A DNA stretch of 64,000 nucleotides from Microbacterium sp. Au-Mic1 (GTDB lineage: Bacteria; Actinomycetota; Actinomycetes; Actinomycetales; Microbacteriaceae): assembly GCF_021341785.1 (NCBI RefSeq), contig NZ_JAJTTF010000007.1:124001-188000 (forward strand), in the 5' to 3' direction. Position numbers and translations under genes: made by a program. Positions 1 through 64,000 of the stretch are shown here, in pieces (position 1 is the first letter of the stretch; every line of letters starts with the position of its first letter). The notes under the pieces were generated by a model. That model made no database searches. It had not been told where the DNA came from and worked only from the letters and a program-made list of their open reading frames with translations.

Positions 1-552
1 TTCGGCCGCCGGGACCTGGACGTGGATGCCGAAACGCTGGCCGACGAGACGCTGTATCAGATCGGCGCACTGCGCGCCCTCGCTGCCGCCGAGGGTGCGC
101 GCGTCTCGTACGTGAAGCCGCACGGGGCGCTCTACAACCGCATCGTGCACGACGAGGTGCAGGCGTCCGCCGTGATCGACGGCATCCTCGCGGCCGGCGA
201 CGACCTCGCCGTGATGGGCCTGCCCGGATCCCGTGTGCTGCGGCTGGCCGCAGATCGCGGGCTGCGGGTGCTCCGGGAGGCGTTCGCCGACCGTGCCTAC
301 CGCGCGGACGGCACGCTGGTCCCCCGCTCCGAGCCGGGCGCCGTGCTGCATGACCCGGAGGCGATCGCCGCACGCGTCGTCGAGCTGGCGACCACGGCAA
401 CGATGACCGCCATCACCGGGGAGAGCGTCGCGATCCAGGCCGACAGCGTGTGCGTGCACGGCGACACGCCGGGTGCCGTCGCGATCGCGCGCGCCGTGCG
501 CACCGCCCTCGACCGCGCCGGCGTCGAGGTCGCCCCTCCCGGCGTCTCCTGA
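1..552 (+). CDS. pxpA: 5-oxoprolinase subunit A, LamB/YcsF family (5' end outside window)
   Basis: The reading frame is open from base 1, so the N-terminal part lies upstream of the window. The visible 183 residues carry the LamB/YcsF signature VKPHGALYN (VKPHGALYN is strongly conserved in this family) and the C-terminal VCVHGDTPGA motif. In PxpABC this subunit works with PxpB and PxpC to open 5-oxoproline (pyroglutamate) to glutamate with ATP. The next gene, starting 7 bases after this stop, is a fused PxpB-PxpC, which supports the call. Cytoplasmic. The family is also annotated as 'lactam utilization protein'; related lactams as substrate cannot be excluded. Confidence 0.9.
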   Translation, partial: FGRRDLDVDAETLADETLYQIGALRALAAAEGARVSYVKPHGALYNRIVHDEVQASAVIDGILAAGDDLAVMGLPGSRVLRLAADRGLRVLREAFADRAYRADGTLVPRSEPGAVLHDPEAIAARVVELATTATMTAITGESVAIQADSVCVHGDTPGAVAIARAVRTALDRAGVEVAPPGVS

Positions 553-559
553 TCCGACG

Positions 560-2128
560 ATGCGCATCCTCACCGCCTCCGATCACGCGCTGCTCGTCGA
601 GGTCGACGATCTCGACGACGCGATCCGGCGGCACCTCGCCTGGGGTGAGGTCCCCGGCATCGTCGAGCTGGTGCCGGCGGCGCGCACCGTCCTGGTCCGG
701 TACGACCCTGCGCGCACGTCGGCGGCGGCGCTGAGCGCGCGGCTGCGCTCGTGGCCCGCGCCGGAACAGCCGGCGACCGCGCACGGCGAGATCCGGATCC
801 CTGTGCGGTACGACGGTGAGGATCTCCCGGCGGTGGCCGAGCTCCTGGGCGTGTCCGCCGCCGAGCTCGCCGCCCGGCATCGGGCGGCGCGGTGGCGGGT
901 CGCCTTCTCGGGCTTCGCGCCGGGGTTCGGGTATCTCGTCGGATCCGATCCGCTCTTCGACGTGCCCCGCCGCGCCACGCCCCGCACCAGGGTCCCCGCG
1001 GGATCCGTCGGTCTGGCCGGCGCCTTCACGGGCGTGTATCCGCGGGAGAGCCCGGGCGGCTGGCAGCTCATCGGCCGCACCGAGGCAGTGGTCTGGGACG
1101 CCGACAGGGATCCTCCGGCGCTGCTCGCGCCGGGCACGGGGGTGCGGTTCACGCTGGCCTCACGTCCCCGGATCGTCCTCTCCGATGCGACACCGGCGCC
1201 GACGACGCGCAGGAGCGGCCCTGACGTGGACGAAGCCGGCCCGCGCGTCGTCGTCGCGGAGACGGCCTTCCCCATCCTCGTCCAGGACCGCGGACGACCG
1301 GGTCGCGCCGCCCTCGGCGTCTCGGGTTCGGGCGCGGCGGACCGCATCGCCCTGCGCGACGCGAACGACGCCGTCGGCAACCCGGCCGGAGCCCCGGTGC
1401 TGGAGCTGCTGGGCGGCGCACGGCTCCGGTTCGAAGGTCTGCGCGGAGGCGACGTCGCCGTGGTGACCGGCGCCGACGGTCCGCTCCTGCTCACCGGCGC
1501 CGATGGCGCGGAGCACGCGATCCAGAGGGGTGCGCCGTTCCCGCTCTCCCCCGGCGACGTGCTGGAGGTGGGCTTCCCGACGCGGGGGCTCCGCCGCGTC
1601 CTGGCCGTGCGCGGCGCGTTCGCGGTGCGCCGCACGCTCGGCAGCGCCTCGACCGACACGCTCGCGGGTCTCGGCCCTTCGCCTCTGCGGACCGGCGCGG
1701 CGCTCGGGATCGGCGATCCGCGCGCGGTCCGCGCCGCGGTGCAGCCGCTCCCGCGCGCACGGGCGCTGCCCGCGCCGGGCGAGGTCGTGGCGCTGCGGAT
1801 CACGATCGGCCCGCGCGAGGACTGGTTCGCACCGAGCGCCGTCGAGACGCTCCTCGGCCAGGAGTGGGAGGTGACGCCGCACTCGGATCGCATCGGGCTG
1901 CGCCTGCACGGAGATGTCCCCCTCTCGCGGGCGGTACTCTCCGAGCTGCCCAGCGAGGGCGCGGTGACGGGTTCGCTCCAGGTCCCTGCCGACGGTCAGC
2001 CCGTGCTGTTCCTGCCCGACCATCCGCTCACCGGCGGGTACCCCGTCATCGGCGCGGTCGTGGATGCGGACCTCGATCTCGCCGGCCAGCTGCCACCCGG
2101 ATCCCGGATACGCTTCGTGCTCGGCTGA
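560..2128 (+). CDS. pxpBC: 5-oxoprolinase subunits B and C fused (KipI-KipA type)
   Basis: 522 residues containing two normally separate subunits. Residues about 1-215 are the PxpB/KipI (allophanate hydrolase subunit 1-like) domain, with GFAPGFGYL, RVPAGSVGLAGAFTGVYP and SPGGWQLIGRT. Residues about 235-520 are the PxpC/KipA (subunit 2-like) domain, with TVQ/LVQDRGRPG-type opening (LVQDRGRPGRAALGVSGSG), AVGNPAGAPVLELLGG and PSEGAVTGSLQVPADGQPVL. Start chosen at the ATG 7 bases after pxpA; an in-frame upstream start would sit inside pxpA. Together with PxpA it should form ATP-dependent 5-oxoprolinase. The fusion is common in actinobacteria. It ends 6 bases before the end of the convergent hutI. 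Confidence 0.9.
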   Translation: MRILTASDHALLVEVDDLDDAIRRHLAWGEVPGIVELVPAARTVLVRYDPARTSAAALSARLRSWPAPEQPATAHGEIRIPVRYDGEDLPAVAELLGVSAAELAARHRAARWRVAFSGFAPGFGYLVGSDPLFDVPRRATPRTRVPAGSVGLAGAFTGVYPRESPGGWQLIGRTEAVVWDADRDPPALLAPGTGVRFTLASRPRIVLSDATPAPTTRRSGPDVDEAGPRVVVAETAFPILVQDRGRPGRAALGVSGSGAADRIALRDANDAVGNPAGAPVLELLGGARLRFEGLRGGDVAVVTGADGPLLLTGADGAEHAIQRGAPFPLSPGDVLEVGFPTRGLRRVLAVRGAFAVRRTLGSASTDTLAGLGPSPLRTGAALGIGDPRAVRAAVQPLPRARALPAPGEVVALRITIGPREDWFAPSAVETLLGQEWEVTPHSDRIGLRLHGDVPLSRAVLSELPSEGAVTGSLQVPADGQPVLFLPDHPLTGGYPVIGAVVDADLDLAGQLPPGSRIRFVLG

Positions 2129-2134
2129 CGCCGA

Positions 2135-3298
2135 TCAGGCGAACCGCACGCCGTCCTTCCAGACCGTCTCGACGAGCGGCACTCCTGGACGGTACGCGAG
2201 GTGCACGCGGCTCGGACTCTTCAGCAGCACGAGGTCGGCGCGCATGCCGGGGGCGATGCGGCCGATGTCGTCGCGGCGCAGGGCCGCTGCTCCGCCGGCG
2301 GTCGCGGCGTGGATCGCCTCGGCGACGGTCATGCGCATGTCGCGCACGGCGACCGCGATGCAGAACGGCATCGATGAGGTGAAGCTGGATCCCGGGTTCG
2401 TGTCGCAGGCGATCGCCACCGTCACGCCGGCGTCGATGAGCCGACGGGCATCCGGGTAGGGCTGCCGGGTGGAGAACTCCACGCCGGGCAGGAGGGTGAG
2501 GACGGTGTCCGATGCGGCGAGCGCGGTCACGTCGTCGTCGGTGAGGTAGGTGCCGTGGTCGATCGAGGCGGCGCCGAGCTCGACGGCCAGCTGCACCCCC
2601 TCCCCGGGGCCGAGCTGGCTCGCGTGCACGCGCGGCTGCAGCCCGCGGGCGATGCCGGCCTCGAGCACGCGGCGGGACTGCGGCACCGTGAAGGCGCCGG
2701 TCTCGCAGAACACGTCGATCCACTTGGCGTGCGGGGCGCAGGCGTCGAGCATCTCCCCCGTCACGAGGTCGACGTACTCGTCGCCGCGGTCGGCGTACTC
2801 GGCCGGCACCACGTGCGCGCCGAGGAACGTGACCTCGGGGGTGACCTCGGCGGCGAGGCGCACCAGGCGCTCCTCGGTCGCGACGTCGAGGCCGTAGCCG
2901 CTCTTGATCTCGACCGTCGTCGTGCCCTGGGCGAGCATCTCGTCGAGGAAACCGCGCAGGCGCGCGCGCAGCTCGTCATCGGTCGCGGCGCGAGTCGCGG
3001 CGACCGTGGAACGGATCCCGCCCGCCGCGTACTTCTGGCCCTGCATGCGGGCCTCGAACTCCGCGGCGCGGTCGCCGCCGAAGACGAGGTGGCTGTGGCT
3101 GTCCACGAAGCCGGGGATCACCGCGCGACCCGCCGCGTCGACGATCTCATCGGCATCCGGTGCGTCGGCCGCCGGGCCGACCCAGGCGACCCGCTCGCCC
3201 TCGACGAGCACGGCGACGTCGTGCAGCGTGCCGCAGACGTCGTCGCCCTCGGCGACGTTCGTCGTGAGTTCGCCGATGTTCGTGATCAGGATCCGCAT
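2135..3298 (-). CDS. hutI: imidazolonepropionase
   Basis: 387 residues of the amidohydrolase superfamily. It hydrolyses 4-imidazolone-5-propionate to N-formimino-L-glutamate, the third step of histidine degradation. Visible landmarks are the metal-binding [10 protein letters not shown] (residues about 70-80), [18 protein letters not shown] and DTNPGSS. The ATG at 3298 is preferred because GAGG lies just upstream and the protein then begins [10 protein letters not shown]; a longer in-frame start 27 bases upstream exists. It is the last gene of hutH-hutU-hutI but is separated from hutU by 183 bases holding an inverted repeat, so it may also have its own promoter. No formiminoglutamase (hutG) or HutF is visible in the window. 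Confidence 0.95.
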
Positions 3299-3332
3299 GT
3301 CCTCAGCCTTTCGCAAAAGTGTCATCCGGAGC

Positions 3333-3455
3333 CGTTGAGCGAGTGAACGAGGCGAAACGCCGAGCCCTTGTGGGAACCACGTCTCGTCTCTTCGTCTCGC
3401 TTCGCTCGCTCAGCGCGACGCTCGGTTTGAGCGCTACGCGCGTCCTCGCTCAACG
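3333..3455. repeat. intergenic inverted repeat, locus A of the GTTGAGCGAG family
   Basis: In the 183-base gap between hutU and hutI. The ends are an exact 11-base inverted pair, CGTTGAGCGAG at 3333-3343 and CTCGCTCAACG at 3445-3455. The interior holds GAGGCGAAACG and several CTCGTCTC/CTTCGCTC runs, so a long stem-loop is possible. The same building blocks recur at 31421, 42123 and 58838. It could attenuate or stabilise the hut transcript between hutU and hutI. Confidence 0.7.
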
Positions 3456-3481
3456 ACCCCTGATCGATGTCCGAGCTCTGT

Positions 3482-5170
3482 TCAGAGCCCCATCGGGACC
3501 TTGAGACCGCGCTCGCGTGCGATGTCCTTCGCGTGGTCGTAGCCCGCGTCGACGTGCCGCATGACGCCGGTACCCGGGTCGTTGGTGAGCACGCGCTCGA
3601 GCTTCTCCGCGGCGAGCGCGGATCCGTCCGCGACGGTCACCTGACCGGCGTGGATGGACCGGCCGATGCCGACACCGCCGCCGTGGTGCAGCGAGACCCA
3701 GCTCGCGCCAGAGGCGGTGTTCAGCAGCGCGTTCAGGAGAGGCCAGTCGGCGATCGCGTCGGAGCCGTCCTTCATGGCCTCGGTCTCGCGGTACGGGCTG
3801 GCGACGGAACCGGAGTCGAGGTGGTCGCGGCCGATGACGATCGGAGCGGACAGCTCGCCCGAGGCGACCATCTCGTTGAACTTCAGGCCCGCCAGGTGGC
3901 GCTCCTTGTAGCCCAGCCAGCAGATGCGGGCGGGCAGTCCCTCGAAGTGCACCTTCTCGCCGGCCTTCTCCAGCCAGCGGTGCAGGGCGGCATCCTCGGG
4001 GAAGAGCTCCGCGATGGCACGGTCGGTCTTGTAGATGTCCTCCGGGTCGCCCGAGAGCGCGGCCCAGCGGAACGGGCCGCGGCCCTCTTCGAACTGGGGG
4101 CGGATGTACGCCGGCACGAAGCCGGGGAACTCGAACGCGCGGTCGAAGCCGCCGAGAACGGCCTCGGCACGGATCGAGTTGCCGTAGTCGAACACCGCGG
4201 CACCGGCGTCCTGGAACGCGACCATCGCCCGGACGTGCGCGGCCATGGCCTCGCGCGAGCGACGGGTGAACTCCTCGGGGTCGCGCTCGGCCTCGGCCTT
4301 CCAGTCGGCGACCGAGATGCCGATGGGCAGGTACGCGAGCGGGTCGTGCGCGCTGGTCTGGTCGGTGACGATGTCGATCGGCACGCCACGGCGGAACAGC
4401 TCGGGGAAGACCTCGGCGGCGTTGCCGACGATGCCGACCGAGAGCGCCTCGCCGTCCTCCTTGGCCTTGACGGCACGGGCGATCGCCTCGTCGAGGTCGG
4501 TGTAGTACACGTCGAGGTAGCCGTGGTCGACGCGGCGCGCGAGACGCGACTCGTCGACGTCCACGATGAGGCAGGCGCCGTCGTTCAGGGTCACGGCGAG
4601 CGGCTGCGCGCCGCCCATGCCGCCGGCACCGCCGGTGAGCGACAGGGTGCCCTTGAGCGAGTCCTTGCCGAGCGAGCGGGCCACGGCGGCGAACGTCTCG
4701 TAGGTGCCCTGCAGGATGCCCTGGGATCCGATGTAGATCCAGGATCCGGCCGTCATCTGGCCGTACATCATCAGGCCCTCGGCCTCGAGCTTGCGGAATT
4801 CGGGCCAGGTGGCCCAGTCTCCGACGAGGTTGGAGTTCGCGATGAGCACGCGCGGCGCCCACTCGTGCGTGCGGAACACGCCGACCGGCTTGCCGGACTG
4901 CACGAGCAGGGTCTCGTCGGGCTCGAGCTCGTCCAGGGTGCGCACGATCGCGTCGTACGCCTCCCAGCTGCGCGCGGCACGGCCGGTGCCGCCGTAGACC
5001 ACGAGGTCCTCGGGGTGCTCGGCGACCTCGGGGTCGAGGTTGTTCATGAGCATGCGCTTGGCGGCCTCGGCGCCCCAGCTCTTCGCGGTGCGCTCGTTGC
5101 CGCGGGGAGCGCGGATCGAACGGGTCGGGTCCGACAGGGTCGGGCCGGCAGTGGTGGTGGTGTCAGTCAT
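3482..5170 (-). CDS. hutU: urocanate hydratase
   Basis: 562 residues, close to the usual 555-560. It adds water to urocanate using tightly bound NAD+ to give 4-imidazolone-5-propionate. Conserved stretches include [95 protein letters not shown] and [11 protein letters not shown]. These match canonical HutU rather than suggesting the related thiourocanate hydratases. Start at 5170: AGGAG lies 8 bases upstream, and the start codon overlaps the hutH stop (ATGACTGA), so the two are translationally coupled. Confidence 0.97.
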
Positions 5171-6704
5171 TCGCGTGCTCCTTCGCAATCGCAGCGATCT
5201 GGCCGGACTGCACGAGCGCAGTCACGGCCTCCATGTCAGGGCTGAGGAATCGGTCCGGGCCGGGGCCGCCGGCCACGGTGCGGACGAGGTCGCGGACCGC
5301 GCCGGTGGCGGGTCCGGCCTCGAGCGGCGCGCGCAGGTCGAGCGCGCGGGCGCCGGTGAGGATCTCGATCGCGAGCACGCGGCCGAGGCCGTCGATCGCG
5401 CGGCGGAGCTTGCGGGCGGCGGCCCAGCCCATCGAGACGTGGTCCTCCTGCATCGCGGAGGACGGGATCGAGTCGACGGAGGCCGGGACCGCGAGCCGCT
5501 TGAGCTCGGAGACGATGCCGGCGGCCGCGTACTGCGCGATCATCAGGCCGGAGTCGACGCCGACCTCGTCCGCGAGGAACGGGGGCAGGCCATGGCTGCG
5601 GGCGGGGTCGAGCGCGCGGTCGGTGCGGCGCTCGGCCACCGAGGCGACATCGGCGACGGAGATCGCCAGGAAGTCGAGCACGGCGGCGACCGGGGCGCCG
5701 TGGAAGTTGCCGTTGGACTCGATCCGGCCGTCGCTGGTGACCACGGGGTTGTCGACGACGCTCGCCAGCTCGCGCTCGGCGATCGTGGTGGCGTATGCGG
5801 CGGTGTCGCGGGCGGCGCCGTGCACCTGCGGCGAGCAGCGCAGCGAGTAGGCGTCCTGCACGCGGCCGTCCTCCGGGCCCTTGTGGCTGGCGACCATCGG
5901 CGAGGAGCCCAGGAACGCGCGCAGGTGCGCCGCGGAGACGGCCTGGCCGACCTGCGGGCGCAGCGCCATGAGGTCGGCGGCGAAGACCGCGTCCGTGCCG
6001 AGCTGCGACTCGATCGACATCGCGGCCGAGATGTCGGCGGTGAGGAAGAGGTTGTCCAGGTCGTGCAGCGCGAGCGACAGCATGCCGAGCATGCCGTCGG
6101 TGCCGTTGATGAGGGCGAGGCCCTCCTTCTCCTGCAGCTCGAGCGGCGCGATGCCGGCCATGGCGAGCGCGTCGGCCGCGGGGACGAGGTCGCCGGCGGC
6201 GTTGCGCACGTCGCCCTCGCCCATGCTGGCGAGCGCCACGTGGGCGAGCGGGGCGAGATCGCCCGAGCAGCCCAGCGAACCGTATTCGCGGACGATCGGG
6301 GTGATCCCGGCGTTGAGCATCGCGGCGTAGGTCTCGACGACCACGGGACGGACACCGGTGTGGCCCGAGGCGAGCGTCTGCAGGCGCAGCAGCTGCAGCC
6401 CGCGGACGACCTCGGTCTCGACCTCCGGGCCGGTGCCCGCCGCGTGGGAGCGGATCAGGCTGAGCTGCAACTGGCGGCGGCGCTCGGGGGCGATGAAGGT
6501 GGTGGCCAGAGCCCCGAAGCCGGTCGAGACGCCGTAGTGCGGCGTGGGGTCGGCGGCCATGCCTTCGATGACGCCGCGGGAGGCGGCGACGCGGTCGAGC
6601 GCACCGGCGTCGATGACGACGGGTGCGAGGTAGCGGGCGACGGAGACGACGTCCTCGGGGCGCAGAGGCGCCGCGCCGATGGTGACGGGGGAAGTGTGGG
6701 CCAT
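5163..6704 (-). CDS. hutH: histidine ammonia-lyase
   Basis: 513 residues, the usual length. It deaminates L-histidine to urocanate, the first step of the hut pathway. The MIO-forming motif reads [15 protein letters not shown], so the prosthetic group would form from Cys-Ser-Gly instead of the commoner Ala-Ser-Gly; the published family pattern allows A, S or C at that place. Also visible: [34 protein letters not shown] and SNGNFHG. First gene of the hut operon. The start lacks a clear Shine-Dalgarno sequence. The divergent 290-base region upstream holds three dyads that may be operators. Confidence 0.95.
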
Positions 6705-6994
6705 GAGACGATTTCACACCCTCGTCTGTCGCTCGGACAGGGCCCAGGAGGACGTCCTGTCTGGGATCACAGACAAGTGGAGGAAAGGCTGCGCACCGCT
6801 CGGACCGGTCCCGTGGGACCCGGGAGGGATCGGGTTCGAGCGATCACAGATCCTCGGATGACCGCCGCCGCGACGGAGGAGATGTGCGCTCTGTCGATCG
6901 AACGATGAGATCAGTGCAGATCGCACATGGTGGGGCGGACGGCTCGTCACTAGCGTGAGCGGCACCATCCTCTTCCGCCCGAAGGAAACCCACC
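6705..6994. promoter_or_regulatory. divergent control region between hutHUI and the NCS1/hydantoinase operon
   Basis: 290 bases without a gene between two divergent catabolic operons. I see three inverted repeats: CTGTC-N5-GACAG at 6726-6740, TGTCTG-N6-CAGACA at 6758-6775 and GGTCCC-N2-GGGACC at 6807-6820. The first two share TGTC/GACA half-sites and lie nearest hutH, so they are candidate operators for a hut regulator. On the plus strand a TAGCGT box at 6951-6956 could be the -10 of the permease operon. The PucR and IclR proteins encoded at 13267-15653 are the obvious candidate binders, by inference only. Confidence 0.5.
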
Positions 6995-8329
6995 ATGGCC
7001 CGCATCGCGCCGCACGACGACTTCGCCCTCTCCCGCGTGACTCCCGAAGCACGAAAGCCCTGGTTCGGCATCGCCGTGCAGCGCTTCGGCCAGGTCTCCG
7101 CCCTGTCGCAGTTCCTCCTCGGCGCGACGCTGGGATACGGGATGAGCTTCGGGGAGGCCGCGCTCGCGTTCCTGCTCGGATCCGTCATCCTCGAGGTCAT
7201 CATGTGCATCGTCGGGTTCATCGGGCAGCGCGAGGGCCTGAACACGGCCCTCCTCGCCCGCTGGACCGGCTTCGGAGAGATCGGCGCGGCGCTCGTGGGC
7301 CTCGCGATCGGCATCAGCCTCATCGGCTGGTTCGGCATCCAGTCCGCGATCTCCGCGCAGTCGCTCGATGCGCTCATGCCCGGTGTGCTGCCGACCTGGC
7401 TGTGGAGCCTGCTGTTCGGCCTCGCCGTCACCGCCATCGTCGCGTTCGGCTTCCTCGGGATGCAGTGGCTCGCGAACATCACCGTGCCGCTGTTCCTCAT
7501 CCTCGTGGGCTGGTCGGTCATCTCCGAGCTCAGCCGTCACGACCTCGGCACGCTGCTCACGAGCCCCGCGCCGGGCCCGCACATCAGCGTCTGGGCCGGC
7601 ACCGGCATCGTCGCCGGCGGCCTCATCGTGGGTGCGATCATCACCGGCGACATGACGCGCTTCAACCGCTCCCGCGCCGATGTGGTCAAGCAGACCGTCG
7701 TGGGCGTCACGCTCGGCGAGTTCGTCATCGGCCTGGCCGGCGTGCTCCTCGCGCACGCCGCGAAGTCGGGCGACATCGTCGCGATCGTGACGAGCTCGGT
7801 CGGCCTCGTCGGCCTCATCATCGTCATCACGGGCACGCTCAAGATCAACGACTGGAACCTCTACTCCTCGGCCCTGGGTCTGGTGAACTTCGTCTCCACG
7901 ACCTTCGGCAAGAACCTGCACCGCGTGACGACGACGATCGTGCTCGGCGTGGTCGGATCCGTCCTCGCCGCCGCCGGGATCCTCGGGCAGTTCACCCAGT
8001 TCCTCATCGTGCTGAGCGTCGCGTTCCCGCCGATCGCGGGCATCATGGTCGCCGAGTACTTCATCGTGCGCCGCTGGCGCGGCGAGCTCGACGCCAGCCG
8101 CGAGGAGGGCGTGCTGCCCGCCTCCGCCCCGCGCATCGTGCCCGCCACGATCGTGGTCTGGCTGGTCTCGTCGCTCGTCGGCTACTTCGTGACCTGGGGC
8201 ATCCCGTCCCTCCTCAGCCTGTTCCTCTCGATGATCCTGTACATCGCGGCGGGCAAGCTGGGCCTCGTCCGCGGCGTCGGCGCCGTCCCCACCCGTCAGG
8301 CCGATCCCGCGGAGAGCGCGGCCGTCTGA
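6995..8329 (+). CDS. NCS1 family permease (cytosine/purine/hydantoin type)
   Basis: 444 residues, about 12 hydrophobic segments, no signal peptide. The N-terminal RFGQVSALSQFLLGATLGYGM and the central GDMTRFNRSRADVVKQ are typical of the CodB-like branch of the nucleobase-cation symporter 1 family. Such transporters take up cytosine, purines, allantoin or hydantoins with Na+ or H+. AAGGA sits about 8 bases before the ATG. It is the first gene of an operon with a hydantoinase and DUF917 proteins, so a hydantoin-, lactam- or imidazole-like substrate is more likely than cytosine. The exact substrate cannot be read from sequence. Confidence 0.85.
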   Translation: MARIAPHDDFALSRVTPEARKPWFGIAVQRFGQVSALSQFLLGATLGYGMSFGEAALAFLLGSVILEVIMCIVGFIGQREGLNTALLARWTGFGEIGAALVGLAIGISLIGWFGIQSAISAQSLDALMPGVLPTWLWSLLFGLAVTAIVAFGFLGMQWLANITVPLFLILVGWSVISELSRHDLGTLLTSPAPGPHISVWAGTGIVAGGLIVGAIITGDMTRFNRSRADVVKQTVVGVTLGEFVIGLAGVLLAHAAKSGDIVAIVTSSVGLVGLIIVITGTLKINDWNLYSSALGLVNFVSTTFGKNLHRVTTTIVLGVVGSVLAAAGILGQFTQFLIVLSVAFPPIAGIMVAEYFIVRRWRGELDASREEGVLPASAPRIVPATIVVWLVSSLVGYFVTWGIPSLLSLFLSMILYIAAGKLGLVRGVGAVPTRQADPAESAAV

Positions 8330-8415
8330 CCCCCAGACTCCGTCGCGGGGCGCGGCGCCTTCCGACTCCCCGCGACGGGACCACAAGTCCCGGAAACACC
8401 GAGAAAGCGAGAACC

Positions 8416-9963
8416 ATGCACATCGGCATCGACGTCGGCGGCACCAACACGGATGCCGTCCTCATGGACGGCGCCCACACCCTCGCCGGGGTGAAGCACT
8501 CCACCACCCCCGACGTGACCGACGGGATCGTGCAGGCGATCGAGGATCTGCGCGCGCACCATCCGTTCGAGGGATCCGACATCGAGGCCGTCATGATCGG
8601 CACGACGCACTTCATCAACGCGCTCGTGCAGGCCAGTCGCCTCGCCCCCACCGCCGCCCTCCGGCTCGGACTGCCCGCGACCCGAGCCCTCCCCCCGCTC
8701 GTGGACTGGCCGGGCGAACTGCTCGAGGCCGCCCGGGCGCGCAGCTACCTCGCGCACGGCGGCTACGAGTTCGACGGTCGCCCGATCTCCCCGCTCGATC
8801 CCGAGGAGCTGCGCGGGATCGCCGCGGACATGAAGGCGCATGGGATCCGCTCGGTCGCGATCTCGGCCGTGTTCAGCCCGGTCAACCACGACCTCGAGGT
8901 GCGCGCCGCGGAGATCCTCGGCGAGGTCCTCGGCGACGACGTGGCGATCTCCCTCTCGCACGAGATCGGCCGGATCGGCATCCTCGAGCGTGAGAACGCG
9001 ACGATCATCAACGCCGCCCTGCGCGAGCTCGCCTCCGAGATCGTCGACGGCCTCACCGCCGCCGTCCGGGCGCACGGCATCGAGGCGCCGATCTTCCTCA
9101 GCCAGAACGACGGCACACTGATGGACGACGAGTACGTGCGCCGCTATCCGGTCGCGACCTTCGCCTCCGGCCCGACCAACTCGATGCGCGGGGCCGCGGC
9201 CACGAGCGGCCTGCAGGACTGCGCCGTGATCGATGTGGGCGGCACTACGGCGGACATCGGCCTGCTCGTGAACGGCTTCCCCCGCGAGACCGCGAACGAG
9301 GTGAAGGTCGCCGGCATCCGCACGAACTTCCGCATGCCCGACGTGCTCTCCCTCGGCATCGGCGGCGGGAGCATCGTGGACGAGGAGACCGCCGAGGTCG
9401 GCCCCGCCTCGGTCGGCTACCGCCTCGGCACCGAAGCGCTCGTCTTCGGCGGCTCGACCCTCACCGCGACCGACATCGCGGTCGCGGCAGGGCGCGCCGA
9501 GGTCGGCGACCCCGCGAAGGTCGCGCACCTCGATCCGGAGTTCGTGGCGCGCGTGCTCGCGCGTATCGCTGAGCGCGTCGCGGAGGCCGTGGACAGGATG
9601 CGCACCTCCCCCGACCCGATCGCGGTCGTGGCGGTCGGCGGCGGATCCATCCTGCTGCCGGACGTGCTGGAGCCTTTCGGCCCCGTGCACCGCCCGGAGA
9701 ACTACGCGGTCGCGAACGCGATCGGCGCCTCGATCGCCCAGGTCGGCGGCGAGATCGACAAGGTCTACGCGATCGCCCCCGGCGCGCGCGACGAGACCAT
9801 CGCGGCCGTGCGCGCCGAGGCCGTCGACAAGGCGATCGCCGCCGGCGCGAAGCCGTCCACGGTCGCGATCATCGACTTCGACGAGGTCCCGATCCCGTAC
9901 CTGCCCGGCAACGCCACGCGCATTCGCGCCAAGGCCGTCGGCGACCTGGACATGGGGGCCTGA
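8416..9963 (+). CDS. hydantoinase/oxoprolinase family protein, HyuA-type
   Basis: 515 residues, shorter than classic HyuA (about 690). It opens with the ASKHA-type phosphate loop IDVGGTNTDAVLMDG, followed by VMIGTTHFINALVQ, SHEIGRIGILERENATIINAAL, FASGPTNSMRGAA and the second phosphate motif AVIDVGGTTADIGLLVNG. These indicate an ATP-dependent ring-opening or carboxylase-type enzyme acting on cyclic amides. No HyuB-type partner follows; instead two DUF917 genes do, starting 1 base after this stop. Single-chain HyuA homologues beside DUF917 are a known arrangement. Start ATG at 8416, with GAGAAAGCGAGA upstream as a weak ribosome site. Substrate is inferred, not seen. Confidence 0.85.
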   Translation: MHIGIDVGGTNTDAVLMDGAHTLAGVKHSTTPDVTDGIVQAIEDLRAHHPFEGSDIEAVMIGTTHFINALVQASRLAPTAALRLGLPATRALPPLVDWPGELLEAARARSYLAHGGYEFDGRPISPLDPEELRGIAADMKAHGIRSVAISAVFSPVNHDLEVRAAEILGEVLGDDVAISLSHEIGRIGILERENATIINAALRELASEIVDGLTAAVRAHGIEAPIFLSQNDGTLMDDEYVRRYPVATFASGPTNSMRGAAATSGLQDCAVIDVGGTTADIGLLVNGFPRETANEVKVAGIRTNFRMPDVLSLGIGGGSIVDEETAEVGPASVGYRLGTEALVFGGSTLTATDIAVAAGRAEVGDPAKVAHLDPEFVARVLARIAERVAEAVDRMRTSPDPIAVVAVGGGSILLPDVLEPFGPVHRPENYAVANAIGASIAQVGGEIDKVYAIAPGARDETIAAVRAEAVDKAIAAGAKPSTVAIIDFDEVPIPYLPGNATRIRAKAVGDLDMGA

Positions 9964-9964
9964 G

Positions 9965-11068
9965 ATGGGCTGGCAGATCGACACCGCGCAGATCGAGGAT
10001 CTCGCCCGCGGCGCCGCCGTGTTCGGCACCGGCGGCGGCGGCGATCCCTACATCGGATCCCTCCTCGCCCGGCAGGCGCTGTCGGACGGACCCGTCCCGG
10101 TCCTCGGCCTCGCCGAGGTCCCCGACGATGCGCACGTGCTGTTCGTCGCGATGATGGGCGCACCGACCGTCATGGTGGAGAAGCTCCCGAGCCTGGACGA
10201 GGTCGTCGAGCCCGTGCGCGCCCTCGGCTCGCATCTGGGCCGCCCCGTCACCCACATCGCGTGCGCGGAGGTGGGCGGGGTGAACTCGACGATCCCCGTC
10301 GCGGCCGCCGCAGCGCTCGGACTGCCACTCGTGGACGCCGACGGCATGGGCCGCGCGTTCCCGGAGCTGCAGATGGTGCTGCCCACGCTCATCGGCGTCA
10401 CCGCCTCGCCCCTCGCGCTCAGCGACGAGAAGGGCAACGTCGCAGTCCTGCAGACGATCGACAACACCTGGACGGAGCGGATCGCACGCGTCGCGACCGT
10501 CGAGATGGGCTGCTCCACGATGATCGCCGGCTTCTCGATGACCGGCGCGCAGGCCAGAACCGGCCTCGTCGGCGGCTCGCTGTCACGGTGCATCACAGTA
10601 GGGCGCGCGATCGCCGACGCCCGTGCGGCGAAGACGGATCCGGTCGCGGCCGCGGTCCGCGAGCTCTCCGGGCGCGAGCTCTTCGACGGGAAGGTCGTCG
10701 ACGTGCAGCGCGCCACGACGACCGGATTCGCGCGCGGCCGCGCGCGAATCGAGGGCGAGGGCGGCACCGCGCTCACCCTGCAGTTCCAGAACGAGCACCT
10801 CGTCGCCGAGGCCGACGGGCGGATCCTCGCGACCACGCCGGATCTCATCATGGTCGTCGAGGGAGAGTCCGGGGAGCCGATCACGACCGAGGCCCTCCGC
10901 TACGGGCAGCGCGTGCGCGTGCTGGCAGCCCCCGCCGACGAGCGCTGGCACACCGCCGAGGCGCTCGCGATGGTCGGTCCCGGCTACTTCGGCTACGACA
11001 TGCCGGCGCACCGCTACGACGGCACCGTCTCCGCCGGAGATTCCCTCGCGACGGCGGGCGCGGCATGA
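9965..11068 (+). CDS. DUF917 (S-methyl-thiohydantoin desulfurase family) protein, copy 1
   Basis: 367 residues. Family motifs are GTGGGGDPYIG (residues about 19-29), MMGAPTVMVEK, AEVGGVNSTIPV and VDADGMGRAFPE. The N-terminal domain corresponds to the Pfam family formerly DUF917, now named for S-methyl-thiohydantoin desulfurase. If that chemistry applies here, the protein would remove sulfur from a thiohydantoin ring and hand a hydantoin to the HyuA-type protein encoded just upstream. The start overlaps the hydantoinase operon context with a 1-base gap, and the stop overlaps the next ATG (ATGA). Cytoplasmic. Function is inferred from family and neighbours. Confidence 0.8.
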   Translation: MGWQIDTAQIEDLARGAAVFGTGGGGDPYIGSLLARQALSDGPVPVLGLAEVPDDAHVLFVAMMGAPTVMVEKLPSLDEVVEPVRALGSHLGRPVTHIACAEVGGVNSTIPVAAAAALGLPLVDADGMGRAFPELQMVLPTLIGVTASPLALSDEKGNVAVLQTIDNTWTERIARVATVEMGCSTMIAGFSMTGAQARTGLVGGSLSRCITVGRAIADARAAKTDPVAAAVRELSGRELFDGKVVDVQRATTTGFARGRARIEGEGGTALTLQFQNEHLVAEADGRILATTPDLIMVVEGESGEPITTEALRYGQRVRVLAAPADERWHTAEALAMVGPGYFGYDMPAHRYDGTVSAGDSLATAGAA

Positions 11069-12159
11069 GCTGGCAGCTCACCGCCGCGGACCTCCCCGAC
11101 CTCGCCCGCGGCGCGACGCTGCTGGGCACGGGCGGCGGCGGGGACCCCTACATCGGCAGCAAGCTCGTCGAGCGGGTCCTCGGCGACGGCGCGATCACGA
11201 TCCTGGATCCGGAGGACCTTCCGGACGACCTCTTCGTGATCCCGACGGCGCAGATGGGCGCACCGACCGTGATGGTCGAGAAGATCCCGGCGGGTACAGA
11301 GCCGACGCTCGCGCTGCGCGCCCTCGAGGGGCACCTGGGGCGGACAGCCGACGCCACCATGCCGATCGAGTGCGGCGGGATCAACTCGATGATCCCGCTC
11401 GTCGTCGCCGCCGAGACCGGGATGCCCGTGGTCGATGCGGACGGCATGGGGCGCGCCTTCCCCGAGCTATCCATGGAGACGTTCGCGGTGTACGGCGTGC
11501 ACGGCTCGCCCCTCGCCCTCGCCGGCGAGCGCGGCGAGACCGTGATCATCGACACCGGCGACGACGACCGCCAGATGGAGTGGCTCGCCCGCGCGATCAC
11601 CATCCGGCTCGGCGGAGTCGGGCACATCGCGGAGTACGCGATGTCCGGCGCGGACGTGCGCCGGACCGCGGTTCCCCGCACGATCTCGATGGCGCTCGCC
11701 CTCGGCCGCGCGATCCGCGAGGCCCGCGAGCAGCACCGCTCCCCCTTCGACGCGATCGCCGAGACGCTCTCCCGCACGCTGTACACCCACGTGCGCGAAC
11801 TCGCCGTGGGCAAGGTGCTCGACGTCGAACGTCGTACCACCGAGGGGTTCGCGAAGGGACGCGCCGTGATCGCACCGCTCGAGGGCGACGGATCCTTCGA
11901 GATCCTGTTCCAGAACGAGAACCTCATCGCGCGGCGAGACGGCGAGGTCGTCGCGATCGTGCCGGATCTCATCTGCGTCGTGGATCACGAGACAGCCGAG
12001 CCGATCACGACCGAGGGGCTGCGCTACGGCCAGCGCGTGCGCGTGCTCGGCATCTCGACGCCGGACATGATGCGCACCGAGGGCGCCCTCGCCGCGTTCG
12101 GCCCCTCGGCCTTCGGCCTCGCCGAGCCGTTCCTCCCGGTCGAGCGGCTCGGCGCCTGA
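11065..12159 (+). CDS. DUF917 (S-methyl-thiohydantoin desulfurase family) protein, copy 2
   Basis: 364 residues, clearly a paralogue of the preceding gene: GTGGGGDPYIG, QMGAPTVMVEK, ECGGINSMIPLV and VDADGMGRAFPE line up one for one, and the C-terminal ITTEGLRYGQRVRVL matches ITTEALRYGQRVRVL of copy 1. The two are translationally coupled by ATGA. Paired DUF917 genes may form a heteromer or act on different ring intermediates; the sequence does not decide this. A strong GC-rich hairpin follows within 3 bases of the stop, so this is probably the last gene of the permease operon. Confidence 0.8.
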   Translation: MSWQLTAADLPDLARGATLLGTGGGGDPYIGSKLVERVLGDGAITILDPEDLPDDLFVIPTAQMGAPTVMVEKIPAGTEPTLALRALEGHLGRTADATMPIECGGINSMIPLVVAAETGMPVVDADGMGRAFPELSMETFAVYGVHGSPLALAGERGETVIIDTGDDDRQMEWLARAITIRLGGVGHIAEYAMSGADVRRTAVPRTISMALALGRAIREAREQHRSPFDAIAETLSRTLYTHVRELAVGKVLDVERRTTEGFAKGRAVIAPLEGDGSFEILFQNENLIARRDGEVVAIVPDLICVVDHETAEPITTEGLRYGQRVRVLGISTPDMMRTEGALAAFGPSAFGLAEPFLPVERLGA

Positions 12160-12161
12160 GC

Positions 12162-12200
12162 CGGCTCCCTGGGCCGGACCCGAACCGGCCCCGGGAGCCG
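12162..12200 (+). terminator. GC-rich hairpin after the second DUF917 gene
   Basis: Arms CGGCTCCC-T-GGGCCGG (12162-12177) and CCGGCCC-C-GGGAGCCG (12185-12200) pair along 15 positions with one T/C mismatch and a 7-base loop. No U-run follows, which is usual in actinobacteria. It separates the permease operon from the unit starting at 12236. Confidence 0.6.
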
Positions 12201-12223
12201 ATCCCGATCCGTTGCGAGACCTC

Positions 12224-12229
12224 TAGTCT
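12224..12229 (+). promoter_or_regulatory. -10 box TAGTCT of a leaderless transcript
   Basis: TAGTCT ends 6 bases before the ATG at 12236, the spacing expected when transcription starts at the start codon. No convincing -35 box. There is no Shine-Dalgarno sequence. Confidence 0.55.
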
Positions 12230-12235
12230 GGGACG

Positions 12236-13270
12236 ATGGCGTGGCGACTGCGACCCGAGGACGTGACCGCGCTCGCACGGGGCTGCGCGCTGCTCGGCTC
12301 GGGCGGCGGCGGCACGACCACCATGCTCGAGCTCATGCTCGCCGGCGATGACTCCGGTCCGCGTCCGCTCGTGGACGTGGACGAGCTGGATCCCTCGACT
12401 CCCTGCTTCGGCGCCGCGTTCGTGGGCTCCACGATCCTGCTCGGCGAGCGCATGCCGGGCCTCGCGCCGTTCGGACGCCTGGTGGCCGCGGCGGAGCGCT
12501 GGCTGGGCACGCGGATCCCCGCCGTCTGCTCGATCGAGGGCGGCGGCCTGAACAGCCTCGTCCCGTTCCTGTTCGCCGGCGAGCGCACGATCGTCGATGC
12601 CGACTGCACCGGCCGCGCCGTGCCGGAGCTCGACCAGATGTCGCTCTTCGTCGACCGGGTGCCGGGCCTCGTGTTCACCTGCGAGAGCGGCGCCGGCGGC
12701 GTGGCGTTGGTCGAGACGGATCGCGCCGTGGACGCGGAGCGCATCGTCCGCTCCGCCATCATCCAGGCGGGAGGGAGCGGCGCGGCCGTGCTCGCCGGGT
12801 TCACGGTCGGGGATCTCCGCGAGCACGCGATGCCCGGACACCAGCGGCGCGCGCTCGCGCTGGGTCGCGCCTTCCTCGCCGCCCGCTTCGCGCCCCCGGC
12901 GGAGCTCGCCGCGCGGCTCGGAGCGAGGCTGCTGACCGAGGGCCGGATCGACCGGATCTCAGCGCACCACGCCGATCCGCATGTGCAGTCGGTCGAGATC
13001 GCGGGCCCCGGCGGCGCGGTGGATCGCGTCGTGACCCGCTCGGAGTCCCTGGCGGTGCTCAGCGACGGAGAACTGCTCGCCTCCGCACCGGCGATCATCG
13101 TCGTCCTCGACGCCGCGTCGCGCGAGATCCTGCAGGTCACCGACCTCGTTCCGGGACGGCGCGTGGTCGTGCTCTCGCTGCCGGCGCCCGACTGGTGGCT
13201 GGAGCGTCCCGAGCGCCTGCGCCGCGTGCTGCCGTCGACGTACGGACTCGCCGAGCTGGACGCCGCATGA
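12236..13270 (+). CDS. divergent DUF917 protein, copy 3, coupled to regulators
   Basis: 344 residues. It is recognisably DUF917 but with changed motifs: GSGGGGTTTML where copies 1 and 2 have GTGGGGDPYIG, EGGGLNSL, and DADCTGRAVPE where they have DADGMGRAFPE. The loss of the DP pair and of the glycine in DADG suggests altered or lost catalysis. It has its own leaderless promoter and overlaps the PucR regulator gene by ATGA, followed by an IclR gene. A role in substrate sensing or in presenting a ligand to the regulator is an attractive inference. It could equally be a desulfurase with a different substrate. Confidence 0.7.
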   Translation: MAWRLRPEDVTALARGCALLGSGGGGTTTMLELMLAGDDSGPRPLVDVDELDPSTPCFGAAFVGSTILLGERMPGLAPFGRLVAAAERWLGTRIPAVCSIEGGGLNSLVPFLFAGERTIVDADCTGRAVPELDQMSLFVDRVPGLVFTCESGAGGVALVETDRAVDAERIVRSAIIQAGGSGAAVLAGFTVGDLREHAMPGHQRRALALGRAFLAARFAPPAELAARLGARLLTEGRIDRISAHHADPHVQSVEIAGPGGAVDRVVTRSESLAVLSDGELLASAPAIIVVLDAASREILQVTDLVPGRRVVVLSLPAPDWWLERPERLRRVLPSTYGLAELDAA

Positions 13271-14829
13271 CCGCGCGACTGTCGCTCGCGGGCCTCCGCG
13301 CACACCCCGAGAACGGCGGCCTGCGCCGGATCGCCGGGCCCAAAGACGCCGCATGGGACGCGGTCGCCGTGGAATCGGCCGAGGCCGACCTGCCCGCGGT
13401 CCTCGACGGCGGCCTCGCAGTGCTGCTCGACGCCGCGCCGAGGACGCCCTGGCAGCAGGACGCGATGCTGCGCCGGATCCGCGAGCGCGGCTTCGGCGGC
13501 GTCGCGATGCCGGGAGCCGGCGCGTTCGATCCCGGCACGCAGCGGCTCGCGGAGCGGCTGGGGATCTGCCTCCTCGACGTGCAGCGGCCCATCGTGCTCG
13601 CCCAGGCGTGCTGGATGCTCGTGCAGGCGCTGGACGCCCTCACCCTCTCGCACGTGCGCAAGGTCGCACGCTCGTTCGAGTACCCGGCCCGGGATCTGTC
13701 GGATCTGCTGCGCCAGGTGTCCGCGAATCTCGGCCATCCGCTCGCACTCGTCGACGGCACCGACGTGCTGCACTCCTCGGGCGGCGACCTCGATCCGGCA
13801 CTGCACGCGGCGATCGACTTCCGCCCCTGGGTCGACATCGCCCGTGCCGGCGACGCCGCCGCGGCCTCGGTGCGCGTGGACAGCCCGAGCAGGCCGGGTC
13901 TGCGTCTGGTCGTCTTCGGTGCGGGGCTGAGCGAGAGCCAGCTCGCCGCGCTCTCGGTCGCGGCCGAGGTCGCGATGCCGGCCGTCGCGGCGCGGATCCT
14001 CATCGACGAGGTCGCCGAGGTGAACGACGTCTCGGCCTCGTCCGCCCTGCTCCGCGATTTCGTCGATGCGAGGGGCCTCGCGGACGACGACATCGAGCGC
14101 CGCATGGGCGAGCGCGGCTGGCGCACGTCCGGACATCATCTCGGCTTCCGGATGGTCGGACGGGGCCGGCTGGATCCGCTGCCGCTGCTGCGCGCGGTGC
14201 GTGCCGCACTCGGCGGGATCGCCGCAGAGGCGCACGTCACCACGGCCGGCCGCGGGCTGAGCGGATGGCTCGCGTTCTCCGAGGCTCCGGACCCCGTGAC
14301 CGTCGAACGGCTCGCGCGCGGTCTGCGCGCCCTGCACCGCGAGGTGGGGCGCTCGTTCGCGATCGCCACGGGCGTGGGATCGCTGCAGCGCGGGCCCGCG
14401 GGGCTCGCCGCGACGCTGGACGAGGCCGCGGATGCGGCCAGGATCGCGGCGTCGCGCTCGGCGACGGGCTGGTTCGTCCGCGTAGACAGCCTCGGACTCG
14501 AGCAGCTGCTGCTGGCCTGGACCGGCAACGACACGTTCGTGCCCGCGGCGGCGTCGCTCCTCGCACCGTTGCAGGGCGCGAGCGGAGATCTGCTGCGTAC
14601 GCTCTCCGTCTATCTCGACCAGGAATCGAGCCTGGTCGCAACGGCCGCGTCGCTGAACCTGCATCGCAACACCGTCGCAGTGCGGATCCGGCGGGTGCAG
14701 GAGCTCCTCGGCGTCGACCTCACGGATCCCGAGACCCGCCTCGCGATGCACCTCGCGTGCCGCGCCGTCCTGGCCCCCGCCGCGGGCGACGGCCCGGCGC
14801 GCCGCGAGCATGGCATCCTGGGACCGTGA
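13267..14829 (+). CDS. PucR family transcriptional regulator
   Basis: 520 residues. The N-terminal 130 residues resemble the PucR purine-catabolism domain, followed by a GGDEF-like middle region. The C-terminal about 60 residues are the PucR-type helix-turn-helix (HTH_30), with SLVATAASLNLHRNTVAVRI and RRVQELLGVDLTDP. Such proteins activate purine, allantoin or amide catabolic genes in response to intermediates. Start at the ATG overlapping the previous stop (ATGA); a longer frame would run into that gene. Likely target is the permease/hydantoinase operon, possibly also hut. Confidence 0.85.
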   Translation: MTARLSLAGLRAHPENGGLRRIAGPKDAAWDAVAVESAEADLPAVLDGGLAVLLDAAPRTPWQQDAMLRRIRERGFGGVAMPGAGAFDPGTQRLAERLGICLLDVQRPIVLAQACWMLVQALDALTLSHVRKVARSFEYPARDLSDLLRQVSANLGHPLALVDGTDVLHSSGGDLDPALHAAIDFRPWVDIARAGDAAAASVRVDSPSRPGLRLVVFGAGLSESQLAALSVAAEVAMPAVAARILIDEVAEVNDVSASSALLRDFVDARGLADDDIERRMGERGWRTSGHHLGFRMVGRGRLDPLPLLRAVRAALGGIAAEAHVTTAGRGLSGWLAFSEAPDPVTVERLARGLRALHREVGRSFAIATGVGSLQRGPAGLAATLDEAADAARIAASRSATGWFVRVDSLGLEQLLLAWTGNDTFVPAAASLLAPLQGASGDLLRTLSVYLDQESSLVATAASLNLHRNTVAVRIRRVQELLGVDLTDPETRLAMHLACRAVLAPAAGDGPARREHGILGP

Positions 14830-15653
14830 ACGCCGATCGCACCGACCACGGCGCCGGGGCGGGCTCGCCGACGAGCGCCCGCGACGACCGCCCGCAGGTG
14901 CCCGCGGCCGAGCACACGCTGCGGATCCTGCGGTTCCTGGCCCGCCGCGCGGGGCCGGTCGCGGCATCCGCGCTGGCCCGCGAGCTCGACATCCCCCGCT
15001 CCACCGTCTACCACCTGCTCGCGACCCTCGAAGCGCACGGGTTCGTCGTGCACCTGCCGCAGGAGCGCCGCTGGGGCCTCGGCACGAGCGCCTTCGAGCT
15101 GGCCGGCGGCTACGCGCGGCAGGAGCCGCTGGCGCGGCTCGGCCGTCCACTGCTGGCCGGGCTCGCCGACCGCCTCGGCGAGAGCGCGCATCTCGCCGTG
15201 ATGACCGGGCGCGACGTGCTCTACATCGTCGAGGAGCGCGCGCTCCGGCGCCCCGCCCTCATCACCGACGTGGGGGTGCGGCTCCCGGCTCACCTCACCG
15301 CGACCGGCCGGGCCATGCTCGCCGCGCTCCCCCGCGAGCAGGTGCGTGCGCTGTACCCCGATGCCGCATCTTTCGCGCAGCGCACCGGCGGCGGGCCCGC
15401 ACGCCCGCGCGAGCTGAACGAGCTGCTGCGCGAGGTGCGTCGCGACGGCATCGCCCGCGAGGACGGCGAGGTGACCCCGGGGTTCCGCTCGGTCGGCATC
15501 GCCGTGCGCGACCACGTGGACTGGCCGGTGGCGGCCGTCGCCGTCACCTGGTCCGAGGAGGGCTCGGTCGACGAGAAGGCTGTCGCCGACGCCGTAGCCG
15601 AGACCGCCCGGCAGCTGCAGCGCCGGCTGGGCTACGGCGGACGCAGCGGCTGA
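14826..15653 (+). CDS. IclR family transcriptional regulator
   Basis: 275 residues with a GTG start that overlaps the pucR stop (GTGA). Residues about 28-85 are the winged helix, with ASALARELDIPRSTVYHLLA as recognition region. The remainder is the IclR effector domain, including DVLYIVEERALRRP, ATGRAMLAALP and DGIAREDGEVTPGFRSVG. IclR proteins bind small carboxylates or ring compounds. Two regulators of different families in one transcript suggest that the neighbouring catabolic unit responds to two signals. Binding sites were not identified with certainty; dyads at 6726-6820 are candidates. Confidence 0.88.
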   Translation: MNADRTDHGAGAGSPTSARDDRPQVPAAEHTLRILRFLARRAGPVAASALARELDIPRSTVYHLLATLEAHGFVVHLPQERRWGLGTSAFELAGGYARQEPLARLGRPLLAGLADRLGESAHLAVMTGRDVLYIVEERALRRPALITDVGVRLPAHLTATGRAMLAALPREQVRALYPDAASFAQRTGGGPARPRELNELLREVRRDGIAREDGEVTPGFRSVGIAVRDHVDWPVAAVAVTWSEEGSVDEKAVADAVAETARQLQRRLGYGGRSG

Positions 15654-15764
15654 TCCCCGAGATCGCTCCGCGGCGGACGGCGTGCGCCGCGCCCCTGCCG
15701 CAGGCCACCGGAGCGTGTCGCAGGATCGAGACACGGCCGCGACGGGACGGCGACACCGGGTCGA

Positions 15765-15770
15765 TAGCCT
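15765..15770 (+). promoter_or_regulatory. -10 box TAGCCT of a leaderless transcript
   Basis: TAGCCT followed by exactly 6 bases and the ATG at 15777. No Shine-Dalgarno sequence is present. The upstream 120 bases after the IclR gene hold no other feature I can support. Confidence 0.55.
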
Positions 15771-15776
15771 CGAGTC

Positions 15777-16994
15777 ATGAGCACCACGCAGCACCGCGCG
15801 CCTCACCCCACCCGGCGTGCCGCCCTCGTCACCGCGACCGCCACGACCATCGCCGTCCTCGCCGGATGCTCCTCCGCCGCGCCGGTGTCGGGCGACGGGA
15901 CCGCGAAGCCCTCGCACGGCCCCTCCTCGAGCGCCGCCGCGAAGCCCGCCGCCGCGACCGTCCCCGGCTACGACGTCGGTCAGTTCCCGCCGGTCCCCCT
16001 GTTCCGGCTGCCCGACCTCGGCCTTCTCTCCGGATCCGCTGACGCCTTCGCGATCGAGGTGAGCACCGCCTTCGACGGCGTTCCGGGCGTCACCGTCTCC
16101 CCGGCCCGCTGCGACGCCGGCGGGAAGGTGGTGTCGGGAGCAGGATCCGCGATGCTCTACGGCGACGGGTCGGGCAACTACACGGGACCGGACGGTTCGG
16201 TGCAGAACTTCGGAGACGGATCCGGTGTCTCCACGATCAACGGCGTCACGATCGAGAACTTCGGAGACGGATCCGGCAATTACACGGCCGGCTCCGTGCG
16301 CATCCAGAACTTCGGCGACGGATCCGGCAACTACAGCGACGGTCGCATCACCGTCCAGGTGTTCGGCGACGGGTCCGGCAATTACGCCGCGCCCGGCATG
16401 GCGATCCAGAACTTCGGCGACGGATCCGGCGACTACACGGCGGGATCGGTGCGCATCCAGAACTTCGGCGACGGATCCGGTGACTACGCCGGCCCGGGCA
16501 TCTCTATCCAGAACTACGGCGACGGCACCGCGAAGGTCAACGGGAAGACGGTGAAGGCGGAGAGGCTTCCCGCCGTGGCGAAGCTCGGCAGCTTCCCGCC
16601 GATCGCCGCCCTCGCCCCGATCTCGTCGTGCGGTACCACGATCACGTTCCAGGACGGGGTCCTGTTCGACTTCGACCGCAGCGATATCCGCGCCGACGCC
16701 GCGAAGACGATCGCGTCCGTCGCGCAGGTGCTGGTCTCGAAGAACGTCGCGAATGCGGAGATCTCAGGTCACACCGATGCGATCGGAGACGACGCCGACA
16801 ACCAGGACCTCAGCGAGCGTCGCGCGCAGTCGGTCGTGGACGCGCTCCGGAAGGCCGGCGCCGCCACGGCGATGGAGGCGGTCGGCTACGGCGAGACGCG
16901 CCCCGTCGCACCGAACGAGATCGACGGCCAGGACGACCCCGCCGGGCGGCAGTTGAACCGGCGGGTCGAGATCTTCATCCCGGCCGGCCACTGA
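15777..16994 (+). CDS. OmpA-like lipoprotein with GDGSG repeat domain
   Basis: 405 residues. The N-terminus is a lipoprotein signal, with a twin-arginine-like RR and lipobox LAGC, so Cys-31 is likely lipidated. Residues 128-246 are seven tandem 17-residue units of the form (F/Y)GDGSGxYx..G..IQN, and an eighth is decayed (YGDGTAKV). Such GDGSG/IQN repeats should stack as a parallel beta-solenoid. The C-terminal about 115 residues are an OmpA/MotB peptidoglycan-binding domain: FDFDRSDIRADAAKTI, ISGHTDAIGDD, LSERRAQSVVDAL and LNRRVEIF. It would tether the solenoid to the cell wall outside the membrane. The gene heads a cluster with another lipoprotein and a two-component system. Confidence 0.85.
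   Translation: MSTTQHRAPHPTRRAALVTATATTIAVLAGCSSAAPVSGDGTAKPSHGPSSSAAAKPAAATVPGYDVGQFPPVPLFRLPDLGLLSGSADAFAIEVSTAFDGVPGVTVSPARCDAGGKVVSGAGSAMLYGDGSGNYTGPDGSVQNFGDGSGVSTINGVTIENFGDGSGNYTAGSVRIQNFGDGSGNYSDGRITVQVFGDGSGNYAAPGMAIQNFGDGSGDYTAGSVRIQNFGDGSGDYAGPGISIQNYGDGTAKVNGKTVKAERLPAVAKLGSFPPIAALAPISSCGTTITFQDGVLFDFDRSDIRADAAKTIASVAQVLVSKNVANAEISGHTDAIGDDADNQDLSERRAQSVVDALRKAGAATAMEAVGYGETRPVAPNEIDGQDDPAGRQLNRRVEIFIPAGH
16158..16514 (+). repeat. seven 51-bp in-frame tandem repeats
   Basis: Each 51-base unit codes for one 17-residue (F/Y)GDGSG...IQN unit; all seven have exactly the same length. The DNA is conserved mainly around AACTTCGGCGACGGATCCGG. A degenerate eighth copy begins at 16515. Copy number could vary between strains by recombination. 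Confidence 0.9.
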
Positions 16995-17039
16995 TCCGCC
17001 GCCTCGGAAACGCCCGCCTCGGAACGACCGGAGAAGACC

Positions 17040-17555
17040 ATGCACGGCAGCCGCATCCCCGCACTCCTCATCACCGCCCTCGCTCTGGCGGCGGGCCTCA
17101 CCGGCTGTTCGATCAGCGTCGTCGACACGGCGCACCCGTCGCGCAGTCCATCCCCCGACGCGTCCGTCGACGTGAAGGGCGAGCGCCCGTCCGGCCCGCC
17201 GAAGCCGGTGCCGCAGACCGATGCGCCTGTCACCATGCCGGACGCGGTCTCCCGCGCCGGGCTGATCGCCGCCGCCACCACGACGCAGCGCTGCGACGGC
17301 GAGCTCACCCTCATGCAGGACGCGGTCGCGGTGCATGTGGAGGGGCCCTGCGACCGGCTCATCGTTAACGCCCAGGGCGCGCAGGTGGTGGCGGACGACG
17401 TCACCTCCCTGTCGGTGATCGGATCCGCCAACGTCGTGCTCGCGGCGTCCGTGCGCGAGCTCGTGGTCAACGGCGACGGGAACATCGTGAACTGGACCGG
17501 CTCCACACCCGCGATCTCCGACATCGGCACCGCCAACACCCTGAAGGCGGGCTGA
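17040..17555 (+). CDS. DUF3060-like lipoprotein
   Basis: 171 residues. Signal peptide with lipobox LTGC, then a Pro/Ser-rich linker (residues about 32-75). The C-terminal 90 residues have the DUF3060 pattern of short beta repeats: LTLMQDAVAVHVEGPCDRLIVN, SLSVIGSANVVL, ELVVNGDGNIVNW and DIGTANTLKAG. GGAGAAG precedes the ATG. It lies between the OmpA-like lipoprotein and a response regulator (1-base gap), so it may be part of an envelope-stress or surface-structure module. Molecular function is unknown. Confidence 0.75.
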   Translation: MHGSRIPALLITALALAAGLTGCSISVVDTAHPSRSPSPDASVDVKGERPSGPPKPVPQTDAPVTMPDAVSRAGLIAAATTTQRCDGELTLMQDAVAVHVEGPCDRLIVNAQGAQVVADDVTSLSVIGSANVVLAASVRELVVNGDGNIVNWTGSTPAISDIGTANTLKAG

Positions 17556-17556
17556 C

Positions 17557-18276
17557 ATGGGCGAAGCCCCGCGCCCCCGGATCCTGCTCGTCGACGACGA
17601 TGAGGCCATCACGGGCGCCCTCGGACCCTTCCTGGAACGCAGCGGCTTCGACGTGGAGATCGCCGGCGACGGCGCGCGGGGCCTCGCCGCGGTGGAGCGC
17701 CGCGCCCCGGACCTCGTCGTGTGCGACGTGCTCATGCCGCACCTCGACGGCCGGGAGTTCGTGCGGCGCATGCGCGCCCGCAGCCTGTGGCTGCCGATCA
17801 TCCTGCTCACCCAGGTGGGCGAGTCGTGGGAGCGCAGCGCGGCCCTGGACGAGGGTGCGGACGACTACCTCAACAAGCCTTTCGACCCGCACGAGCTCAT
17901 CTCGCGGATCCGCGCCGTGCTGCGTCGCACCGCGGCCGGAGGCCCCTCCCTCGCCACCGCCGGGCGGCTGCGCGCCCACGACCTCGTGCTCGACCGCACC
18001 GCACGACGCGCCTGGCTCGCCGACGTCGAGCTCACGCTCACCCCCAAGGCGATGACGCTGCTGGAGTACCTCATGCTGCACGCCGATGAGGTGCACAGCC
18101 GGGAGCGCCTGCTGTCGACGCTGTGGGGCTTCGACTTCGCCACGTCGAGCCGAGCGGTCGACCATCGCGTCTCCGAACTGCGCCGCGTGCTCGGCGACGA
18201 TGCTGCGGCCCCGCGATTCGTGGAGACGGTGCAGAGCTTCGGATACCGGTTCGCCGCTCCTGTGGGGGCGGCGTGA
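17557..18276 (+). CDS. OmpR-family response regulator
   Basis: 239 residues. The receiver domain (residues about 8-122) has the acidic pocket LLVDDDE, phosphoacceptor Asp-57 in VVCDVLMP, the Thr in LLTQ and the lysine in NKPF. The C-terminal winged helix (about 140-235) ends RFVETVQSFGYRF, typical of the OmpR/PhoB class. GTGA overlap with the kinase gene downstream marks a cognate pair. Putative targets are the two lipoprotein genes upstream. Confidence 0.93.
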   Translation: MGEAPRPRILLVDDDEAITGALGPFLERSGFDVEIAGDGARGLAAVERRAPDLVVCDVLMPHLDGREFVRRMRARSLWLPIILLTQVGESWERSAALDEGADDYLNKPFDPHELISRIRAVLRRTAAGGPSLATAGRLRAHDLVLDRTARRAWLADVELTLTPKAMTLLEYLMLHADEVHSRERLLSTLWGFDFATSSRAVDHRVSELRRVLGDDAAAPRFVETVQSFGYRFAAPVGAA

Positions 18277-19250
18277 ACGCGGGTGGGCCGGGTCGTGCGG
18301 CGAGCGCGGTCGGAGGTCGTGGTGGGCGCGCCTCACGGCCCCTGTGGTGGTTCCTCGCTGCTGCGCCCGCGGTGCTCGGAGCGGCGATCGCGGCGGTGCT
18401 GGCGGCGGCCGGGGACCTGCGCCAGGTGCAGGTCAGGATCGCACTGCCCGCCGTGGCCGCGGGCGCGGGGATCCTGCTCAGCGTGATCGCGCTCGGGGTC
18501 CTCGCGGTGATCGCCGTGCGCACCCGACGCCGGGTCCGCGCGCAGATCGCGCTCGACGCGGCCATGGCACGAGGTGCGGCTCAGGAACGGCAGCACCATG
18601 CGCGCTTCCTCGCGCGGCTCGACCACGAGCTGAAGAACCCGCTCACCGCGATCCTGGCGACCTCGGCGGCCGCGCAGAACAATGTGGGCGGCGCCGAATC
18701 CTGGCCGATCGTGGATGCGCAGGCGGCCAAGCTCGGCGCCCTGGTGCGCGACCTGCGCAAGCTCGCCGATCTGGAGTCGCGTCCGCTCGAGCGCGAACCC
18801 GTGGATCTCGAACAGCTTCTGGTCGAGGCGATCGCCGCACTCGCACAGCAGGATCCGGCTTCCGGCGCGCGCATGGCCCTGACGGTCACCCGCGTACCCT
18901 GGCCGGTGCCCCCGATCTCCGCCGATCTGGATCTCCTCTCGCTCGCGGTCGACAACGTGCTCGGCAACGCCGCGAAGTACTCCGAGAGCGGCCCGATCGA
19001 GGTGCGGCTGCGCGAGGAGGCGGGACAGGCCGTGATCGACGTGGCCGACACCGGCCGCGGCATCCCGGAGTCCGACCTCCCGCAGGTGTTCGACGAGCTC
19101 GCCCGGGCTCAGAACGCCCGCGACGTCGCCGGATCCGGGATCGGGCTGAGCCTGGTCGCAGCGATCCTGCGCCGCCACGGCGGCGCCGTCGCCCTGCGAT
19201 CCGCGGAGGACTCCGGCACGGTGGTGACACTGAGGCTGCCGCTGGCCTGA
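18273..19250 (+). CDS. sensor histidine kinase
   Basis: 325 residues from a GTG that overlaps the regulator stop. Two membrane segments (about residues 29-53 and 65-88) with a very short external loop, so it probably senses within the membrane or through a partner rather than by a periplasmic domain. Dimerisation/phosphoacceptor box HELKNPLTA has His-118. ATP-binding boxes are DNVLGNAAKYS (N), DVADTGRGIP (G1) and GSGIGLSLVAAI (G2). The neighbouring lipoproteins could supply the external sensing. Confidence 0.9.
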   Translation: MNAGGPGRAASAVGGRGGRASRPLWWFLAAAPAVLGAAIAAVLAAAGDLRQVQVRIALPAVAAGAGILLSVIALGVLAVIAVRTRRRVRAQIALDAAMARGAAQERQHHARFLARLDHELKNPLTAILATSAAAQNNVGGAESWPIVDAQAAKLGALVRDLRKLADLESRPLEREPVDLEQLLVEAIAALAQQDPASGARMALTVTRVPWPVPPISADLDLLSLAVDNVLGNAAKYSESGPIEVRLREEAGQAVIDVADTGRGIPESDLPQVFDELARAQNARDVAGSGIGLSLVAAILRRHGGAVALRSAEDSGTVVTLRLPLA

Positions 19251-19307
19251 TCGTTGCCGACGTCCGCGACCGGGCTGGTTCACAGGCGGATCAGCCAGTC
19301 TCGTCCT

Positions 19308-20777
19308 GTGTCCACGCCTGCCGACGCGCGCCTGCCGCGCATCGCCCTGATCGCGGGCATCGTCGGCACGCTGGTCGGCGTCCTCGGATCCTGGATCCCC
19401 TCGTTCTGGGGCGATGAGGCCGCGAGCGTCATGTCGGCCTCGCGCACCTGGCCCGAGCTGTGGCGGATGCTGCAGTCGGTCGACGGGGTGCACGGCGCCT
19501 ACTACGCGTTCCTGCATGTGTGGATCGATCTGTTCGGCGCGAGCGAGTTCGCCGTGCGCCTGCCCAGCGCGATCGCCGCAGGACTCCTCGCCGCGGGCAC
19601 CGCCGTGCTCGCGGGCCGGCTCGGCGGATCGCGTCTCGCCCTCGCGGCAGGGCTCATCGTCGCGCTCCTGCCGCGCACCGTGCTCATGGCCGCGGAGGCC
19701 CGCTCGTACGCGATCGGCTCGGCGATCGCGGTGTGGCTGACCGTGCTGCTGCTCGCCCAGCTGGAGGGGCGGCGCGCGTGGTGGGGGTGGGCGGTCTACG
19801 CCGTCGGTGCCGCGGTGTCGATCTACGTCTTCCTCTACCTGGCCCTGTTGCTCGTGGTGCACGGCGTCTTCGTACTGCTCTTCCACCGCCGGTCGCTCTG
19901 GCGGTGGGCGATCTGGGCCGCGGTCGCCATCCTGCTGGCGGTGCCGATCGTCCGGCTCGCGGCCGCCGAGCAGAACCAGATCGGCTTCCTCGCGCACCGG
20001 GACTACATCACGCCGCAGGGCGTGCTGGCGCTGCAGTGGTTCGACCCGGTGACTGCGTGGCCGTGCGGCGCGCTCATCGTGATCGGGTTGGCGGGCGTGC
20101 TCCGCCGCCGTCGTCAGGATGCGCGCGGCCTCCGTCTCGGCGTGCTCGCGCTGCTCTGGCTGGCGCTGCCGACCGCGGCGGTCCTGATCGGGAGCGTGCT
20201 GATCGCCCCGATGTACACCGTGCGGTATCTGTCGTTCTGCGTCCCCGCCGCGGCGATCCTGGTCGCTCTCGGCGTGCGGACCACTGCGCGGTGGCTCGCC
20301 GGGCGCACGCCGCTGCGCACGACGACGGCGACGGGGATCCTCCTCGCCGTCGTGCTGGCGGCGTTCGTCCCGAATCTCATCGTCCTGCGCGGACCCTACG
20401 CGAAGGACGGCAGCGACTGGCGCGAGGCCGCCGCCTACCTGCGCACGCACGCCCGGACCGGCGATGCCGTCGTCTACGACGACCGCCCCAAGAACTCGGA
20501 GGAGCCGCGGCTGATCGCCGCGGTCTATCCGGACGACCTCGCCGGACTCCGCGATCCCGCCCTGCTCTCCTCGTTCCGCGCCCAGCCCGGCCTCTGGGAT
20601 CGCACCGTTCCGAACGACCGGCTCACCGCCGGCGACCTCACGCCCGGCGTCTGGGCGATCGAACGCGGTCCTGACGCTGAGCGCTCCCCCGACGTGCAGC
20701 ACCTGCAGGCGCTCGGCTATCGGGTGATCTCATCGCACCGTCTCAACGTCACGACGGTGCTGCGCCTGGAGCGCTGA
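19308..20777 (+). CDS. membrane glycosyltransferase, GT39/ArnT-like (GT-C fold)
   Basis: 489 residues with about 11 membrane segments. The N-terminal loop SWIPSFWGDEAASVMSASR contains the conserved acidic pair of GT-C mannosyl/arabinosyl transferases (GDE). These enzymes move a sugar from a polyprenyl-phosphate donor to an acceptor outside the membrane. GTG at 19308 is preferred over a TTG at 19254: CAGTCT lies 6 bases before it and the paralogue at 31607-33238 starts equivalently. The two paralogues share GSWIPS(F/L)WGDEAAS. Acceptor unknown; the adjacent OmpA-like lipoprotein is one possibility. Confidence 0.75.
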   Translation: MSTPADARLPRIALIAGIVGTLVGVLGSWIPSFWGDEAASVMSASRTWPELWRMLQSVDGVHGAYYAFLHVWIDLFGASEFAVRLPSAIAAGLLAAGTAVLAGRLGGSRLALAAGLIVALLPRTVLMAAEARSYAIGSAIAVWLTVLLLAQLEGRRAWWGWAVYAVGAAVSIYVFLYLALLLVVHGVFVLLFHRRSLWRWAIWAAVAILLAVPIVRLAAAEQNQIGFLAHRDYITPQGVLALQWFDPVTAWPCGALIVIGLAGVLRRRRQDARGLRLGVLALLWLALPTAAVLIGSVLIAPMYTVRYLSFCVPAAAILVALGVRTTARWLAGRTPLRTTTATGILLAVVLAAFVPNLIVLRGPYAKDGSDWREAAAYLRTHARTGDAVVYDDRPKNSEEPRLIAAVYPDDLAGLRDPALLSSFRAQPGLWDRTVPNDRLTAGDLTPGVWAIERGPDAERSPDVQHLQALGYRVISSHRLNVTTVLRLER

Positions 20778-20796
20778 CCGCCTCTTTCGTCTTCGG

Positions 20797-20845
20797 GGAG
20801 CGATGTGCGCTCGCCTCCTGCGCCAGATGGAGCTGACATCGCTCC
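20797..20845. terminator. hairpin between convergent genes
   Basis: Exact 10-base arms GGAGCGATGT (20797-20806) and ACATCGCTCC (20836-20845) in the 79-base gap between the convergent glycosyltransferase and XRE genes. The 29-base loop is long, so terminator activity is plausible rather than certain. Confidence 0.45.
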
Positions 20846-20856
20846 TCGAACCGGAT

Positions 20857-21642
20857 TCAGACCGGCACGTACATCACGACCGAGAGGCCCGGAGCGTCGG
20901 AGGGCACGAGGCTGTGGTGCTCGAACTCGAGCCGGCCGTCCTTCGGATGCTGGAACACCCGCTGACGGGAGGCGAAGCGCTCGACCGCGTGCTCGGCCCA
21001 CTGGATCCGGAAGTCGGAGCTTTCCTCGAGCAGCCGCTCGATCAGCGCCCGATGCCGGTCCGAGCTCAGACGCACGCCCGACTCCGCCCGGAACTCGGCC
21101 AGAAAGCGCCTGCTCTCCTGATCCCAGTCCGGCAGCATGCGGCGCAGCTGCGGATCCGTGTAGATCAGCCAGAGCAGGTTGCGATCACCGGCATCGACGG
21201 TGACGATCGGCTCGTAGAGACGCGCGTACGGGACGTTCCAGCCCACGATCGCCCAATCGCTCGCCACGACGAACGCCGGAAAGGCGAGTGCGTCGACGAG
21301 CCGCTGAAGGTGATCCGGGATCCGCTCGGCCTCCTCGGCAGCGGCGTCCTCCTCGGGCCCCGCGAGTCGCACCACGTAGTCGATCTCGGCCGGGCTGAGC
21401 TGCAGCACGCGTGCCACGGCGCCGAGCACCTGGCGGGAGACGCCGATGTCGCGCCCCTGCTCGAGCCAGGTGAACCAGCTCGCGCTCACCCCGGCGAGGG
21501 CCGCCACCTCCTCGCGGCTGAGACCGATGTCGCCGCGCCGCGCGGCCTGCGGCAGCCCGAGTGCGGAACGTCGCGCAGCACGGCGCCGGGAGGCGAGGAA
21601 GTCCCCCAGCTGCTCGCGACGGGGCGTGCGCGGGCGGATCAT
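20857..21642 (-). CDS. XRE-type regulator with MmyB-like ligand domain
   Basis: 261 residues. Residues about 15-80 form a Cro/CI-type helix-turn-helix, with LSREEVAALAGVSASWFTWL and EQGRDIGVSRQVL. The C-terminal part, with AFPAFVVASDWAIVGWNVPY, RNLLWLIYTDP and FQHPKDGRLEFEHHSL, is the MmyB-like PAS-type domain that binds a small hydrophobic ligand. In this family the regulator usually represses a divergent gene. Here the divergent gene is ilvD, and three AGTAC half-sites lie between them. Start ATG at 21642; no strong ribosome site. Confidence 0.85.
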   Translation of the reverse strand: MIRPRTPRREQLGDFLASRRRAARRSALGLPQAARRGDIGLSREEVAALAGVSASWFTWLEQGRDIGVSRQVLGAVARVLQLSPAEIDYVVRLAGPEEDAAAEEAERIPDHLQRLVDALAFPAFVVASDWAIVGWNVPYARLYEPIVTVDAGDRNLLWLIYTDPQLRRMLPDWDQESRRFLAEFRAESGVRLSSDRHRALIERLLEESSDFRIQWAEHAVERFASRQRVFQHPKDGRLEFEHHSLVPSDAPGLSVVMYVPV

Positions 21643-21718
21643 GCCCGTCGTCCCGCTCGGTCGGTCCCGCCCGGCGGCGAGGGCGCGGTTCCGCGGTGAA
21701 TGGAGCTCATGGCGAAAC

Positions 21719-21738
21719 AGTACTCCGAGTACTAGTAC
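21719..21738. promoter_or_regulatory. AGTACT double palindrome, probable operator of the XRE regulator
   Basis: A perfect 15-base palindrome AGTACTCCGAGTACT (21719-21733) runs directly into a second perfect palindrome GTACTAGTAC (21729-21738). Together they give three overlapping AGTAC units in a notably AT-richer patch. It lies 49 bases before the ilvD start and 77 bases before the XRE start, so it could control both. Confidence 0.65.
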
Positions 21739-21786
21739 AAAGCCTCCTCGCGACCGGGCTCGGCAGAACCACCGGTGAGGTCCACA

Positions 21787-23652
21787 ATGGTCACCATGGT
21801 CGCTTATCGCTCTCGCACGGTCACCCACGGACGCAACATGGCCGGTGCTCGCGCCCTCTTCCGCGCCGCCGGCGTCGACGGCAAGGATCTCGGACGCAAG
21901 CCCATCATCGCCGTCGCGAACTCCTTCACCGAGTTCGTGCCGGGGCACACGCACCTCGCCCCCGTCGGGCGCATCGTGTCGGACGCGATCAGCGAGGCCG
22001 GCGGCATCCCCCGCGAGTTCAACACCATCGCCGTCGACGACGGCATCGCGATGGGCCACGGCGGCATGCTCTACTCGCTGCCGTCGCGCGACCTCATCGC
22101 GGACTCCGTCGAGTACATGGTCAACGCGCACTGCGCCGATGCGCTCGTGTGCATCTCGAACTGCGACAAGATCACCCCGGGCATGCTGCTGGCAGCGCTG
22201 CGCCTGAACATCCCGACCGTGTTCGTCTCGGGCGGCCCGATGGAGGCCGGGCGGGCGACGCTCGTCGACGGCACCGTGCGCTCCCTCGACCTCGTGGACG
22301 CGATCAGCGACGCCGTGAACGAGAAGATCTCGGACGCCGACATCCTGCGCATCGAGGAGTCGGCCTGCCCGACCTGCGGATCCTGCTCCGGCATGTTCAC
22401 CGCGAACTCGATGAACTGCCTCACCGAGGCGATCGGCCTCTCCCTGCCCGGCAACGGGTCGGTGCTCGCGACGCACACGGCGCGCCGCGCCCTGTACGAG
22501 AAGGCCGGCTCCCTGGTCGTCGACATCGCCCAGCGCTACTACGAGGGCGACGACGAGAGCGTGCTGCCGAAGAGCATCGCCACCGAGGCCGCGTTCGGCA
22601 ACGCGATGGCCCTCGACATCGCGATGGGCGGATCCACGAACACGATCCTGCACCTGCTCGCCGCCGCGCACGAGGCCGGCGTGGAGTTCGGCCTCGCCGA
22701 GATCGACGCGATCTCCCGGCGCGTGCCGTGCCTGGCCAAGGTGGCCCCGAACTCGGCGGGCGGCAAGACCTACTACATGGAGGACGTGCACCGCGCCGGC
22801 GGCATCCCCGCCCTGCTGGGCGAACTGCGCCGCGGCGGACTGCTCGACGACACCGTGCACACGGTGCACGCCGCGACGCTCGGCGAGTGGCTCGACGAAT
22901 GGGACATCCGCGGCGGATCGGCCTCCGAGGTGTCGCAGGACCTGTGGCACGCGGCGCCCGGCGGTCGCCGCTCGTCCACCGCGTTCTCGCAGTCGGAGCG
23001 CTGGGCCTCGCTCGACACCGACGCCGAGGGCGGCTGCATCCGCGACATCGCGCACGCGTACTCGAAGGACGGCGGCCTCGGCGTGCTGCACGGCAACATC
23101 GCGGCGAACGGCGCGGTCGTGAAGACCGCAGGCGTGGACGAGTCGATCTGGACCTTCTCCGGCCCTGCCGTCGTCTGCGAGTCGCAGGACGAGGCCGTCG
23201 AGAAGATCCTGAACAAGCAGGTCAAGGAGGGCGACGTCGTCGTCATCCGCTACGAGGGACCGAAGGGCGGGCCCGGCATGCAGGAGATGCTCTACCCGAC
23301 CTCGTTCCTGAAGGGTCGCGGACTCGGCAAGGCGTGCGCGCTGATCACGGACGGCCGCTTCTCCGGCGGCACCTCGGGCCTGTCCATCGGGCACGTCTCG
23401 CCCGAGGCGGCCGCCGGCGGCGTGATCGCGCTCGTCGAGGACGGCGACATCGTCTCGATCGACATCCCGACCCGCAAGCTCGAACTCGACGTGCCGTGGG
23501 AGGAGCTGGAGCGCCGCCGCGAGCACCTCGAGGCCAACGGCGGATACCGGCCGCGCAGCCGCGTGCGCGAGGTCAGCCCGGCGCTGCGCGCCTACGCCCA
23601 CTTCGCCCAGTCGGCGGACAAGGGCGCGATCCGCATCGTCCCGGAGCTCTGA
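21787..23652 (+). CDS. ilvD: dihydroxy-acid dehydratase
   Basis: 621 residues, the longer E. coli-like form. It dehydrates 2,3-dihydroxy-3-methylbutanoate (and the methylpentanoate analogue) in valine and isoleucine synthesis. Iron-sulfur cysteines lie in [12 protein letters not shown] and [17 protein letters not shown]; also [28 protein letters not shown] and the terminal region. ATG at 21787 follows GGTGAGG by 7 bases; a GTG 12 bases upstream and an ATG 9 bases downstream are alternatives. It is not next to other ilv genes, but leuA lies 1.7 kb away. Confidence 0.95.
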
Positions 23653-23661
23653 GACTCGGCG

Positions 23662-24471
23662 TCACGCCGGCACGGCCGCCCTGCGGTCGCGACGCGTGCG
23701 CGCCGCCCACCGCCCGCCGGTGCGGGTCACCTCGATCGGGTGGGCGAACGCGCGCGAGATCGTCTCGGTCGTCACGGCGGCCTCGATCGCGCCGATCGCG
23801 GCGATCGCCCCTCCCTCGATGACGAGGGCATGACTCGTGGTCTCCGGCAGGTCCTCCAGGTGATGCGTGACGAGGATCGATGCGAGCCGCGGATCCCGGT
23901 GTGCAAGGGCGTCGATCGTCTCCAGGAGCTGCTCCCGGGCGGCCACATCGAGCCCGGTCATCGGTTCGTCGAGCAGGAGCAGCCGCGGCCGGCACGCGAG
24001 CGCCCGCGCGATGAGCGCCCGGCCGCGCTCCCCTTGCGAGAGCGTCGGCCACAGGGCGTCGCGTCGGTGCGAGAGCCCGACGTCGACGATGAGCTGCTGC
24101 GCGAGGGCGGTCTGCGCGGGCGTCGGCCCCCAGCGCATCGGCGTCTCGATCGTCCCGGTGAGCCCGGTCAGCACGACCTCGGTCACGGTCAGCGGCGAGC
24201 GCAGCGGATGCCGCGGATCCACGTGGCCGATGCGGTGTCGCAGCTCCTGAAGGTCGACGCGGCCGATCCTGTGCCCCAGCACCTCGGCGGTCCCGCTCGA
24301 CGGATGCGTACGGGCGCCGCAGATGCCGAGGATCGTGCTCTTGCCCGCGCCGTTCGGCCCCAGCAGCGCCCAGTGCTCCCCCGCGTGCACCGTCAGGCCG
24401 ATCTCGTGCAGGATGTCGCGCCCGTCGCGCCGTAGCGACACCCGGTCCAGCCGGACGACCTCGGCGCTCAC
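23662..24471 (-). CDS. ABC transporter ATP-binding protein without a visible permease
   Basis: 269 residues, GTG start overlapping the GntR stop. Walker A is GPNGAGKST, signature LSQGERGRALIARAL, Walker B LLLLDEP and switch His in LVTHH. The arrangement resembles YlmA/ModF-like single ATPases. No membrane component or binding protein is near, so either it pairs with proteins encoded elsewhere or it has a non-transport role. Operon with the upstream GntR gene suggests co-regulation. It converges with ilvD, with only 9 bases between. Confidence 0.85.
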   Translation of the reverse strand: MSAEVVRLDRVSLRRDGRDILHEIGLTVHAGEHWALLGPNGAGKSTILGICGARTHPSSGTAEVLGHRIGRVDLQELRHRIGHVDPRHPLRSPLTVTEVVLTGLTGTIETPMRWGPTPAQTALAQQLIVDVGLSHRRDALWPTLSQGERGRALIARALACRPRLLLLDEPMTGLDVAAREQLLETIDALAHRDPRLASILVTHHLEDLPETTSHALVIEGGAIAAIGAIEAAVTTETISRAFAHPIEVTRTGGRWAARTRRDRRAAVPA

Positions 24472-25139
24472 CGCAGGCCGTCCTTGAGCGACGCCAGGTG
24501 CGACCGGCTGAGGCGGGAGGCGGCCGCGGCGTCGCGGGAACGGATCGCATCGACCAGGCGCACGTGCGCCTCATGGTCCTCGTCGTCGCCGAAAGAGGCG
24601 CGGATACGCAGCATCGCGATCATCGTCTGCCGCAGGCGCGGAGTGAACCCGTCGAACAGCTCGGTGAGGATCGGGTTGGCGGCGGCGACGACGATCGCGC
24701 GATGGAACGCGAGATCCGCGTCGACATGCTCCTCGAGATCGGAGCGGTGCTCCGACCTGTTGCGGAGGGCGCGACGGATCGCACGGAGATCATCCGCCGA
24801 TCGGCGCTCCGCGGCGAGCGCCGCGGCATCGCCCTCGATCGCCGCCCTCGCCTCGATCACGCTCACGATGTCGGCGCGCTGCAGCACGGCATCCCAGTCC
24901 TCCCGCACGTCGAGCGCGGTCACGAAGACCCCCGCGCCCTGGCGCGCCGACAGCACGCCTCGGCCCGCCAGCTGACGGATCGCCTCGCGCACGGTGGACC
25001 GCCCCACCCCCAGCTGGGCGGCGAGGGTCGTCTCGCCGGGGAGTCGGGCGCCCAGCGCCCACTCCTCGTCCCTGATCCTCTCCAGGAGCACGTCCGCGGT
25101 CTGATCCGCCATCGAAGAACGTCGCACACTCGGACTCAT
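24468..25139 (-). CDS. GntR/FadR family regulator (FCD domain)
   Basis: 223 residues. The N-terminal winged helix contains LAAQLGVGRSTVREAIRQLA and GRGVLSARQGAGVFV. The FCD effector domain has EARAAIEGDAAALA, HVDADLAFHRAIVVAAANP and the metal-binding His pattern near DHEAHVRLVDAI. ATG at 25139 is used; a GTG 6 bases upstream is possible. It is divergent from leuA, and a TAACTCC-N13-GGAGTTA dyad overlaps both promoters, so it may regulate itself and leuA. Confidence 0.88.
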   Translation of the reverse strand: MSPSVRRSSMADQTADVLLERIRDEEWALGARLPGETTLAAQLGVGRSTVREAIRQLAGRGVLSARQGAGVFVTALDVREDWDAVLQRADIVSVIEARAAIEGDAAALAAERRSADDLRAIRRALRNRSEHRSDLEEHVDADLAFHRAIVVAAANPILTELFDGFTPRLRQTMIAMLRIRASFGDDEDHEAHVRLVDAIRSRDAAAASRLSRSHLASLKDGLR

Positions 25140-25147
25140 GACCACGG

Positions 25148-25174
25148 TAACTCCTCAACTTGTCTGCGGAGTTA
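25148..25174. promoter_or_regulatory. inverted repeat between gntR and leuA leader
   Basis: Arms TAACTCC (25148-25154) and GGAGTTA (25168-25174) are exact and separated by 13 bases. It sits just upstream of the leuA leader promoter and at the gntR start. Candidate operator for the GntR protein. Confidence 0.5.
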
Positions 25175-25178
25175 ACGC

Positions 25179-25184
25179 TACACT
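25179..25184 (+). promoter_or_regulatory. -10 box TACACT of the leuA leader transcript
   Basis: TACACT is followed by 6 bases and the ATG of the leader peptide at 25191, so the leader peptide itself would be translated from a leaderless mRNA. Confidence 0.55.
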
Positions 25185-25190
25185 GCCTGC

Positions 25191-25238
25191 ATGCTCACGA
25201 GCGCGATCCTCCTTCTTCACCGCCACGGCGGGGACTGA
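25191..25238 (+). CDS. leuL: leucine attenuator leader peptide
   Basis: 15 codons, MLTSAILLLHRHGGD, with four leucines, three of them in a row (CTC CTT CTT). CTT is a rare codon in this GC-rich sequence, so shortage of charged tRNA-Leu would stall the ribosome there. The 71 bases between its stop and leuA contain GC-rich complementary segments that could form alternative hairpins. Comparative work has proposed leader-peptide control of leuA in actinobacteria; this peptide fits that model. Confidence 0.75.
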   Translation: MLTSAILLLHRHGGD

Positions 25239-25309
25239 CCGGTCCGGCACCCCGTCGTGGCTGATGCGCCGCGCCGGCCCGCCGAAACCCTCGCAGAGAG
25301 CAGAAGAGC

Positions 25310-27088
25310 ATGACCCGCACCCCCTTCCCCGGAATTTCCACGCCCGCCGGCCCCGTCCCCGCCGACGCGCCGGCCTGGAACCGGCAGAGGCGTTCGCAGA
25401 TGCCGTCGCATCGCTATGCCGATCCCTACGACCGCGTCTCGATCCCCCTCTCCGCGGACGAGCGCACCTGGCCGACCCGGCGCCTCACCGCCGCACCGCT
25501 GTGGGTCCCCGTCGATCTCCGCGACGGCAACCAGGCACTCGCGGAGCCCATGGATCCTGCGCGCAAGCGACGTTTCTTCGACCTCATGGTCGCGATGGGC
25601 TACAAGGAGATCGAGGTCGGCTATCCGTCCGCATCGCAGACCGACTTCGACTTCGTGCGTCTGATCGCCGAGCACGACATCGCGCCGGAGGACGTGACGA
25701 TCGTCGTGTTCACCGCCGCGCGGCGCGATCTCATCGCGCGGACGGTCGACGCGATCCGCGACATCCGCAACCCCGTCGTCATCCACCTCTACACCGCGAC
25801 GGCGCCGATCTGGCGGGAGACCGTGCTCGGACGAGATCGGGACGAGCTGCGCACCCTCATCCTCGGCGCCGGACGGGACGTGCTCGAGCTGGGCGGCGCG
25901 CTGCCGCATGTGCGGTTCGAGTTCTCCCCCGAGGTGTTCATGCTGACCGAGCCCGACTATGCGCTCGAGGTCTGCAACGCGATGACCGCCCTGTGGGACG
26001 CGGCGCCGGAACGCCCGGTGATCCTCAACCTGCCGGCGACGGTCGAGATCGCCACGCCCAACGTCTACGCCGACCAGATCGAGTACATGCACCGCCACCT
26101 CGACCGGCGCGGGAGCGTCATCCTGTCGGTCCACCCGCACAACGATCGCGGCACCGGGATCGCCTGCGCGGAGCTGGCCGTGCTCGCCGGCGCGCAGCGG
26201 GTGGAAGGCTGCCTGTTCGGCAACGGGGAGCGCACCGGCAACGTCGACCTCGTCACGCTCGCCCTCAACCTGCATGCCCAGGGCATCGATCCGATGATCG
26301 ACTTCTCCGACATCGACGAGATCCGCCGCACGGTCGAGCACAGCAACCGGATCGAGGTGCACCCGCGGCATCCCTACGTCGGAGACCTCGTGCACACGGC
26401 GTTCAGCGGCACCCACCAGGACGCGATCCGCAAGGGCTTCGCCGAGCACCGCGCGCGTGCCGCGCGCGAGGGCCGGTCCGAGCGCGAGATCGCCTGGCGC
26501 GTGCCGTACCTCCCGGTCGATCCGGCCGACCTCGGCCGTTCCTACGATGCGGTGATCCGGGTCAACTCGCAGTCGGGCAAGGGCGGGATCGCCTACCTGC
26601 TCGAGACGGCGTTCGGGATCCGGCTCCCTCGCCGGCTGGAGATCGACCTCGCAGGGCACGTGCAGCGGCACGCCGACGAGAGCGGCCTCGAACTCGACGC
26701 GCACGGGCTCTGGCGCATCTTCGACGAGGCGTATCTCGCACGTGGTGAGGAGCCGCGGATCGCGCTGACGCAGGTGCGCACCGACACATCCGCCGTGGAG
26801 CCGCGCACGACCTTCCGGCTGCGCGTGGATGGATCCGAGCACGCCTCGGAGCACCCGGGGGTCGGTCCGGTGGAGGCGCTCACGGCGGCCCTCGCGATGC
26901 ACGGGGCGCCGATCGAGATCCTCGACCTGCAGCAGACGAGCCTCGGCCCCGGCAGCGACGGCGAGGCGCTGACGCTGATCGAGTACCGCGGGGCGCACGG
27001 CACGGCGTGGGCCGCAGGACGGGACGGATCGGTGCTGACCGCGACGCTGAACGCCGTCATCGCCGCCGGGAACGCGTCGACGCGTTGA
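25310..27088 (+). CDS. leuA: 2-isopropylmalate synthase
   Basis: 592 residues, the long actinobacterial (M. tuberculosis-like) type. It condenses acetyl-CoA with 2-oxoisovalerate, the committed step of leucine synthesis. The TIM-barrel part has [29 protein letters not shown], metal-binding HPHNDRGTG and [16 protein letters not shown]. The C-terminal part from about residue 455 ([28 protein letters not shown]) is the leucine-sensing regulatory domain. Start ATG at 25310 after GCAGAAGAG. Expression is probably controlled by the leader peptide at 25191 and perhaps by the divergent GntR. Confidence 0.96.
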
Positions 27089-27096
27089 CCGGGCTT

Positions 27097-27131
27097 CGCG
27101 GATCCGCCCTCATCAGGACGGCGGATCCGCG
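27097..27131. terminator. bidirectional hairpin between leuA and lacI-type gene
   Basis: Perfect 12-base arms CGCGGATCCGCC (27097-27108) and GGCGGATCCGCG (27120-27131) with an 11-base loop, in the 64-base gap between two convergent genes. Confidence 0.7.
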
Positions 27132-27152
27132 GGGCTCGGCGCCCGAACCGGC

Positions 27153-28163
27153 TCAGCCCGCGGTCGACGCACGCACGATGAGTGCGCCGTGGTCGGGGGC
27201 GGGCACGTCGACCAGGAGCTCCGGTTCGAGTTGCCCCAGCAGTTCGGCCGCCGCCTGCCGCCCCAGCGCCTGCGGCTGCAGGTCGACCGCGGTGATCTCC
27301 GGGATCGCGCCGCGCAGGCGCTCCGCGTCCGACCCGCACACCACGCGCACGTCCTCCGGCACCCGGACGCCGCGAGCCACGAGCCGGTCCACGAGCGCGC
27401 GGGCGTGATCACTGGTCATGCAGTAGATGCCGTCCGGCGGCTCGGACAGGGCGAGCAGCTCGTCCGCGACTGCGACCAGCTCCTCCTGCTCGGCCAGCTC
27501 CGGCACGTGCCGCACCAGTTGTGCGTGCCCGGGCAACCGCTCCCGGTAGCGCTGCTCGGTCGCGGAGTTCCACTCGATCGGATCGGTGCCGACGACCAGG
27601 GCGATCCGGCGGGCCCCGTGCGCGGCGAGATGCTCGAGCACGCGGTCCGTGATCAGGGCGGTGGCGATGTCGACGACGTGGGGATCCCCGGGGTCCGCGG
27701 TGTCGGCCCCAACCAGCGTGTAGGGCATGCCGCCCGCGCGCAGCGCAGCGATGAGCGGGTCGTCCTCGACGGGGTCGGTCACGATGATGCCGTCGCACGC
27801 CCACGCCGTGCTCGGCGCCTGCGGCACCGTCGGATCGGCGACCAGCATCAGCGCGTAGCCGTGCGCGAGCGTCGTGAGCGCGGCCGCCCCGGCGAACCGC
27901 GGGAAGTAGTCGACGTCCTGGATCTGCTGCGGCTCGACGCCGACGGCGGGCCGCAGCACCAGCCCGATCACCCCGAGCCTGCTGCGACGCAACCCGCTCG
28001 CCACGACGTCCGGGTGATACCCCAGCGCCGTCGCCGCCGCGCGCACGCGCGCCTGAGTGCGCTCGTTCACGACGCCGTTGCCCGAGAACGTGTGCGACAC
28101 CGTGGTCACCGAAACTCCCGCACGACGGGCCACGTCGCGGATCGTCGATCGCTGTCTGCGCAT
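27153..28163 (-). CDS. LacI family transcriptional regulator
   Basis: 336 residues. Helix-turn-helix and hinge at residues 1-60: TIRDVARRAGVSVTTVSHTF and ALGYHPDVVASGLR. The rest is a periplasmic-binding-protein-like ligand domain. The ATG is 6 bases after a TATCAT box, so its mRNA is leaderless. It is divergent from an NCS1 permease and a YtcJ-type amidohydrolase, and the shared promoter region holds a 16-base LacI-type operator with central CG. It should repress both itself and the transport operon until a substrate appears. Confidence 0.92.
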   Translation of the reverse strand: MRRQRSTIRDVARRAGVSVTTVSHTFSGNGVVNERTQARVRAAATALGYHPDVVASGLRRSRLGVIGLVLRPAVGVEPQQIQDVDYFPRFAGAAALTTLAHGYALMLVADPTVPQAPSTAWACDGIIVTDPVEDDPLIAALRAGGMPYTLVGADTADPGDPHVVDIATALITDRVLEHLAAHGARRIALVVGTDPIEWNSATEQRYRERLPGHAQLVRHVPELAEQEELVAVADELLALSEPPDGIYCMTSDHARALVDRLVARGVRVPEDVRVVCGSDAERLRGAIPEITAVDLQPQALGRQAAAELLGQLEPELLVDVPAPDHGALIVRASTAG

Positions 28164-28169
28164 GCCGCG

Positions 28170-28198
28170 ATGATAATCGCGGAATCCGCTTGTCCAAA
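28170..28198 (-). promoter_or_regulatory. promoter of the LacI-type gene
   Basis: On the minus strand -35 TTTGGA (28198-28193), 17-base spacer, -10 TATCAT (28175-28170), then 6 bases to the ATG. The -35 box is half of the operator. Confidence 0.65.
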
Positions 28199-28218
28199 TC
28201 GTTTTGGATCTTTAGCGT
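28190..28218 (+). promoter_or_regulatory. promoter of the NCS1-amidohydrolase operon
   Basis: -35 TTGTCC (28190-28195), 17-base spacer, -10 TAGCGT (28213-28218). The LacI-type operator fills the spacer, so a bound repressor would exclude RNA polymerase. The start codon lies 57 bases further on and has a normal Shine-Dalgarno sequence. Confidence 0.65.
28193..28208. promoter_or_regulatory. LacI-family operator
   Basis: TCCAAATCGTTTTGGA: two 8-base halves matching at 7 of 8 positions around a central CG, the usual form for LacI-family sites. It overlaps both divergent promoters. Confidence 0.75.
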
Positions 28219-28275
28219 TGCGTGTCGAGCGCGAACAAGGACGTCGCGCACCCGACCTTTCGCCCTGGAGGACCC

Positions 28276-29724
28276 ATGTCGCAGACGACACCCCCCGAGA
28301 CCGCGGACCCGTCCCCCGCCCTCACGCACCCCGTCCCCACCGACAGCGCCACGCGGGTCGAGACGCACGGCATCGACTACATCCCGAACGCCGAGCGGCA
28401 CGGCCGCGCCCGCGACCTGTTCGCGGTGTGGGCGGCCCCGAACGTCAACTTCCTCGCCGTCGTGATCGGCGTGACCCTCGTGCTGCTCGGTCTGAACCTG
28501 TGGCAGGCGCTGCTGGTCATCGTGATCGGCAACCTATTCTCCATCATCACCGGCATCGTCGCCGGATCCGGACCCGCCGCCGGCACCCCGAGCGAGATCA
28601 TCACCCGCGCGATGTACGGCATCACCGGCAACCGGTTCAACGTCGCGATCGCCGGCTGGCTGATCAGCGTCTGCTACCTCGCGATCAACTGGGCAGCCGC
28701 CACGACCGTCGCGGTCGGGCTGCTCGGCCGACTCGGGATCGCATCATCGCCCTGGACCATTGCGATCAGCGCCGTCGTGATCGCCGCCGCGACCATGGTC
28801 ATCAGCGTGTACGGCCACGGCCTGATCATGCGGCTGTACCAGCCGCTCGCGATCCTGCTCGCCGTGATCTTCGCGGGCATGGCCGTGTTCGTCGTCGGCG
28901 GCGCGAAGTGGGGCTACGCGCCCGCGCACCCGCTGCACGGGCTGGAACTGGTCGCGATGATGGCCGCCGGCGTCGCGCTGGTCGCGTCCGGCCCGCTGTC
29001 GTACACGAACAGCGCCGACTTCGCCCGCTACCTGCCCGCAGCCACGCGCGTGCGCGACGTCGCACTGTGGACCACGCTGGGAATGGTGATCCCCGGAGTG
29101 CTCGCGACCTTCGTCGGCGTGCTCGCCGCGAGTTCCGTGGACATGTCGGATCCGGAGGCGGGGCTGGAGAAGTTCCTGCCCGGCTGGTTCGCGCCGATCT
29201 TCCTCATCTCCGTGATCGTCGGCACCATCGCCAACAATGCGATGACCGCCTACAGCTCCGGCCTCGCCCTGCAGGCCGTCGGCATCCGCCTGCCCCGCTC
29301 TCGCACCGTGCTGCTGGACGGCACGGTCGGCGTGCTGATGACCCTGTTCGCACTGCTCGTGTGGAACTTCCTCGACAGCGTGTCGAGCGCCCTGCAGCTC
29401 GCGGTGACGGTGCTGGCACCGGTGATGGGCGTGTACCTCGCCGACATGCTGTGGCGACGCAACCGCTACGACGGAGCGGCTCTCGCCGACGACAGCCGTG
29501 GCAGCCGGTTCTGGTTCACCGGCGGCGTGCACGTCCCCGGCGCGGTCGCGGTGCTCGTCGGCATCGGCGCCTCGCTGATGTGCAGCGCGACCCTGGTCTT
29601 CACCGGTCCGATCGCCGCGGCGCTCGGCGGCATCGATCTCTCGGTACCGGTCGGGCTGCTCGTCCCGTTCATCCTCTACCTGGTGCTGGTGCGTCGCTCG
29701 CCCCGCTCCCAGGCCTCGCTCTGA
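28276..29724 (+). CDS. NCS1 family nucleobase-type permease, second copy
   Basis: 482 residues with about 12 membrane segments. HGIDYIPNAERHGRARDLF before the first segment, PSEIITRAMYGITGNRFN and SADFARYLP are typical of purine-cytosine permeases. Start at 28276, where GGAGG lies 4 bases upstream. It differs clearly from the permease at 6995 and is controlled by the LacI protein. Downstream amidohydrolase suggests uptake of a ring compound or N-substituted amide that is then hydrolysed. The substrate is not defined by sequence. Confidence 0.85.
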   Translation: MSQTTPPETADPSPALTHPVPTDSATRVETHGIDYIPNAERHGRARDLFAVWAAPNVNFLAVVIGVTLVLLGLNLWQALLVIVIGNLFSIITGIVAGSGPAAGTPSEIITRAMYGITGNRFNVAIAGWLISVCYLAINWAAATTVAVGLLGRLGIASSPWTIAISAVVIAAATMVISVYGHGLIMRLYQPLAILLAVIFAGMAVFVVGGAKWGYAPAHPLHGLELVAMMAAGVALVASGPLSYTNSADFARYLPAATRVRDVALWTTLGMVIPGVLATFVGVLAASSVDMSDPEAGLEKFLPGWFAPIFLISVIVGTIANNAMTAYSSGLALQAVGIRLPRSRTVLLDGTVGVLMTLFALLVWNFLDSVSSALQLAVTVLAPVMGVYLADMLWRRNRYDGAALADDSRGSRFWFTGGVHVPGAVAVLVGIGASLMCSATLVFTGPIAAALGGIDLSVPVGLLVPFILYLVLVRRSPRSQASL

Positions 29725-29753
29725 CCATCCGCACCGACAAGGATCCGACACCG

Positions 29754-31406
29754 ATGACTTCGAACGAGACCCGTACGACGCACTACCGCGGTGGTGCGAT
29801 CTTCACCTCCGACACCCCGCCGTGGGCGCAGTCGCTCATCGTCGAGGACGGCCGCGTCCTCTTCGTCGGAGACACCGACGCCGCCGATGCCTTCGCCGCG
29901 GACGACGTCGTCGAGCTCGACGGGGCGCTCGTGATCCCCGGCATCGTCGACGCGCACACCCACCTCATCGGGCTGGGCGAGTCGCTCGAGCAGGTGGATC
30001 TGCACGACGCTCCCGACCTCGCCGAGATCCAGACGCGCATCGCCACGGCGGCCGCCGCCGACCCGGATGCACCGCGGATCCTCGGCCGCAGCTGGCTGTT
30101 CTCCAGCCTGGACGGCCGGGCGCCGCACCGCGACATGATCGACGCAGTGGTCGCCGACCGCCCCGTCTATCTGAACGCGAACGACAACCACTCCGCCTGG
30201 CTGAACACGGCGGCGCTCGCGGAACTGGGCATCGACGACGCGACCCCGGATCCGCTCGGAGGCACGATCCAGCGCGACGCCGAGGGCCGCGCCACCGGCA
30301 TGCTGCTGGAGAATGCGGTGTTCGCGTTCCTCCGCGAGCGGCTGGACGCCCTCACGAGCGACGCCGACCGCGAAGCGCAGTTCGAGGCGGCGCTGCGCAC
30401 CTACCTCGACGCCGGCGTCACCGCCGCGGTCGACATGGCGCTGGGCGAGCCCGACCTGCGCGCGATGCTCGCCGTGCAGGATCGGTACGACGGTGTCCTT
30501 CCGATGCACGTCGCCGCGCACTGGGCCGTGTACCGCACCGCGACCGCGGAGGGCGACGCCGCCGCGGTCGACCGGGCGATCGCCCTGCACCGGGAGCACT
30601 CCGGCCAGGGTCTGCGGATCGCCGGCATCAAGCTGTTCGTCGACGGCGTGATCGACAGCTGCACCGCAGCGATGCGCTCGCCGTTCGCCGACGGCTCGCA
30701 GCCGGACGCGCTCTGGGACCTCCCGTCACTGACGGCGGTCGTCACTCGCGCCGACGCCGCGGGCCTGCAGATCGCGATGCATGCGATCGGCGATGCCGCG
30801 TCGGCACTCGCCCTCGACGCCCTCGAAGCCGCGGTCGCGACGAACGGCCCGCGCGCCGACCGCCGCCACCGGATCGAGCACCTGGAGACCGTGGATCACG
30901 CGACCCCGTTGCGGCTGGCGCGCCTCGGCATCATCGCCTCGATGCAGCCCGTGCACTGCGACCCCGCGATCCAGGACAACTGGCGTGCGATGCTCGGCGA
31001 CGATCGCGTCGAGCGCGGCTACCCCTGGGCAGAGTTCGCCGAGGCGGGAGCAACGCTTGCGCTCGGCACCGATGCGCCGACCGCGCCGTTCGACCCGCTG
31101 CCGAACCTGTTCATCGCGACCACTCGGCGCTCGGCGTTCGACCCGGCCCTGCCGGCGAACGTCCCCGGCAACGCGATGGCGATCGCCGACGCCGTGCGTC
31201 GCGCCACCCGCGACGCCGCGTACGCCTCGCGCTGGGAGGGCGACCTGGGCGTGCTCCGCGCGGGCGCATCCGCGGACTTCGCGGTACTCGACGCGGATCC
31301 GTTCCGCGACGGCCCCGAGGCGTTCCTCACCGCACGGGTGCGCGCCACGTTCGTCCGCGGACGCGCGCACGCCGCCGCGGTCGCCGCAGGCTCGGCAGGT
31401 CGCTGA
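29754..31406 (+). CDS. amidohydrolase, YtcJ/metal-dependent type
   Basis: 550 residues. The composite beta-sandwich starts YRGGAIFTSDTPPWAQSLIV; metal ligands are in PGIVDAHTHLIGLG (HxH), MHAIGDAA, HRIEHLE and GTDAPTAPFDPL. NDNHSAWLNTAAL is a hallmark of the YtcJ group, which hydrolyses N-acyl amino acids or related amides. It follows the permease by 29 bases in the LacI-controlled operon, so it probably acts on the imported compound. Cytoplasmic, with no signal peptide. Followed by tandem 40-bp repeats. Confidence 0.87.
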   Translation: MTSNETRTTHYRGGAIFTSDTPPWAQSLIVEDGRVLFVGDTDAADAFAADDVVELDGALVIPGIVDAHTHLIGLGESLEQVDLHDAPDLAEIQTRIATAAAADPDAPRILGRSWLFSSLDGRAPHRDMIDAVVADRPVYLNANDNHSAWLNTAALAELGIDDATPDPLGGTIQRDAEGRATGMLLENAVFAFLRERLDALTSDADREAQFEAALRTYLDAGVTAAVDMALGEPDLRAMLAVQDRYDGVLPMHVAAHWAVYRTATAEGDAAAVDRAIALHREHSGQGLRIAGIKLFVDGVIDSCTAAMRSPFADGSQPDALWDLPSLTAVVTRADAAGLQIAMHAIGDAASALALDALEAAVATNGPRADRRHRIEHLETVDHATPLRLARLGIIASMQPVHCDPAIQDNWRAMLGDDRVERGYPWAEFAEAGATLALGTDAPTAPFDPLPNLFIATTRRSAFDPALPANVPGNAMAIADAVRRATRDAAYASRWEGDLGVLRAGASADFAVLDADPFRDGPEAFLTARVRATFVRGRAHAAAVAAGSAGR

Positions 31407-31420
31407 ACGAGCGCACAGCA

Positions 31421-31576
31421 CGACACCACCCGTCCGGGGTCGTTGAGCGAGGACGCCGCACGACACCACCCCTCCGGGGTCGTTGAGCGAGGACGCCGCA
31501 GGCGACCGAGACGAAACGCCGCCAGCTCTCAAGAGCACCGCGTCTCGTCTCGCGCGGCCTCCGGCCATGCGCGCTC
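31421..31576. repeat. intergenic repeat, locus B: 40-bp tandem copy plus hairpin
   Basis: Two direct 40-base units, 31421-31460 and 31461-31500, differ at one base and each contain CGTTGAGCGAGGACGCCGCA. GAGACGAAACGC follows, and CGTCTCGTCTC plus GCGCTCAAC lie at the far end, so the whole block can fold back. It fills most of the 200-base gap between convergent genes and may act as a terminator. No gene is seen here. Confidence 0.75.
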
Positions 31577-31606
31577 AACGGCCCCGAGCCCCGTGGGATC
31601 CGGTCC

Positions 31607-33238
31607 TCAGCGCTCGTAGAGCAGGATCACGCTGCCGGCTCCGTCGTGGCGCGCGGTCTCGTGGTAGCCGAGCTCGCGCAGGTCGCTGAGGCCCCAGGAG
31701 TCCACGACCCCGTCGAAGCGCAGTTCGACCACCCAGATCCGATCGACCCCGTCGAACCGGCCCATTCCGGCCGCCCGAGGGATCCCGTAGGTCTGGTCGT
31801 ACCAGGTGTAGGACTTCTGATACGGCGTCTTCAGCAGCAGATCGGTGGTGTTGCGGAAGGCCGCAGGATCCGTGGCCTTCGCCAGCCGGGTGCGCTGGGA
31901 CGGTCGGGCTCCGTCGTCGAACACGATGCCGTCGCCCGGCTCGGCGTTCGCGCTGATGAAGGCGGAGATGTCGTTCCAGTCCGACTGGTTCTTCGCATAG
32001 GGCCCACGCTGCAGCACCGCGACCGGCACGGCGGCGATCACGACGGCGGCGATCGCGATCCCCGCGAGCCACGACCCGCGACGCGAGCCCTCCCGACGCG
32101 GCCCCTCCCGGCGGCGCCCGTCCGCCGCAACGCCCCCAGGGACATCGCCGGATCGATCCCCGATCCGGGCCAGCGCGCGCACGCCGAGTGCCATCACGAT
32201 CGCCACTCCGGGCGCCGAGAACGTGCCGTACCGGGCGGTGTACACCGCCACGAACGGGGTGACCGCGAGCAGCAGACCCATCGGCACGATCATCCAGCTC
32301 AGCGCCACCACCTCGAGGCGGACTCCGGGTGTGCGCCACAGCCGCCCGCCGCCCCGCCGGATTCGCACGATCTCGCGGGCGAACACGACCACGGCGAGGA
32401 GGATGAGGATCCAGGCGATCGCGGTGAACCACCACTCCTGGAACCACATGTTCTTCAGCACCACCTCGGCGGTGACCGACTCGCGCACCGCGAGGAAGGC
32501 GATCTGGCGGCGCTGCAGGAAGCCGAACCAGGCCAGGGGCGTGCACAGCGCGAGGGCGATCCCGGTGCTGAGCGCCCAGGCCCGCCATCGTCGGCGCAGC
32601 TCGGGCGACAGCAGCACGATCGCGAGCGTCGCGAACACCATGAGCGCGAAGTAGAGGAACGTCCAGATCGCGACCGTGAGCACCGCCGCGTAGCCGACCC
32701 ACCACCAGGTCGCACGTCCGGGACGGCGGGCGATCTCGATGAGCAGCACGAGCAGCACGGCCGCGAACGCCGCCCCGATCGCATAGGAGCGCGCCTCCTC
32801 CCCCGCGAAGATCAGGCGGGGCTGGAGTGCGGTGAACACGCCGGCGACGACGGCGAACCAGATCCGCTCGAACCGTCCGCACAGCCACACCACGGCGGCG
32901 GTGCAGACGCCGATCGCGAGCGCCGACGGGAATCGGATCGAGAACGCGCTCGGCCCGAACAGGTCGATCCAGGCGTGCAGTCCGAGGTAGTACAGCCCGT
33001 GCACGGCGTCGACGTAACTCAGCATGTGCCAGAGCGAGGGCAGCGGACGCGTCGCCGACATGAGGCTCGCCGCCTCGTCGCCCCAGAGCGACGGGATCCA
33101 GGATCCTGCCGCGCTGGCCGCGACCGCGAACAGCCCGATGAGCCCGGCCCACAGCCCCAGGCGCCGCGGATCGGCCGTCACCCGCGCCGAGGCGGGGAGG
33201 GACCGCTCCGAGGCGGTGCCGACAGCGGAGGAGGTCAC
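31607..33238 (-). CDS. membrane glycosyltransferase, GT39/ArnT-like, second copy
   Basis: 543 residues with about 11-12 membrane segments. The first external loop GSWIPSLWGDEAASLMSATR and the next HGLYYLGLHAWIDLFGPSAF parallel the protein at 19308-20777, so the two are paralogues. GTG at 33238 is chosen because TACCCT lies 6 bases upstream; an in-frame ATG 54 bases further up is less likely. It is divergent from a wall-polymer transferase, so a role in glycosylating a wall polymer or lipoprotein is a reasonable inference. Confidence 0.78.
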   Translation of the reverse strand: MTSSAVGTASERSLPASARVTADPRRLGLWAGLIGLFAVAASAAGSWIPSLWGDEAASLMSATRPLPSLWHMLSYVDAVHGLYYLGLHAWIDLFGPSAFSIRFPSALAIGVCTAAVVWLCGRFERIWFAVVAGVFTALQPRLIFAGEEARSYAIGAAFAAVLLVLLIEIARRPGRATWWWVGYAAVLTVAIWTFLYFALMVFATLAIVLLSPELRRRWRAWALSTGIALALCTPLAWFGFLQRRQIAFLAVRESVTAEVVLKNMWFQEWWFTAIAWILILLAVVVFAREIVRIRRGGGRLWRTPGVRLEVVALSWMIVPMGLLLAVTPFVAVYTARYGTFSAPGVAIVMALGVRALARIGDRSGDVPGGVAADGRRREGPRREGSRRGSWLAGIAIAAVVIAAVPVAVLQRGPYAKNQSDWNDISAFISANAEPGDGIVFDDGARPSQRTRLAKATDPAAFRNTTDLLLKTPYQKSYTWYDQTYGIPRAAGMGRFDGVDRIWVVELRFDGVVDSWGLSDLRELGYHETARHDGAGSVILLYER

Positions 33239-33244
33239 GCCCCG

Positions 33245-33250
33245 AGGGTA
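33245..33250 (-). promoter_or_regulatory. -10 box TACCCT, leaderless glycosyltransferase gene
   Basis: TACCCT on the minus strand ends 6 bases before the GTG at 33238. Confidence 0.5.
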
Positions 33251-33353
33251 GCGGCCTCTGCTTTGCCGCTGCTCCGAGATGGCTGTCAGCACGGTGTTGC
33301 GTCACCGTCCGTCCACCCGACGTTCTCCGAGCGTTCGCTCGGCATGCGCCCAA

Positions 33354-33359
33354 TATCCT
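33354..33359 (+). promoter_or_regulatory. -10 box TATCCT, leaderless wall-polymer gene
   Basis: TATCCT on the plus strand ends 6 bases before the GTG at 33366. With the box at 33245 it gives two divergent leaderless promoters within 115 bases. Confidence 0.5.
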
Positions 33360-33365
33360 TGTTCC

Positions 33366-35897
33366 GTGTCACTCTCCTCCCCCGTGCGGCGTCTGAAGTC
33401 CGCTGCCCGACGTCTGAAGCGGGCGGTCGAGGCCGAGCGCATCGCGTTCTGGCGCTCCCGTCCGGTGCGCCCCGATCAGGTGCTGTACGAGTCGTTCGCC
33501 GGCAACGGCATGCTCTGCAATCCGGAGGCGATCTTCCGCCACCTGCTGGCAGATCCCGACTACGCCCACCTGACGCACGTCTGGGCGCTCGCCGACGAGG
33601 ACGCGATCGCCCGCTTCCAGAACGAGTTCTCCGCGGACCGCCGGGTCTCGTTCGTGCGTCGCGGATCCGCCTCCTATCGTCAGGCGCTCGCGGCGAGCGG
33701 CTGGCTGATCAACAACGCCACCTTCCCGACCTGGTTCGGCAAGAGGGAGGGCCAGGTCTATCTGAACACCTGGCACGGCACACCCCTGAAGCTCATGGGC
33801 TTCGACATGCCGTCCGGAGCCGTGCAGTCGGCGAACACCCTGCGCAACTTCCTCATGTCGGACTACCTGCTCGCGGCGAATCCGTTCATGGCCGAGACCA
33901 TGTACGAAGGCGCCTACCGGCTCACCAACGTCTACCCCGGCACCCTCATCGAGGAGGGCTACCCCCGCATCGACCGGCAGCGACTCGACAATGCGGCCGA
34001 GGCGGCCGTGCGCGCGGAGCTCGAGGGCAGCGGCGTCCTGCTCGGCGGAAAGCCGATCGTGCTGTTCGCGCCCACCTGGCGCGGGAGCTCCTTCGACGAC
34101 CCCGAGGACAACATCGACGAGCTCGCCGCCCAGCTCGCCGCCCTGCAGGCCGGTGTCGGCGACGACCACGTCGTCGTGCTGAAGACGCATCAGATCGTGC
34201 ACGCGCACGCCTCGGCCCGTCCGGAGCTAGCGCGGTCGCTCGCCCCCAACTCGATCCCCTCCAACGTGCTGCTGGGGGCTTCGGCCGGCCTCGTCACCGA
34301 CTATTCGTCGATCTTCTTCGACTACCTGGCGACGGGTCGCCCCATCGCGTTCTTCACTCCGGATGCCGACCTGTACTCCTCGGGACGCGGCACCTACATG
34401 CCGCTGGACACCCTGCCGGGCCCCGTCGCCGACGACGCCGCCGAGACCGGCCGCGCGCTGCGAGCTCTCCTCGAGGGTTCCGACCCGCATCCGCAGTACG
34501 CCTCCTGGGCCCTGCGCTTCGCACCGTTCGAAGACGGCGGCGCGACGGCACGCGTCGTCGACATCGTGTTCGGCGGCGCCCGCGAGGGCTACCGCGCCCG
34601 CCCCACCGCCCACGACGGTCGCAAGCGGCTGCTCGTGTACCTCGGCGGGATGAAGCCGAACGGCATCACCACGAGCGCGCTCAACCTCCTCGGCGCGATC
34701 GATCACACCCGGTATGACGTGACCGCGCTGCTGCCCAAGCGCCGGCTCAGCACGGATCCGCTGACGCAGGCCCGCATCCCCGCCGAGGTGCGGCAGGTGT
34801 TCCGCATCGGAGGGATGAACGGGTCCAAGGTCGTGCATCTGCGCCGCCGCGTCGACGACTGGCGCGGAGCCCCTCGGTCCCCGGGCGCGGAGCCCTGGCA
34901 CGAGGAGCTGTGGAACGCGGAGTGGATGCGCGTGTTCGGTCACGCCCGCTTCGACTGGGTCGCCGACTTCAGCGGCTACGGCCCGCTGTGGACCAGCCTT
35001 CTGCTGCACGCACCCGCGGTGGATGACGGCGGGCCGGATCCGGTCCGCGCGATCTGGATGCACAACGAGATGGCATCCGACCGCGAACGCACGGTGAACG
35101 GCAGGGCCAGCATGAAGCGCGGCCTCGGCGCCGTGTTCGCCATGTACTCCGAATACGACCAGCTCGTGTCGGTGTCGCACCAGCTCACCGAGCTGAATCG
35201 CATCGAGCTCGCCGAGTATGCCTCCGGAGAGCACTTCCGCACGGTGCGCAACTTCCCCGATGTCGAGCACGTCACCCTGGGCGCGCGGCGCCCCCTCAGC
35301 GAGTTCTTCTCCGAGTCCGACGCGCAGCACGAGGCCGCAGACCGGGAGATCCCGCCGCGACCGGCCTGGTACGAGGCGCTCCAGGCCGACGAAGGCGACC
35401 TGCGCTGGTTCATCACGGTGGGTCGTCTGAGTCCGGAGAAGAACCACGCCCGCCTGATCCGCTCATTCCTCGCCGTGCATCGGGCGCACCCCGAGGCACG
35501 TCTGCTCATCGTGGGTGCGGGTCCGCTGGCCGCCGACCTGCAGGAGCAGATCGACGAGGCGGGGCTCTCCGACGTGGCGTTCCTCACCGGCGCGCAGCGC
35601 AATCCGTACGCTCTTCTCGCCGCCGCCGACTGCTTCGTCCTGTCCAGCCTCTACGAGGGGCAGCCGATGGTGCTCATCGAGGCCGCCATCTGCGGTCTGC
35701 CGATCGTGTCGACGTCCTTCGGCTCCGTGTACGGCGCTCTGCCGGAGGGGGCCATCCGGATCGTGACGCAGGACGATGACGCGCTCACGGCCGGGATGAC
35801 CGCGTTCCTCGAGGGCGAGGTGCCCCCCGCGATGCTCGATACGGACGCCTACCGTGCCGACGTCAAGGCCGAGTTCGAGGCGCTGCTGACCGACTGA
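33366..35897 (+). CDS. TagF-like glycerophosphotransferase fused to a GT4 glycosyltransferase
   Basis: 843 residues. Residues about 45-400 are the CDP-glycerol glycerophosphotransferase domain: YLNTWHGTPLKLMGFDM, APTWRGSSF, KTHQIVH and the catalytic-site motif TDYSSIFFDY. Residues about 420-840 are a GT-B fold of family GT4: YLGGMKPNGITTSALN, VGRLSPEKNHARLIRSF, GPLAADLQEQI and SSLYEGQPMVLIEAAICGLP. Such a protein could polymerise a poly(polyol-phosphate) chain and add a sugar. Likely membrane-associated on the inner face. GTG start after TATCCT. It implies teichoic-acid-like wall polymers in this organism. Confidence 0.85.
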   Translation: MSLSSPVRRLKSAARRLKRAVEAERIAFWRSRPVRPDQVLYESFAGNGMLCNPEAIFRHLLADPDYAHLTHVWALADEDAIARFQNEFSADRRVSFVRRGSASYRQALAASGWLINNATFPTWFGKREGQVYLNTWHGTPLKLMGFDMPSGAVQSANTLRNFLMSDYLLAANPFMAETMYEGAYRLTNVYPGTLIEEGYPRIDRQRLDNAAEAAVRAELEGSGVLLGGKPIVLFAPTWRGSSFDDPEDNIDELAAQLAALQAGVGDDHVVVLKTHQIVHAHASARPELARSLAPNSIPSNVLLGASAGLVTDYSSIFFDYLATGRPIAFFTPDADLYSSGRGTYMPLDTLPGPVADDAAETGRALRALLEGSDPHPQYASWALRFAPFEDGGATARVVDIVFGGAREGYRARPTAHDGRKRLLVYLGGMKPNGITTSALNLLGAIDHTRYDVTALLPKRRLSTDPLTQARIPAEVRQVFRIGGMNGSKVVHLRRRVDDWRGAPRSPGAEPWHEELWNAEWMRVFGHARFDWVADFSGYGPLWTSLLLHAPAVDDGGPDPVRAIWMHNEMASDRERTVNGRASMKRGLGAVFAMYSEYDQLVSVSHQLTELNRIELAEYASGEHFRTVRNFPDVEHVTLGARRPLSEFFSESDAQHEAADREIPPRPAWYEALQADEGDLRWFITVGRLSPEKNHARLIRSFLAVHRAHPEARLLIVGAGPLAADLQEQIDEAGLSDVAFLTGAQRNPYALLAAADCFVLSSLYEGQPMVLIEAAICGLPIVSTSFGSVYGALPEGAIRIVTQDDDALTAGMTAFLEGEVPPAMLDTDAYRADVKAEFEALLTD

Positions 35898-35926
35898 GAC
35901 GGGTCGCGGGAACGGCGCCGACCGGT

Positions 35927-36583
35927 TCAGCGCAGCGCGGCGCGCAGGACGGCGAGTGCTTCGGCGGACGCCTCGGCCAGGTCGAGGTGGTCCGGGAGAG
36001 CCGCCCACTCGGCGCGCAGTCCTTTGAGCATCGCCAGCACGCGCAGCGCGAGACGCTCGGCGTCGATCTCGCCGTGCCCGTCCGCCACAGCCACGGCTCT
36101 CAGCTTCGCCGAGAGCCCGTCCAGCCCGCTGCGCTGACTCTCCAGGTATTCGTCGCGCAGCGGATGCCCCTCGATGAGCATCTCCCCGGTGAGCATCGCC
36201 TGCAGTCGCACGAGCGCCGGATCCGCGAGGGACGCCGCCACTCCGGCGGCGAGCGCGTCGAACAGCTCGTCGAGCGTCGTCGGGTCCCCGAACGCCGCGA
36301 CGAATCGGGCCCCTCGACCGAGCACAATGGCCCGATACAGCGCGATCTTGCTGGGGAAATGATGCAGCACCCCGGAGTCGGTGATGCCGGCCGCGCGGGC
36401 GATCGACGCGATCGACGTGCCGGCGTATCCGAAGCGACCGAACTGGTCGATGGCCGCCGCCAGCACCGCCTCACGTCGTTCCTCGCCGGCCCTGTTGCGG
36501 CGGCGCTGCGTGGCGCGGCGCGGAAGGGCCGTCGCCTCTCCCCCGGTTCGCGGTGTGCGGGCAGCGCTCATGTTCTCGCTCAT
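35927..36583 (-). CDS. TetR family regulator
   Basis: 218 residues from the ATG at 36583, which has GGTGGGG directly upstream; ATG at 36592 or 36571 are alternatives. Residues about 30-75 form the helix-turn-helix: EERREAVLAAAIDQFGRFGY, TSIASIARAAGITDSGVLHH and FPSK. The C-terminal domain would bind the inducer. Divergent from the MFS-phosphatase-phosphodiesterase operon, which it probably represses. Confidence 0.88.
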   Translation of the reverse strand: MSENMSAARTPRTGGEATALPRRATQRRRNRAGEERREAVLAAAIDQFGRFGYAGTSIASIARAAGITDSGVLHHFPSKIALYRAIVLGRGARFVAAFGDPTTLDELFDALAAGVAASLADPALVRLQAMLTGEMLIEGHPLRDEYLESQRSGLDGLSAKLRAVAVADGHGEIDAERLALRVLAMLKGLRAEWAALPDHLDLAEASAEALAVLRAALR

Positions 36584-36641
36584 CCCCACCATTGTGCCCG
36601 TCCTGATCGACACGGCGGAGGGTGCGGATCCGACCCCGCAC

Positions 36642-36680
36642 ACAATTTACTGAGTGTTCACCAGGTTTATCGGCGAGGTT
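36642..36680. promoter_or_regulatory. TetR/MFS divergent promoter region
   Basis: The AT-richest patch of this gap. TAAATT on the minus strand (36649-36644) could be the -10 of the tetR gene. ACTGAGTGTTCACCAGGT (36649-36666) is an imperfect dyad around GTG-TT-CAC and is a candidate TetR site. The plus-strand promoter could not be fixed. Confidence 0.4.
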
Positions 36681-36782
36681 CATGAGCGTGGCTTTGACTC
36701 TCCCCGTCGGCACTCGCCGATCGCCCGCGCCGGCCCCACCGGCCGGCCCGCCCCGGCTCCGCCCGACCCGAAAGAGGAAGCC

Positions 36783-38198
36783 ATGTCCGCCCCGACCGCC
36801 CCGGCCGCCGCGCTCGAACGCCCGTCCCTGCCGATGCGCTTCATCTACCTGATCGCCCTGATCGAGCTGCTCGTCGATGCGGTCGTCATCGCGCCGCTCG
36901 TCATCTCGCTGTCGCTCAAGGTGCTGCAGCTGCAGCCCGTTCTCCCCGCCGGGCTGACCAAAGAGGGAGCCCTGGCCACGGTGACCGCCGTGGGCGCCCT
37001 CGCCGCCCTGGTGGTGACCCCGATGTTCGGCTACTGGTCGGACCGCACTCGTTCGCGTTTCGGACGGCGTCGGCCGTGGGTGATCGCCGGGGCCGCGCTG
37101 CTCGTGCCCACCAGCGCCGTGATGGCCTTCGCCGGCGACGTGTTCACGTTGATGGCGGGCTGGGCGCTGGTCACGATCGCGGCGAGCATGAGCCTGGCCG
37201 CGCTGTTCGGCTGGATCGCCGACCTCGTACCCGACCACCAGCGCGCGAAGGCCTCCGGCATCTTCGGCGCCGGCAACATCGCGGGCCTCGTTCCCGCGCT
37301 CGTGATCGCCGCCGCATTCAAGAACGATCTCGTGCTCGCATTCATGGTGATGCCGGTCGTGGCGGCCGTCGCCACCCTCCTCATCGCCCGCTTCATCCCT
37401 GACGCGTCGACGGCGCACGCGGCACTCGCTCCGGCGAGGCTCATCGGCGTGTTCGCCTCGCTGTTGTTCAACCCCGCGAAGCACCGTCAGTTCGCGCTGG
37501 TGTGGCTGCAGCGCTTCCTCATCCAGTTCGGATACATGCTCTTCGGCACGTTCGGCCTCTACTACCTGATGGAGCGCATGGCGATGGACGCCGGCGGCGC
37601 CACGACCACCACGTCGATGGCGAGCCTGCTCACCGGTGTGCTCAGCATGATCGCCGCGTTCGCCTTCGGCTTCATCGCGGCGAAGCGGCGCGACTACACG
37701 CCGTTCGTGATCGTCGCGATCGCCGGTGTCGCCGTCGCCTGCTTCCTGAAGGCCTTCACCGGCGACCTCGGCTGGTTCTGGGTGGGCAGCGGCCTCAGCG
37801 GCTTCGCGCTGGGCTGCTTCTACGCGGTCGACATGGCGCTGGTGCTGCGCACGATCCCCGCCGACGAGAACGCCCGCTTCCTGGGTGTGTTCAACATCGC
37901 CAAGACGCTGCCGCAGTCTCTCGCCCCTGCCCTGGCACCTGCATTCCTGCTCATCGGCGGGAAGGATCCGATCCACGGCGGCGAGAACAACTATGCCGCG
38001 CTGTTCACCATCGCCGGGGTGTTCGCGTTGCTGTCCCTCCTGCCGCTGGCGTGGACCACGGCGCTCCGCCGCCCCGTCGCCCAGGCAGAGACCTTCGCGG
38101 CCGTCGACGCCCCCGCCGGCACCGCCCCGCACCCGGCCGCCGCGCCCGGCGAAAGCCGCCGACCGTCCCCGACCCTCACGAATGGAGCCGCTCGATGA
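36783..38198 (+). CDS. MFS transporter, sugar-cation type
   Basis: 471 residues, 12 membrane segments. The loop after segment 2 reads FGYWSDRTRSRFGRRRPWV, the motif of the GPH/SLC45-like sugar symporters (RTxxxFGRRRPW). GAGGAAG precedes the ATG. The stop overlaps the start of the phosphatase gene (ATGA). In combination with a phosphatase and a metallophosphoesterase, import of a glycoside or polyol, or of a glycerophosphodiester breakdown product, is likely. Substrate unknown. Confidence 0.85.
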   Translation: MSAPTAPAAALERPSLPMRFIYLIALIELLVDAVVIAPLVISLSLKVLQLQPVLPAGLTKEGALATVTAVGALAALVVTPMFGYWSDRTRSRFGRRRPWVIAGAALLVPTSAVMAFAGDVFTLMAGWALVTIAASMSLAALFGWIADLVPDHQRAKASGIFGAGNIAGLVPALVIAAAFKNDLVLAFMVMPVVAAVATLLIARFIPDASTAHAALAPARLIGVFASLLFNPAKHRQFALVWLQRFLIQFGYMLFGTFGLYYLMERMAMDAGGATTTTSMASLLTGVLSMIAAFAFGFIAAKRRDYTPFVIVAIAGVAVACFLKAFTGDLGWFWVGSGLSGFALGCFYAVDMALVLRTIPADENARFLGVFNIAKTLPQSLAPALAPAFLLIGGKDPIHGGENNYAALFTIAGVFALLSLLPLAWTTALRRPVAQAETFAAVDAPAGTAPHPAAAPGESRRPSPTLTNGAAR

Positions 38199-39019
38199 CC
38201 GCTCAGCCCCTCGCCCCTGCCGACCTCCTCGACGCCGCTCGCCTCCCCGGCCCGCTGCCGATCCCCGGTACTGCGAACTTCCGTGCCGCCGCCCCCGGCG
38301 CACCGGGCCTGCGGCCCGGCGTGCTGTTCCGCGGGGACGCTCCCGCGCACCTCGGCGACGAAGGGCGCGACGCCCTGGTCTCGCTCGGCATCGCGCGACT
38401 GATCGACCTGCGCTCCGACGAAGAGGCCGCCGAGGCCCCGGACGATGTCGCTGACACCGGCATCGCGGTGCACCGGGTGTCGATCATGGCCGGATCCGTC
38501 CGCGACGCGATGGCGCAGCTGGCCGGTGGCGCCGTCCCCGATCTGCGCAGCCTGTACGCGATGATGCTGCGCGACGGCGGCAGCGCCTTCGGCCGGGCGT
38601 TGACCCTGATCGCCGAGGGCGGCGCCACGGTGGTGCACTGCACCGCGGGCAAGGACCGCACCGGACTCGCGATCGCCCTTGCACTGCTGGCGGTCGGCGT
38701 CGACCTCGAGACCGTCGTCGCCGACTACGCCCGCACCGAGGAGAATCTCGCCGGGGCCTGGGTCGAGCGGATGGCGGCCCGCGTCGCGCGCTACGGCGTC
38801 GCCCTGGACGGAGATCTGCGCGAACTCGTCGCCAGCAGCCCCGCCCCCGCTTTGCGCGGTGCGGTGCAGGAGGTCGTGCTCGTGAACGGATCCGCCGACG
38901 CCTACCTCGATGGCATCGGTGTGGACGCGGACGTGCGCGCCCGGCTCCGCGCAGTTCTGCGCGCCGACGACGCCCCAGACGCGGTGAGTGCCGAGTCCGC
39001 CCCCACCTCCGCCCACTGA
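38195..39019 (+). CDS. tyrosine-protein phosphatase (Y_phosphatase3 type)
   Basis: 274 residues. The P-loop VVHCTAGKDRTGLA is the CX5R active site (Cys and Arg both present). FRAAAP near the N-terminus, VLFRGDAP and the general-acid/IDLRSDEEAA segment are typical of MptpB/Y_phosphatase3 proteins, which often also cleave phosphoinositides or phosphosugars. Operon position between a sugar transporter and a phosphodiesterase favours a metabolic over a signalling role, by inference. Confidence 0.87.
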   Translation: MTAQPLAPADLLDAARLPGPLPIPGTANFRAAAPGAPGLRPGVLFRGDAPAHLGDEGRDALVSLGIARLIDLRSDEEAAEAPDDVADTGIAVHRVSIMAGSVRDAMAQLAGGAVPDLRSLYAMMLRDGGSAFGRALTLIAEGGATVVHCTAGKDRTGLAIALALLAVGVDLETVVADYARTEENLAGAWVERMAARVARYGVALDGDLRELVASSPAPALRGAVQEVVLVNGSADAYLDGIGVDADVRARLRAVLRADDAPDAVSAESAPTSAH

Positions 39020-39078
39020 CCTTCCCGCAGCCTCCCCCACTGACCCTTTCCACGCCCCCGACCGTCCAGGAGACCATC

Positions 39079-39966
39079 ATGCAAATCGGCCAGCACCCCG
39101 TGCCCGAGTCCACCATCGTCCACCTCAGCGACACGCACCTCACCGCCGATGCCGTGCCCCTGCACGGCGCGGTCGACGCCGACGCGAACCTCGCGGCCGC
39201 CCTGCGACGTCTGCCGACGAGCGGCATCGACGTGGACGCGATCGTCGTCACCGGCGACATCGCCGACACGGGCGACGAGGGCGCCTATCGTCGCGTCCGC
39301 GACCTGCTCGAGCCCGTCGCCGCCGACCTCGGCGCCCGCCTCGTGTGGGTCATGGGCAACCACGACGAGCGCGCGGCGTTCCGGGCCGGGCTGCGCGATG
39401 AGGAAAGATCCACCGCTCCCGTCGACGAGGTCCATGACCTCGACGGCCTGCGCCTGATCGTGCTCGACTCCACCGTACCCGGCCACCACCACGGCGAGAT
39501 CGGCACCGACCAGCTCGCGTGGCTGCGCGAGGTGCTCGCGGTTCCCGCGCCGCGCGGCACCGTCATCGCGATGCACCACCCGCCGCTGCCGATGCCGCTC
39601 GGCTTCCTCGCGATGACCGAGCTGCGCGATCAGGATCCGTTCGCCGAAGTGCTCGCAGGTACCGATGTGCGCGCCGTCATCGCCGGACACCTGCACTACG
39701 CCTCGCACAGCACGTTCGCGGGGATCCCGGTCACCGCCGCGCCCGCGACCTGCTACACGGCCGACATCGTCGCCGAAGGCGGCGACATGCGCGGCGTCGA
39801 CGGCGGCCAGGGCTTCGACCTCGTGCACGTGTACGCCGACCGGATCCTGCATTCCACCATCCCGGTGGGCGCGCATCCGACCATCTACCAGGTCAGCGCC
39901 GAGCAGTTGCGGTACTTCATGTCGCTCTCGCCGGAGCAGCAGCGCGAGCTCGCGGAGAGCCGTTGA
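39079..39966 (+). CDS. metallophosphoesterase, CpdA/GpdQ type
   Basis: 295 residues with all five metallophosphoesterase blocks: HLSDTHL, VVTGDIAD, VMGNHDER, MHHPP and IAGHLHYAS. The family contains 3',5'-cyclic nucleotide phosphodiesterases (CpdA, Rv0805) and glycerophosphodiesterases (GpdQ). AGGAG is 6 bases upstream of the ATG. In this operon a glycerophosphodiester or sugar phosphodiester is as likely as cAMP. Cytoplasmic. Confidence 0.87.
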   Translation: MQIGQHPVPESTIVHLSDTHLTADAVPLHGAVDADANLAAALRRLPTSGIDVDAIVVTGDIADTGDEGAYRRVRDLLEPVAADLGARLVWVMGNHDERAAFRAGLRDEERSTAPVDEVHDLDGLRLIVLDSTVPGHHHGEIGTDQLAWLREVLAVPAPRGTVIAMHHPPLPMPLGFLAMTELRDQDPFAEVLAGTDVRAVIAGHLHYASHSTFAGIPVTAAPATCYTADIVAEGGDMRGVDGGQGFDLVHVYADRILHSTIPVGAHPTIYQVSAEQLRYFMSLSPEQQRELAESR

Positions 39967-40035
39967 TCCGAACCGGGCGAGCGCAGATCGGCCCTGTCGC
40001 CGCGACGGGCGTCGATGGCAGACTCGGAGGCACCC

Positions 40036-40055
40036 GGCGCGCATCGGTGCGCGCC
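40036..40055 (+). terminator. hairpin before the amine oxidase gene
   Basis: GGCGCGCA (40036-40043) and TGCGCGCC (40048-40055) with a 4-base loop, 70 bases after the phosphoesterase stop. It probably ends the MFS operon; the amine oxidase would then have its own promoter. Confidence 0.5.
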
Positions 40056-40081
40056 CCGAAGATCGAACGATCGGGACCTCT

Positions 40082-42106
40082 ATGTCGCAGCAGCCCACGC
40101 CATCGCACCCCTTGGACTCGCTCACCGGGGCGGAGTTCTCCGCCACCGCCGCCGTGCTCGCCCGTGAGCACGGCATCGACGCCGGCTGGCGGTACGCCTC
40201 GATCATCCTCAAGGAGCCGCCGAAGACCGAGGTCAAGGCCTGGCGCGACGGGGATCCGATCGTGCGGCGCTCGCTCGCGGTGCTGTGGCGCAAGCAGACC
40301 AACGAGGTCTACGAGGCTGTCGTGAACCTCACCGCCGACGTCGTGGAGTCGTGGACGCATGTGCCGGGCGTGACCCCCAACTTCACGATCGACGAGTACC
40401 ACGATTGCGATCACGCCATGAAGGCGAACCCCGAGGTGCGCGCCGCGTTGGCAGGTCGCGGGATCGACGACGTCGACCTCGTGCTGTTCGACGTCTGGAC
40501 GTATGGCGGCGCCGTGATCCCGGACAAGTGGCGCGATCGGCGCCTCGGCTGGGTGGATCTGTGGATGCGCGCGACGCCGGACGGCAACCCCTACGCCCAC
40601 CCCGTGAGCGGGCTGAAGATCATCGTCGACATGAACACCCTCGAGGTGCTCGAGATCGAGGACCACCACGACTACGGCTTCCCCGAGGTGCACGGCGAGT
40701 ACGTGCCGGAGCTGGCGGGCATCACGCCGCGGGAAGACCTCACGCCGCTGCAGATCGTGCAGCCCGAGGGGGTCTCCTTCGAGGTGGACGGATCCCGGAT
40801 CCGCTGGCAGAACTGGGACTTCCGGCTCGGGTTCAACTACCGCGAGGGGCCGGTGATCTACCAGGTCGGCTTCGACGATGCGGGCACCCGGCGCGAGGTC
40901 GCGTACCGCATGTCGTTCGCCGAGATGATCGTGCCCTACCGCGACTCCAGCTTCGACCACTACCGGCGCACCGCCTTCGACATCGGCGAGTGGGGCCTCG
41001 GATACATGTGCACCTCGCTCGAGCTCGGCTGCGACTGCCTCGGCGAGATCACCTACCTGGATGCGGTCCTGCCGGACACCGCCGGTCAGCCCTGGACGAT
41101 CACGAACGCGATCTGCCTGCACGAGGAGGACAACGCCGTGCTGTGGAAGCACGTCGACCCCGACTCCGGCACCGAGGTGCGCCGCCAGCGCCGGTTCGTC
41201 GTGTCCGTGCACGCCACCGTCGCCAACTACGAGTACCTCGTCTACTGGCGCTTCTATCAGGACGGCAACATCGAGTGCGAGGTGCGCGCCACCGGCATCA
41301 TGGTGACGACGCCCATGGCGGAGGGGCAGGACGGAAAGGCCACGGGGACGACGATCGACACCCGCACCTACGCGCCGTTCCACCAGCACTTCCTCATCGC
41401 TCGCCTCGACCTGGACATCGACGGGGACGGCAACACCGTCGTGGAGTCCGACTCGATGCCCGCGCCGATCTCCGAGTCGAACCCGTTCGGCCTCGACCTG
41501 CATACGCAGGCCACGGTCATCCGCTCCGAGGCGGAGGCGGGTCGCAGCTTCGACTGGGAGCGTCAGCGCGGCTGGAAGGTGCAGAACCCGAACAAGCTCA
41601 ATGCGTGGGGAGCACCCGTCGCGTACAAGCTCGTGCCGTCCGCATCGTTCCCCGCGATGTTCGACGAGTCCTCGCCGATCCTGAAGCGCAACCCGGTCAT
41701 CGGCAAGACCGTCTGGGTGACGCGGCACCACGACGACCAGTTCTGGCCCGCGGGCGACTATCCGACGCAGGCCGTCGACGACCTCGGCAACGGCATGACG
41801 GCGTGGATCGCGGATGACGAGAACCTCGTCGACGAGGACGTGGTGCTCTGGTACAACTTCGGGATCCACCACATCACGCGGACTGAGGACTGGCCGATCA
41901 TGCCGGCCGACACGATCTCGTTCTGGCTCAAGCCGTTCGGGTTCTTCGACCGCAACCCGTCGCTCGACGCTCCGCGCTCGGTCAAGGGCGCGGCCTGCGC
42001 GTGCGGCGACGGCGAGTGCCGGTGCGGACACGACCACGGCGCGGGCCACGGCTCCGACGGCGGCCACGCGCACGTTGAAGGCCATCAGCACGACCACCAC
42101 GGCTGA
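40082..42106 (+). CDS. copper-containing primary amine oxidase with metal-binding tail
   Basis: 674 residues. It oxidises primary amines to aldehydes with release of ammonia and hydrogen peroxide. The cofactor tyrosine (TPQ precursor) is Tyr-383 in VANYEYLVYW; the catalytic base is Asp-300 in FDIGEWGLG; copper ligands include His-434 and His-436 in FHQHFL. These positions are within a few residues of Arthrobacter globiformis phenylethylamine oxidase. There is no signal peptide. The last 36 residues are unusual: CACGDGECRCGHDHG followed by many His, giving 4 Cys and about 10 His. This may be a built-in copper store for cofactor formation. Confidence 0.93.
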   Translation: MSQQPTPSHPLDSLTGAEFSATAAVLAREHGIDAGWRYASIILKEPPKTEVKAWRDGDPIVRRSLAVLWRKQTNEVYEAVVNLTADVVESWTHVPGVTPNFTIDEYHDCDHAMKANPEVRAALAGRGIDDVDLVLFDVWTYGGAVIPDKWRDRRLGWVDLWMRATPDGNPYAHPVSGLKIIVDMNTLEVLEIEDHHDYGFPEVHGEYVPELAGITPREDLTPLQIVQPEGVSFEVDGSRIRWQNWDFRLGFNYREGPVIYQVGFDDAGTRREVAYRMSFAEMIVPYRDSSFDHYRRTAFDIGEWGLGYMCTSLELGCDCLGEITYLDAVLPDTAGQPWTITNAICLHEEDNAVLWKHVDPDSGTEVRRQRRFVVSVHATVANYEYLVYWRFYQDGNIECEVRATGIMVTTPMAEGQDGKATGTTIDTRTYAPFHQHFLIARLDLDIDGDGNTVVESDSMPAPISESNPFGLDLHTQATVIRSEAEAGRSFDWERQRGWKVQNPNKLNAWGAPVAYKLVPSASFPAMFDESSPILKRNPVIGKTVWVTRHHDDQFWPAGDYPTQAVDDLGNGMTAWIADDENLVDEDVVLWYNFGIHHITRTEDWPIMPADTISFWLKPFGFFDRNPSLDAPRSVKGAACACGDGECRCGHDHGAGHGSDGGHAHVEGHQHDHHG

Positions 42107-42122
42107 GGGGCGTTCTCCTCGT

Positions 42123-42318
42123 CGGGGCCGTTGAGCGAAGACGCTGCAGGCCCCCACCCGGGGTGGTTGAGCGAGGACGCCGCAGGCCCCCACCCGGGGT
42201 GGTTGAGCGAGGACGCTGCAGGCGACCGAGACGAAACGCGGTGCTCACGTAGGGCGCCGCGTTTCGTCTCACGAAGACTCGTGTTGAGCGAGCGCAGCGC
42301 GTCGAGGTGACGTTCAAC
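42123..42318. repeat. intergenic repeat, locus C: three 36-bp units plus 14-bp stem
   Basis: The 369 bases between the amine oxidase and FHA genes hold no gene. Three 36-base units (42123-42158, 42159-42194, 42195-42230) each contain GTTGAGCGA.GACGC.GCAGG. They run into a perfect 14-base hairpin, GAGACGAAACGCGG (42228-42241) with CCGCGTTTCGTCTC (42257-42270), then GTTGAGCGAG again and TTCAACGACCCC. The rest, to 42475, has a TACGAT box at 42382 that may be the promoter for the FHA gene. Confidence 0.8.
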
Positions 42319-42475
42319 GACCCCATCCGTGGAGTATCCGAACGGTTTCCCGGAACCGGCGCCGGAGGCCCCGGACGGGGCTACGATCGCGATAGGCGAG
42401 AGCCCGTGGCGACACCCCGCTGAGCGTCTTGGAGAGATGATCCACGCCGCCCGGACTCCGCGAAGGAGGTCCGAC

Positions 42476-42997
42476 ATGAACACGCAGGAGCAGCGCGGCA
42501 CCACCACGCACGCCGACTGGGGCGCGGGGCATCCTCACCTGCTGATCACCTTCGACGACACGCATCTGGTGCATGAGATCACCGAGGACGAGACGCGGAT
42601 CGGATCCGGCGCGGACTGCCAGATCCGGCTCGAGGGCATCGCGGCGGTGCACGCGATCATCCGTCACGACGGTCACGACGACTACGACCTGGAGATGATC
42701 GGCCCGGGACAGACCAGCGCGAACATCGCGAAGGCCGCCGAGGAGGAGGGCCGCCCGGTCGAGACCCTGCACACTGGCGCGCGCTTCACCGCCGGTGGCT
42801 GGCGGTTCGTGTTCGTGCGCGACGAGTTCGCCGACCACGGCAGACCCTACGGCGGACGGCTCGGGGGCGAGGGGGCGCACCAGCGCCGGCAGCCGCCGCG
42901 TCCGGACTACGAGGCCGAGGGGCATACCGGCGCGATCCCGGCGCCGCCGTCACCGCCTCCGATCGCGCAGGAAGGCGACCCGGACGTCGCCGACTGA
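42476..42997 (+). CDS. FHA domain-like protein
   Basis: 173 residues. TRIGSGADCQIRLEGIAAVHAIIRHD resembles the phosphothreonine-binding FHA core (G-S-x-x-x-C-x-I-x-L ... H-A-x-I). The C-terminal 50 residues are Pro/Gly/Arg rich and probably disordered. A near-perfect AAGGAGGT at 42463-42470 fixes the ATG, which removes 49 upstream in-frame residues. Single small FHA protein; no Ser/Thr kinase gene is in the window. The binding partner is unknown. Confidence 0.7.
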   Translation: MNTQEQRGTTTHADWGAGHPHLLITFDDTHLVHEITEDETRIGSGADCQIRLEGIAAVHAIIRHDGHDDYDLEMIGPGQTSANIAKAAEEEGRPVETLHTGARFTAGGWRFVFVRDEFADHGRPYGGRLGGEGAHQRRQPPRPDYEAEGHTGAIPAPPSPPPIAQEGDPDVAD

Positions 42998-43114
42998 CCC
43001 GCCCCGCGGACTGCCTCCTCCGACGCCGTGAGGCGATCCGGGCGCGCCGACCTGAGGGTCGCCCTGTCGCGGAAGAGGGCTCTGCGGAATACTGGTGCCG
43101 TCAGAGGAGACGAC

Positions 43115-44161
43115 GTGTTCCAGGCCGATGTCGACGATGTCCCGCAGCTCAGCTCCACCGGCGCGCTGCCGCACGCTGCCCGTATCGACCAGCTCGTCGC
43201 CGAGGCTCATACTCGATACGCAGCGCACGACGACGGGATCGTGGCCGACTACATCCCCCTGTTGGCAGAAGCGGATCCGGCATGGTTCGGCCTGTCCGTC
43301 ACGGATGTCGCGGGCGGCACGCACGCGGTGGGCGATGTCGGCATCGCCTTCTCGATCCAGTCGATCTCGAAGGCCTTCGTGTTCGCCCTTGCGGCGGATG
43401 AACTCGGGCACGGAACGATCCGTGAGGCCGTCGGCGTGAACAACACGGGGCTCGCGTTCAATTCCGTCGTAGCGGTCGAGCTCAACGACGGCAGCCCGAT
43501 GAACCCGATGGTGAACGCCGGCGCGATCGCCACGACGGCGCTCGTCCCCGGCGCCCACGCCGACGAGCGATGGCAGCGGATCCGCGAGGGGCTGAGCCGC
43601 TTCGCCGGCCGCCCGCTCGCCCTCGACGGCGAGGTGTACCGGTCGGAATCGTTCACGAACCACCGCAACCACGCACTCGCGCGCCTGCTGCAGAGTTACG
43701 ACCGTCTCGCGATCTCCCCGGATGAGGCCGTCGACATCTACACCCGGCAGTGCTCGCTCGCCGTCACGGCCGACGACCTCGCCGCGATGGGCGCGACCCT
43801 CGCCGACGGCGGCGTGAACCCGCTCACGGGTGAGCGGGTCGTCTCCGCGGAGACCGCGCGCGACACGCTCTCCCTGCTCGCCTCGTGCGGCATGTACGAG
43901 CGCAGCGGCGAGTGGCTCTTCGAGATCGGCCTGCCGGCGAAGTCGGGCGTCTCCGGCGGCATCGTCGCGATCGCTCCGGGGAAGGGCGCCATCGGGGCGT
44001 TCTCCCCTCGTCTCGATGAAGCGGGCAACAGCGTGCGCGGGCAACGGGCCTGTGCCTTCCTCTCGCGGGCGCTCGGGCTCAACCTCTTCGCCTCTGCACC
44101 CCGCGATGCCTTCGGCCCCGGCGCCGGAACGGATCCCCTCGCTGTGAAGGAGTCACGATGA
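43115..44161 (+). CDS. glsA: glutaminase A
   Basis: 348 residues from a GTG preceded by GAGGAGA; 29 upstream in-frame codons lack support. It hydrolyses glutamine to glutamate and ammonia. Beta-lactamase-like fold with catalytic Ser-83 and Lys-86 in IQSISKAF, then NPMVNAGAIAT, the ESF..HRNHALA region and SGVSGGIVA. The gene overlaps the following MFS exporter by ATGA, so glutaminase and exporter are made together; this might relate to acid or osmotic balance, by inference. Confidence 0.94.
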   Translation: MFQADVDDVPQLSSTGALPHAARIDQLVAEAHTRYAAHDDGIVADYIPLLAEADPAWFGLSVTDVAGGTHAVGDVGIAFSIQSISKAFVFALAADELGHGTIREAVGVNNTGLAFNSVVAVELNDGSPMNPMVNAGAIATTALVPGAHADERWQRIREGLSRFAGRPLALDGEVYRSESFTNHRNHALARLLQSYDRLAISPDEAVDIYTRQCSLAVTADDLAAMGATLADGGVNPLTGERVVSAETARDTLSLLASCGMYERSGEWLFEIGLPAKSGVSGGIVAIAPGKGAIGAFSPRLDEAGNSVRGQRACAFLSRALGLNLFASAPRDAFGPGAGTDPLAVKESR

Positions 44162-45798
44162 CCGACCTCACCACCCCTACCGGCACCGCCGCCGAGGAGC
44201 GCCGTTCCTGGGCTCCGATGATCGGACTCTTCCTCGCCCAGGTGCTGATGTCCTTCAACGTCGCGGCCCTGCCGATCTCGCTCGGCGGCATGGTCGAGGA
44301 CTTCGGCGTGCCGCCGACCACGACCAGTTCGACGATCGTCGTCTACGGCCTGGCCGTCGCGGCGCTCGTGATGACCGGCGCCAAGCTCGGGCAGAGAGTC
44401 GGCTGGGTGCTGATCTTCCGCATCGTGGTGGTCGTGTTCGCGCTGAGCAGCGTGATGATGATCACGGCGTCGTCGATCGGCTGGGCCATCGGCGGCCAGG
44501 TCCTCGCGGGCGCCTCCGCGGCGATCATCGTGCCCGCGCTCGTCGCGCTCATCGCGGAGAACTACCGCGGCGCGCAGCAGGCGACCGCGGTCGGCTCTCT
44601 GGGCTCCGCCCGCGCGTTCTCCGGCATCAGCGCGTTTCTCATCGGAGGCACCTTGGGCACGCTCGTCGGGTGGCGGCCGGTGTTCTTCATCACGCTCGCC
44701 CTCGCGGTGGCCGTGTTCGCGCTGAGCTTCGGCCTGCGCGGCGACCGCGGCAACCCCGCCATCCGAATCGACCTCGTCGCATCGGTGCTGATCGGCGCCG
44801 CGGTGGTGCTGCTCACGCTGGGATTCAACAACCTCAACGCCTGGGGGATCCTGCTCGCCGAGCCCGGTGCGCCCTTCACCGTGCTCGGGCTCTCCCCCGC
44901 CCCGTTGTTCGTCGTGGTGGGCGTGGTCTTCGGCCAGGCGTTCTTCCTCTGGACTCGGCGACGCATGCGTCTGGGCCGGGTGCCGCTGGTGGACCTGAGC
45001 GTGCTCGGCAAGCGCTCCGAGCGTGCCGCGGTGTACGCGATGTTCATCATCGTGGCGATGGAAGCCGCGGTGAACTTCACCGTGCCGACGTACATCCAGG
45101 TCGTCCAGGGGCGGACTCCGTTCGACACTTCGCTCGCGATGATGCCGTTCAATCTCACCGTCTTCGTGACGGCGACGCTCATCGTGCGCTTCTACAAGAG
45201 CTTCGCCCCGCGCACGATCGCGCTGTTCTCGTTCACCTTGACCACCGTCGCCCTGATCTGGCTGTCGCTCGTCGTCACGAACAACTGGGAGACCTTCCCC
45301 ACGATCCTCGGGCTCGTCGTGTTCGGGATCGGACAGGGATCGCTCGTCACGCTCGTGTTCAACGTGCTCGTCACAGCGGCGCCGAAGACGCTCGCGGGCG
45401 ACGTCGGATCCATCCGCGGCACGACGCAGAACCTCGCGAGCGCCGTCGGCACCGCGGTGATGGGCGCACTCCTGGTGACCCTGCTCAGCATGGGCTTCAC
45501 GCAGGCCGTCGCCGCGCACGAGGATCTGCCACCGGAGATCATGACCCAGGTCGACCTCGACCAGGTGAACTTCCTCAGCAACGACGCTCTGAAGGCGAAG
45601 TTCGAGGAGACCGATGCGACACCCGCGCAGATCGATGCGGCGGTCGCGATCAACGAGGAGCAGAGGCTGCGCACGCTCAAGTTCGGCTTCCTGGTGCTGG
45701 CCGGCATCAGCGCCATCGCCGCCCTTCCGGCTTCGCGACTGCCGCGCTATCGCCCCGAGGAGATCCCGGCGCCGGAGAACCTGCCCGAGAAGTCCTGA
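44158..45798 (+). CDS. MFS transporter, DHA2-like (14 segments)
   Basis: 546 residues with about 14 membrane segments. FNVAALPISLGGMVEDFGV is the first-segment region and RGTTQNLASAVGTAVMGALL a late segment of the EmrB/QacA-type drug exporters. The loop near residues 455-500 is extended. AAGGAG upstream of the ATG. Translationally coupled to glsA, so it may export glutamate- or amine-related compounds rather than drugs; the sequence does not show the substrate. Confidence 0.83.
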   Translation: MTDLTTPTGTAAEERRSWAPMIGLFLAQVLMSFNVAALPISLGGMVEDFGVPPTTTSSTIVVYGLAVAALVMTGAKLGQRVGWVLIFRIVVVVFALSSVMMITASSIGWAIGGQVLAGASAAIIVPALVALIAENYRGAQQATAVGSLGSARAFSGISAFLIGGTLGTLVGWRPVFFITLALAVAVFALSFGLRGDRGNPAIRIDLVASVLIGAAVVLLTLGFNNLNAWGILLAEPGAPFTVLGLSPAPLFVVVGVVFGQAFFLWTRRRMRLGRVPLVDLSVLGKRSERAAVYAMFIIVAMEAAVNFTVPTYIQVVQGRTPFDTSLAMMPFNLTVFVTATLIVRFYKSFAPRTIALFSFTLTTVALIWLSLVVTNNWETFPTILGLVVFGIGQGSLVTLVFNVLVTAAPKTLAGDVGSIRGTTQNLASAVGTAVMGALLVTLLSMGFTQAVAAHEDLPPEIMTQVDLDQVNFLSNDALKAKFEETDATPAQIDAAVAINEEQRLRTLKFGFLVLAGISAIAALPASRLPRYRPEEIPAPENLPEKS

Positions 45799-45910
45799 TA
45801 CCCGAGCACGTGCGCTCGCGGGGCCGATCGGACTCGACGGGCCGCAGCCGGACCGATAGACATGACACCAGCGGCGCCGGTGGCGACGCGACGACCGAGG
45901 GGGCCGATTC

Positions 45911-48439
45911 GTGACCGCACAGACGCACACCGCTGCGACGAACTCCGCGACCGGCCTGGATGACGCCGCGGTCGCCGCCCGCCTCGCGGACGGCCGCAGC
46001 AACGCCTATCAGGCGGACACCAGCCGCAGCGCCTGGAACATCGTGCGTGCCAACGTGTTCACACTGTTCAACGGGATCGTGTTCGCGTGCTTCTTCGTGC
46101 TCTTCCTCGTGGGGCGCTGGCAGGACGCGCTGTTCGGCTTCGCCGCGTTCGGCAACGCCATCATCGGCTGCATCCAGGAATTCCGCGCCAAGGCCGCGCT
46201 CGACAAGCTCGCGCTGCTGAACGCCCCGCACGCGACCGTGCTGCGCGCGGGCGAGGAGCACGACGTCGCCTCCGCAGAGGTCGTGCTCGACGACGTGCTG
46301 GTCCTGCGCGCCGGGGATCAGATCCCCGCCGACGCGCAGGTGCTGACCACGCGCGGCATGCAGGTCGACGAGTCGATGCTGACGGGCGAGTCGGATCCGG
46401 TCGACAAGCTCCCGGGCGACGAGCTGCTGTCCGCATCCGTCGTCGTCGCAGGTGAGGCGCGGGCGCAGGTCGTACGCGTGGGCGCAGACTCGTACGCGAA
46501 CCGCTTCGCGGGTGAGGCCAAGCGCTTCTCCCTCGTCTCCAGTGAGCTGCGCACCTCGGTCGACCGCGTGCTGCGCTGGATGAGCTGGCTCATCGGACCG
46601 ATCGGGCTTCTCGTGTTCAACGCACAGGTCATGGTCGTGGGCGGCTACGAGAAGGCCTTCCGCACCGGCGCGTGGGTGCAGGCGGTGGTGAACACGATCG
46701 CGTCGCTCACCGCGATGATCCCGCTCGGCCTCGTGCTGATGACGAGTATCGCCTTCGCCGTGGGCGCTGCTCGGCTGGCCGCCCAGAAGGTGCTCGTGAA
46801 CGAGCTGCCCGCGGTCGAGGGTCTCGCCCGCGTCGACGTGGTGTGCCTGGACAAGACCGGGACGCTCACCGTGGGCGAGATCGCCTTCGACGAGGCGCAC
46901 CCCGTGGCCGGCGCGGGCGAGGCCGTCCACGGCTGGCAGCGCGTGCTCGGCTGGTATGCCGCGGCGCCCGAGGCCAACGCGACGGCGCGTGCCCTGCGCG
47001 GCTCCTTCCCCGCCCCGGCAGCGGGCGGAACGGACCCTGCCACGATCCCGTTCTCCTCAGCGCGCAAGTGGAGCGCGGTCTCGTTCGGAGAATCCGCGGA
47101 GAGCTGGGTGTTCGGCGCTCCCGAGATGGTGTTCGGCGACGCCGCGACCGATGCCTCCGGCGAACTCGGCGCGCTGGTGACGACCCTCTCCGACACCGGC
47201 CGACGCACTCTCGTGCTCGCCAGGGCAGGAGTCGCGCTCTCCGATGCGCAGATCGCGGCCGAGACGCTGCCGGACGACCTCGTGCCCGTCGTGGTGCTCA
47301 CCTTCCGGGAGCAGGTGCGACCGGATGCCGCCTCGACGCTCGCGTACTTCCGCGAGCAGGGTGTGGGGATCCGGATCATCTCCGGCGACAACCCGCGCAC
47401 GGTCGCGGCGATCGCCCGCGAAGTCGGGCTCGATGCCGCAGACGGATTCGATGCGAGGAGCCTGCCGGACGACGACACCGAGCTCGCGCAGGTGCTCGAG
47501 GAGCACCTCGTGTTCGGCCGTGTCACGCCCGAGCAGAAGAAGCGCATGGTCGTGGCACTGCAGTCGCGCGGGCACGTCGTGGCGATGACCGGCGACGGCG
47601 TGAACGACGCACTGGCGATCAAGACCGCCGACATCGGCATCGCGATGAACTCCGGCTCCCCCGCCACCAAGGCCGTCGCACGCCTGGTGCTGCTGGACGG
47701 CCAGTTCTCGCATCTGCCCGATGTGGTCGCGCAGGGTCGGCAGGTGATCGCGAACATCGAGCGCGTGTCGATGCTGTTCCTCACCAAGACCACCTATGCG
47801 ACGGGGCTCGCGATCCTGTTCGGCTGCCTGGTGATGGAGTTCCCGTTCCTGCCGCGTCAGCTGTCCATCACCGACGGACTGACCATCGGGATCCCCGCGT
47901 TCTTCCTCGCCCTGATGCCGAACGCCCAGCGGTACGTGCCGGGGTTCCTGCGCCGCTCGCTGAGCTTCGCGATCCCCGCCGGAGTGCTCATCGCACTCGC
48001 GCTGACGCTGTACGCACGCCTCGCGACCGATCTCGGCGTACCTGCGGAACAGCTGCGCACGGGAGCGACCCTGATCCTCGCCATCGTGGGGATCTGGGTG
48101 CTCACGGTGCTGTCGCGTCCGGTCACGCGCCTCAAGGTGCTGGTGATCGGGGCGATGTTCCTCGCGCTCGTCGTGGTGTTCACGGTGCCGCTGGCCACCA
48201 CGTTCTTCGCGCTCGCGGATCCGGGACGCGACGCGGCCTACCTCGTCGCCGCGATCACGATCCTCACGATCTGCGGCATCGAGGTGGTGCGGTTCGTGCA
48301 CACCCGGTTCGTACTGCGCGCGCTCACCCCTGGGCGGGATGCGGCTGCGACCGGTGCTCTGGCTGCGGCTGCGGCTGCGGCTGCGGCTGACGCGCGAAAT
48401 AGCGCGCCCCCGGAGGAAGCCACAGCGCCAACAGCGTGA
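45911..48439 (+). CDS. ctpE: P-type ATPase, CtpE-like
   Basis: 842 residues. Phosphorylation site VCLDKTGTLT, actuator MLTGESDPVDK and hinge MTGDGVNDALAIKTADIGIAM are intact; about ten membrane segments. The short N-terminus with SNAYQADTSRSAWNIVRANVFTLFN matches the CtpE group, linked in mycobacteria to calcium uptake and cell-wall integrity. GTG start at 45911. After the last membrane helix (about residue 800) there is an Ala-rich tail coded by a GGCTGC repeat. The last 116 bases overlap the convergent gene at 48324-48779. Confidence 0.88.
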   Translation: MTAQTHTAATNSATGLDDAAVAARLADGRSNAYQADTSRSAWNIVRANVFTLFNGIVFACFFVLFLVGRWQDALFGFAAFGNAIIGCIQEFRAKAALDKLALLNAPHATVLRAGEEHDVASAEVVLDDVLVLRAGDQIPADAQVLTTRGMQVDESMLTGESDPVDKLPGDELLSASVVVAGEARAQVVRVGADSYANRFAGEAKRFSLVSSELRTSVDRVLRWMSWLIGPIGLLVFNAQVMVVGGYEKAFRTGAWVQAVVNTIASLTAMIPLGLVLMTSIAFAVGAARLAAQKVLVNELPAVEGLARVDVVCLDKTGTLTVGEIAFDEAHPVAGAGEAVHGWQRVLGWYAAAPEANATARALRGSFPAPAAGGTDPATIPFSSARKWSAVSFGESAESWVFGAPEMVFGDAATDASGELGALVTTLSDTGRRTLVLARAGVALSDAQIAAETLPDDLVPVVVLTFREQVRPDAASTLAYFREQGVGIRIISGDNPRTVAAIAREVGLDAADGFDARSLPDDDTELAQVLEEHLVFGRVTPEQKKRMVVALQSRGHVVAMTGDGVNDALAIKTADIGIAMNSGSPATKAVARLVLLDGQFSHLPDVVAQGRQVIANIERVSMLFLTKTTYATGLAILFGCLVMEFPFLPRQLSITDGLTIGIPAFFLALMPNAQRYVPGFLRRSLSFAIPAGVLIALALTLYARLATDLGVPAEQLRTGATLILAIVGIWVLTVLSRPVTRLKVLVIGAMFLALVVVFTVPLATTFFALADPGRDAAYLVAAITILTICGIEVVRFVHTRFVLRALTPGRDAAATGALAAAAAAAAADARNSAPPEEATAPTA

Positions 48440-48779
48440 GCAGGTCGATCGCGACGCTGACGATGCTCCAGGCGTCCCAGTCGGTGAGCAGGAACGAGAG
48501 CGCCGCGAGCAGCAGCTGCACGCCCAGGTAGATCGTGGCCAGGAGCCGCGCGAGGCGGCTACCGCGGCCGATCGCGCCCGCCACGGCGAGGGTCAGCAGC
48601 CCGAACAGGATCACGCCCGCCCCGATCAACGACACGGCGAGCACGTCCCCCGCGGGGACGTCGTATCGGCTCAGCAGGATCAGGGTGCCGACCAGTGCGC
48701 TGCCGATGCCGTTCAGCGCGGTGAGCACGACGACGAGCGTGACGACCAGCGGACGCCGGGTCATCGGAGGGGCGGTCAT
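48324..48779 (-). CDS. small four-helix membrane protein
   Basis: 151 residues with four hydrophobic segments (about 12-33, 43-65, 75-95, 100-120). The C-terminal tail is PQPQPQPQPE followed by HRSQPHPAQG, coded by the same hexanucleotide repeat that gives poly-Ala in the P-type ATPase on the other strand. TACAGT lies 6 bases before the ATG, so the mRNA is leaderless. No family I can name with certainty; function unknown. Confidence 0.75.
   Translation of the reverse strand: MTAPPMTRRPLVVTLVVVLTALNGIGSALVGTLILLSRYDVPAGDVLAVSLIGAGVILFGLLTLAVAGAIGRGSRLARLLATIYLGVQLLLAALSFLLTDWDAWSIVSVAIDLLTLLALWLPPGARYFARQPQPQPQPQPEHRSQPHPAQG
48361..48389. repeat. hexanucleotide GGCTGC tandem repeat inside two overlapping genes
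   Basis: Four GGCTGC units and most of a fifth. Read on the plus strand it codes for alanines, on the minus strand for Pro-Gln pairs. Changes in copy number would keep both frames. Confidence 0.85.
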
Positions 48780-48785
48780 GGGCTC

Positions 48786-48791
48786 ACTGTA
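48786..48791 (-). promoter_or_regulatory. -10 box TACAGT, leaderless membrane-protein gene
   Basis: TACAGT on the minus strand, 6 bases from the ATG at 48779. Confidence 0.5.
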
Positions 48792-48843
48792 GCGGGCGAC
48801 GATCCGGGTTGCCGATCGCCCGGAAGCATGCCCGGCGTCGACC

Positions 48844-49206
48844 TCATCCGCGCGCTCGGTCCTGCGGCGGTGGCCCGTAGGAGAGCCGGTCGAAGATGAG
48901 CACGGTCTCGCTGATCAGCCCGCCGCTGACCGTGAACAGCTCGGCGGCGGGCGCGGTCGACGTCGCCGCGGTCTGCGGGTAGTAGAACAGGGCGACACGA
49001 TCGTCGTCCACGAAGGATGCGATGTCCTCGATGCCGGTGAGCCGTGGGGCGAACCCGGCGATGAAGGCGCTGTACGCCTGCTTGCCCCGCAGGTCTCCCC
49101 CGGGCGCGCGGCACACGATGTCGTCGGCGACGAGCGCCATGGCGCCGTCGACATCCCCGCTCGTCCAGGCGAGGTGGTACCTGCGTACGATCGATTCTGC
49201 GGTCAT
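48844..49206 (-). CDS. SnoaL-like / NTF2-fold protein
   Basis: 120 residues. The opening VRRYHLAWTSGDVDGAMALVADDIVCRAPGG and the later FDRLSYGPPP are typical of SnoaL-like (nuclear transport factor 2 fold) proteins. This fold houses small cyclases, isomerases and binding proteins; no specific activity can be assigned. AAGGAG is 7 bases upstream of the ATG. It follows the HNH gene on the same strand after 48 bases. Confidence 0.8.
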   Translation of the reverse strand: MTAESIVRRYHLAWTSGDVDGAMALVADDIVCRAPGGDLRGKQAYSAFIAGFAPRLTGIEDIASFVDDDRVALFYYPQTAATSTAPAAELFTVSGGLISETVLIFDRLSYGPPPQDRARG

Positions 49207-49254
49207 GATGGACTCCTTCGTGAGATGTCAGGACGTGGGAAGTGCTGGCGCCGG

Positions 49255-50604
49255 TCAGACGAATGCGACGCGCCGTGGGGGTTCGTCGACGTAGGCGTGA
49301 CCGTCGGGGCTGATCCATTCGATGACGCCGCCGGGCCGCTGGAGCGCGCGCCATCGCCAGCGGTCGTCGAGGTCGGGGTGTTTCAGCGCATGATGTCCGC
49401 GGCACAGGCAGCACAGGTTGCCGAGATCGGTGGGGCCGCCTTCGGCGTGATCGTGGTTGTGGTCGATGTCGCAGGGACGGGCGGGCATCCGACACCCCGG
49501 GAACCGGCAGCGCTGATCCCTGGCTCGCAGGAATCGTCGCATCCGCTCCGTGGGGGCGTACGTGTCGGTGCGGGTGAGCATCCCGCGAGCGTCGAGGAAC
49601 AGCCGGTCCCACACACCGGCGGTCGCCGCGAGGTGTCGGGCGAGGTCCACATCGATCGGACCGTACCCGTCGAGCTCGGCGGGCCGGTCGTCGGCACCGG
49701 TCAGGGTCGGTGCGGCGATCGTGACCTGCACGGTGGCGCGGATGCTGTCGATTCCGCTCCCGTGCATCAGATCGGTCTCGGAGGCGAGCAGCAGATCCGT
49801 CGCGATGTCGGCGCGAATCTCATCGAGAGACCGAGGATCACGGGCCGGTTCCTGGAGGTCGTCCGCCATCGATGCGAACAGCTCCAGCCGTCGCCAGTCG
49901 TCGTCGGTGAGTTCCTGCCCCACCTGCGGGGCATGCGGACCGCGGAACGCGCCGCCGACCTCGGCGGCGCCGGTCAACCGGATCCGCCGGGCGATCGCCG
50001 TCAGGCGATCCTGGGCGGCATGCGCGAGTAGGGAGGGCATCAGGATCTCCAACCAGGCCATCCCATCGTCGACATCGGTGACCCGCACCTGCCGATCGCC
50101 GCGGGCACGGCGATGTCTCTCGGTCATGCTCTGCGGGACGACCGCCGCGGCCGCAGACTTCGCGAAAGCCTCCGCACGCGGCGCCGTCTCCGCGGCTGCG
50201 CACGGGACCACGAGCGCCTCGTACCGATGGTGCGCGCCCACATCCGCGATGTCGAGCGGTGCCGCAGCCTGCACGATCACGACCGCGTGCCGCAGGGAGA
50301 TCTCTCCTGCAGCGAGCGCGGCCCTCGTCGCCGGAAATCGGTCGTTCAACGACCAACCCGTGCTGAGCGCCCTTGCCGCAGCAGCACGGGAGATGCGCAG
50401 CCCTGCAGAGACCTCCGCGAGCATCGACCGCTCGGCACTCTCGTAACCGTCGGCACCGGGCGGAATCTCGTCGAGCAGCAGCTGCACCCGCGCTCCGAGC
50501 AGGGCCGACTTCTCCGCCTCGAGGGCGGCGATCCGACGGTCGATCTCGCGGCATCGGTCCAGGATCCCGTCACTGCGGACGAGGTACGGATCGATGATGG
50601 CCAT
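49255..50604 (-). CDS. DUF222/13E12 repeat family HNH endonuclease
   Basis: 449 residues. The long N-terminal helical DUF222 region (about 10-300) is followed by a C-terminal HNH motif: CRFPGCRMPARPCDIDHNHD then GGPTDLGNLCCLCRGHHALK, with the Cys pairs and catalytic His in place. These are the multicopy 13E12-type proteins of actinobacteria, possibly selfish or DNA-damage related. Upstream lies a nested dyad containing a SOS-box-like GAAG-N4-GTTC; in M. tuberculosis some 13E12 genes are LexA targets. Confidence 0.9.
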   Translation of the reverse strand: MAIIDPYLVRSDGILDRCREIDRRIAALEAEKSALLGARVQLLLDEIPPGADGYESAERSMLAEVSAGLRISRAAAARALSTGWSLNDRFPATRAALAAGEISLRHAVVIVQAAAPLDIADVGAHHRYEALVVPCAAAETAPRAEAFAKSAAAAVVPQSMTERHRRARGDRQVRVTDVDDGMAWLEILMPSLLAHAAQDRLTAIARRIRLTGAAEVGGAFRGPHAPQVGQELTDDDWRRLELFASMADDLQEPARDPRSLDEIRADIATDLLLASETDLMHGSGIDSIRATVQVTIAAPTLTGADDRPAELDGYGPIDVDLARHLAATAGVWDRLFLDARGMLTRTDTYAPTERMRRFLRARDQRCRFPGCRMPARPCDIDHNHDHAEGGPTDLGNLCCLCRGHHALKHPDLDDRWRWRALQRPGGVIEWISPDGHAYVDEPPRRVAFV

Positions 50605-50606
50605 GT

Positions 50607-50634
50607 CTCATTCGAGAACAAATCTTCGAATGAG
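50607..50634 (-). promoter_or_regulatory. nested dyad upstream of the HNH gene, possible SOS box
   Basis: Exact 9-base arms CTCATTCGA (50607-50615) and TCGAATGAG (50626-50634). On the minus strand the inside reads TCGAAGATTTGTTC; compared with the actinobacterial LexA consensus TCGAAC-N4-GTTCGA it has three mismatches. It lies 2 bases upstream of the ATG, where binding or folding would block expression. Confidence 0.4.
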
Positions 50635-50656
50635 GGAAGGGCTCGCTCGATTCCTC

Positions 50657-51313
50657 TCAGGACTCGGAGGGCTCCAACGGCAGTTGCGGGCCATGGTTCC
50701 AGGCCAGGATCGCGGGCTGCTCGCGGGTGAATCCGAGCACCGAGACGGATCCGGCATCCAGCGTGATCGCGGCCCCGAAGCGCGGAGCCTGGCGCAGGAA
50801 CACGGCCGTCAGGATCCGCAGGTAATGGCCGTGCGCGATCAGCGCGACATCGCCGTCCACCATGGCCGGCAGCACCCGGGTGAGCACCCGCGAAGCCCGT
50901 GCGGCGACCTCCTCGACAGTCTCCCCCGGAGTCTCTCCGCGGACCACACCGTGCGTGAAGGCGCTCCAGTTGTAGCCCAGCTCAGCGCGGATGTCTTTCG
51001 TGGTGCGCCCCTCATAGCCGCCGTAGTCCCACTCCACGAGGAGCGGATCGACCTCGGCTTCGAGTCCGGCGAGCTCGGCCGTGCGCCGAGCTCGCTCCAG
51101 CGGTGAGGCCAGGACGAGTCGGAAATCGTAGCCGGTCACGAGCGCGCCCGCGTGCCGGGCCAGCTCCTCCCCACGCGGGGTGAGCGGGATGTCCGTACGA
51201 CCCGTATGCCGGCCGCTGCGCGACCATTCGGTCTCGCCATGGCGCAGCAGCACGAGCTTGCCCTGCGGATTGTCCGGGGCGGGGCGGTCGGGCAGCGGGT
51301 CGAGAGTCTCCAC
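50657..51313 (-). CDS. histidine phosphatase family protein (GpmB/PhoE-like)
   Basis: 218 residues from a GTG. The phosphohistidine motif is LVLLRHGETEWS, with the second catalytic His in LIAHGHYLR and the arginine in SPLERARRTAEL. Members act as broad phosphatases or phosphoglycerate mutases; the sequence favours phosphatase. TACGGT lies 6 bases upstream of the GTG, so it is leaderless. Cytoplasmic. Confidence 0.88.
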   Translation of the reverse strand: METLDPLPDRPAPDNPQGKLVLLRHGETEWSRSGRHTGRTDIPLTPRGEELARHAGALVTGYDFRLVLASPLERARRTAELAGLEAEVDPLLVEWDYGGYEGRTTKDIRAELGYNWSAFTHGVVRGETPGETVEEVAARASRVLTRVLPAMVDGDVALIAHGHYLRILTAVFLRQAPRFGAAITLDAGSVSVLGFTREQPAILAWNHGPQLPLEPSES

Positions 51314-51319
51314 CCCGCC

Positions 51320-51325
51320 ACCGTA
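51320..51325 (-). promoter_or_regulatory. -10 box TACGGT, leaderless phosphatase gene
   Basis: TACGGT on the minus strand, 6 bases from the GTG at 51313. Confidence 0.5.
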
Positions 51326-51382
51326 GCGCCCTGGACCCCTGTCTCCGCCGTACGGGACACCCTCAGCGCCCGACGGCGCTCC

Positions 51383-51724
51383 TCAGCCGCGGCCGAGCAC
51401 GAACAGCAGGCAGAGCACCCCGACGAGCAGCGTCGCCGCCGTCAGCGCGACCACCGGCCAGCCCGAGCGCAGCACGACCGGTTCGGTCGAGGTGAGCGCC
51501 CGGTGCTGACGCCGGTAGCGGCGGTGCGAGCCGACCAGCACGACCAGAGCAAGAGCGAGGCCCGCGAACCCGAGCACGAGCGCCGCCGCGCCGATCACCG
51601 ACGGCAGGATCCGCATGATCACGACGGATCCGCCGGCGAGCGCGAGCGCGGTGCGCCGCCAGGCCAGGGCGGTGCGCTCGGGCTGCAGGCCGGGGTCGAA
51701 GACCCGCTCGGGACCCCCGGTCAT
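51383..51724 (-). CDS. DUF202 membrane protein
   Basis: 113 residues. QPERTALAWRRTALALAGGS is the DUF202 signature (ERTxLAWxRT), followed by three membrane segments. Start ATG at 51724 overlaps the stop of the YidH-like gene upstream (ATGA). Last gene of the operon FGE-YidH-DUF202. Function of the family is unknown. Confidence 0.82.
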   Translation of the reverse strand: MTGGPERVFDPGLQPERTALAWRRTALALAGGSVVIMRILPSVIGAAALVLGFAGLALALVVLVGSHRRYRRQHRALTSTEPVVLRSGWPVVALTAATLLVGVLCLLFVLGRG

Positions 51725-52083
51725 GCCAGGAGCACTCCGAGCAGCACCAGGATCCCGGTCGCGACGACCACGAGGACGAGCGGGATCGCGATCCACGGCG
51801 GACCCAGCGGGGTCGACTCCCGCAGCGAACGCTCCGTGCGCATCCAGCCCAGCCAGGCCTGCACGGGTGTCAGCAGTCCCGCCACGATGAGCAGGATCGA
51901 GGCGGCGTGCCGGAACCCGGGGTGCATGCCCAGCCCGAGGGCCTCGAGCGCGACGCCGCCCGCGAGCAACGCCAACGACGTGCGGATCCAGGCCAGGAAC
52001 GTGCGCTCGTTGGCGAGCGTGAACCGGGCGTCCGGCTCCTCGCCGCGGTCGTAGACGCGCCGGGGGAAGCGACTGGTGCTCAT
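51721..52083 (-). CDS. YidH/DUF202 membrane protein
   Basis: 120 residues. RFTLANERTFLAWIRTSLAL is the DUF202/YidH signature, followed by three membrane segments. The start overlaps the formylglycine-generating enzyme stop and the stop overlaps the next DUF202 start. A tandem YidH-YidG-like pair is common, but coupling to a formylglycine enzyme hints that the pair may help with copper or with the modified protein. That link is inference. Confidence 0.85.
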   Translation of the reverse strand: MSTSRFPRRVYDRGEEPDARFTLANERTFLAWIRTSLALLAGGVALEALGLGMHPGFRHAASILLIVAGLLTPVQAWLGWMRTERSLRESTPLGPPWIAIPLVLVVVATGILVLLGVLLA

Positions 52084-53084
52084 GCGTTCTCCGTTCGGAG
52101 CGAGACGGTGCGGAATCCGGCGTTGCCCATCGACGAGTCGGGAGTGTTGGAACTGCGCGCGGAGTTGCGGTAGCGATTGCAATAGGAGATGTGGCATAGG
52201 TAGCTGCCGCCGCGCAGCACGCGCGCCATGCCGAGCGACGGACCTCGGGGATCCGTTTCGGCCGAGCGCTCGTACGCCCGCGGATCGAACCAGTCCGCGC
52301 ACCACTCCCAGACGTTGCCGACCGGCTGGAACAGCCCGTACCCGTTGGCGGCGAAGGCCCGCACCGGGGCCGTCGTCAGCCAGCCGTCCTCGAGCGTGTT
52401 CTCACGGGGGAACGACCCCTGCCAGATGTTCGTGCGCCAGCCTCCGTCGTCGGGCTCCTGGTCGCCCCACGGGTACTTCGCCCCGTCGAGGCCGCCGCGC
52501 GCGGCGTACTCCCACTCGGCTTCGGTGGGCAGCCGGCGGCCGGCCCAGTCGCAGTACGCGGCGGCGTCGTTCCAGCTCACGTGCACGACCGGGTGGTCGG
52601 CGAGCCCGTCGAGATCCGAGCGGGATCCGCCCGGGTGCGCCCAGTCCGCCCCGCGCACGCCGTACCACCATGGCGTGCCGGCGGCGGGGCCCATGATGTC
52701 GTCATCGGGAGCGCTCACCGCGAGGTGGAACACCGCCGAGAAGCCGAAGGTCTCCGCCTCGGTGCGGTAACCGGTCGCCTCGACGAAGCGGGCGAAGTCG
52801 GCGTTCGTGACCGTCGTCGCGTCGATCGCGTATCCCTCGAGCGCGACGGTGTGCCGGGGCGTCTCACCGTCTCCACGGTTCTCATCGCCCGAGGAGTCGC
52901 CCATGACGAACGTTCCGGCGGGGATCCGCGCCTGCGCGATCGCATGGCGCCCGGCCGGGGCTGCTCCGCCCGTACGCGGCGCGCCGAGCAGCGGAAGCGC
53001 CGCGCGCCCGCCGGACAGCACGTCGCGAGGCGGCGCGCCGCAGGCGCAGTCGGGACCGCAGGCTTCACCCATGGGATCCATCAT
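52080..53084 (-). CDS. formylglycine-generating enzyme (SUMF1 type)
   Basis: 334 residues. It oxidises the cysteine of a CxPxR motif in sulfatases to formylglycine using copper and oxygen. The active-site pair is Cys-297 and Cys-302 in SYLCHISYCNRYRNSARSS, followed by NTPDSSMGNAGFR, matching active actinobacterial FGEs. HVSWNDAAAYCDWAGRRLPT and GNVWEWCADWFDP are the C-type-lectin-like core. The N-terminus CGPDCACG is an extra Cys cluster. Start at 53084 (GAGG adjacent) or 53072. No sulfatase gene is in this window, so the target lies elsewhere. Confidence 0.92.
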   Translation of the reverse strand: MMDPMGEACGPDCACGAPPRDVLSGGRAALPLLGAPRTGGAAPAGRHAIAQARIPAGTFVMGDSSGDENRGDGETPRHTVALEGYAIDATTVTNADFARFVEATGYRTEAETFGFSAVFHLAVSAPDDDIMGPAAGTPWWYGVRGADWAHPGGSRSDLDGLADHPVVHVSWNDAAAYCDWAGRRLPTEAEWEYAARGGLDGAKYPWGDQEPDDGGWRTNIWQGSFPRENTLEDGWLTTAPVRAFAANGYGLFQPVGNVWEWCADWFDPRAYERSAETDPRGPSLGMARVLRGGSYLCHISYCNRYRNSARSSNTPDSSMGNAGFRTVSLRTENA

Positions 53085-53155
53085 CCTCTGCGGCCCGCGA
53101 CCCGGCGAATCGGGACGGTCGCGGACGGGCCCGCCGCAGGTCGCGGCGAGCACGA

Positions 53156-53187
53156 AAGAGGCCCCGAGCGACTGCTCGGGGCCTCTT
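53156..53187 (-). terminator. intrinsic-type terminator after tRNA-Ala
   Basis: Perfect 14-base arms AAGAGGCCCCGAGC (53156-53169) and GCTCGGGGCCTCTT (53174-53187), 4-base loop, followed on the minus strand by TTTC. Placed 8 bases after the tRNA 3' end. Confidence 0.85.
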
Positions 53188-53194
53188 GTTCCGG

Positions 53195-53267
53195 TGGACC
53201 CAGGGGGATTCGAACCCCCGACCTCTTCATTGCGAACGAAGCGCGCTACCAACTGCGCCATGGGCCC
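53195..53267 (-). tRNA. tRNA-Ala (anticodon CGC)
   Basis: 73 bases on the minus strand. Acceptor arms GGGCCCA and TGGGTCC pair fully (one G-T). The D-arm contains GCGCAGTTGGTAGCGC. The anticodon stem encloses TTCGCAA, giving anticodon CGC, which reads GCG alanine codons. The T-arm is GGGGGTTCGAATCCCCC. CCA is not fully encoded. A strong terminator follows. Confidence 0.95.
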
Positions 53268-53353
53268 GTGAACCAGATCAGCCTAGCACGGGCATCCGGC
53301 CGCACTCGTCATCGGCGGCGCCTGCCACGCCCGCCGGGCGTGTCGGATCCGGC

Positions 53354-54226
53354 TCAGCCCGCGGCGCGCTCGGCGAGCAGTCGCCGCACGTGCGCCTCGA
53401 TCTCGGCGTCGTCGACGTAGCCCATCCGTGCGTACGGCGACTCCGGCGCGGTCGCAGGTACGGGCATCGGCACGGGCGCCTGCGAAGCGGCGAGCTCATC
53501 CGCCTTGCGCTGCAGTTCAGCGGCGCGGGCGGCCTCGCGTGCGAGCGCCTGAGCGTCGATCGTGGCGCGCGCCGCGTGCGCGCGGGAGCCGGCGACCGAG
53601 GTCAGCGGCTCGGGCAGCGTGCGCGGCGTCCAGGTGCGGGGCCCCTGGTCGTGCAGCTCGGTCTCGCGCACGGACGAGTCGTCGACGGCGGGCGCCGCCA
53701 CGATGCGCACCGAGCGGCGGGCCGCACGCCGGGCGACGGCTGCCATCCGCTGCAGCATCAGGAGGGCGAGCAGCGCGACGGCGCCACCGGCCCAGAGGAG
53801 GATCGAGGAACCGCCGACGACCAGCTGCCAGACACCCACGCCGGTCGCGGCGAGCGCGAGGACGAACATCACCGTGGCGACGAGTCGCGTACGGCGGCGA
53901 GCACGGGCTCGCAGGAACGCCGGATCGGCGTGCGTGGCGGCGAGCTGCTCGCGCAGCCGCTGCAGATCCGCCTGCTCGCGGTCGCTCTGCAGCCTCTTCG
54001 CCAGCTTCTGCTGGGCGAGGGCCGTGCGGGCGTTCAACTCGAGCTGCACCTCGCGCGGTGCCTCGCTGGTCTCCGCGAGCACCCGCAGGGCACGGTTCAG
54101 GCGCAGCGCGTTGCGCTCGGCGGCGTCGTACTGATGCTGCCCCCGCCACGAGGGCAGGAAGTAGAGCAGCCACAGCAGCGCCGCGACCAGGACGATCACG
54201 CCCCCGCTCAGCACCGGCCCGTTCAT
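53354..54226 (-). CDS. membrane protein with coiled coil, unknown function
   Basis: 290 residues. One N-terminal membrane helix (VLSGGVIVLVAALLWLLYFL), a charged helical stretch about residues 30-105 likely to form a coiled coil, then two hydrophobic helices (about 115-165), and a long cytoplasmic tail with Pro-rich linker and a final charged helix. GGAGG lies 4 bases before the ATG, and TACCGT a little further up. I do not recognise a family. Divergent from an MFS gene. Confidence 0.7.
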   Translation of the reverse strand: MNGPVLSGGVIVLVAALLWLLYFLPSWRGQHQYDAAERNALRLNRALRVLAETSEAPREVQLELNARTALAQQKLAKRLQSDREQADLQRLREQLAATHADPAFLRARARRRTRLVATVMFVLALAATGVGVWQLVVGGSSILLWAGGAVALLALLMLQRMAAVARRAARRSVRIVAAPAVDDSSVRETELHDQGPRTWTPRTLPEPLTSVAGSRAHAARATIDAQALAREAARAAELQRKADELAASQAPVPMPVPATAPESPYARMGYVDDAEIEAHVRRLLAERAAG

Positions 54227-54334
54227 GCCCTCCACGGTATGCGACGGCCCGCCCGCGACCGCGCCGACACGCGCACGCCGAGCCCAGGCCGGGCCACGCA
54301 GCCCTGCCGCCGCCCCGATGTCCGCCACGGCGAG

Positions 54335-54340
54335 TAGGGT
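54335..54340 (+). promoter_or_regulatory. -10 box TAGGGT, leaderless MFS gene
   Basis: TAGGGT on the plus strand, 7 bases from the GTG at 54348. Confidence 0.5.
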
Positions 54341-54347
54341 CGGCCAC

Positions 54348-55724
54348 GTGGCCTCGTTCACCCCTCTGCAGCGCCTCGTCATCGCGGTCGCCGTCCTCGC
54401 GTCGTTCGTCACCTTCCTCGACGGCACCGTCGTCACCGTCGCCCTGCCGGCGATCAGCCGTGAACTGGGCGGAGGCATCACCACCCAGCAGTGGGCGGTC
54501 GACGCCTATCTGATCACGCTCAGCGCTCTGATCCTGCTCGCCGGATCCGTCTCCGACGCTTACGGGCGAGTGCTGGTGATGCGGATCGGACTGATCGCGT
54601 TCGGCATCGCCTCGATCGCCGTCGCGGCCGCGCCCACTCCCCTGGTGCTCATCATCGCCCGCGCCGCGCAGGGCGCCGCGGGGGCATTGCTCGTTCCGAG
54701 CTCGCTCGCCCTGATCACGGCCGTGATGCGCGGCGAGGTGCAGTCCAGGGCGATCGGGGTGTGGACGGCGTTCACGACCGCCGCGCAGCTGGTCGGCCCG
54801 TTGCTCGGCGGACTGTTCGTGGACCTGCTCTCCTGGCGCTTCGTGTTCCTCATCAACGTGCTCCCGATCGCCGTCACGCTCCTGCTCCTGCGCCGACTCC
54901 GCCTGCCGGAGCACGAGCGCACCTCGCAGGTGGACTGGCTCAGCGGGGCGCTCTGCGCGATCGGCCTCGGCGGAGTCGTCTATGCGCTCATCGAGCAGCC
55001 GCATCAGGGTTGGGGCTCCCCCGTGATCCTCGTCACCGCGATCGGGGGCGCAGCCCTGCTGGTCGTCTTCCTGCTGCGCCAGCGCCGCCCGCACCCGCTG
55101 ATGCCGCTGTCGCTGTTCCGGGTACGCAACTTCGCCTGGGGCAACCTGTCGACCCTCTTCGTCTACGCGGCCCTGTCGCTGAACGGATTCGTGATCGGCG
55201 TCTACCTGCAGCAGGGCGCGGGGCTCAAGGCCACGGAGGCCGGCCTCGCGAGCCTGCCCATCACCATCCTGATGATCCTGCTCAGCTCGCGCGTGGGCCG
55301 CCTCGCCGGACGGCTGGGGCCTCGCCTGTTCATGGCGGGAGGCCCGCTGGTCATGGCCGCGGGGACGCTGCTGCTGCTCCTGGTCTCGGAGGAGTTCGAC
55401 TACTGGTGGCAGGTGCTGCCGGCGATGATCGTGCTCGGCATCGGCCTGTCGCTGACGGTCGCCCCGCTCACGTCGGCGATCCTCGGATCGATCGACGAGA
55501 ACCGGTCCGGGATCGCCTCGGCTGTCAACAACGCCGTCTCGCGCGTGGCGGGGCTGCTCGTGGTGGCGATGCTCTCGACCATCGTCGGCGGCACGCTGAA
55601 TCTGCCGGGCTTCCACAGCGCCACCTGGGTCACCGCCACCCTGTTCGCCGTCGGCGGGGTCGTGTCGTGGATCGGGATCCGCCGCCCCACCCCGGAGCCC
55701 GTTGCCCAGCCCGTCGAGGGCTGA
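54348..55724 (+). CDS. MFS transporter, DHA2/EmrB-like
   Basis: 458 residues with 13-14 membrane segments. The first segment has SFVTFLDGTVVTVALPAISR, the hallmark D of the DHA2 group; segment 5 has VGPLLGGLFVDLLSWRFVFLIN (motif C-like), typical of H+ antiporters. GTG at 54348 is supported by TAGGGT 7 bases upstream; the longer frame would add a non-hydrophobic leader overlapping the divergent gene. Probably an exporter of toxic organic compounds; no neighbouring regulator. Confidence 0.87.
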   Translation: MASFTPLQRLVIAVAVLASFVTFLDGTVVTVALPAISRELGGGITTQQWAVDAYLITLSALILLAGSVSDAYGRVLVMRIGLIAFGIASIAVAAAPTPLVLIIARAAQGAAGALLVPSSLALITAVMRGEVQSRAIGVWTAFTTAAQLVGPLLGGLFVDLLSWRFVFLINVLPIAVTLLLLRRLRLPEHERTSQVDWLSGALCAIGLGGVVYALIEQPHQGWGSPVILVTAIGGAALLVVFLLRQRRPHPLMPLSLFRVRNFAWGNLSTLFVYAALSLNGFVIGVYLQQGAGLKATEAGLASLPITILMILLSSRVGRLAGRLGPRLFMAGGPLVMAAGTLLLLLVSEEFDYWWQVLPAMIVLGIGLSLTVAPLTSAILGSIDENRSGIASAVNNAVSRVAGLLVVAMLSTIVGGTLNLPGFHSATWVTATLFAVGGVVSWIGIRRPTPEPVAQPVEG

Positions 55725-55747
55725 GCGGCTTCACCGACGAATCGCGC

Positions 55748-56461
55748 TCAGCTCTGGACGCCCGATTCGCCACGCAGGCCGGATCCGCCCGTCACACGGG
55801 TCGGGGGCACCCCTCCGGCCTCACCCGTCGCGCCGGTCGACGGCAGGTCCGAGGCCGGCACTGCCGCCCACTCGGCAGGGACGCGTCCCGAGGCCCAGCG
55901 GTTCAGCACGCCCTCGGGCACATCCTCACGCACCAGCGAGAACGCGAGGTGGTCGCGCCAGTCGCCGTCGATGTGGATGAACCGCCGGCGCATCCCCTCA
56001 TAGCGGAAACCGAGCTTCTGCACGACCCGCAGACTCGGCCGGTTCTCCGGCCGCAGGCAGATCTCGATCCGGTGCAGTCCGAGGTCGGAGAACGCCAGGT
56101 CGGTCGCCATCGCGACGGCGGCCGGGGTGATCCCGTGTCCCGCGAATCGCTCGCTGACCCAGTACCCGATGGTTGCCGAGCACAGGGATCCGCGCATGAC
56201 TCCCCAGATGTTGAGCTGCCCGGCGATCTTCCCGTCGTACTCCATCACGAACGGGTAGCCGCTGCCGTCGCGGTACTGCTGCAGTAGGCGCCGGATGCTC
56301 ACCCGCATGTCGATGCCGGTCTGCAGGCCGGGCAGCGTCGCCTCCCACGGCTGCAGCCAGCGTCGGTTGGTGACGAGCTCGTGCTGCAGCGGGCGCGCGT
56401 CCTTGGTGCGGATGAGCCGGAGTTCGACCGGTCCGTGCCGCATCGGCGCTGAGACGTCCAC
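55748..56461 (-). CDS. GNAT acetyltransferase, RimJ/RimL-like
   Basis: 237 residues from a GTG 7 bases after the galU stop. TIGYWVSERFAGHGITPAAV contains the acetyl-CoA binding segment (R/Q-x-x-G-x-G/A type), followed by HRIEICLRPENRPSLRVVQK and LGFRYEGMRR, typical of RimJ/RimL N-terminal acetylases. The last 45 residues are a Gly/Pro/Thr-rich tail. Likely same transcript as galU; no functional link is apparent. Confidence 0.83.
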   Translation of the reverse strand: MDVSAPMRHGPVELRLIRTKDARPLQHELVTNRRWLQPWEATLPGLQTGIDMRVSIRRLLQQYRDGSGYPFVMEYDGKIAGQLNIWGVMRGSLCSATIGYWVSERFAGHGITPAAVAMATDLAFSDLGLHRIEICLRPENRPSLRVVQKLGFRYEGMRRRFIHIDGDWRDHLAFSLVREDVPEGVLNRWASGRVPAEWAAVPASDLPSTGATGEAGGVPPTRVTGGSGLRGESGVQS

Positions 56462-56468
56462 GATCCGC

Positions 56469-57365
56469 TCAGATCCTCTCGGCGAACTCCTTGAGCCAGA
56501 CCCGAAGGTCCGGTCCGAGGTCATCGCGGTCCGCGGCGAGCTGCACGATCGCCTTGATGTACTCCAGGCGATCGCCCGTGTCGTAGCGGCGCCCGCGGAA
56601 GATCACGCCGTGCACGCCGGGTCCGTCCGGATCCGCGGCGAGCTCCTGCAGCGCGTCCGTGAGCTGGATCTCCCCGCCCTTCCCCGGCGGAGTGCGCTCG
56701 AGGATCTCGAAGATCGACGCGGGAAGCACGTAGCGGCCGATCACGGCCAGGTTGGACGGCGCCTCATCGCGCGCAGGCTTCTCGACGAGCCCGGTCACAT
56801 GCCGGATGTCGCCCGCAGCACCGTCCGGCACGCCATCCACCGCCGCCGTGCCGTACAGGTGGATCTGGTCGAGATCCACCTCCATGAGCGCGATCACGGC
56901 CGCGCCGCTGCGCTCATGTTCGGCGATCATCGCCGTCAGCAGCGGATCGCGTTCGTCCATGAGGTCGTCGCCCAGCAGCACCGCGAACGAGCTCTCGCCG
57001 ACGTGCGTGCGCGCGCGCAGCACGGCATGTCCGAGCCCCCTGGGCTCGCCCTGGCGCAGGTAGTGGATGTCGGCCATGTCGCTGGACGCGACGACGCGGG
57101 CGAGGCGGCTGTGGTCGCCCTTCTGCGTCAGTTTGCCCTCCAGCTCCGGCACGGAGTCGAAATGGTTGGAGATGGCGTTCTTGTTGCGCCCGATGATGAC
57201 GAGGATGTCCTCGATGCCCGCGGCCACGGCTTCCTCGACCACGTACTGGATCGCGGGCTTGTCGACGACCGGCAGCATCTCCTTGGGCATCGCCTTCGTG
57301 GCGGGAAGGAAGCGCGTTCCCAGGCCGGCCGCGGGGATCACCGCCTTGATGCGTGCCTTCGTCAT
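56469..57365 (-). CDS. galU: UTP-glucose-1-phosphate uridylyltransferase
   Basis: 298 residues, the normal length. It makes UDP-glucose from UTP and glucose-1-phosphate for wall polymers and glycans. Nucleotide-binding motif IPAAGLGTRFLPATKAMPKE, then MLPVVDKPAIQYVVEEA, RQGEPRGLGHAVL, VLLGDDLMD, GEIQLTDAL and GRRYDTGDRLEYI. TAAGCT lies 6 bases before the ATG (leaderless), divergent from the cyclo-ligase gene. Confidence 0.96.
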   Translation of the reverse strand: MTKARIKAVIPAAGLGTRFLPATKAMPKEMLPVVDKPAIQYVVEEAVAAGIEDILVIIGRNKNAISNHFDSVPELEGKLTQKGDHSRLARVVASSDMADIHYLRQGEPRGLGHAVLRARTHVGESSFAVLLGDDLMDERDPLLTAMIAEHERSGAAVIALMEVDLDQIHLYGTAAVDGVPDGAAGDIRHVTGLVEKPARDEAPSNLAVIGRYVLPASIFEILERTPPGKGGEIQLTDALQELAADPDGPGVHGVIFRGRRYDTGDRLEYIKAIVQLAADRDDLGPDLRVWLKEFAERI

Positions 57366-57371
57366 CTGCTC

Positions 57372-57377
57372 AGCTTA
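57372..57377 (-). promoter_or_regulatory. -10 box TAAGCT, leaderless galU
   Basis: TAAGCT on the minus strand, 6 bases from the ATG at 57365. Confidence 0.55.
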
Positions 57378-57426
57378 CGGGCGCGGGCGCGGATCCGGCC
57401 CTCAGCCGACACGCGCGGGCCCCCGG

Positions 57427-57432
57427 TAGAAT
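57427..57432 (+). promoter_or_regulatory. -10 box TAGAAT, leaderless cyclo-ligase gene
   Basis: TAGAAT on the plus strand, 7 bases from the ATG at 57440. This is the best match to consensus among the leaderless promoters in the window. Confidence 0.6.
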
Positions 57433-57439
57433 CGGGGCC

Positions 57440-58030
57440 ATGCCCGGCGAGATCGACCATGCGAAACGCGCACTGCGCGCCGATCTACGCGAGCGCCGCG
57501 GTCTGCTGTCCGACCCGCAGCGCGCCGCAGCCGAGACCGCTCTGACGGCCCGTCTGGACGAGCTGATCGCCACGACCGGCGCCCGCTCGATCTCCTGCTT
57601 CCTCTCCACCACGACCGAACCCGGCACGCGCACCTTCATCCGCGAGGCGCTGGCCCGCGGCATCCGCGTGCTGCTGCCGATCACCCGCGAGGACGGCCTC
57701 CTCGACTGGGCGGTGGCGGGATCCGACGAGGAGATCACGACCGGCCTGCATGGTCTCCCCGAGCCCACCGGCGAGATCCTCAACCCGATGGCGCTGGACG
57801 AGGTGGATCTGCTGCTCATCCCGGCCGCCGCGGTGGATCGCACCGGCATGCGGATGGGCTGGGGGCGCGGCTACTTCGATCGCACGCTCGGCTCGATGCA
57901 GAAGTGCCCGCCCGTGTACGCCGTCGTCTACGACTCCGAGATCCTCGACGAGGTGCCCCACGACGTGCACGACCAGCCGGTCACCGGTGCCGTCACCCCC
58001 CTGCGCACCGTCGTCTTCCCCCTGACCTGA
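57440..58030 (+). CDS. 5-formyltetrahydrofolate cyclo-ligase
   Basis: 196 residues. It converts 5-formyl-THF to 5,10-methenyl-THF with ATP, salvaging folate. The basic N-terminal KRALRADLRERRGLLS, STTTEPGTRTFI, and the C-terminal RTGMRMGWGRGYFDRTL (GxGxGYYDR-type loop) are diagnostic. The order galU - cyclo-ligase - FmdB - mscL is a conserved actinobacterial arrangement as far as I know. Start ATG after TAGAAT. Confidence 0.93.
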   Translation: MPGEIDHAKRALRADLRERRGLLSDPQRAAAETALTARLDELIATTGARSISCFLSTTTEPGTRTFIREALARGIRVLLPITREDGLLDWAVAGSDEEITTGLHGLPEPTGEILNPMALDEVDLLLIPAAAVDRTGMRMGWGRGYFDRTLGSMQKCPPVYAVVYDSEILDEVPHDVHDQPVTGAVTPLRTVVFPLT

Positions 58031-58059
58031 CCTTCCCGAACCGAGACCTGCGAGGCCCC

Positions 58060-58335
58060 ATGCCCACCTACTCCTATGCCTGCACCGCGTGCGGACACCG
58101 CTTCGACGCCGTGCAGTCGTTCTCCGACAGCGCCCTCACCGAATGCCCCGAATGCCAGGGCCGGCTGCGCAAGGAGTACGGATCGATCGGCGTGACCTTC
58201 AACGGCTCGGGCTTCTATCGCACCGACTCCCGCGCGGGATCTGGGGTTTCCTCCTCGACGGGGGCATCATCGAAGACGGAATCGACGGCGAGCGCCAAAC
58301 CCGCGCCCGCCTCCGCACCGGCCTCGGGATCCTGA
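58060..58335 (+). CDS. FmdB-type zinc ribbon protein
   Basis: 91 residues. PTYSYACTACGHRFDAVQSF and ECPECQGRLRKEYGSIGVTF contain the two CxxC pairs of the FmdB regulatory-protein family; FNGSGFYRTD is the conserved end of the domain. The last 35 residues are Ser/Ala/Pro-rich. GAGG upstream of the ATG, 29 bases after the cyclo-ligase. Probably nucleic-acid or protein binding; role unknown. Confidence 0.88.
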   Translation: MPTYSYACTACGHRFDAVQSFSDSALTECPECQGRLRKEYGSIGVTFNGSGFYRTDSRAGSGVSSSTGASSKTESTASAKPAPASAPASGS

Positions 58336-58363
58336 GGTCGACTTTCAGGGGAGAGAAAGAAGC

Positions 58364-58777
58364 ATGATCAAGGGGTTCAAGGAGTTCATCCTCCGAGGCA
58401 ATGTCATCGACCTGGCGGTCGCGGTCGTCATCGGCGCCGCATTCTCGGCCATCGTCAACGTGGTCGTCGACTCGCTCGTCAACCCGCTCATCAGCCTGTT
58501 CTTCAAGGCGGACAGCCTGAACGAAGCACTCAAGGTCACCGTGCCAGGTTTCTTCGGCGGGTCGGCGACGTTCGCGTTCGGCGCGATCATCGGCGCCGTC
58601 ATCAACTTCCTGGCCGTTGCGCTCGTCGTCTACCTCGCGTTCGTGATGCCCATGAACCACTTCAACCAGCGCCGCGCCGCCAAGGCCGGGGTCACCGAGG
58701 AGCCCGAGGCGCTGCCCACGGAGCAGGAGCTGCTGATCCAGATCCGGGATCTGCTCGAGAAGCAGAAGTCGGCCTGA
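58364..58777 (+). CDS. mscL: large-conductance mechanosensitive channel
   Basis: 137 residues, the usual size. KGFKEFILRGNVIDLAVAVV is the conserved N-terminal amphipathic helix and first membrane helix, and AFGAIIGAVINFLAVALVVY the second. The C-terminal ELLIQIRDLLEKQ forms the cytoplasmic bundle. It opens under membrane tension to release solutes on osmotic downshock. GGGGAGAG before the ATG. A strong hairpin follows 14 bases after the stop. Confidence 0.97.
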   Translation: MIKGFKEFILRGNVIDLAVAVVIGAAFSAIVNVVVDSLVNPLISLFFKADSLNEALKVTVPGFFGGSATFAFGAIIGAVINFLAVALVVYLAFVMPMNHFNQRRAAKAGVTEEPEALPTEQELLIQIRDLLEKQKSA

Positions 58778-58791
58778 TCGGAACCGTCCTC

Positions 58792-58825
58792 GACGCCCCC
58801 GCGCCCTCGTGGTGACGGGGGCGTC
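58792..58825 (+). terminator. hairpin after mscL
   Basis: Perfect 10-base arms GACGCCCCCG (58792-58801) and CGGGGGCGTC (58816-58825) with a 14-base loop. Probably ends the cyclo-ligase-fmdB-mscL transcript. Confidence 0.7.
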
Positions 58826-58837
58826 GTCGTCCGATCG

Positions 58838-58895
58838 GGTCGGTGAGCGAGCACCGGCGCAGCCGGAGCGAGACGAAACGCCGCTCGCCGGCGAG
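58838..58895. repeat. intergenic repeat, locus D (short form)
   Basis: GTCGGTGAGCGAG then GGAGCGAGACGAAACGCCG, the two core pieces of the repeat family in shortened form, followed by CTCGCCGGCGAG. It lies between the convergent mscL and the 77-codon gene; 58778-58913 holds only this and the terminator. Confidence 0.6.
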
Positions 58896-58913
58896 AGCGC
58901 CGTGCACCAGGCC

Positions 58914-59147
58914 TCAGTAGTGCGGTGGAACCTCGCGACGCAGCGCCGCATCGTTCGGACCCGCCGCGCTCTTCGCCTGCGCCCCGGTGTCCCGGTCGCG
59001 TTCGTCCGGCTCGGCATGCGTACCCGGCGCCGGGGTGAGCTTCGCGCGCCGCGACCCGCGCACGCGCACGACGCGCTGGCGGGATCCGGCTCCGTCCGCA
59101 CCCGCCTCGGTGGACGCGGACGTCGGCTCAGGCTCGCCGTCAGGCAT
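58914..59147 (-). CDS. small hypothetical protein, coupled to the helicase-like gene
   Basis: 77 residues, strongly charged and Pro/Ala rich, ending REVPPHY. The ATG overlaps the stop of the 1232-residue gene by 8 bases (ATGCCTGA), the usual coupling here, which argues for a real gene. No domain recognised. Probably disordered. Confidence 0.5.
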   Translation of the reverse strand: MPDGEPEPTSASTEAGADGAGSRQRVVRVRGSRRAKLTPAPGTHAEPDERDRDTGAQAKSAAGPNDAALRREVPPHY

Positions 59148-62100
59148 CGTCGACGTCGAGCGGCTGGGTGTCGCCGTCCACGCGCGGCGCGTCGAGGGGC
59201 ACCCCGAGCACCTCGCCGATGCGGCGCGCGACGCCGGCAGGATCGCTGTACAGGTCGAAGGCGTGCACCCTGATGTAGTGCCAGCCGAGGCGCCGCAGCA
59301 CCTGCGGGCGCAGTCGCAGGGTCTCGCGAAGCGACTCAGGACGAGACTCCGGATCCGGCTCGATCACGACCGCCTTGCCGGCGTGCTGCGCCACGAGGGG
59401 CAGCAGCCCGCGGTAGTCCACGTCCACCGAGACCCCGATGCGACGCAGCTCTCGCGCGAGCGCGAGCGTCAGCGGATCCGCCTGGTCCTCCGCGCGATCC
59501 TCGCGCGTGTGCCCGGCGAGGTCGCCGAGGATCGACATGAGCGTGGCCGCACCGTGGTCGAGACGCCCTTCGTCGAACGAGGACGGGCGGATCGAGGAGA
59601 CCATCACCATCGAGCGGCGCGCCCTGGTCATGCCGATCGTGAGCAGGCGGTCACCATCGGGCGAGGACAGGTCGCCGAAATCGCTGAGCACGCGGCCGTG
59701 CTTGGTGACGCCGTAGCCGAGCGAGAAGATCACGCGGTCACGGCTCTCCGCCGCCGCCTCCTCCAGCGTCAGCACGATGAAGGGCTCCTGCGTGTCGCGT
59801 CCGACGAACTCGGCCACGTCGCTGCGCCCCGCGAAGGCGATGGACACCGCCGCGAAGACCCGTTCGGCGTGCGTGCGGCTCGCCGTGACGACCATGAGCG
59901 ACTCGGTCGGACGATGCACCGCGTGCTCCACCACGAGCGTCACGACGCGGGCGACCTCGGCCTCGGGGCTCTCCATCGCGCCGGTCTCCGGGTGCGGGAT
60001 GCCGACCCCGCCCTCGACGTAGTCGACGGTCAGGGATCCGCGACCCAGGTAAGAACCGGCCCAGGGCAGCGAGACGATCTCGCCGCCGTAGAACGCGTCG
60101 TTGATGAGTGACGCAAGGTCCTCGCCGCCGGCCCGGTAGCTGCGGGTCAGCGTGACCACGGGCAGAAGTTCGGAGAGGCGCTCGAACACCGAGACGTCGT
60201 CGAACGGCTCCTCCACCTCACGGTCCTCCGCAGGCATCGTCGCCACCTGGAACGCGGTCGGCTTCTGCAGCACCGGGTCGCCGAACGCGACGATCTGACG
60301 GGCACGGCGGATGGCAGGGGTCGCCTCGGCCAGGTTGATCGCGGCGGCATCGACGAGGATCACGGTGTCGAACTCGACGGAGTCGGGCAGATCCGGCACC
60401 TGATAGGGCGAGGCGATCCAGACCGGCGCGAGCACGCGCATGAGCGTGGGCGCCGCGGCCACCAGCTCGGCGACGGTGGTGCGATGCTGCGTGAGTCCGT
60501 GACGGAGGTTCTGCGCCTCTGCGGCCTCATCGACGATCGAGATCCGCCACTGGCCGCTCAGCTGCCAGGCGAGCAGCGGCCCCGCGGCGCCGGCGTGCGC
60601 CTCGTCGACGAGGCGGAAGTCGCGCTCGAGCTGGTCGACGACCGAGGTGTTCGCCCCCAGCAGCGAGCGGTTCTGCCGGAGAGCCTGCTCGAGCAGGGAC
60701 TGCCACCAGGCGTACTCCAGCTCCGCGCCGACACGATCCTCGGAGAGGTGTCGGGTGGACAGGTCGATGAGCAGCGGCTCGAGGCCGAGCCCCGCCAGTT
60801 CGTCGCGGATACGGGCGCGCTCGATGAGATTCTCGAAGACGTCCGACTTCGCGGCGAGGCCGGCGAGCGTGCGCAGCAGGCGCGCGACGGGCAGCGTCGC
60901 GAGCGGCTCGCGGCGGCCCAGCGCCGCATCGAGCTCGGCAAGCTGCGCGTCGACATCGCGCCAGGCCACCGAGGCGTCGGCGAGCCCGAGCGGTACCTCG
61001 GGGGCGACGCCGGCATCGACGTAGCGCTGCCACTCGGTGCGCTGGGCCTGGATGCGCGTGAGCGCGTCGTGCATGTCGCCCACATGCGCGCCGGGGCGCA
61101 CGTACTCCTTGGCGAGCTGGCGCAGCCGACGACGGTTCGCGCCGGTCAGCGCCGCGCTCTCCCTGCGGCTGCCGTGGGCCTTGATGAGCTCTCCGAGCGG
61201 ACGCTCGAACACGGCCGGGGTGAACCGGTCGAGCGAGTCGCGGATCCCCTGGAGCAGGCGCAGGTACTCGCCGAGCTCGGAGATCGTCGAGAACGGACGC
61301 ATACGCGTCTGGGCGACGAGCTCGTAGCCCTGCTCGAGCAGATCCGGCACGGTGCGGGCATGCAGCCCCTCGGCGAGCGCGTGCACGCGATGCGCCTCGT
61401 CGGAGGAGGAGAAGACCACCCCGTACCAGGGCGAATCGTCGGGCCCGAACCGGAACTCCCCCAACCGCGCGGCCTGCGCGAGCGCTTCGGCGGCGTGGGT
61501 CCGATCCTCCGCGAGATTCTGCAGCGCGGGCCGGCCGAGCCGGGCCGTGGTGGACGGCGGCGTCGGCAGCAGCGCGAGCCGGGTGAGCATACGAGTGGCG
61601 TCGAGCACGCTGGCGCCCAGCGCCGGGTCCCTCTCCGTCAAAGCACGGCGGTAGTCGCGCAGCACCGTGCGCAGTCGGAGCAGGGCGTCATCGATCTCAG
61701 CGAGCTTGGGCGCGGCGGCCTTCTCGTTGCGGCCGATCGCGCGCACCAGATCCCGGCGCACGGAGGCCGGGGAGACCGCGAAGCCGTCCAGCCCGATCCC
61801 GCTCAGGCGGTGCCGCACGCCGTCGAGCGTCGAACGGCGGGGCGAGACGACGAGTACGCGCTTGCCCGCGCGCACCAGCTCGCCGATGGCGTTGATCACG
61901 GTCTGGGTCCCGCCGGTTCCCGGCAGCGTCGAGACGGTGAGCGAGTGCCCGGCCGCGATGCGCGCGAGAACCTGCTCCTGCTCGTTGTCCGCGTCGAGGA
62001 GGAGGTTGTCCGAGGCCGGAGCCCGGTCGTCCGGACCGGCGGCGGACGGGGTCGGACCGGGTGCGGTCACACGCTCGCGATCGGCGGCGTGCCCGGCCAG

Positions 62101-62838
62101 TGCGTTGAGCACGGGATGGTCGAGGTCGTGCGCGTCGCGGGCCATCGCGGTGCCGACATCGGCGAAGGTGGACACCACCATGCGCGGCTGCACCGAGAAC
62201 GTGTCGACGGACGACGTCGCCGCACGGAGCATGTCGATGGCGGGCTGCGGGGCGAACACCCCGTTCTGATATGCCAGGGCCGCGAGCCTGGCATCGTCGA
62301 TCGTGATCCCGAAGTGATCACGGGCGATGCGCACGAGCTCGGGGTTGAGGAAGAACTGTCCGTGCAGCTTCAGCTCATAGTCGGCGTAGTGCCGTCGGAT
62401 CGCGAGCGGCCGCAGCAGCATCGGGGCGGCGTAGTCGACACCGCCGATCCGCCAGGTGCACAGCCCGACCGCGAGGTGCACGGCGTCGAGACCGCGCACG
62501 GTGCGCAGCTCGGTGTTCTTCGCCGTGATGCGGTCAGCGGCCAGACGGGCGTTGCGCAGCCCCACCTCGTCGCGGAACAGGTTCGAGAGCAACGTGGAGC
62601 GGCCGGTGATGAACTGGGGCAGGCTCCCGGGGTGCGCCCGGGAGATGTCGATCCCGCCGGCGGCGACATCGCGATAGGCCGTGAGCGGCGATGGCCCGCC
62701 GAGCTCCGCGGCCTCCGCCCTGAGACGAGCCCGTTCGACGGTCGCAGCGTGCGCCACTTGCACGCCCGGCTCCGCCACGTCGACGTCGCTGGGCGTCACG
62801 GACCTGTCCTCCGCGTTCTTCCCGTCACGTCGCCACAC
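59140..62838 (-). CDS. DUF4011/MTES_1575-type helicase-nuclease homologue with degenerate ATPase
   Basis: 1232 residues. The N-terminal about 270 residues resemble the DUF4011 region of UPF1-like superfamily 1 helicases. The Walker A loop reads LPGTGGTQTV, with Gly-310 in place of the catalytic lysine. The motif II region reads VILVDAAAINLAEA, with Ala-831 in place of the glutamate of DE. Later motifs are kept: FGDPVLQKP, TRSYRAGGEDLASLINDAFY and TIGMTRARRSMVMVSS. The C-terminal about 90 residues have the shape of the MTES_1575-type restriction-endonuclease-like domain, ending RLGWHYIRVHAFDLYSDP, but its expected acidic core is not evident. GTG start 7 bases after TAGTCT. Likely a non-hydrolysing DNA-binding scaffold. 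Confidence 0.75.
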   Translation of the reverse strand: MWRRDGKNAEDRSVTPSDVDVAEPGVQVAHAATVERARLRAEAAELGGPSPLTAYRDVAAGGIDISRAHPGSLPQFITGRSTLLSNLFRDEVGLRNARLAADRITAKNTELRTVRGLDAVHLAVGLCTWRIGGVDYAAPMLLRPLAIRRHYADYELKLHGQFFLNPELVRIARDHFGITIDDARLAALAYQNGVFAPQPAIDMLRAATSSVDTFSVQPRMVVSTFADVGTAMARDAHDLDHPVLNALAGHAADRERVTAPGPTPSAAGPDDRAPASDNLLLDADNEQEQVLARIAAGHSLTVSTLPGTGGTQTVINAIGELVRAGKRVLVVSPRRSTLDGVRHRLSGIGLDGFAVSPASVRRDLVRAIGRNEKAAAPKLAEIDDALLRLRTVLRDYRRALTERDPALGASVLDATRMLTRLALLPTPPSTTARLGRPALQNLAEDRTHAAEALAQAARLGEFRFGPDDSPWYGVVFSSSDEAHRVHALAEGLHARTVPDLLEQGYELVAQTRMRPFSTISELGEYLRLLQGIRDSLDRFTPAVFERPLGELIKAHGSRRESAALTGANRRRLRQLAKEYVRPGAHVGDMHDALTRIQAQRTEWQRYVDAGVAPEVPLGLADASVAWRDVDAQLAELDAALGRREPLATLPVARLLRTLAGLAAKSDVFENLIERARIRDELAGLGLEPLLIDLSTRHLSEDRVGAELEYAWWQSLLEQALRQNRSLLGANTSVVDQLERDFRLVDEAHAGAAGPLLAWQLSGQWRISIVDEAAEAQNLRHGLTQHRTTVAELVAAAPTLMRVLAPVWIASPYQVPDLPDSVEFDTVILVDAAAINLAEATPAIRRARQIVAFGDPVLQKPTAFQVATMPAEDREVEEPFDDVSVFERLSELLPVVTLTRSYRAGGEDLASLINDAFYGGEIVSLPWAGSYLGRGSLTVDYVEGGVGIPHPETGAMESPEAEVARVVTLVVEHAVHRPTESLMVVTASRTHAERVFAAVSIAFAGRSDVAEFVGRDTQEPFIVLTLEEAAAESRDRVIFSLGYGVTKHGRVLSDFGDLSSPDGDRLLTIGMTRARRSMVMVSSIRPSSFDEGRLDHGAATLMSILGDLAGHTREDRAEDQADPLTLALARELRRIGVSVDVDYRGLLPLVAQHAGKAVVIEPDPESRPESLRETLRLRPQVLRRLGWHYIRVHAFDLYSDPAGVARRIGEVLGVPLDAPRVDGDTQPLDVDDA

Positions 62839-62845
62839 ACGACAA

Positions 62846-62851
62846 AGACTA
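62846..62851 (-). promoter_or_regulatory. -10 box TAGTCT, leaderless helicase-like gene
   Basis: TAGTCT on the minus strand, 7 bases from the GTG at 62838. The other side of this 161-base gap serves the Ogt-like gene, for which I see no clear promoter. Confidence 0.55.
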
Positions 62852-62999
62852 GGCGTGCGGGATGGGCAGAACCGTCAGATCCGCTGGGTTTCGCCGGATT
62901 CAGGCGCTTTCTTCCTCCACAGCGGGCATTTTCCGGTCGTTCCTCACCGATTGCGCCTCTACGCCTCCGCCGGTCCGGGTGGTGACCGAGGATGGGTGC

Positions 63000-63557
63000 A
63001 TGACCTACCGCTACGACTTCGCCGACACCCCGTTCGGAGATGCGCTGCTCGTCTTCTCCGACGAGGGGCTGGTCGCCTTCGACCTGCCGGAGGGGATGCA
63101 CCGCGATTCGCCCTGGGCGCTGGAGGCGACCGCGCGGATGCTGCACGCGCTGCCGGAACCTGATCCGGGTGCCGGCGCCGACGTGGAGGCACTGCTGAAC
63201 GCGTACTTCGACGGAGCCCCGATCCGCTTCGATCGGGAGCTCGCGCTGGACTGGCGCCTCGTGAACGGCTTCACCCGCGCCGCGCTGCAGGCCGTGTCCG
63301 AGATCCCCTGGGGCGAGAGCGCGAGCTACGGCGAGGTCGCGGCGATGGCCGGCAGTCCCGGCGCCGCCCGCGCGGTGGGCACGGCGTGCCGGAACACCCC
63401 TTTCTCGATCGTCGTCCCCGTCCACCGCGTGGTGCGCGCCGACGGTTCACCCGGCCAGTACGGAGCGCACCCCGAGCGCAAGCGGTACCTGCTGGACCTG
63501 GAGGCGGATGCGGCCGCCCGAGGCCGCACCGCGGACGACGTCCGCCCCGGCGTGTAG
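63000..63557 (+). CDS. O6-alkylguanine transferase homologue lacking the catalytic cysteine
   Basis: 185 residues, full Ogt/MGMT length with N-terminal domain. The DNA-binding core is clear: IPWGESASYGEVAAMAG, ARAVGTACRNTP and then IVVPVHRVVRADG. In active enzymes the last motif is PCHR; here Val-141 (codon GTC) replaces the acceptor cysteine, so alkyl transfer is not possible at that site. Short alkyltransferase-like proteins (ATL) replace it with Trp or Ala and flag lesions for excision repair; this protein is longer and uses Val. GAGGA lies 7 bases before the ATG. Divergent from the degenerate helicase gene. Confidence 0.85.
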   Translation: MTYRYDFADTPFGDALLVFSDEGLVAFDLPEGMHRDSPWALEATARMLHALPEPDPGAGADVEALLNAYFDGAPIRFDRELALDWRLVNGFTRAALQAVSEIPWGESASYGEVAAMAGSPGAARAVGTACRNTPFSIVVPVHRVVRADGSPGQYGAHPERKRYLLDLEADAAARGRTADDVRPGV

Positions 63558-63895
63558 GCCGCCGGGGCGGACGCGTATCCGCACGGGACGAATGCTCGCG
63601 GATTGCGGATCCGGTTCCGATTCGCGAATGCAACATAGCCTCGCGTGATCACTAATGCGGTCGGGAAACCCGACCGAGGGCGAACAGCAGGCCGAGGGCG
63701 ATGCCTCCGCGCCACTGCGCCGGGAATTGCGGCGAATGCCACCAAAGGGACACACGAAATACCAGATCAGGAACAGCACCGCGTGTCCTCGCCATTCTCC
63801 GTGGTCCTCCGGCGAGCCCCGATGCGCGCTGGAATGATAACGTCGACGCTACGAAACGACCAGACGGGGCGGGAAACCCCGGAAGTTGGTAATCG
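63558..63895. other. 338-base region of lower GC between ogt-like and luxR-type genes
   Basis: Noticeably less GC-rich than its surroundings. No plus-strand gene is visible. A possible 47-codon gene lies on the minus strand (63652-63795). GGTCGGGAAACCCGACC at 63659-63675 is a compact hairpin (GGTCGGG/CCCGACC). Promoters for the luxR-type gene are expected here but none stands out. Confidence 0.5.
63652..63795 (-). CDS. possible small hydrophobic protein
   Basis: 47 codons. GGAGGA lies about 9 bases before the ATG and TATCAT further upstream could be a -10 box. The product has a hydrophobic C-terminal half (WRGGIALGLLFALGRV) and would be a single-pass membrane peptide. Codon third positions are less GC-rich than in the neighbours. 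Only a weak case. Confidence 0.3.
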   Translation of the reverse strand: MARTRGAVPDLVFRVSLWWHSPQFPAQWRGGIALGLLFALGRVSRPH

Positions 63896-64000
63896 GTGAA
63901 CTCGTTCGAGACAGTCGGATCCGATGCGGATCTGGTCGCGCAGGCCGTGCGCGACCTGATTCGGCGCACCCGTTTCCCGGTCGCCTTCGGCGGCCTGCTC
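63896..64000 (+). CDS. LuxR/RamA-type regulator, 3' end outside window
   Basis: Only the first 35 codons are in the window, from a GTG. The stretch LVAQAVRDLIRRTRFPVAFGGLL matches the N-terminal start of actinobacterial GAF-LuxR regulators of the RamA type. GGAAG lies upstream. The DNA-binding part is not seen, so the call rests on the N-terminus alone. Confidence 0.5.
   Translation, partial: MNSFETVGSDADLVAQAVRDLIRRTRFPVAFGGLL

Follow-up and report, generated by a model that had tools for sequence, protein, structure and literature searches.

A gene of Microbacterium sp. Au-Mic1 encodes an Ogt-fold protein that fails the defining feature of the enzyme, the cysteine that accepts the alkyl group. 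Valine stands at that position, or alanine in a subclade, the gene is under purifying selection, and the loss of the cysteine is coupled to the loss of an asparagine at the hinge, all within what is predicted to be the complete two-domain fold. We lean toward reading the protein as a retired alkyltransferase turned lesion reader, which would act in the manner of the alkyltransferase-like proteins (ATLs) as a flag for excision repair. The larger claim, that full-length Ada-like Ogts with the nucleophile and the Asn hinge both lost, fixed genus-wide, make up a second, independent class of alkyl-lesion flag, is put forward tentatively.

Identification of the Cys-less Ogt homolog

The window is the stretch of 64,000 nucleotides of the Au-Mic1 genome that was analyzed, and the gene lies near its end (Table 1), running from ATG to TAG. 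PF01035 aligns over residues 91-169 of the product with E = 1.7 × 10−27 and TIGR00589 matches with E = 1.2 × 10−22, both above their curated cut-offs, and the Pfam model of the N-terminal domain, PF02870, falls under its cut-off with 13.8 of 21 bits. An in-frame ATG exists upstream at 62862; when the start codon nearest to the 63000 position is chosen per locus, it falls exactly at the equivalent position in 44 of 63 loci. The N-terminal domain is the less conserved one, with a mean share of the commonest residue of 0.60 versus 0.78 for residues 89-170 over the 120 distinct Cys-less sequences.

The structure predicted from 15 aligned Cys-less proteins, of which the window protein is the first, contains both AGT domains with a mean pLDDT of 89.2 and a pTM of 0.84. 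Its top fold match is M. tuberculosis OGT, by Foldseek (TMq 0.75) and by VIA-align 2, aligned with Z = 20.4 over 164 residues, spanning model residues 2-182 at 35 percent identity. The S. pombe and Vibrio ATL structures match model residues 88-171 only, at Z = 10.1-10.5.

The initial annotation had described a full-length Ogt homolog with Val in place of the acceptor cysteine and with the DNA-recognition helix and arginine finger kept. The two-domain predicted fold and the PF01035 match bear out the first part, the GTC codon of the PVHR motif the second, and the invariance of Tyr110 and Arg124 the third. We take Tyr110 to be the equivalent of the human base-flipping Tyr114 and Arg124 that of the human arginine finger Arg128; likewise, Cys130 presumably occupies the position of human Met134, Thr133 that of Asn137, and Glu168 that of Glu172. 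Tyr110, Arg124, His142, Arg143, and Glu168 are all present in the window protein.

Table 1. Positions of the Cys-less gene, its landmarks and its neighbors in the window, with loci of paired Ogt genes elsewhere
Feature	Position	Strand	Description and basis
Cys-less two-domain Ogt homolog	63000..63557	+	185 aa plus stop; ORF, domain and fold searches
N-terminal domain	63000..63263	+	about residues 1-88; predicted fold and conservation
Helix-turn-helix region	63327..63392	+	residues 110-131, helices 110-116 and 123-131; model and alignment
Cys130	63387..63389	+	alignment
Thr133	63396..63398	+	at the Asn hinge position; alignment
PVHR motif	63417..63428	+	Val141 (GTC, 63420-63422) at the acceptor-cysteine position
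Glu168	63501..63503	+	alignment
Helicase-like gene	59140..62838	-	1232 aa
GAF and LuxR-type regulator	63896 onward	+	L001:2127-2981
Classic/second-type Ogt pairs			L127, L134, L143, L144, L154, L161, L163, L165, L168, L171

The acceptor position across Microbacterium

Some match is present in all 295 genomes of the genus, a count that includes PCHR paralogs, and five genomes of 44 to 87 percent completeness (G039, G055, G109, G158, and G239) have weak matches only. The locus itself was read in 144 of these genomes plus 3 more, the 144 being a non-random choice of best matches, a middle band, and low scorers, and corresponding to 145 loci with the window genome counted twice. The acceptor residue is Val in 128 of the 144 genomes, Ala in 12, and Cys in none. 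The other four comprise three frameshifted copies (G001, G183, and G255), where the other frame still gives PVHR (L269-L271), and one copy under a run of N (G042). Among the three further genomes, G112 has Val, and G169 and G230 have Ala. A second collection of 63 loci has PVHR in all 54 of the loci L034-L087, which are 53 Microbacterium, Microbacteriaceae, or actinobacterial records and one from Kocuria coralli (L087), and its other nine loci have PCHR (4), PWHR (4), and PWWR (1). With Val or Ala in 140 of the 144 genomes and PVHR in those 54 loci, the conservation of the residue among relatives, on which the initial annotation had hung its reading, holds up.

The window gene has GTC, two changes from TGC as had been pointed out, and the commonest codon in the loci read is GTG. 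Over the 129 Val loci, the codon is GTG in 111, GTC in 12, GTT in 4, and GTA in 2, and four different codons for one amino acid indicate that the residue itself is held. The dN/dS ratio, taken over the 55 pairs that can be formed from the window gene plus ten of its close relatives, has a median of 0.16 and a maximum of 0.25, so that purifying selection acts on the Cys-less gene. The PVHR protein is neither a sequencing slip nor a dying gene.

The alanine version reads PAHR and is found at loci L190, L194, L195, L199, L204, L227, L230, L235, L314, L320, L322, L326, L346, and L355; the eight PAHR rows entered into trees lie close together, inside the PVHR clade. PAHR had been listed beforehand as a motif of known ATLs, and for that the literature examined offers no confirmation.

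A second change, at the hinge

The alignment holds 141 Cys-less rows with Val or Ala (V/A), representing 120 distinct sequences and including some species from both collections, next to 78 PCHR rows. Only two of the tabulated positions differ from every PCHR row. One is the acceptor, Cys in 78/78 PCHR rows and in the V/A rows Val (133) or Ala (8). The other is the hinge, Asn in 78/78 PCHR rows and in the V/A rows Thr (126), Ser (14), or, in Kocuria coralli, Ile (1). The Ala subclade and the coupled loss of the Asn hinge are both observations new since the initial annotation.

The DNA-reading residues are kept: Tyr110, Arg124, Gly127, Pro134, Pro140, His142, Arg143, Val144, and Glu168 are invariant in all 141 V/A rows, Glu168 being kept although the cysteine for it to activate is gone. 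Three other residues mark the nearest relatives. Cys130 is found in 141/141 V/A rows and in 59 of the 64 non-classic PCHR rows, and in 0/14 classic Ogt and 0/10 ATL rows; Asp84 and Gly152 are found in 58 and 62 of the 64 non-classic PCHR rows and in none of the 10 ATL rows.

A missing Asn hinge is described as a further mark of ATLs beside the absent Cys (PMC10779285), and for the human protein it has been proposed that the contact between Asn137 and Met134 is lost once Cys145 carries a group (PMC10814553). For SsOGT mutants at the cysteine, PMC4605297 reports that C119A keeps its architecture and binds methylated DNA, and that C119L and C119F lower the Tm by about 35 degrees. A branched Val should put strain on a pocket that has the Asn hinge, much as S-alkylation does in human AGT; the Thr or Ser at the hinge probably gives Val the space it needs. 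Taking the hinge literature together with the behavior of the three SsOGT mutants, the paired replacement of Cys by Val and of Asn by Thr seems to give a stable form of the protein that would bind lesions without reacting.

Descent of the V/A clade

The initial annotation had suggested that the protein evolved independently of the ATLs. This is favored for the Microbacterium clade, not proven: the best-scoring tree and the residues Asp84, Cys130, and Gly152, common to most non-classic PCHR rows, speak for it, and the approximately unbiased (AU) test does not reject a single origin of the Cys-less proteins. Eight matches that lack the motif were set aside, as was a false motif at L241. The ATL rows enter as long branches without N-terminal domain columns; ten rows carry the ATL label, and four of those labeled PWHR are actually PWWR.

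In the 129-row tree, the 41 Cys-less rows form one group (SH-aLRT 92), placed among PCHR rows and away from the ATLs (99). A 90-row tree, built with a masked acceptor residue after 39 PCHR rows had been dropped (among them L003, L088, L089, and L091), keeps the 40 Microbacterium rows together (99/79) with the Kocuria row outside, and its own 39 PCHR rows all lie to one side of a single branch (89/88). In a tree without ATLs, rooted on classic Ogts, 18 V/A rows are nested among PCHR rows; V/A plus L152 is supported at 95.3/99 and V/A alone at 79/83, with several weak inner branches (38.5/90 and 83.6/53 among them). The trees thus disagree on the point at which the V/A clade joins.

The AU test sets omit the Kocuria locus in both cases, and the later set omits 22 further V/A rows, leaving 67. 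There the best score goes to the tree that groups V/A with the second-type PCHR rows, and grouping all Cys-less rows together is worse by 17.3 log units at full length and by 16.0 with the C-terminal domain. One Cys-less origin is not rejected, with p = 0.141 at full length and p = 0.197 for the C-terminal domain. An earlier test gave p = 0.881 for one origin, rejected neither grouping, and revealed that better trees had escaped the quick tree search.

The alternative is that one ancient loss of the cysteine gave rise both to the PWHR/PWWR ATLs and to the V/A clade, a history that would itself be compatible with a flag function. The AU results, the 39 PCHR rows standing to one side in the 90-row tree, and the lack of the Asn hinge in both groups all fit it. 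Against these stand the 17.3 and 16.0 log units by which the tree with second-type PCHR rows is better, the N-terminal domain that V/A proteins keep, and the absence of Asp84, Cys130, and Gly152 from every ATL row, and we judge this shared descent unlikely.

Distribution outside the genus

The Val/Ala form is almost confined to Microbacterium in what we have read. Elsewhere in Microbacteriaceae, 84 loci (L103-L186) from 67 genomes and 35 genera, out of 84 genera with matches in the family, have PCHR without exception. An order-wide search of 248 genomes gave, in its best 30 loci, 9 with Val or Ala, all Microbacterium, and 21 with PCHR. The sole PVHR case found beyond Microbacterium and its kin is from Kocuria coralli (L087:4971-5525). 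It possibly represents a separate loss of the cysteine; we count it neither as kin nor as convergence because its branch is long and its place shifts between trees. At the hinge the Kocuria protein has Ile, and its active-site loop is altered.

A plasmid origin was considered and dropped, as tblastn against plasmids returned 232 records, all below 60 percent identity. In a literature search that mostly left subscription papers uncovered, we found no PVHR alkyltransferase-like protein and no C145V alkyltransferase. Nor did the same search find Microbacterium together with methylguanine and alkylation, although with subscription papers mostly uncovered the clade may still be described.

Genome and neighborhood

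PF01035 matches three genes of the window genome (4.01 Mb in 20 contigs). Besides the Cys-less gene these are two PCHR genes, which supply the active-type ogt elsewhere in the genome that the initial annotation had asked after, and none of the three is a PWHR gene. One of the PCHR genes lies directly 3' of a reading frame that we take to be AlkA-like from sequence features. A full-length UvrA is encoded on contig C11 and the window is on C18, so the Cys-less gene has no linkage to excision repair. The neighbors searched with Pfam, which are the helicase-like gene, MscL, and the GAF-LuxR gene, include no excision-repair genes.

The divergent neighbor is the helicase-like gene, which matches PADLOC PDC-S37 (3.8 × 10−91) and more weakly, below cut-off, the Pfam nuclease family MTES_1575. 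It is matched in 53/53 of the loci L034-L086, the match in L086 being partial and farther away, and this raised the possibility of a dedicated partner. It is also matched in 90/90 Microbacteriaceae genomes of 85 genera, so it is family-wide despite its defense-system label, and it is matched beside 0/84 of the other-genus Ogt loci. Within flanks of about 1.5 kb it is absent from L102, L207, L209, L210, L213, and L214, where the Val gene is present, and it is absent as well beside L216, a locus cut by a contig end. The partnership is therefore rejected, and the family-wide occurrence indicates that the pair is inherited gene order and not a module.

The GAF and LuxR-type regulator lies 3' in many relatives, at varying distance. 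In other Microbacteriaceae, ten loci carry a classic and a second-type Ogt, both PCHR and both on one strand, separated by about 0.6-0.8 kb (Table 1).

Proposed function

In the line of descent that we infer, an ancestor of Microbacterium would have had a second, Ada-like Ogt in which Val (in a subclade, Ala) replaced the acceptor Cys and Thr or Ser replaced the hinge Asn, and which kept the two-domain fold, the helix-turn-helix, the base-flipping Tyr, the arginine finger, the His, and the Glu. Such a protein would flip O6-alkylguanine, or O4-alkylthymine, into its pocket and, being unable to take the alkyl group, would stay bound and mark the lesion. The mark would most simply recruit UvrA-dependent excision repair, as with ATLs, and the two PCHR proteins of the genome would carry out direct reversal. 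ATLs contact UvrA and UvrC and hold O6-alkylguanine tightly; an extended N-terminal helix, a C-terminal extension loop, and an enlarged pocket tighten this binding (PMC10779285). It counts against the flag reading that the inactive human C145A raises killing by MNNG in E. coli (PMC10814553), which indicates that a dead Ogt can do harm when it is unlinked to a pathway.

A different role would be a regulator that works independently of damage, with Val and Thr imitating an alkylated Ogt or Ada C-terminal domain that makes protein contacts or binds promoters. The nearest PCHR relatives are Ada-like, Val is branched and bulkier than Cys, Val or Ala is present in 140/140 readable in-frame copies, and alkylated MGMT is described as a presumed regulator of transcription (PMC10814553). 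We consider this improbable, as the 185-aa protein has no fused activator domain by Pfam, Ala, the residue in 12 of the 144 genomes, imitates S-methylcysteine poorly, and a promoter binder would not need the Tyr and the arginine finger that are invariant in 141/141 rows.

Slightly less probable again is a shield or competitor, which would bind lesions and delay direct reversal, balancing the PCHR transferases against other pathways without recruiting excision repair. Interference with active transferase has been reported both for inactive C145A AGT and for the E. coli ATL (PMC10814553), and two PCHR genes share the genome; conservation across a whole genus under purifying selection is hard to explain for pure interference. 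A move of the alkyl acceptor to Cys130, which lies in the recognition helix and, if we are right to regard it as a pocket-wall residue, beside the base pocket, is very improbable, since this cysteine, for all its presence in every V/A row, appears to be inherited, 59 of the 64 non-classic PCHR rows having it together with a normal acceptor. An inactive relic on its way out is disfavored just as strongly: three of 144 genomes do have frameshifted copies, but the motif is in frame in 140, dN/dS is 0.16, four codons hold Val, the DNA-reading residues are invariant, and two of the three broken copies come from assemblies that consist of one contig and are only 96 and 92 percent complete, which suggests reading errors there, the third (G001) being rated 100 percent.

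To our knowledge, ATLs are the one known case in which the fold of a suicide repair enzyme has become a damage flag. If a second, independent class of flag is real, a few residue changes are enough to turn a transferase into a protein with ATL-like function, and the N-terminal domain can be retained. The class would offer a second, younger case in which the loss of the Cys, the loss of the hinge, and the gain of tight binding are separable by residue swaps, and since close active relatives exist the transition can be tested within one family. There is also a consequence for annotation: TIGR00589 places the protein above cut-off as a methyltransferase, a name that is probably wrong for the whole genus.

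Comparison with known systems

The ATLs, such as E. coli Atl/YbaZ, S. pombe Atl1, and Vibrio Atl, likewise have neither the acceptor Cys nor the Asn hinge, and they keep the helix-turn-helix Tyr and the arginine finger as the V/A protein does. In some species they coexist with active transferases (PMC10779285). The differences are that ATLs are single-domain proteins, mostly with Trp at the site (10/10 rows here), whereas the V/A protein has an N-terminal domain, which sets it apart from a standard ATL, and Val or Ala. The Pro after the hinge position is present in 141/141 V/A rows and is a gap in 8/10 ATL rows, and the C-terminal segment of the V/A protein is of the Ogt type, unlike that of ATLs.

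M. tuberculosis OGT is the closest fold, but it is a transferase with PCHR and with Asn at the hinge position. SsOGT C119A and C119L, in which the Cys gives way to a small or a branched residue as it does here, are engineered single changes, for which no change at the hinge is mentioned (PMC4605297). Closest in sequence are the Ada C-terminal domain and the second-type Ogts of Microbacteriaceae, PCHR proteins of two domains, most of which share Asp84, Cys130, Arg146, and Gly152 with the V/A protein; measured against whichever of six V/A queries matched best, the second-type Ogts in the first-ranked rows (L103-L181) show about 39-55 percent identity. Each of the 64 non-classic PCHR rows has both the Cys and the Asn hinge, and the V/A protein has neither.
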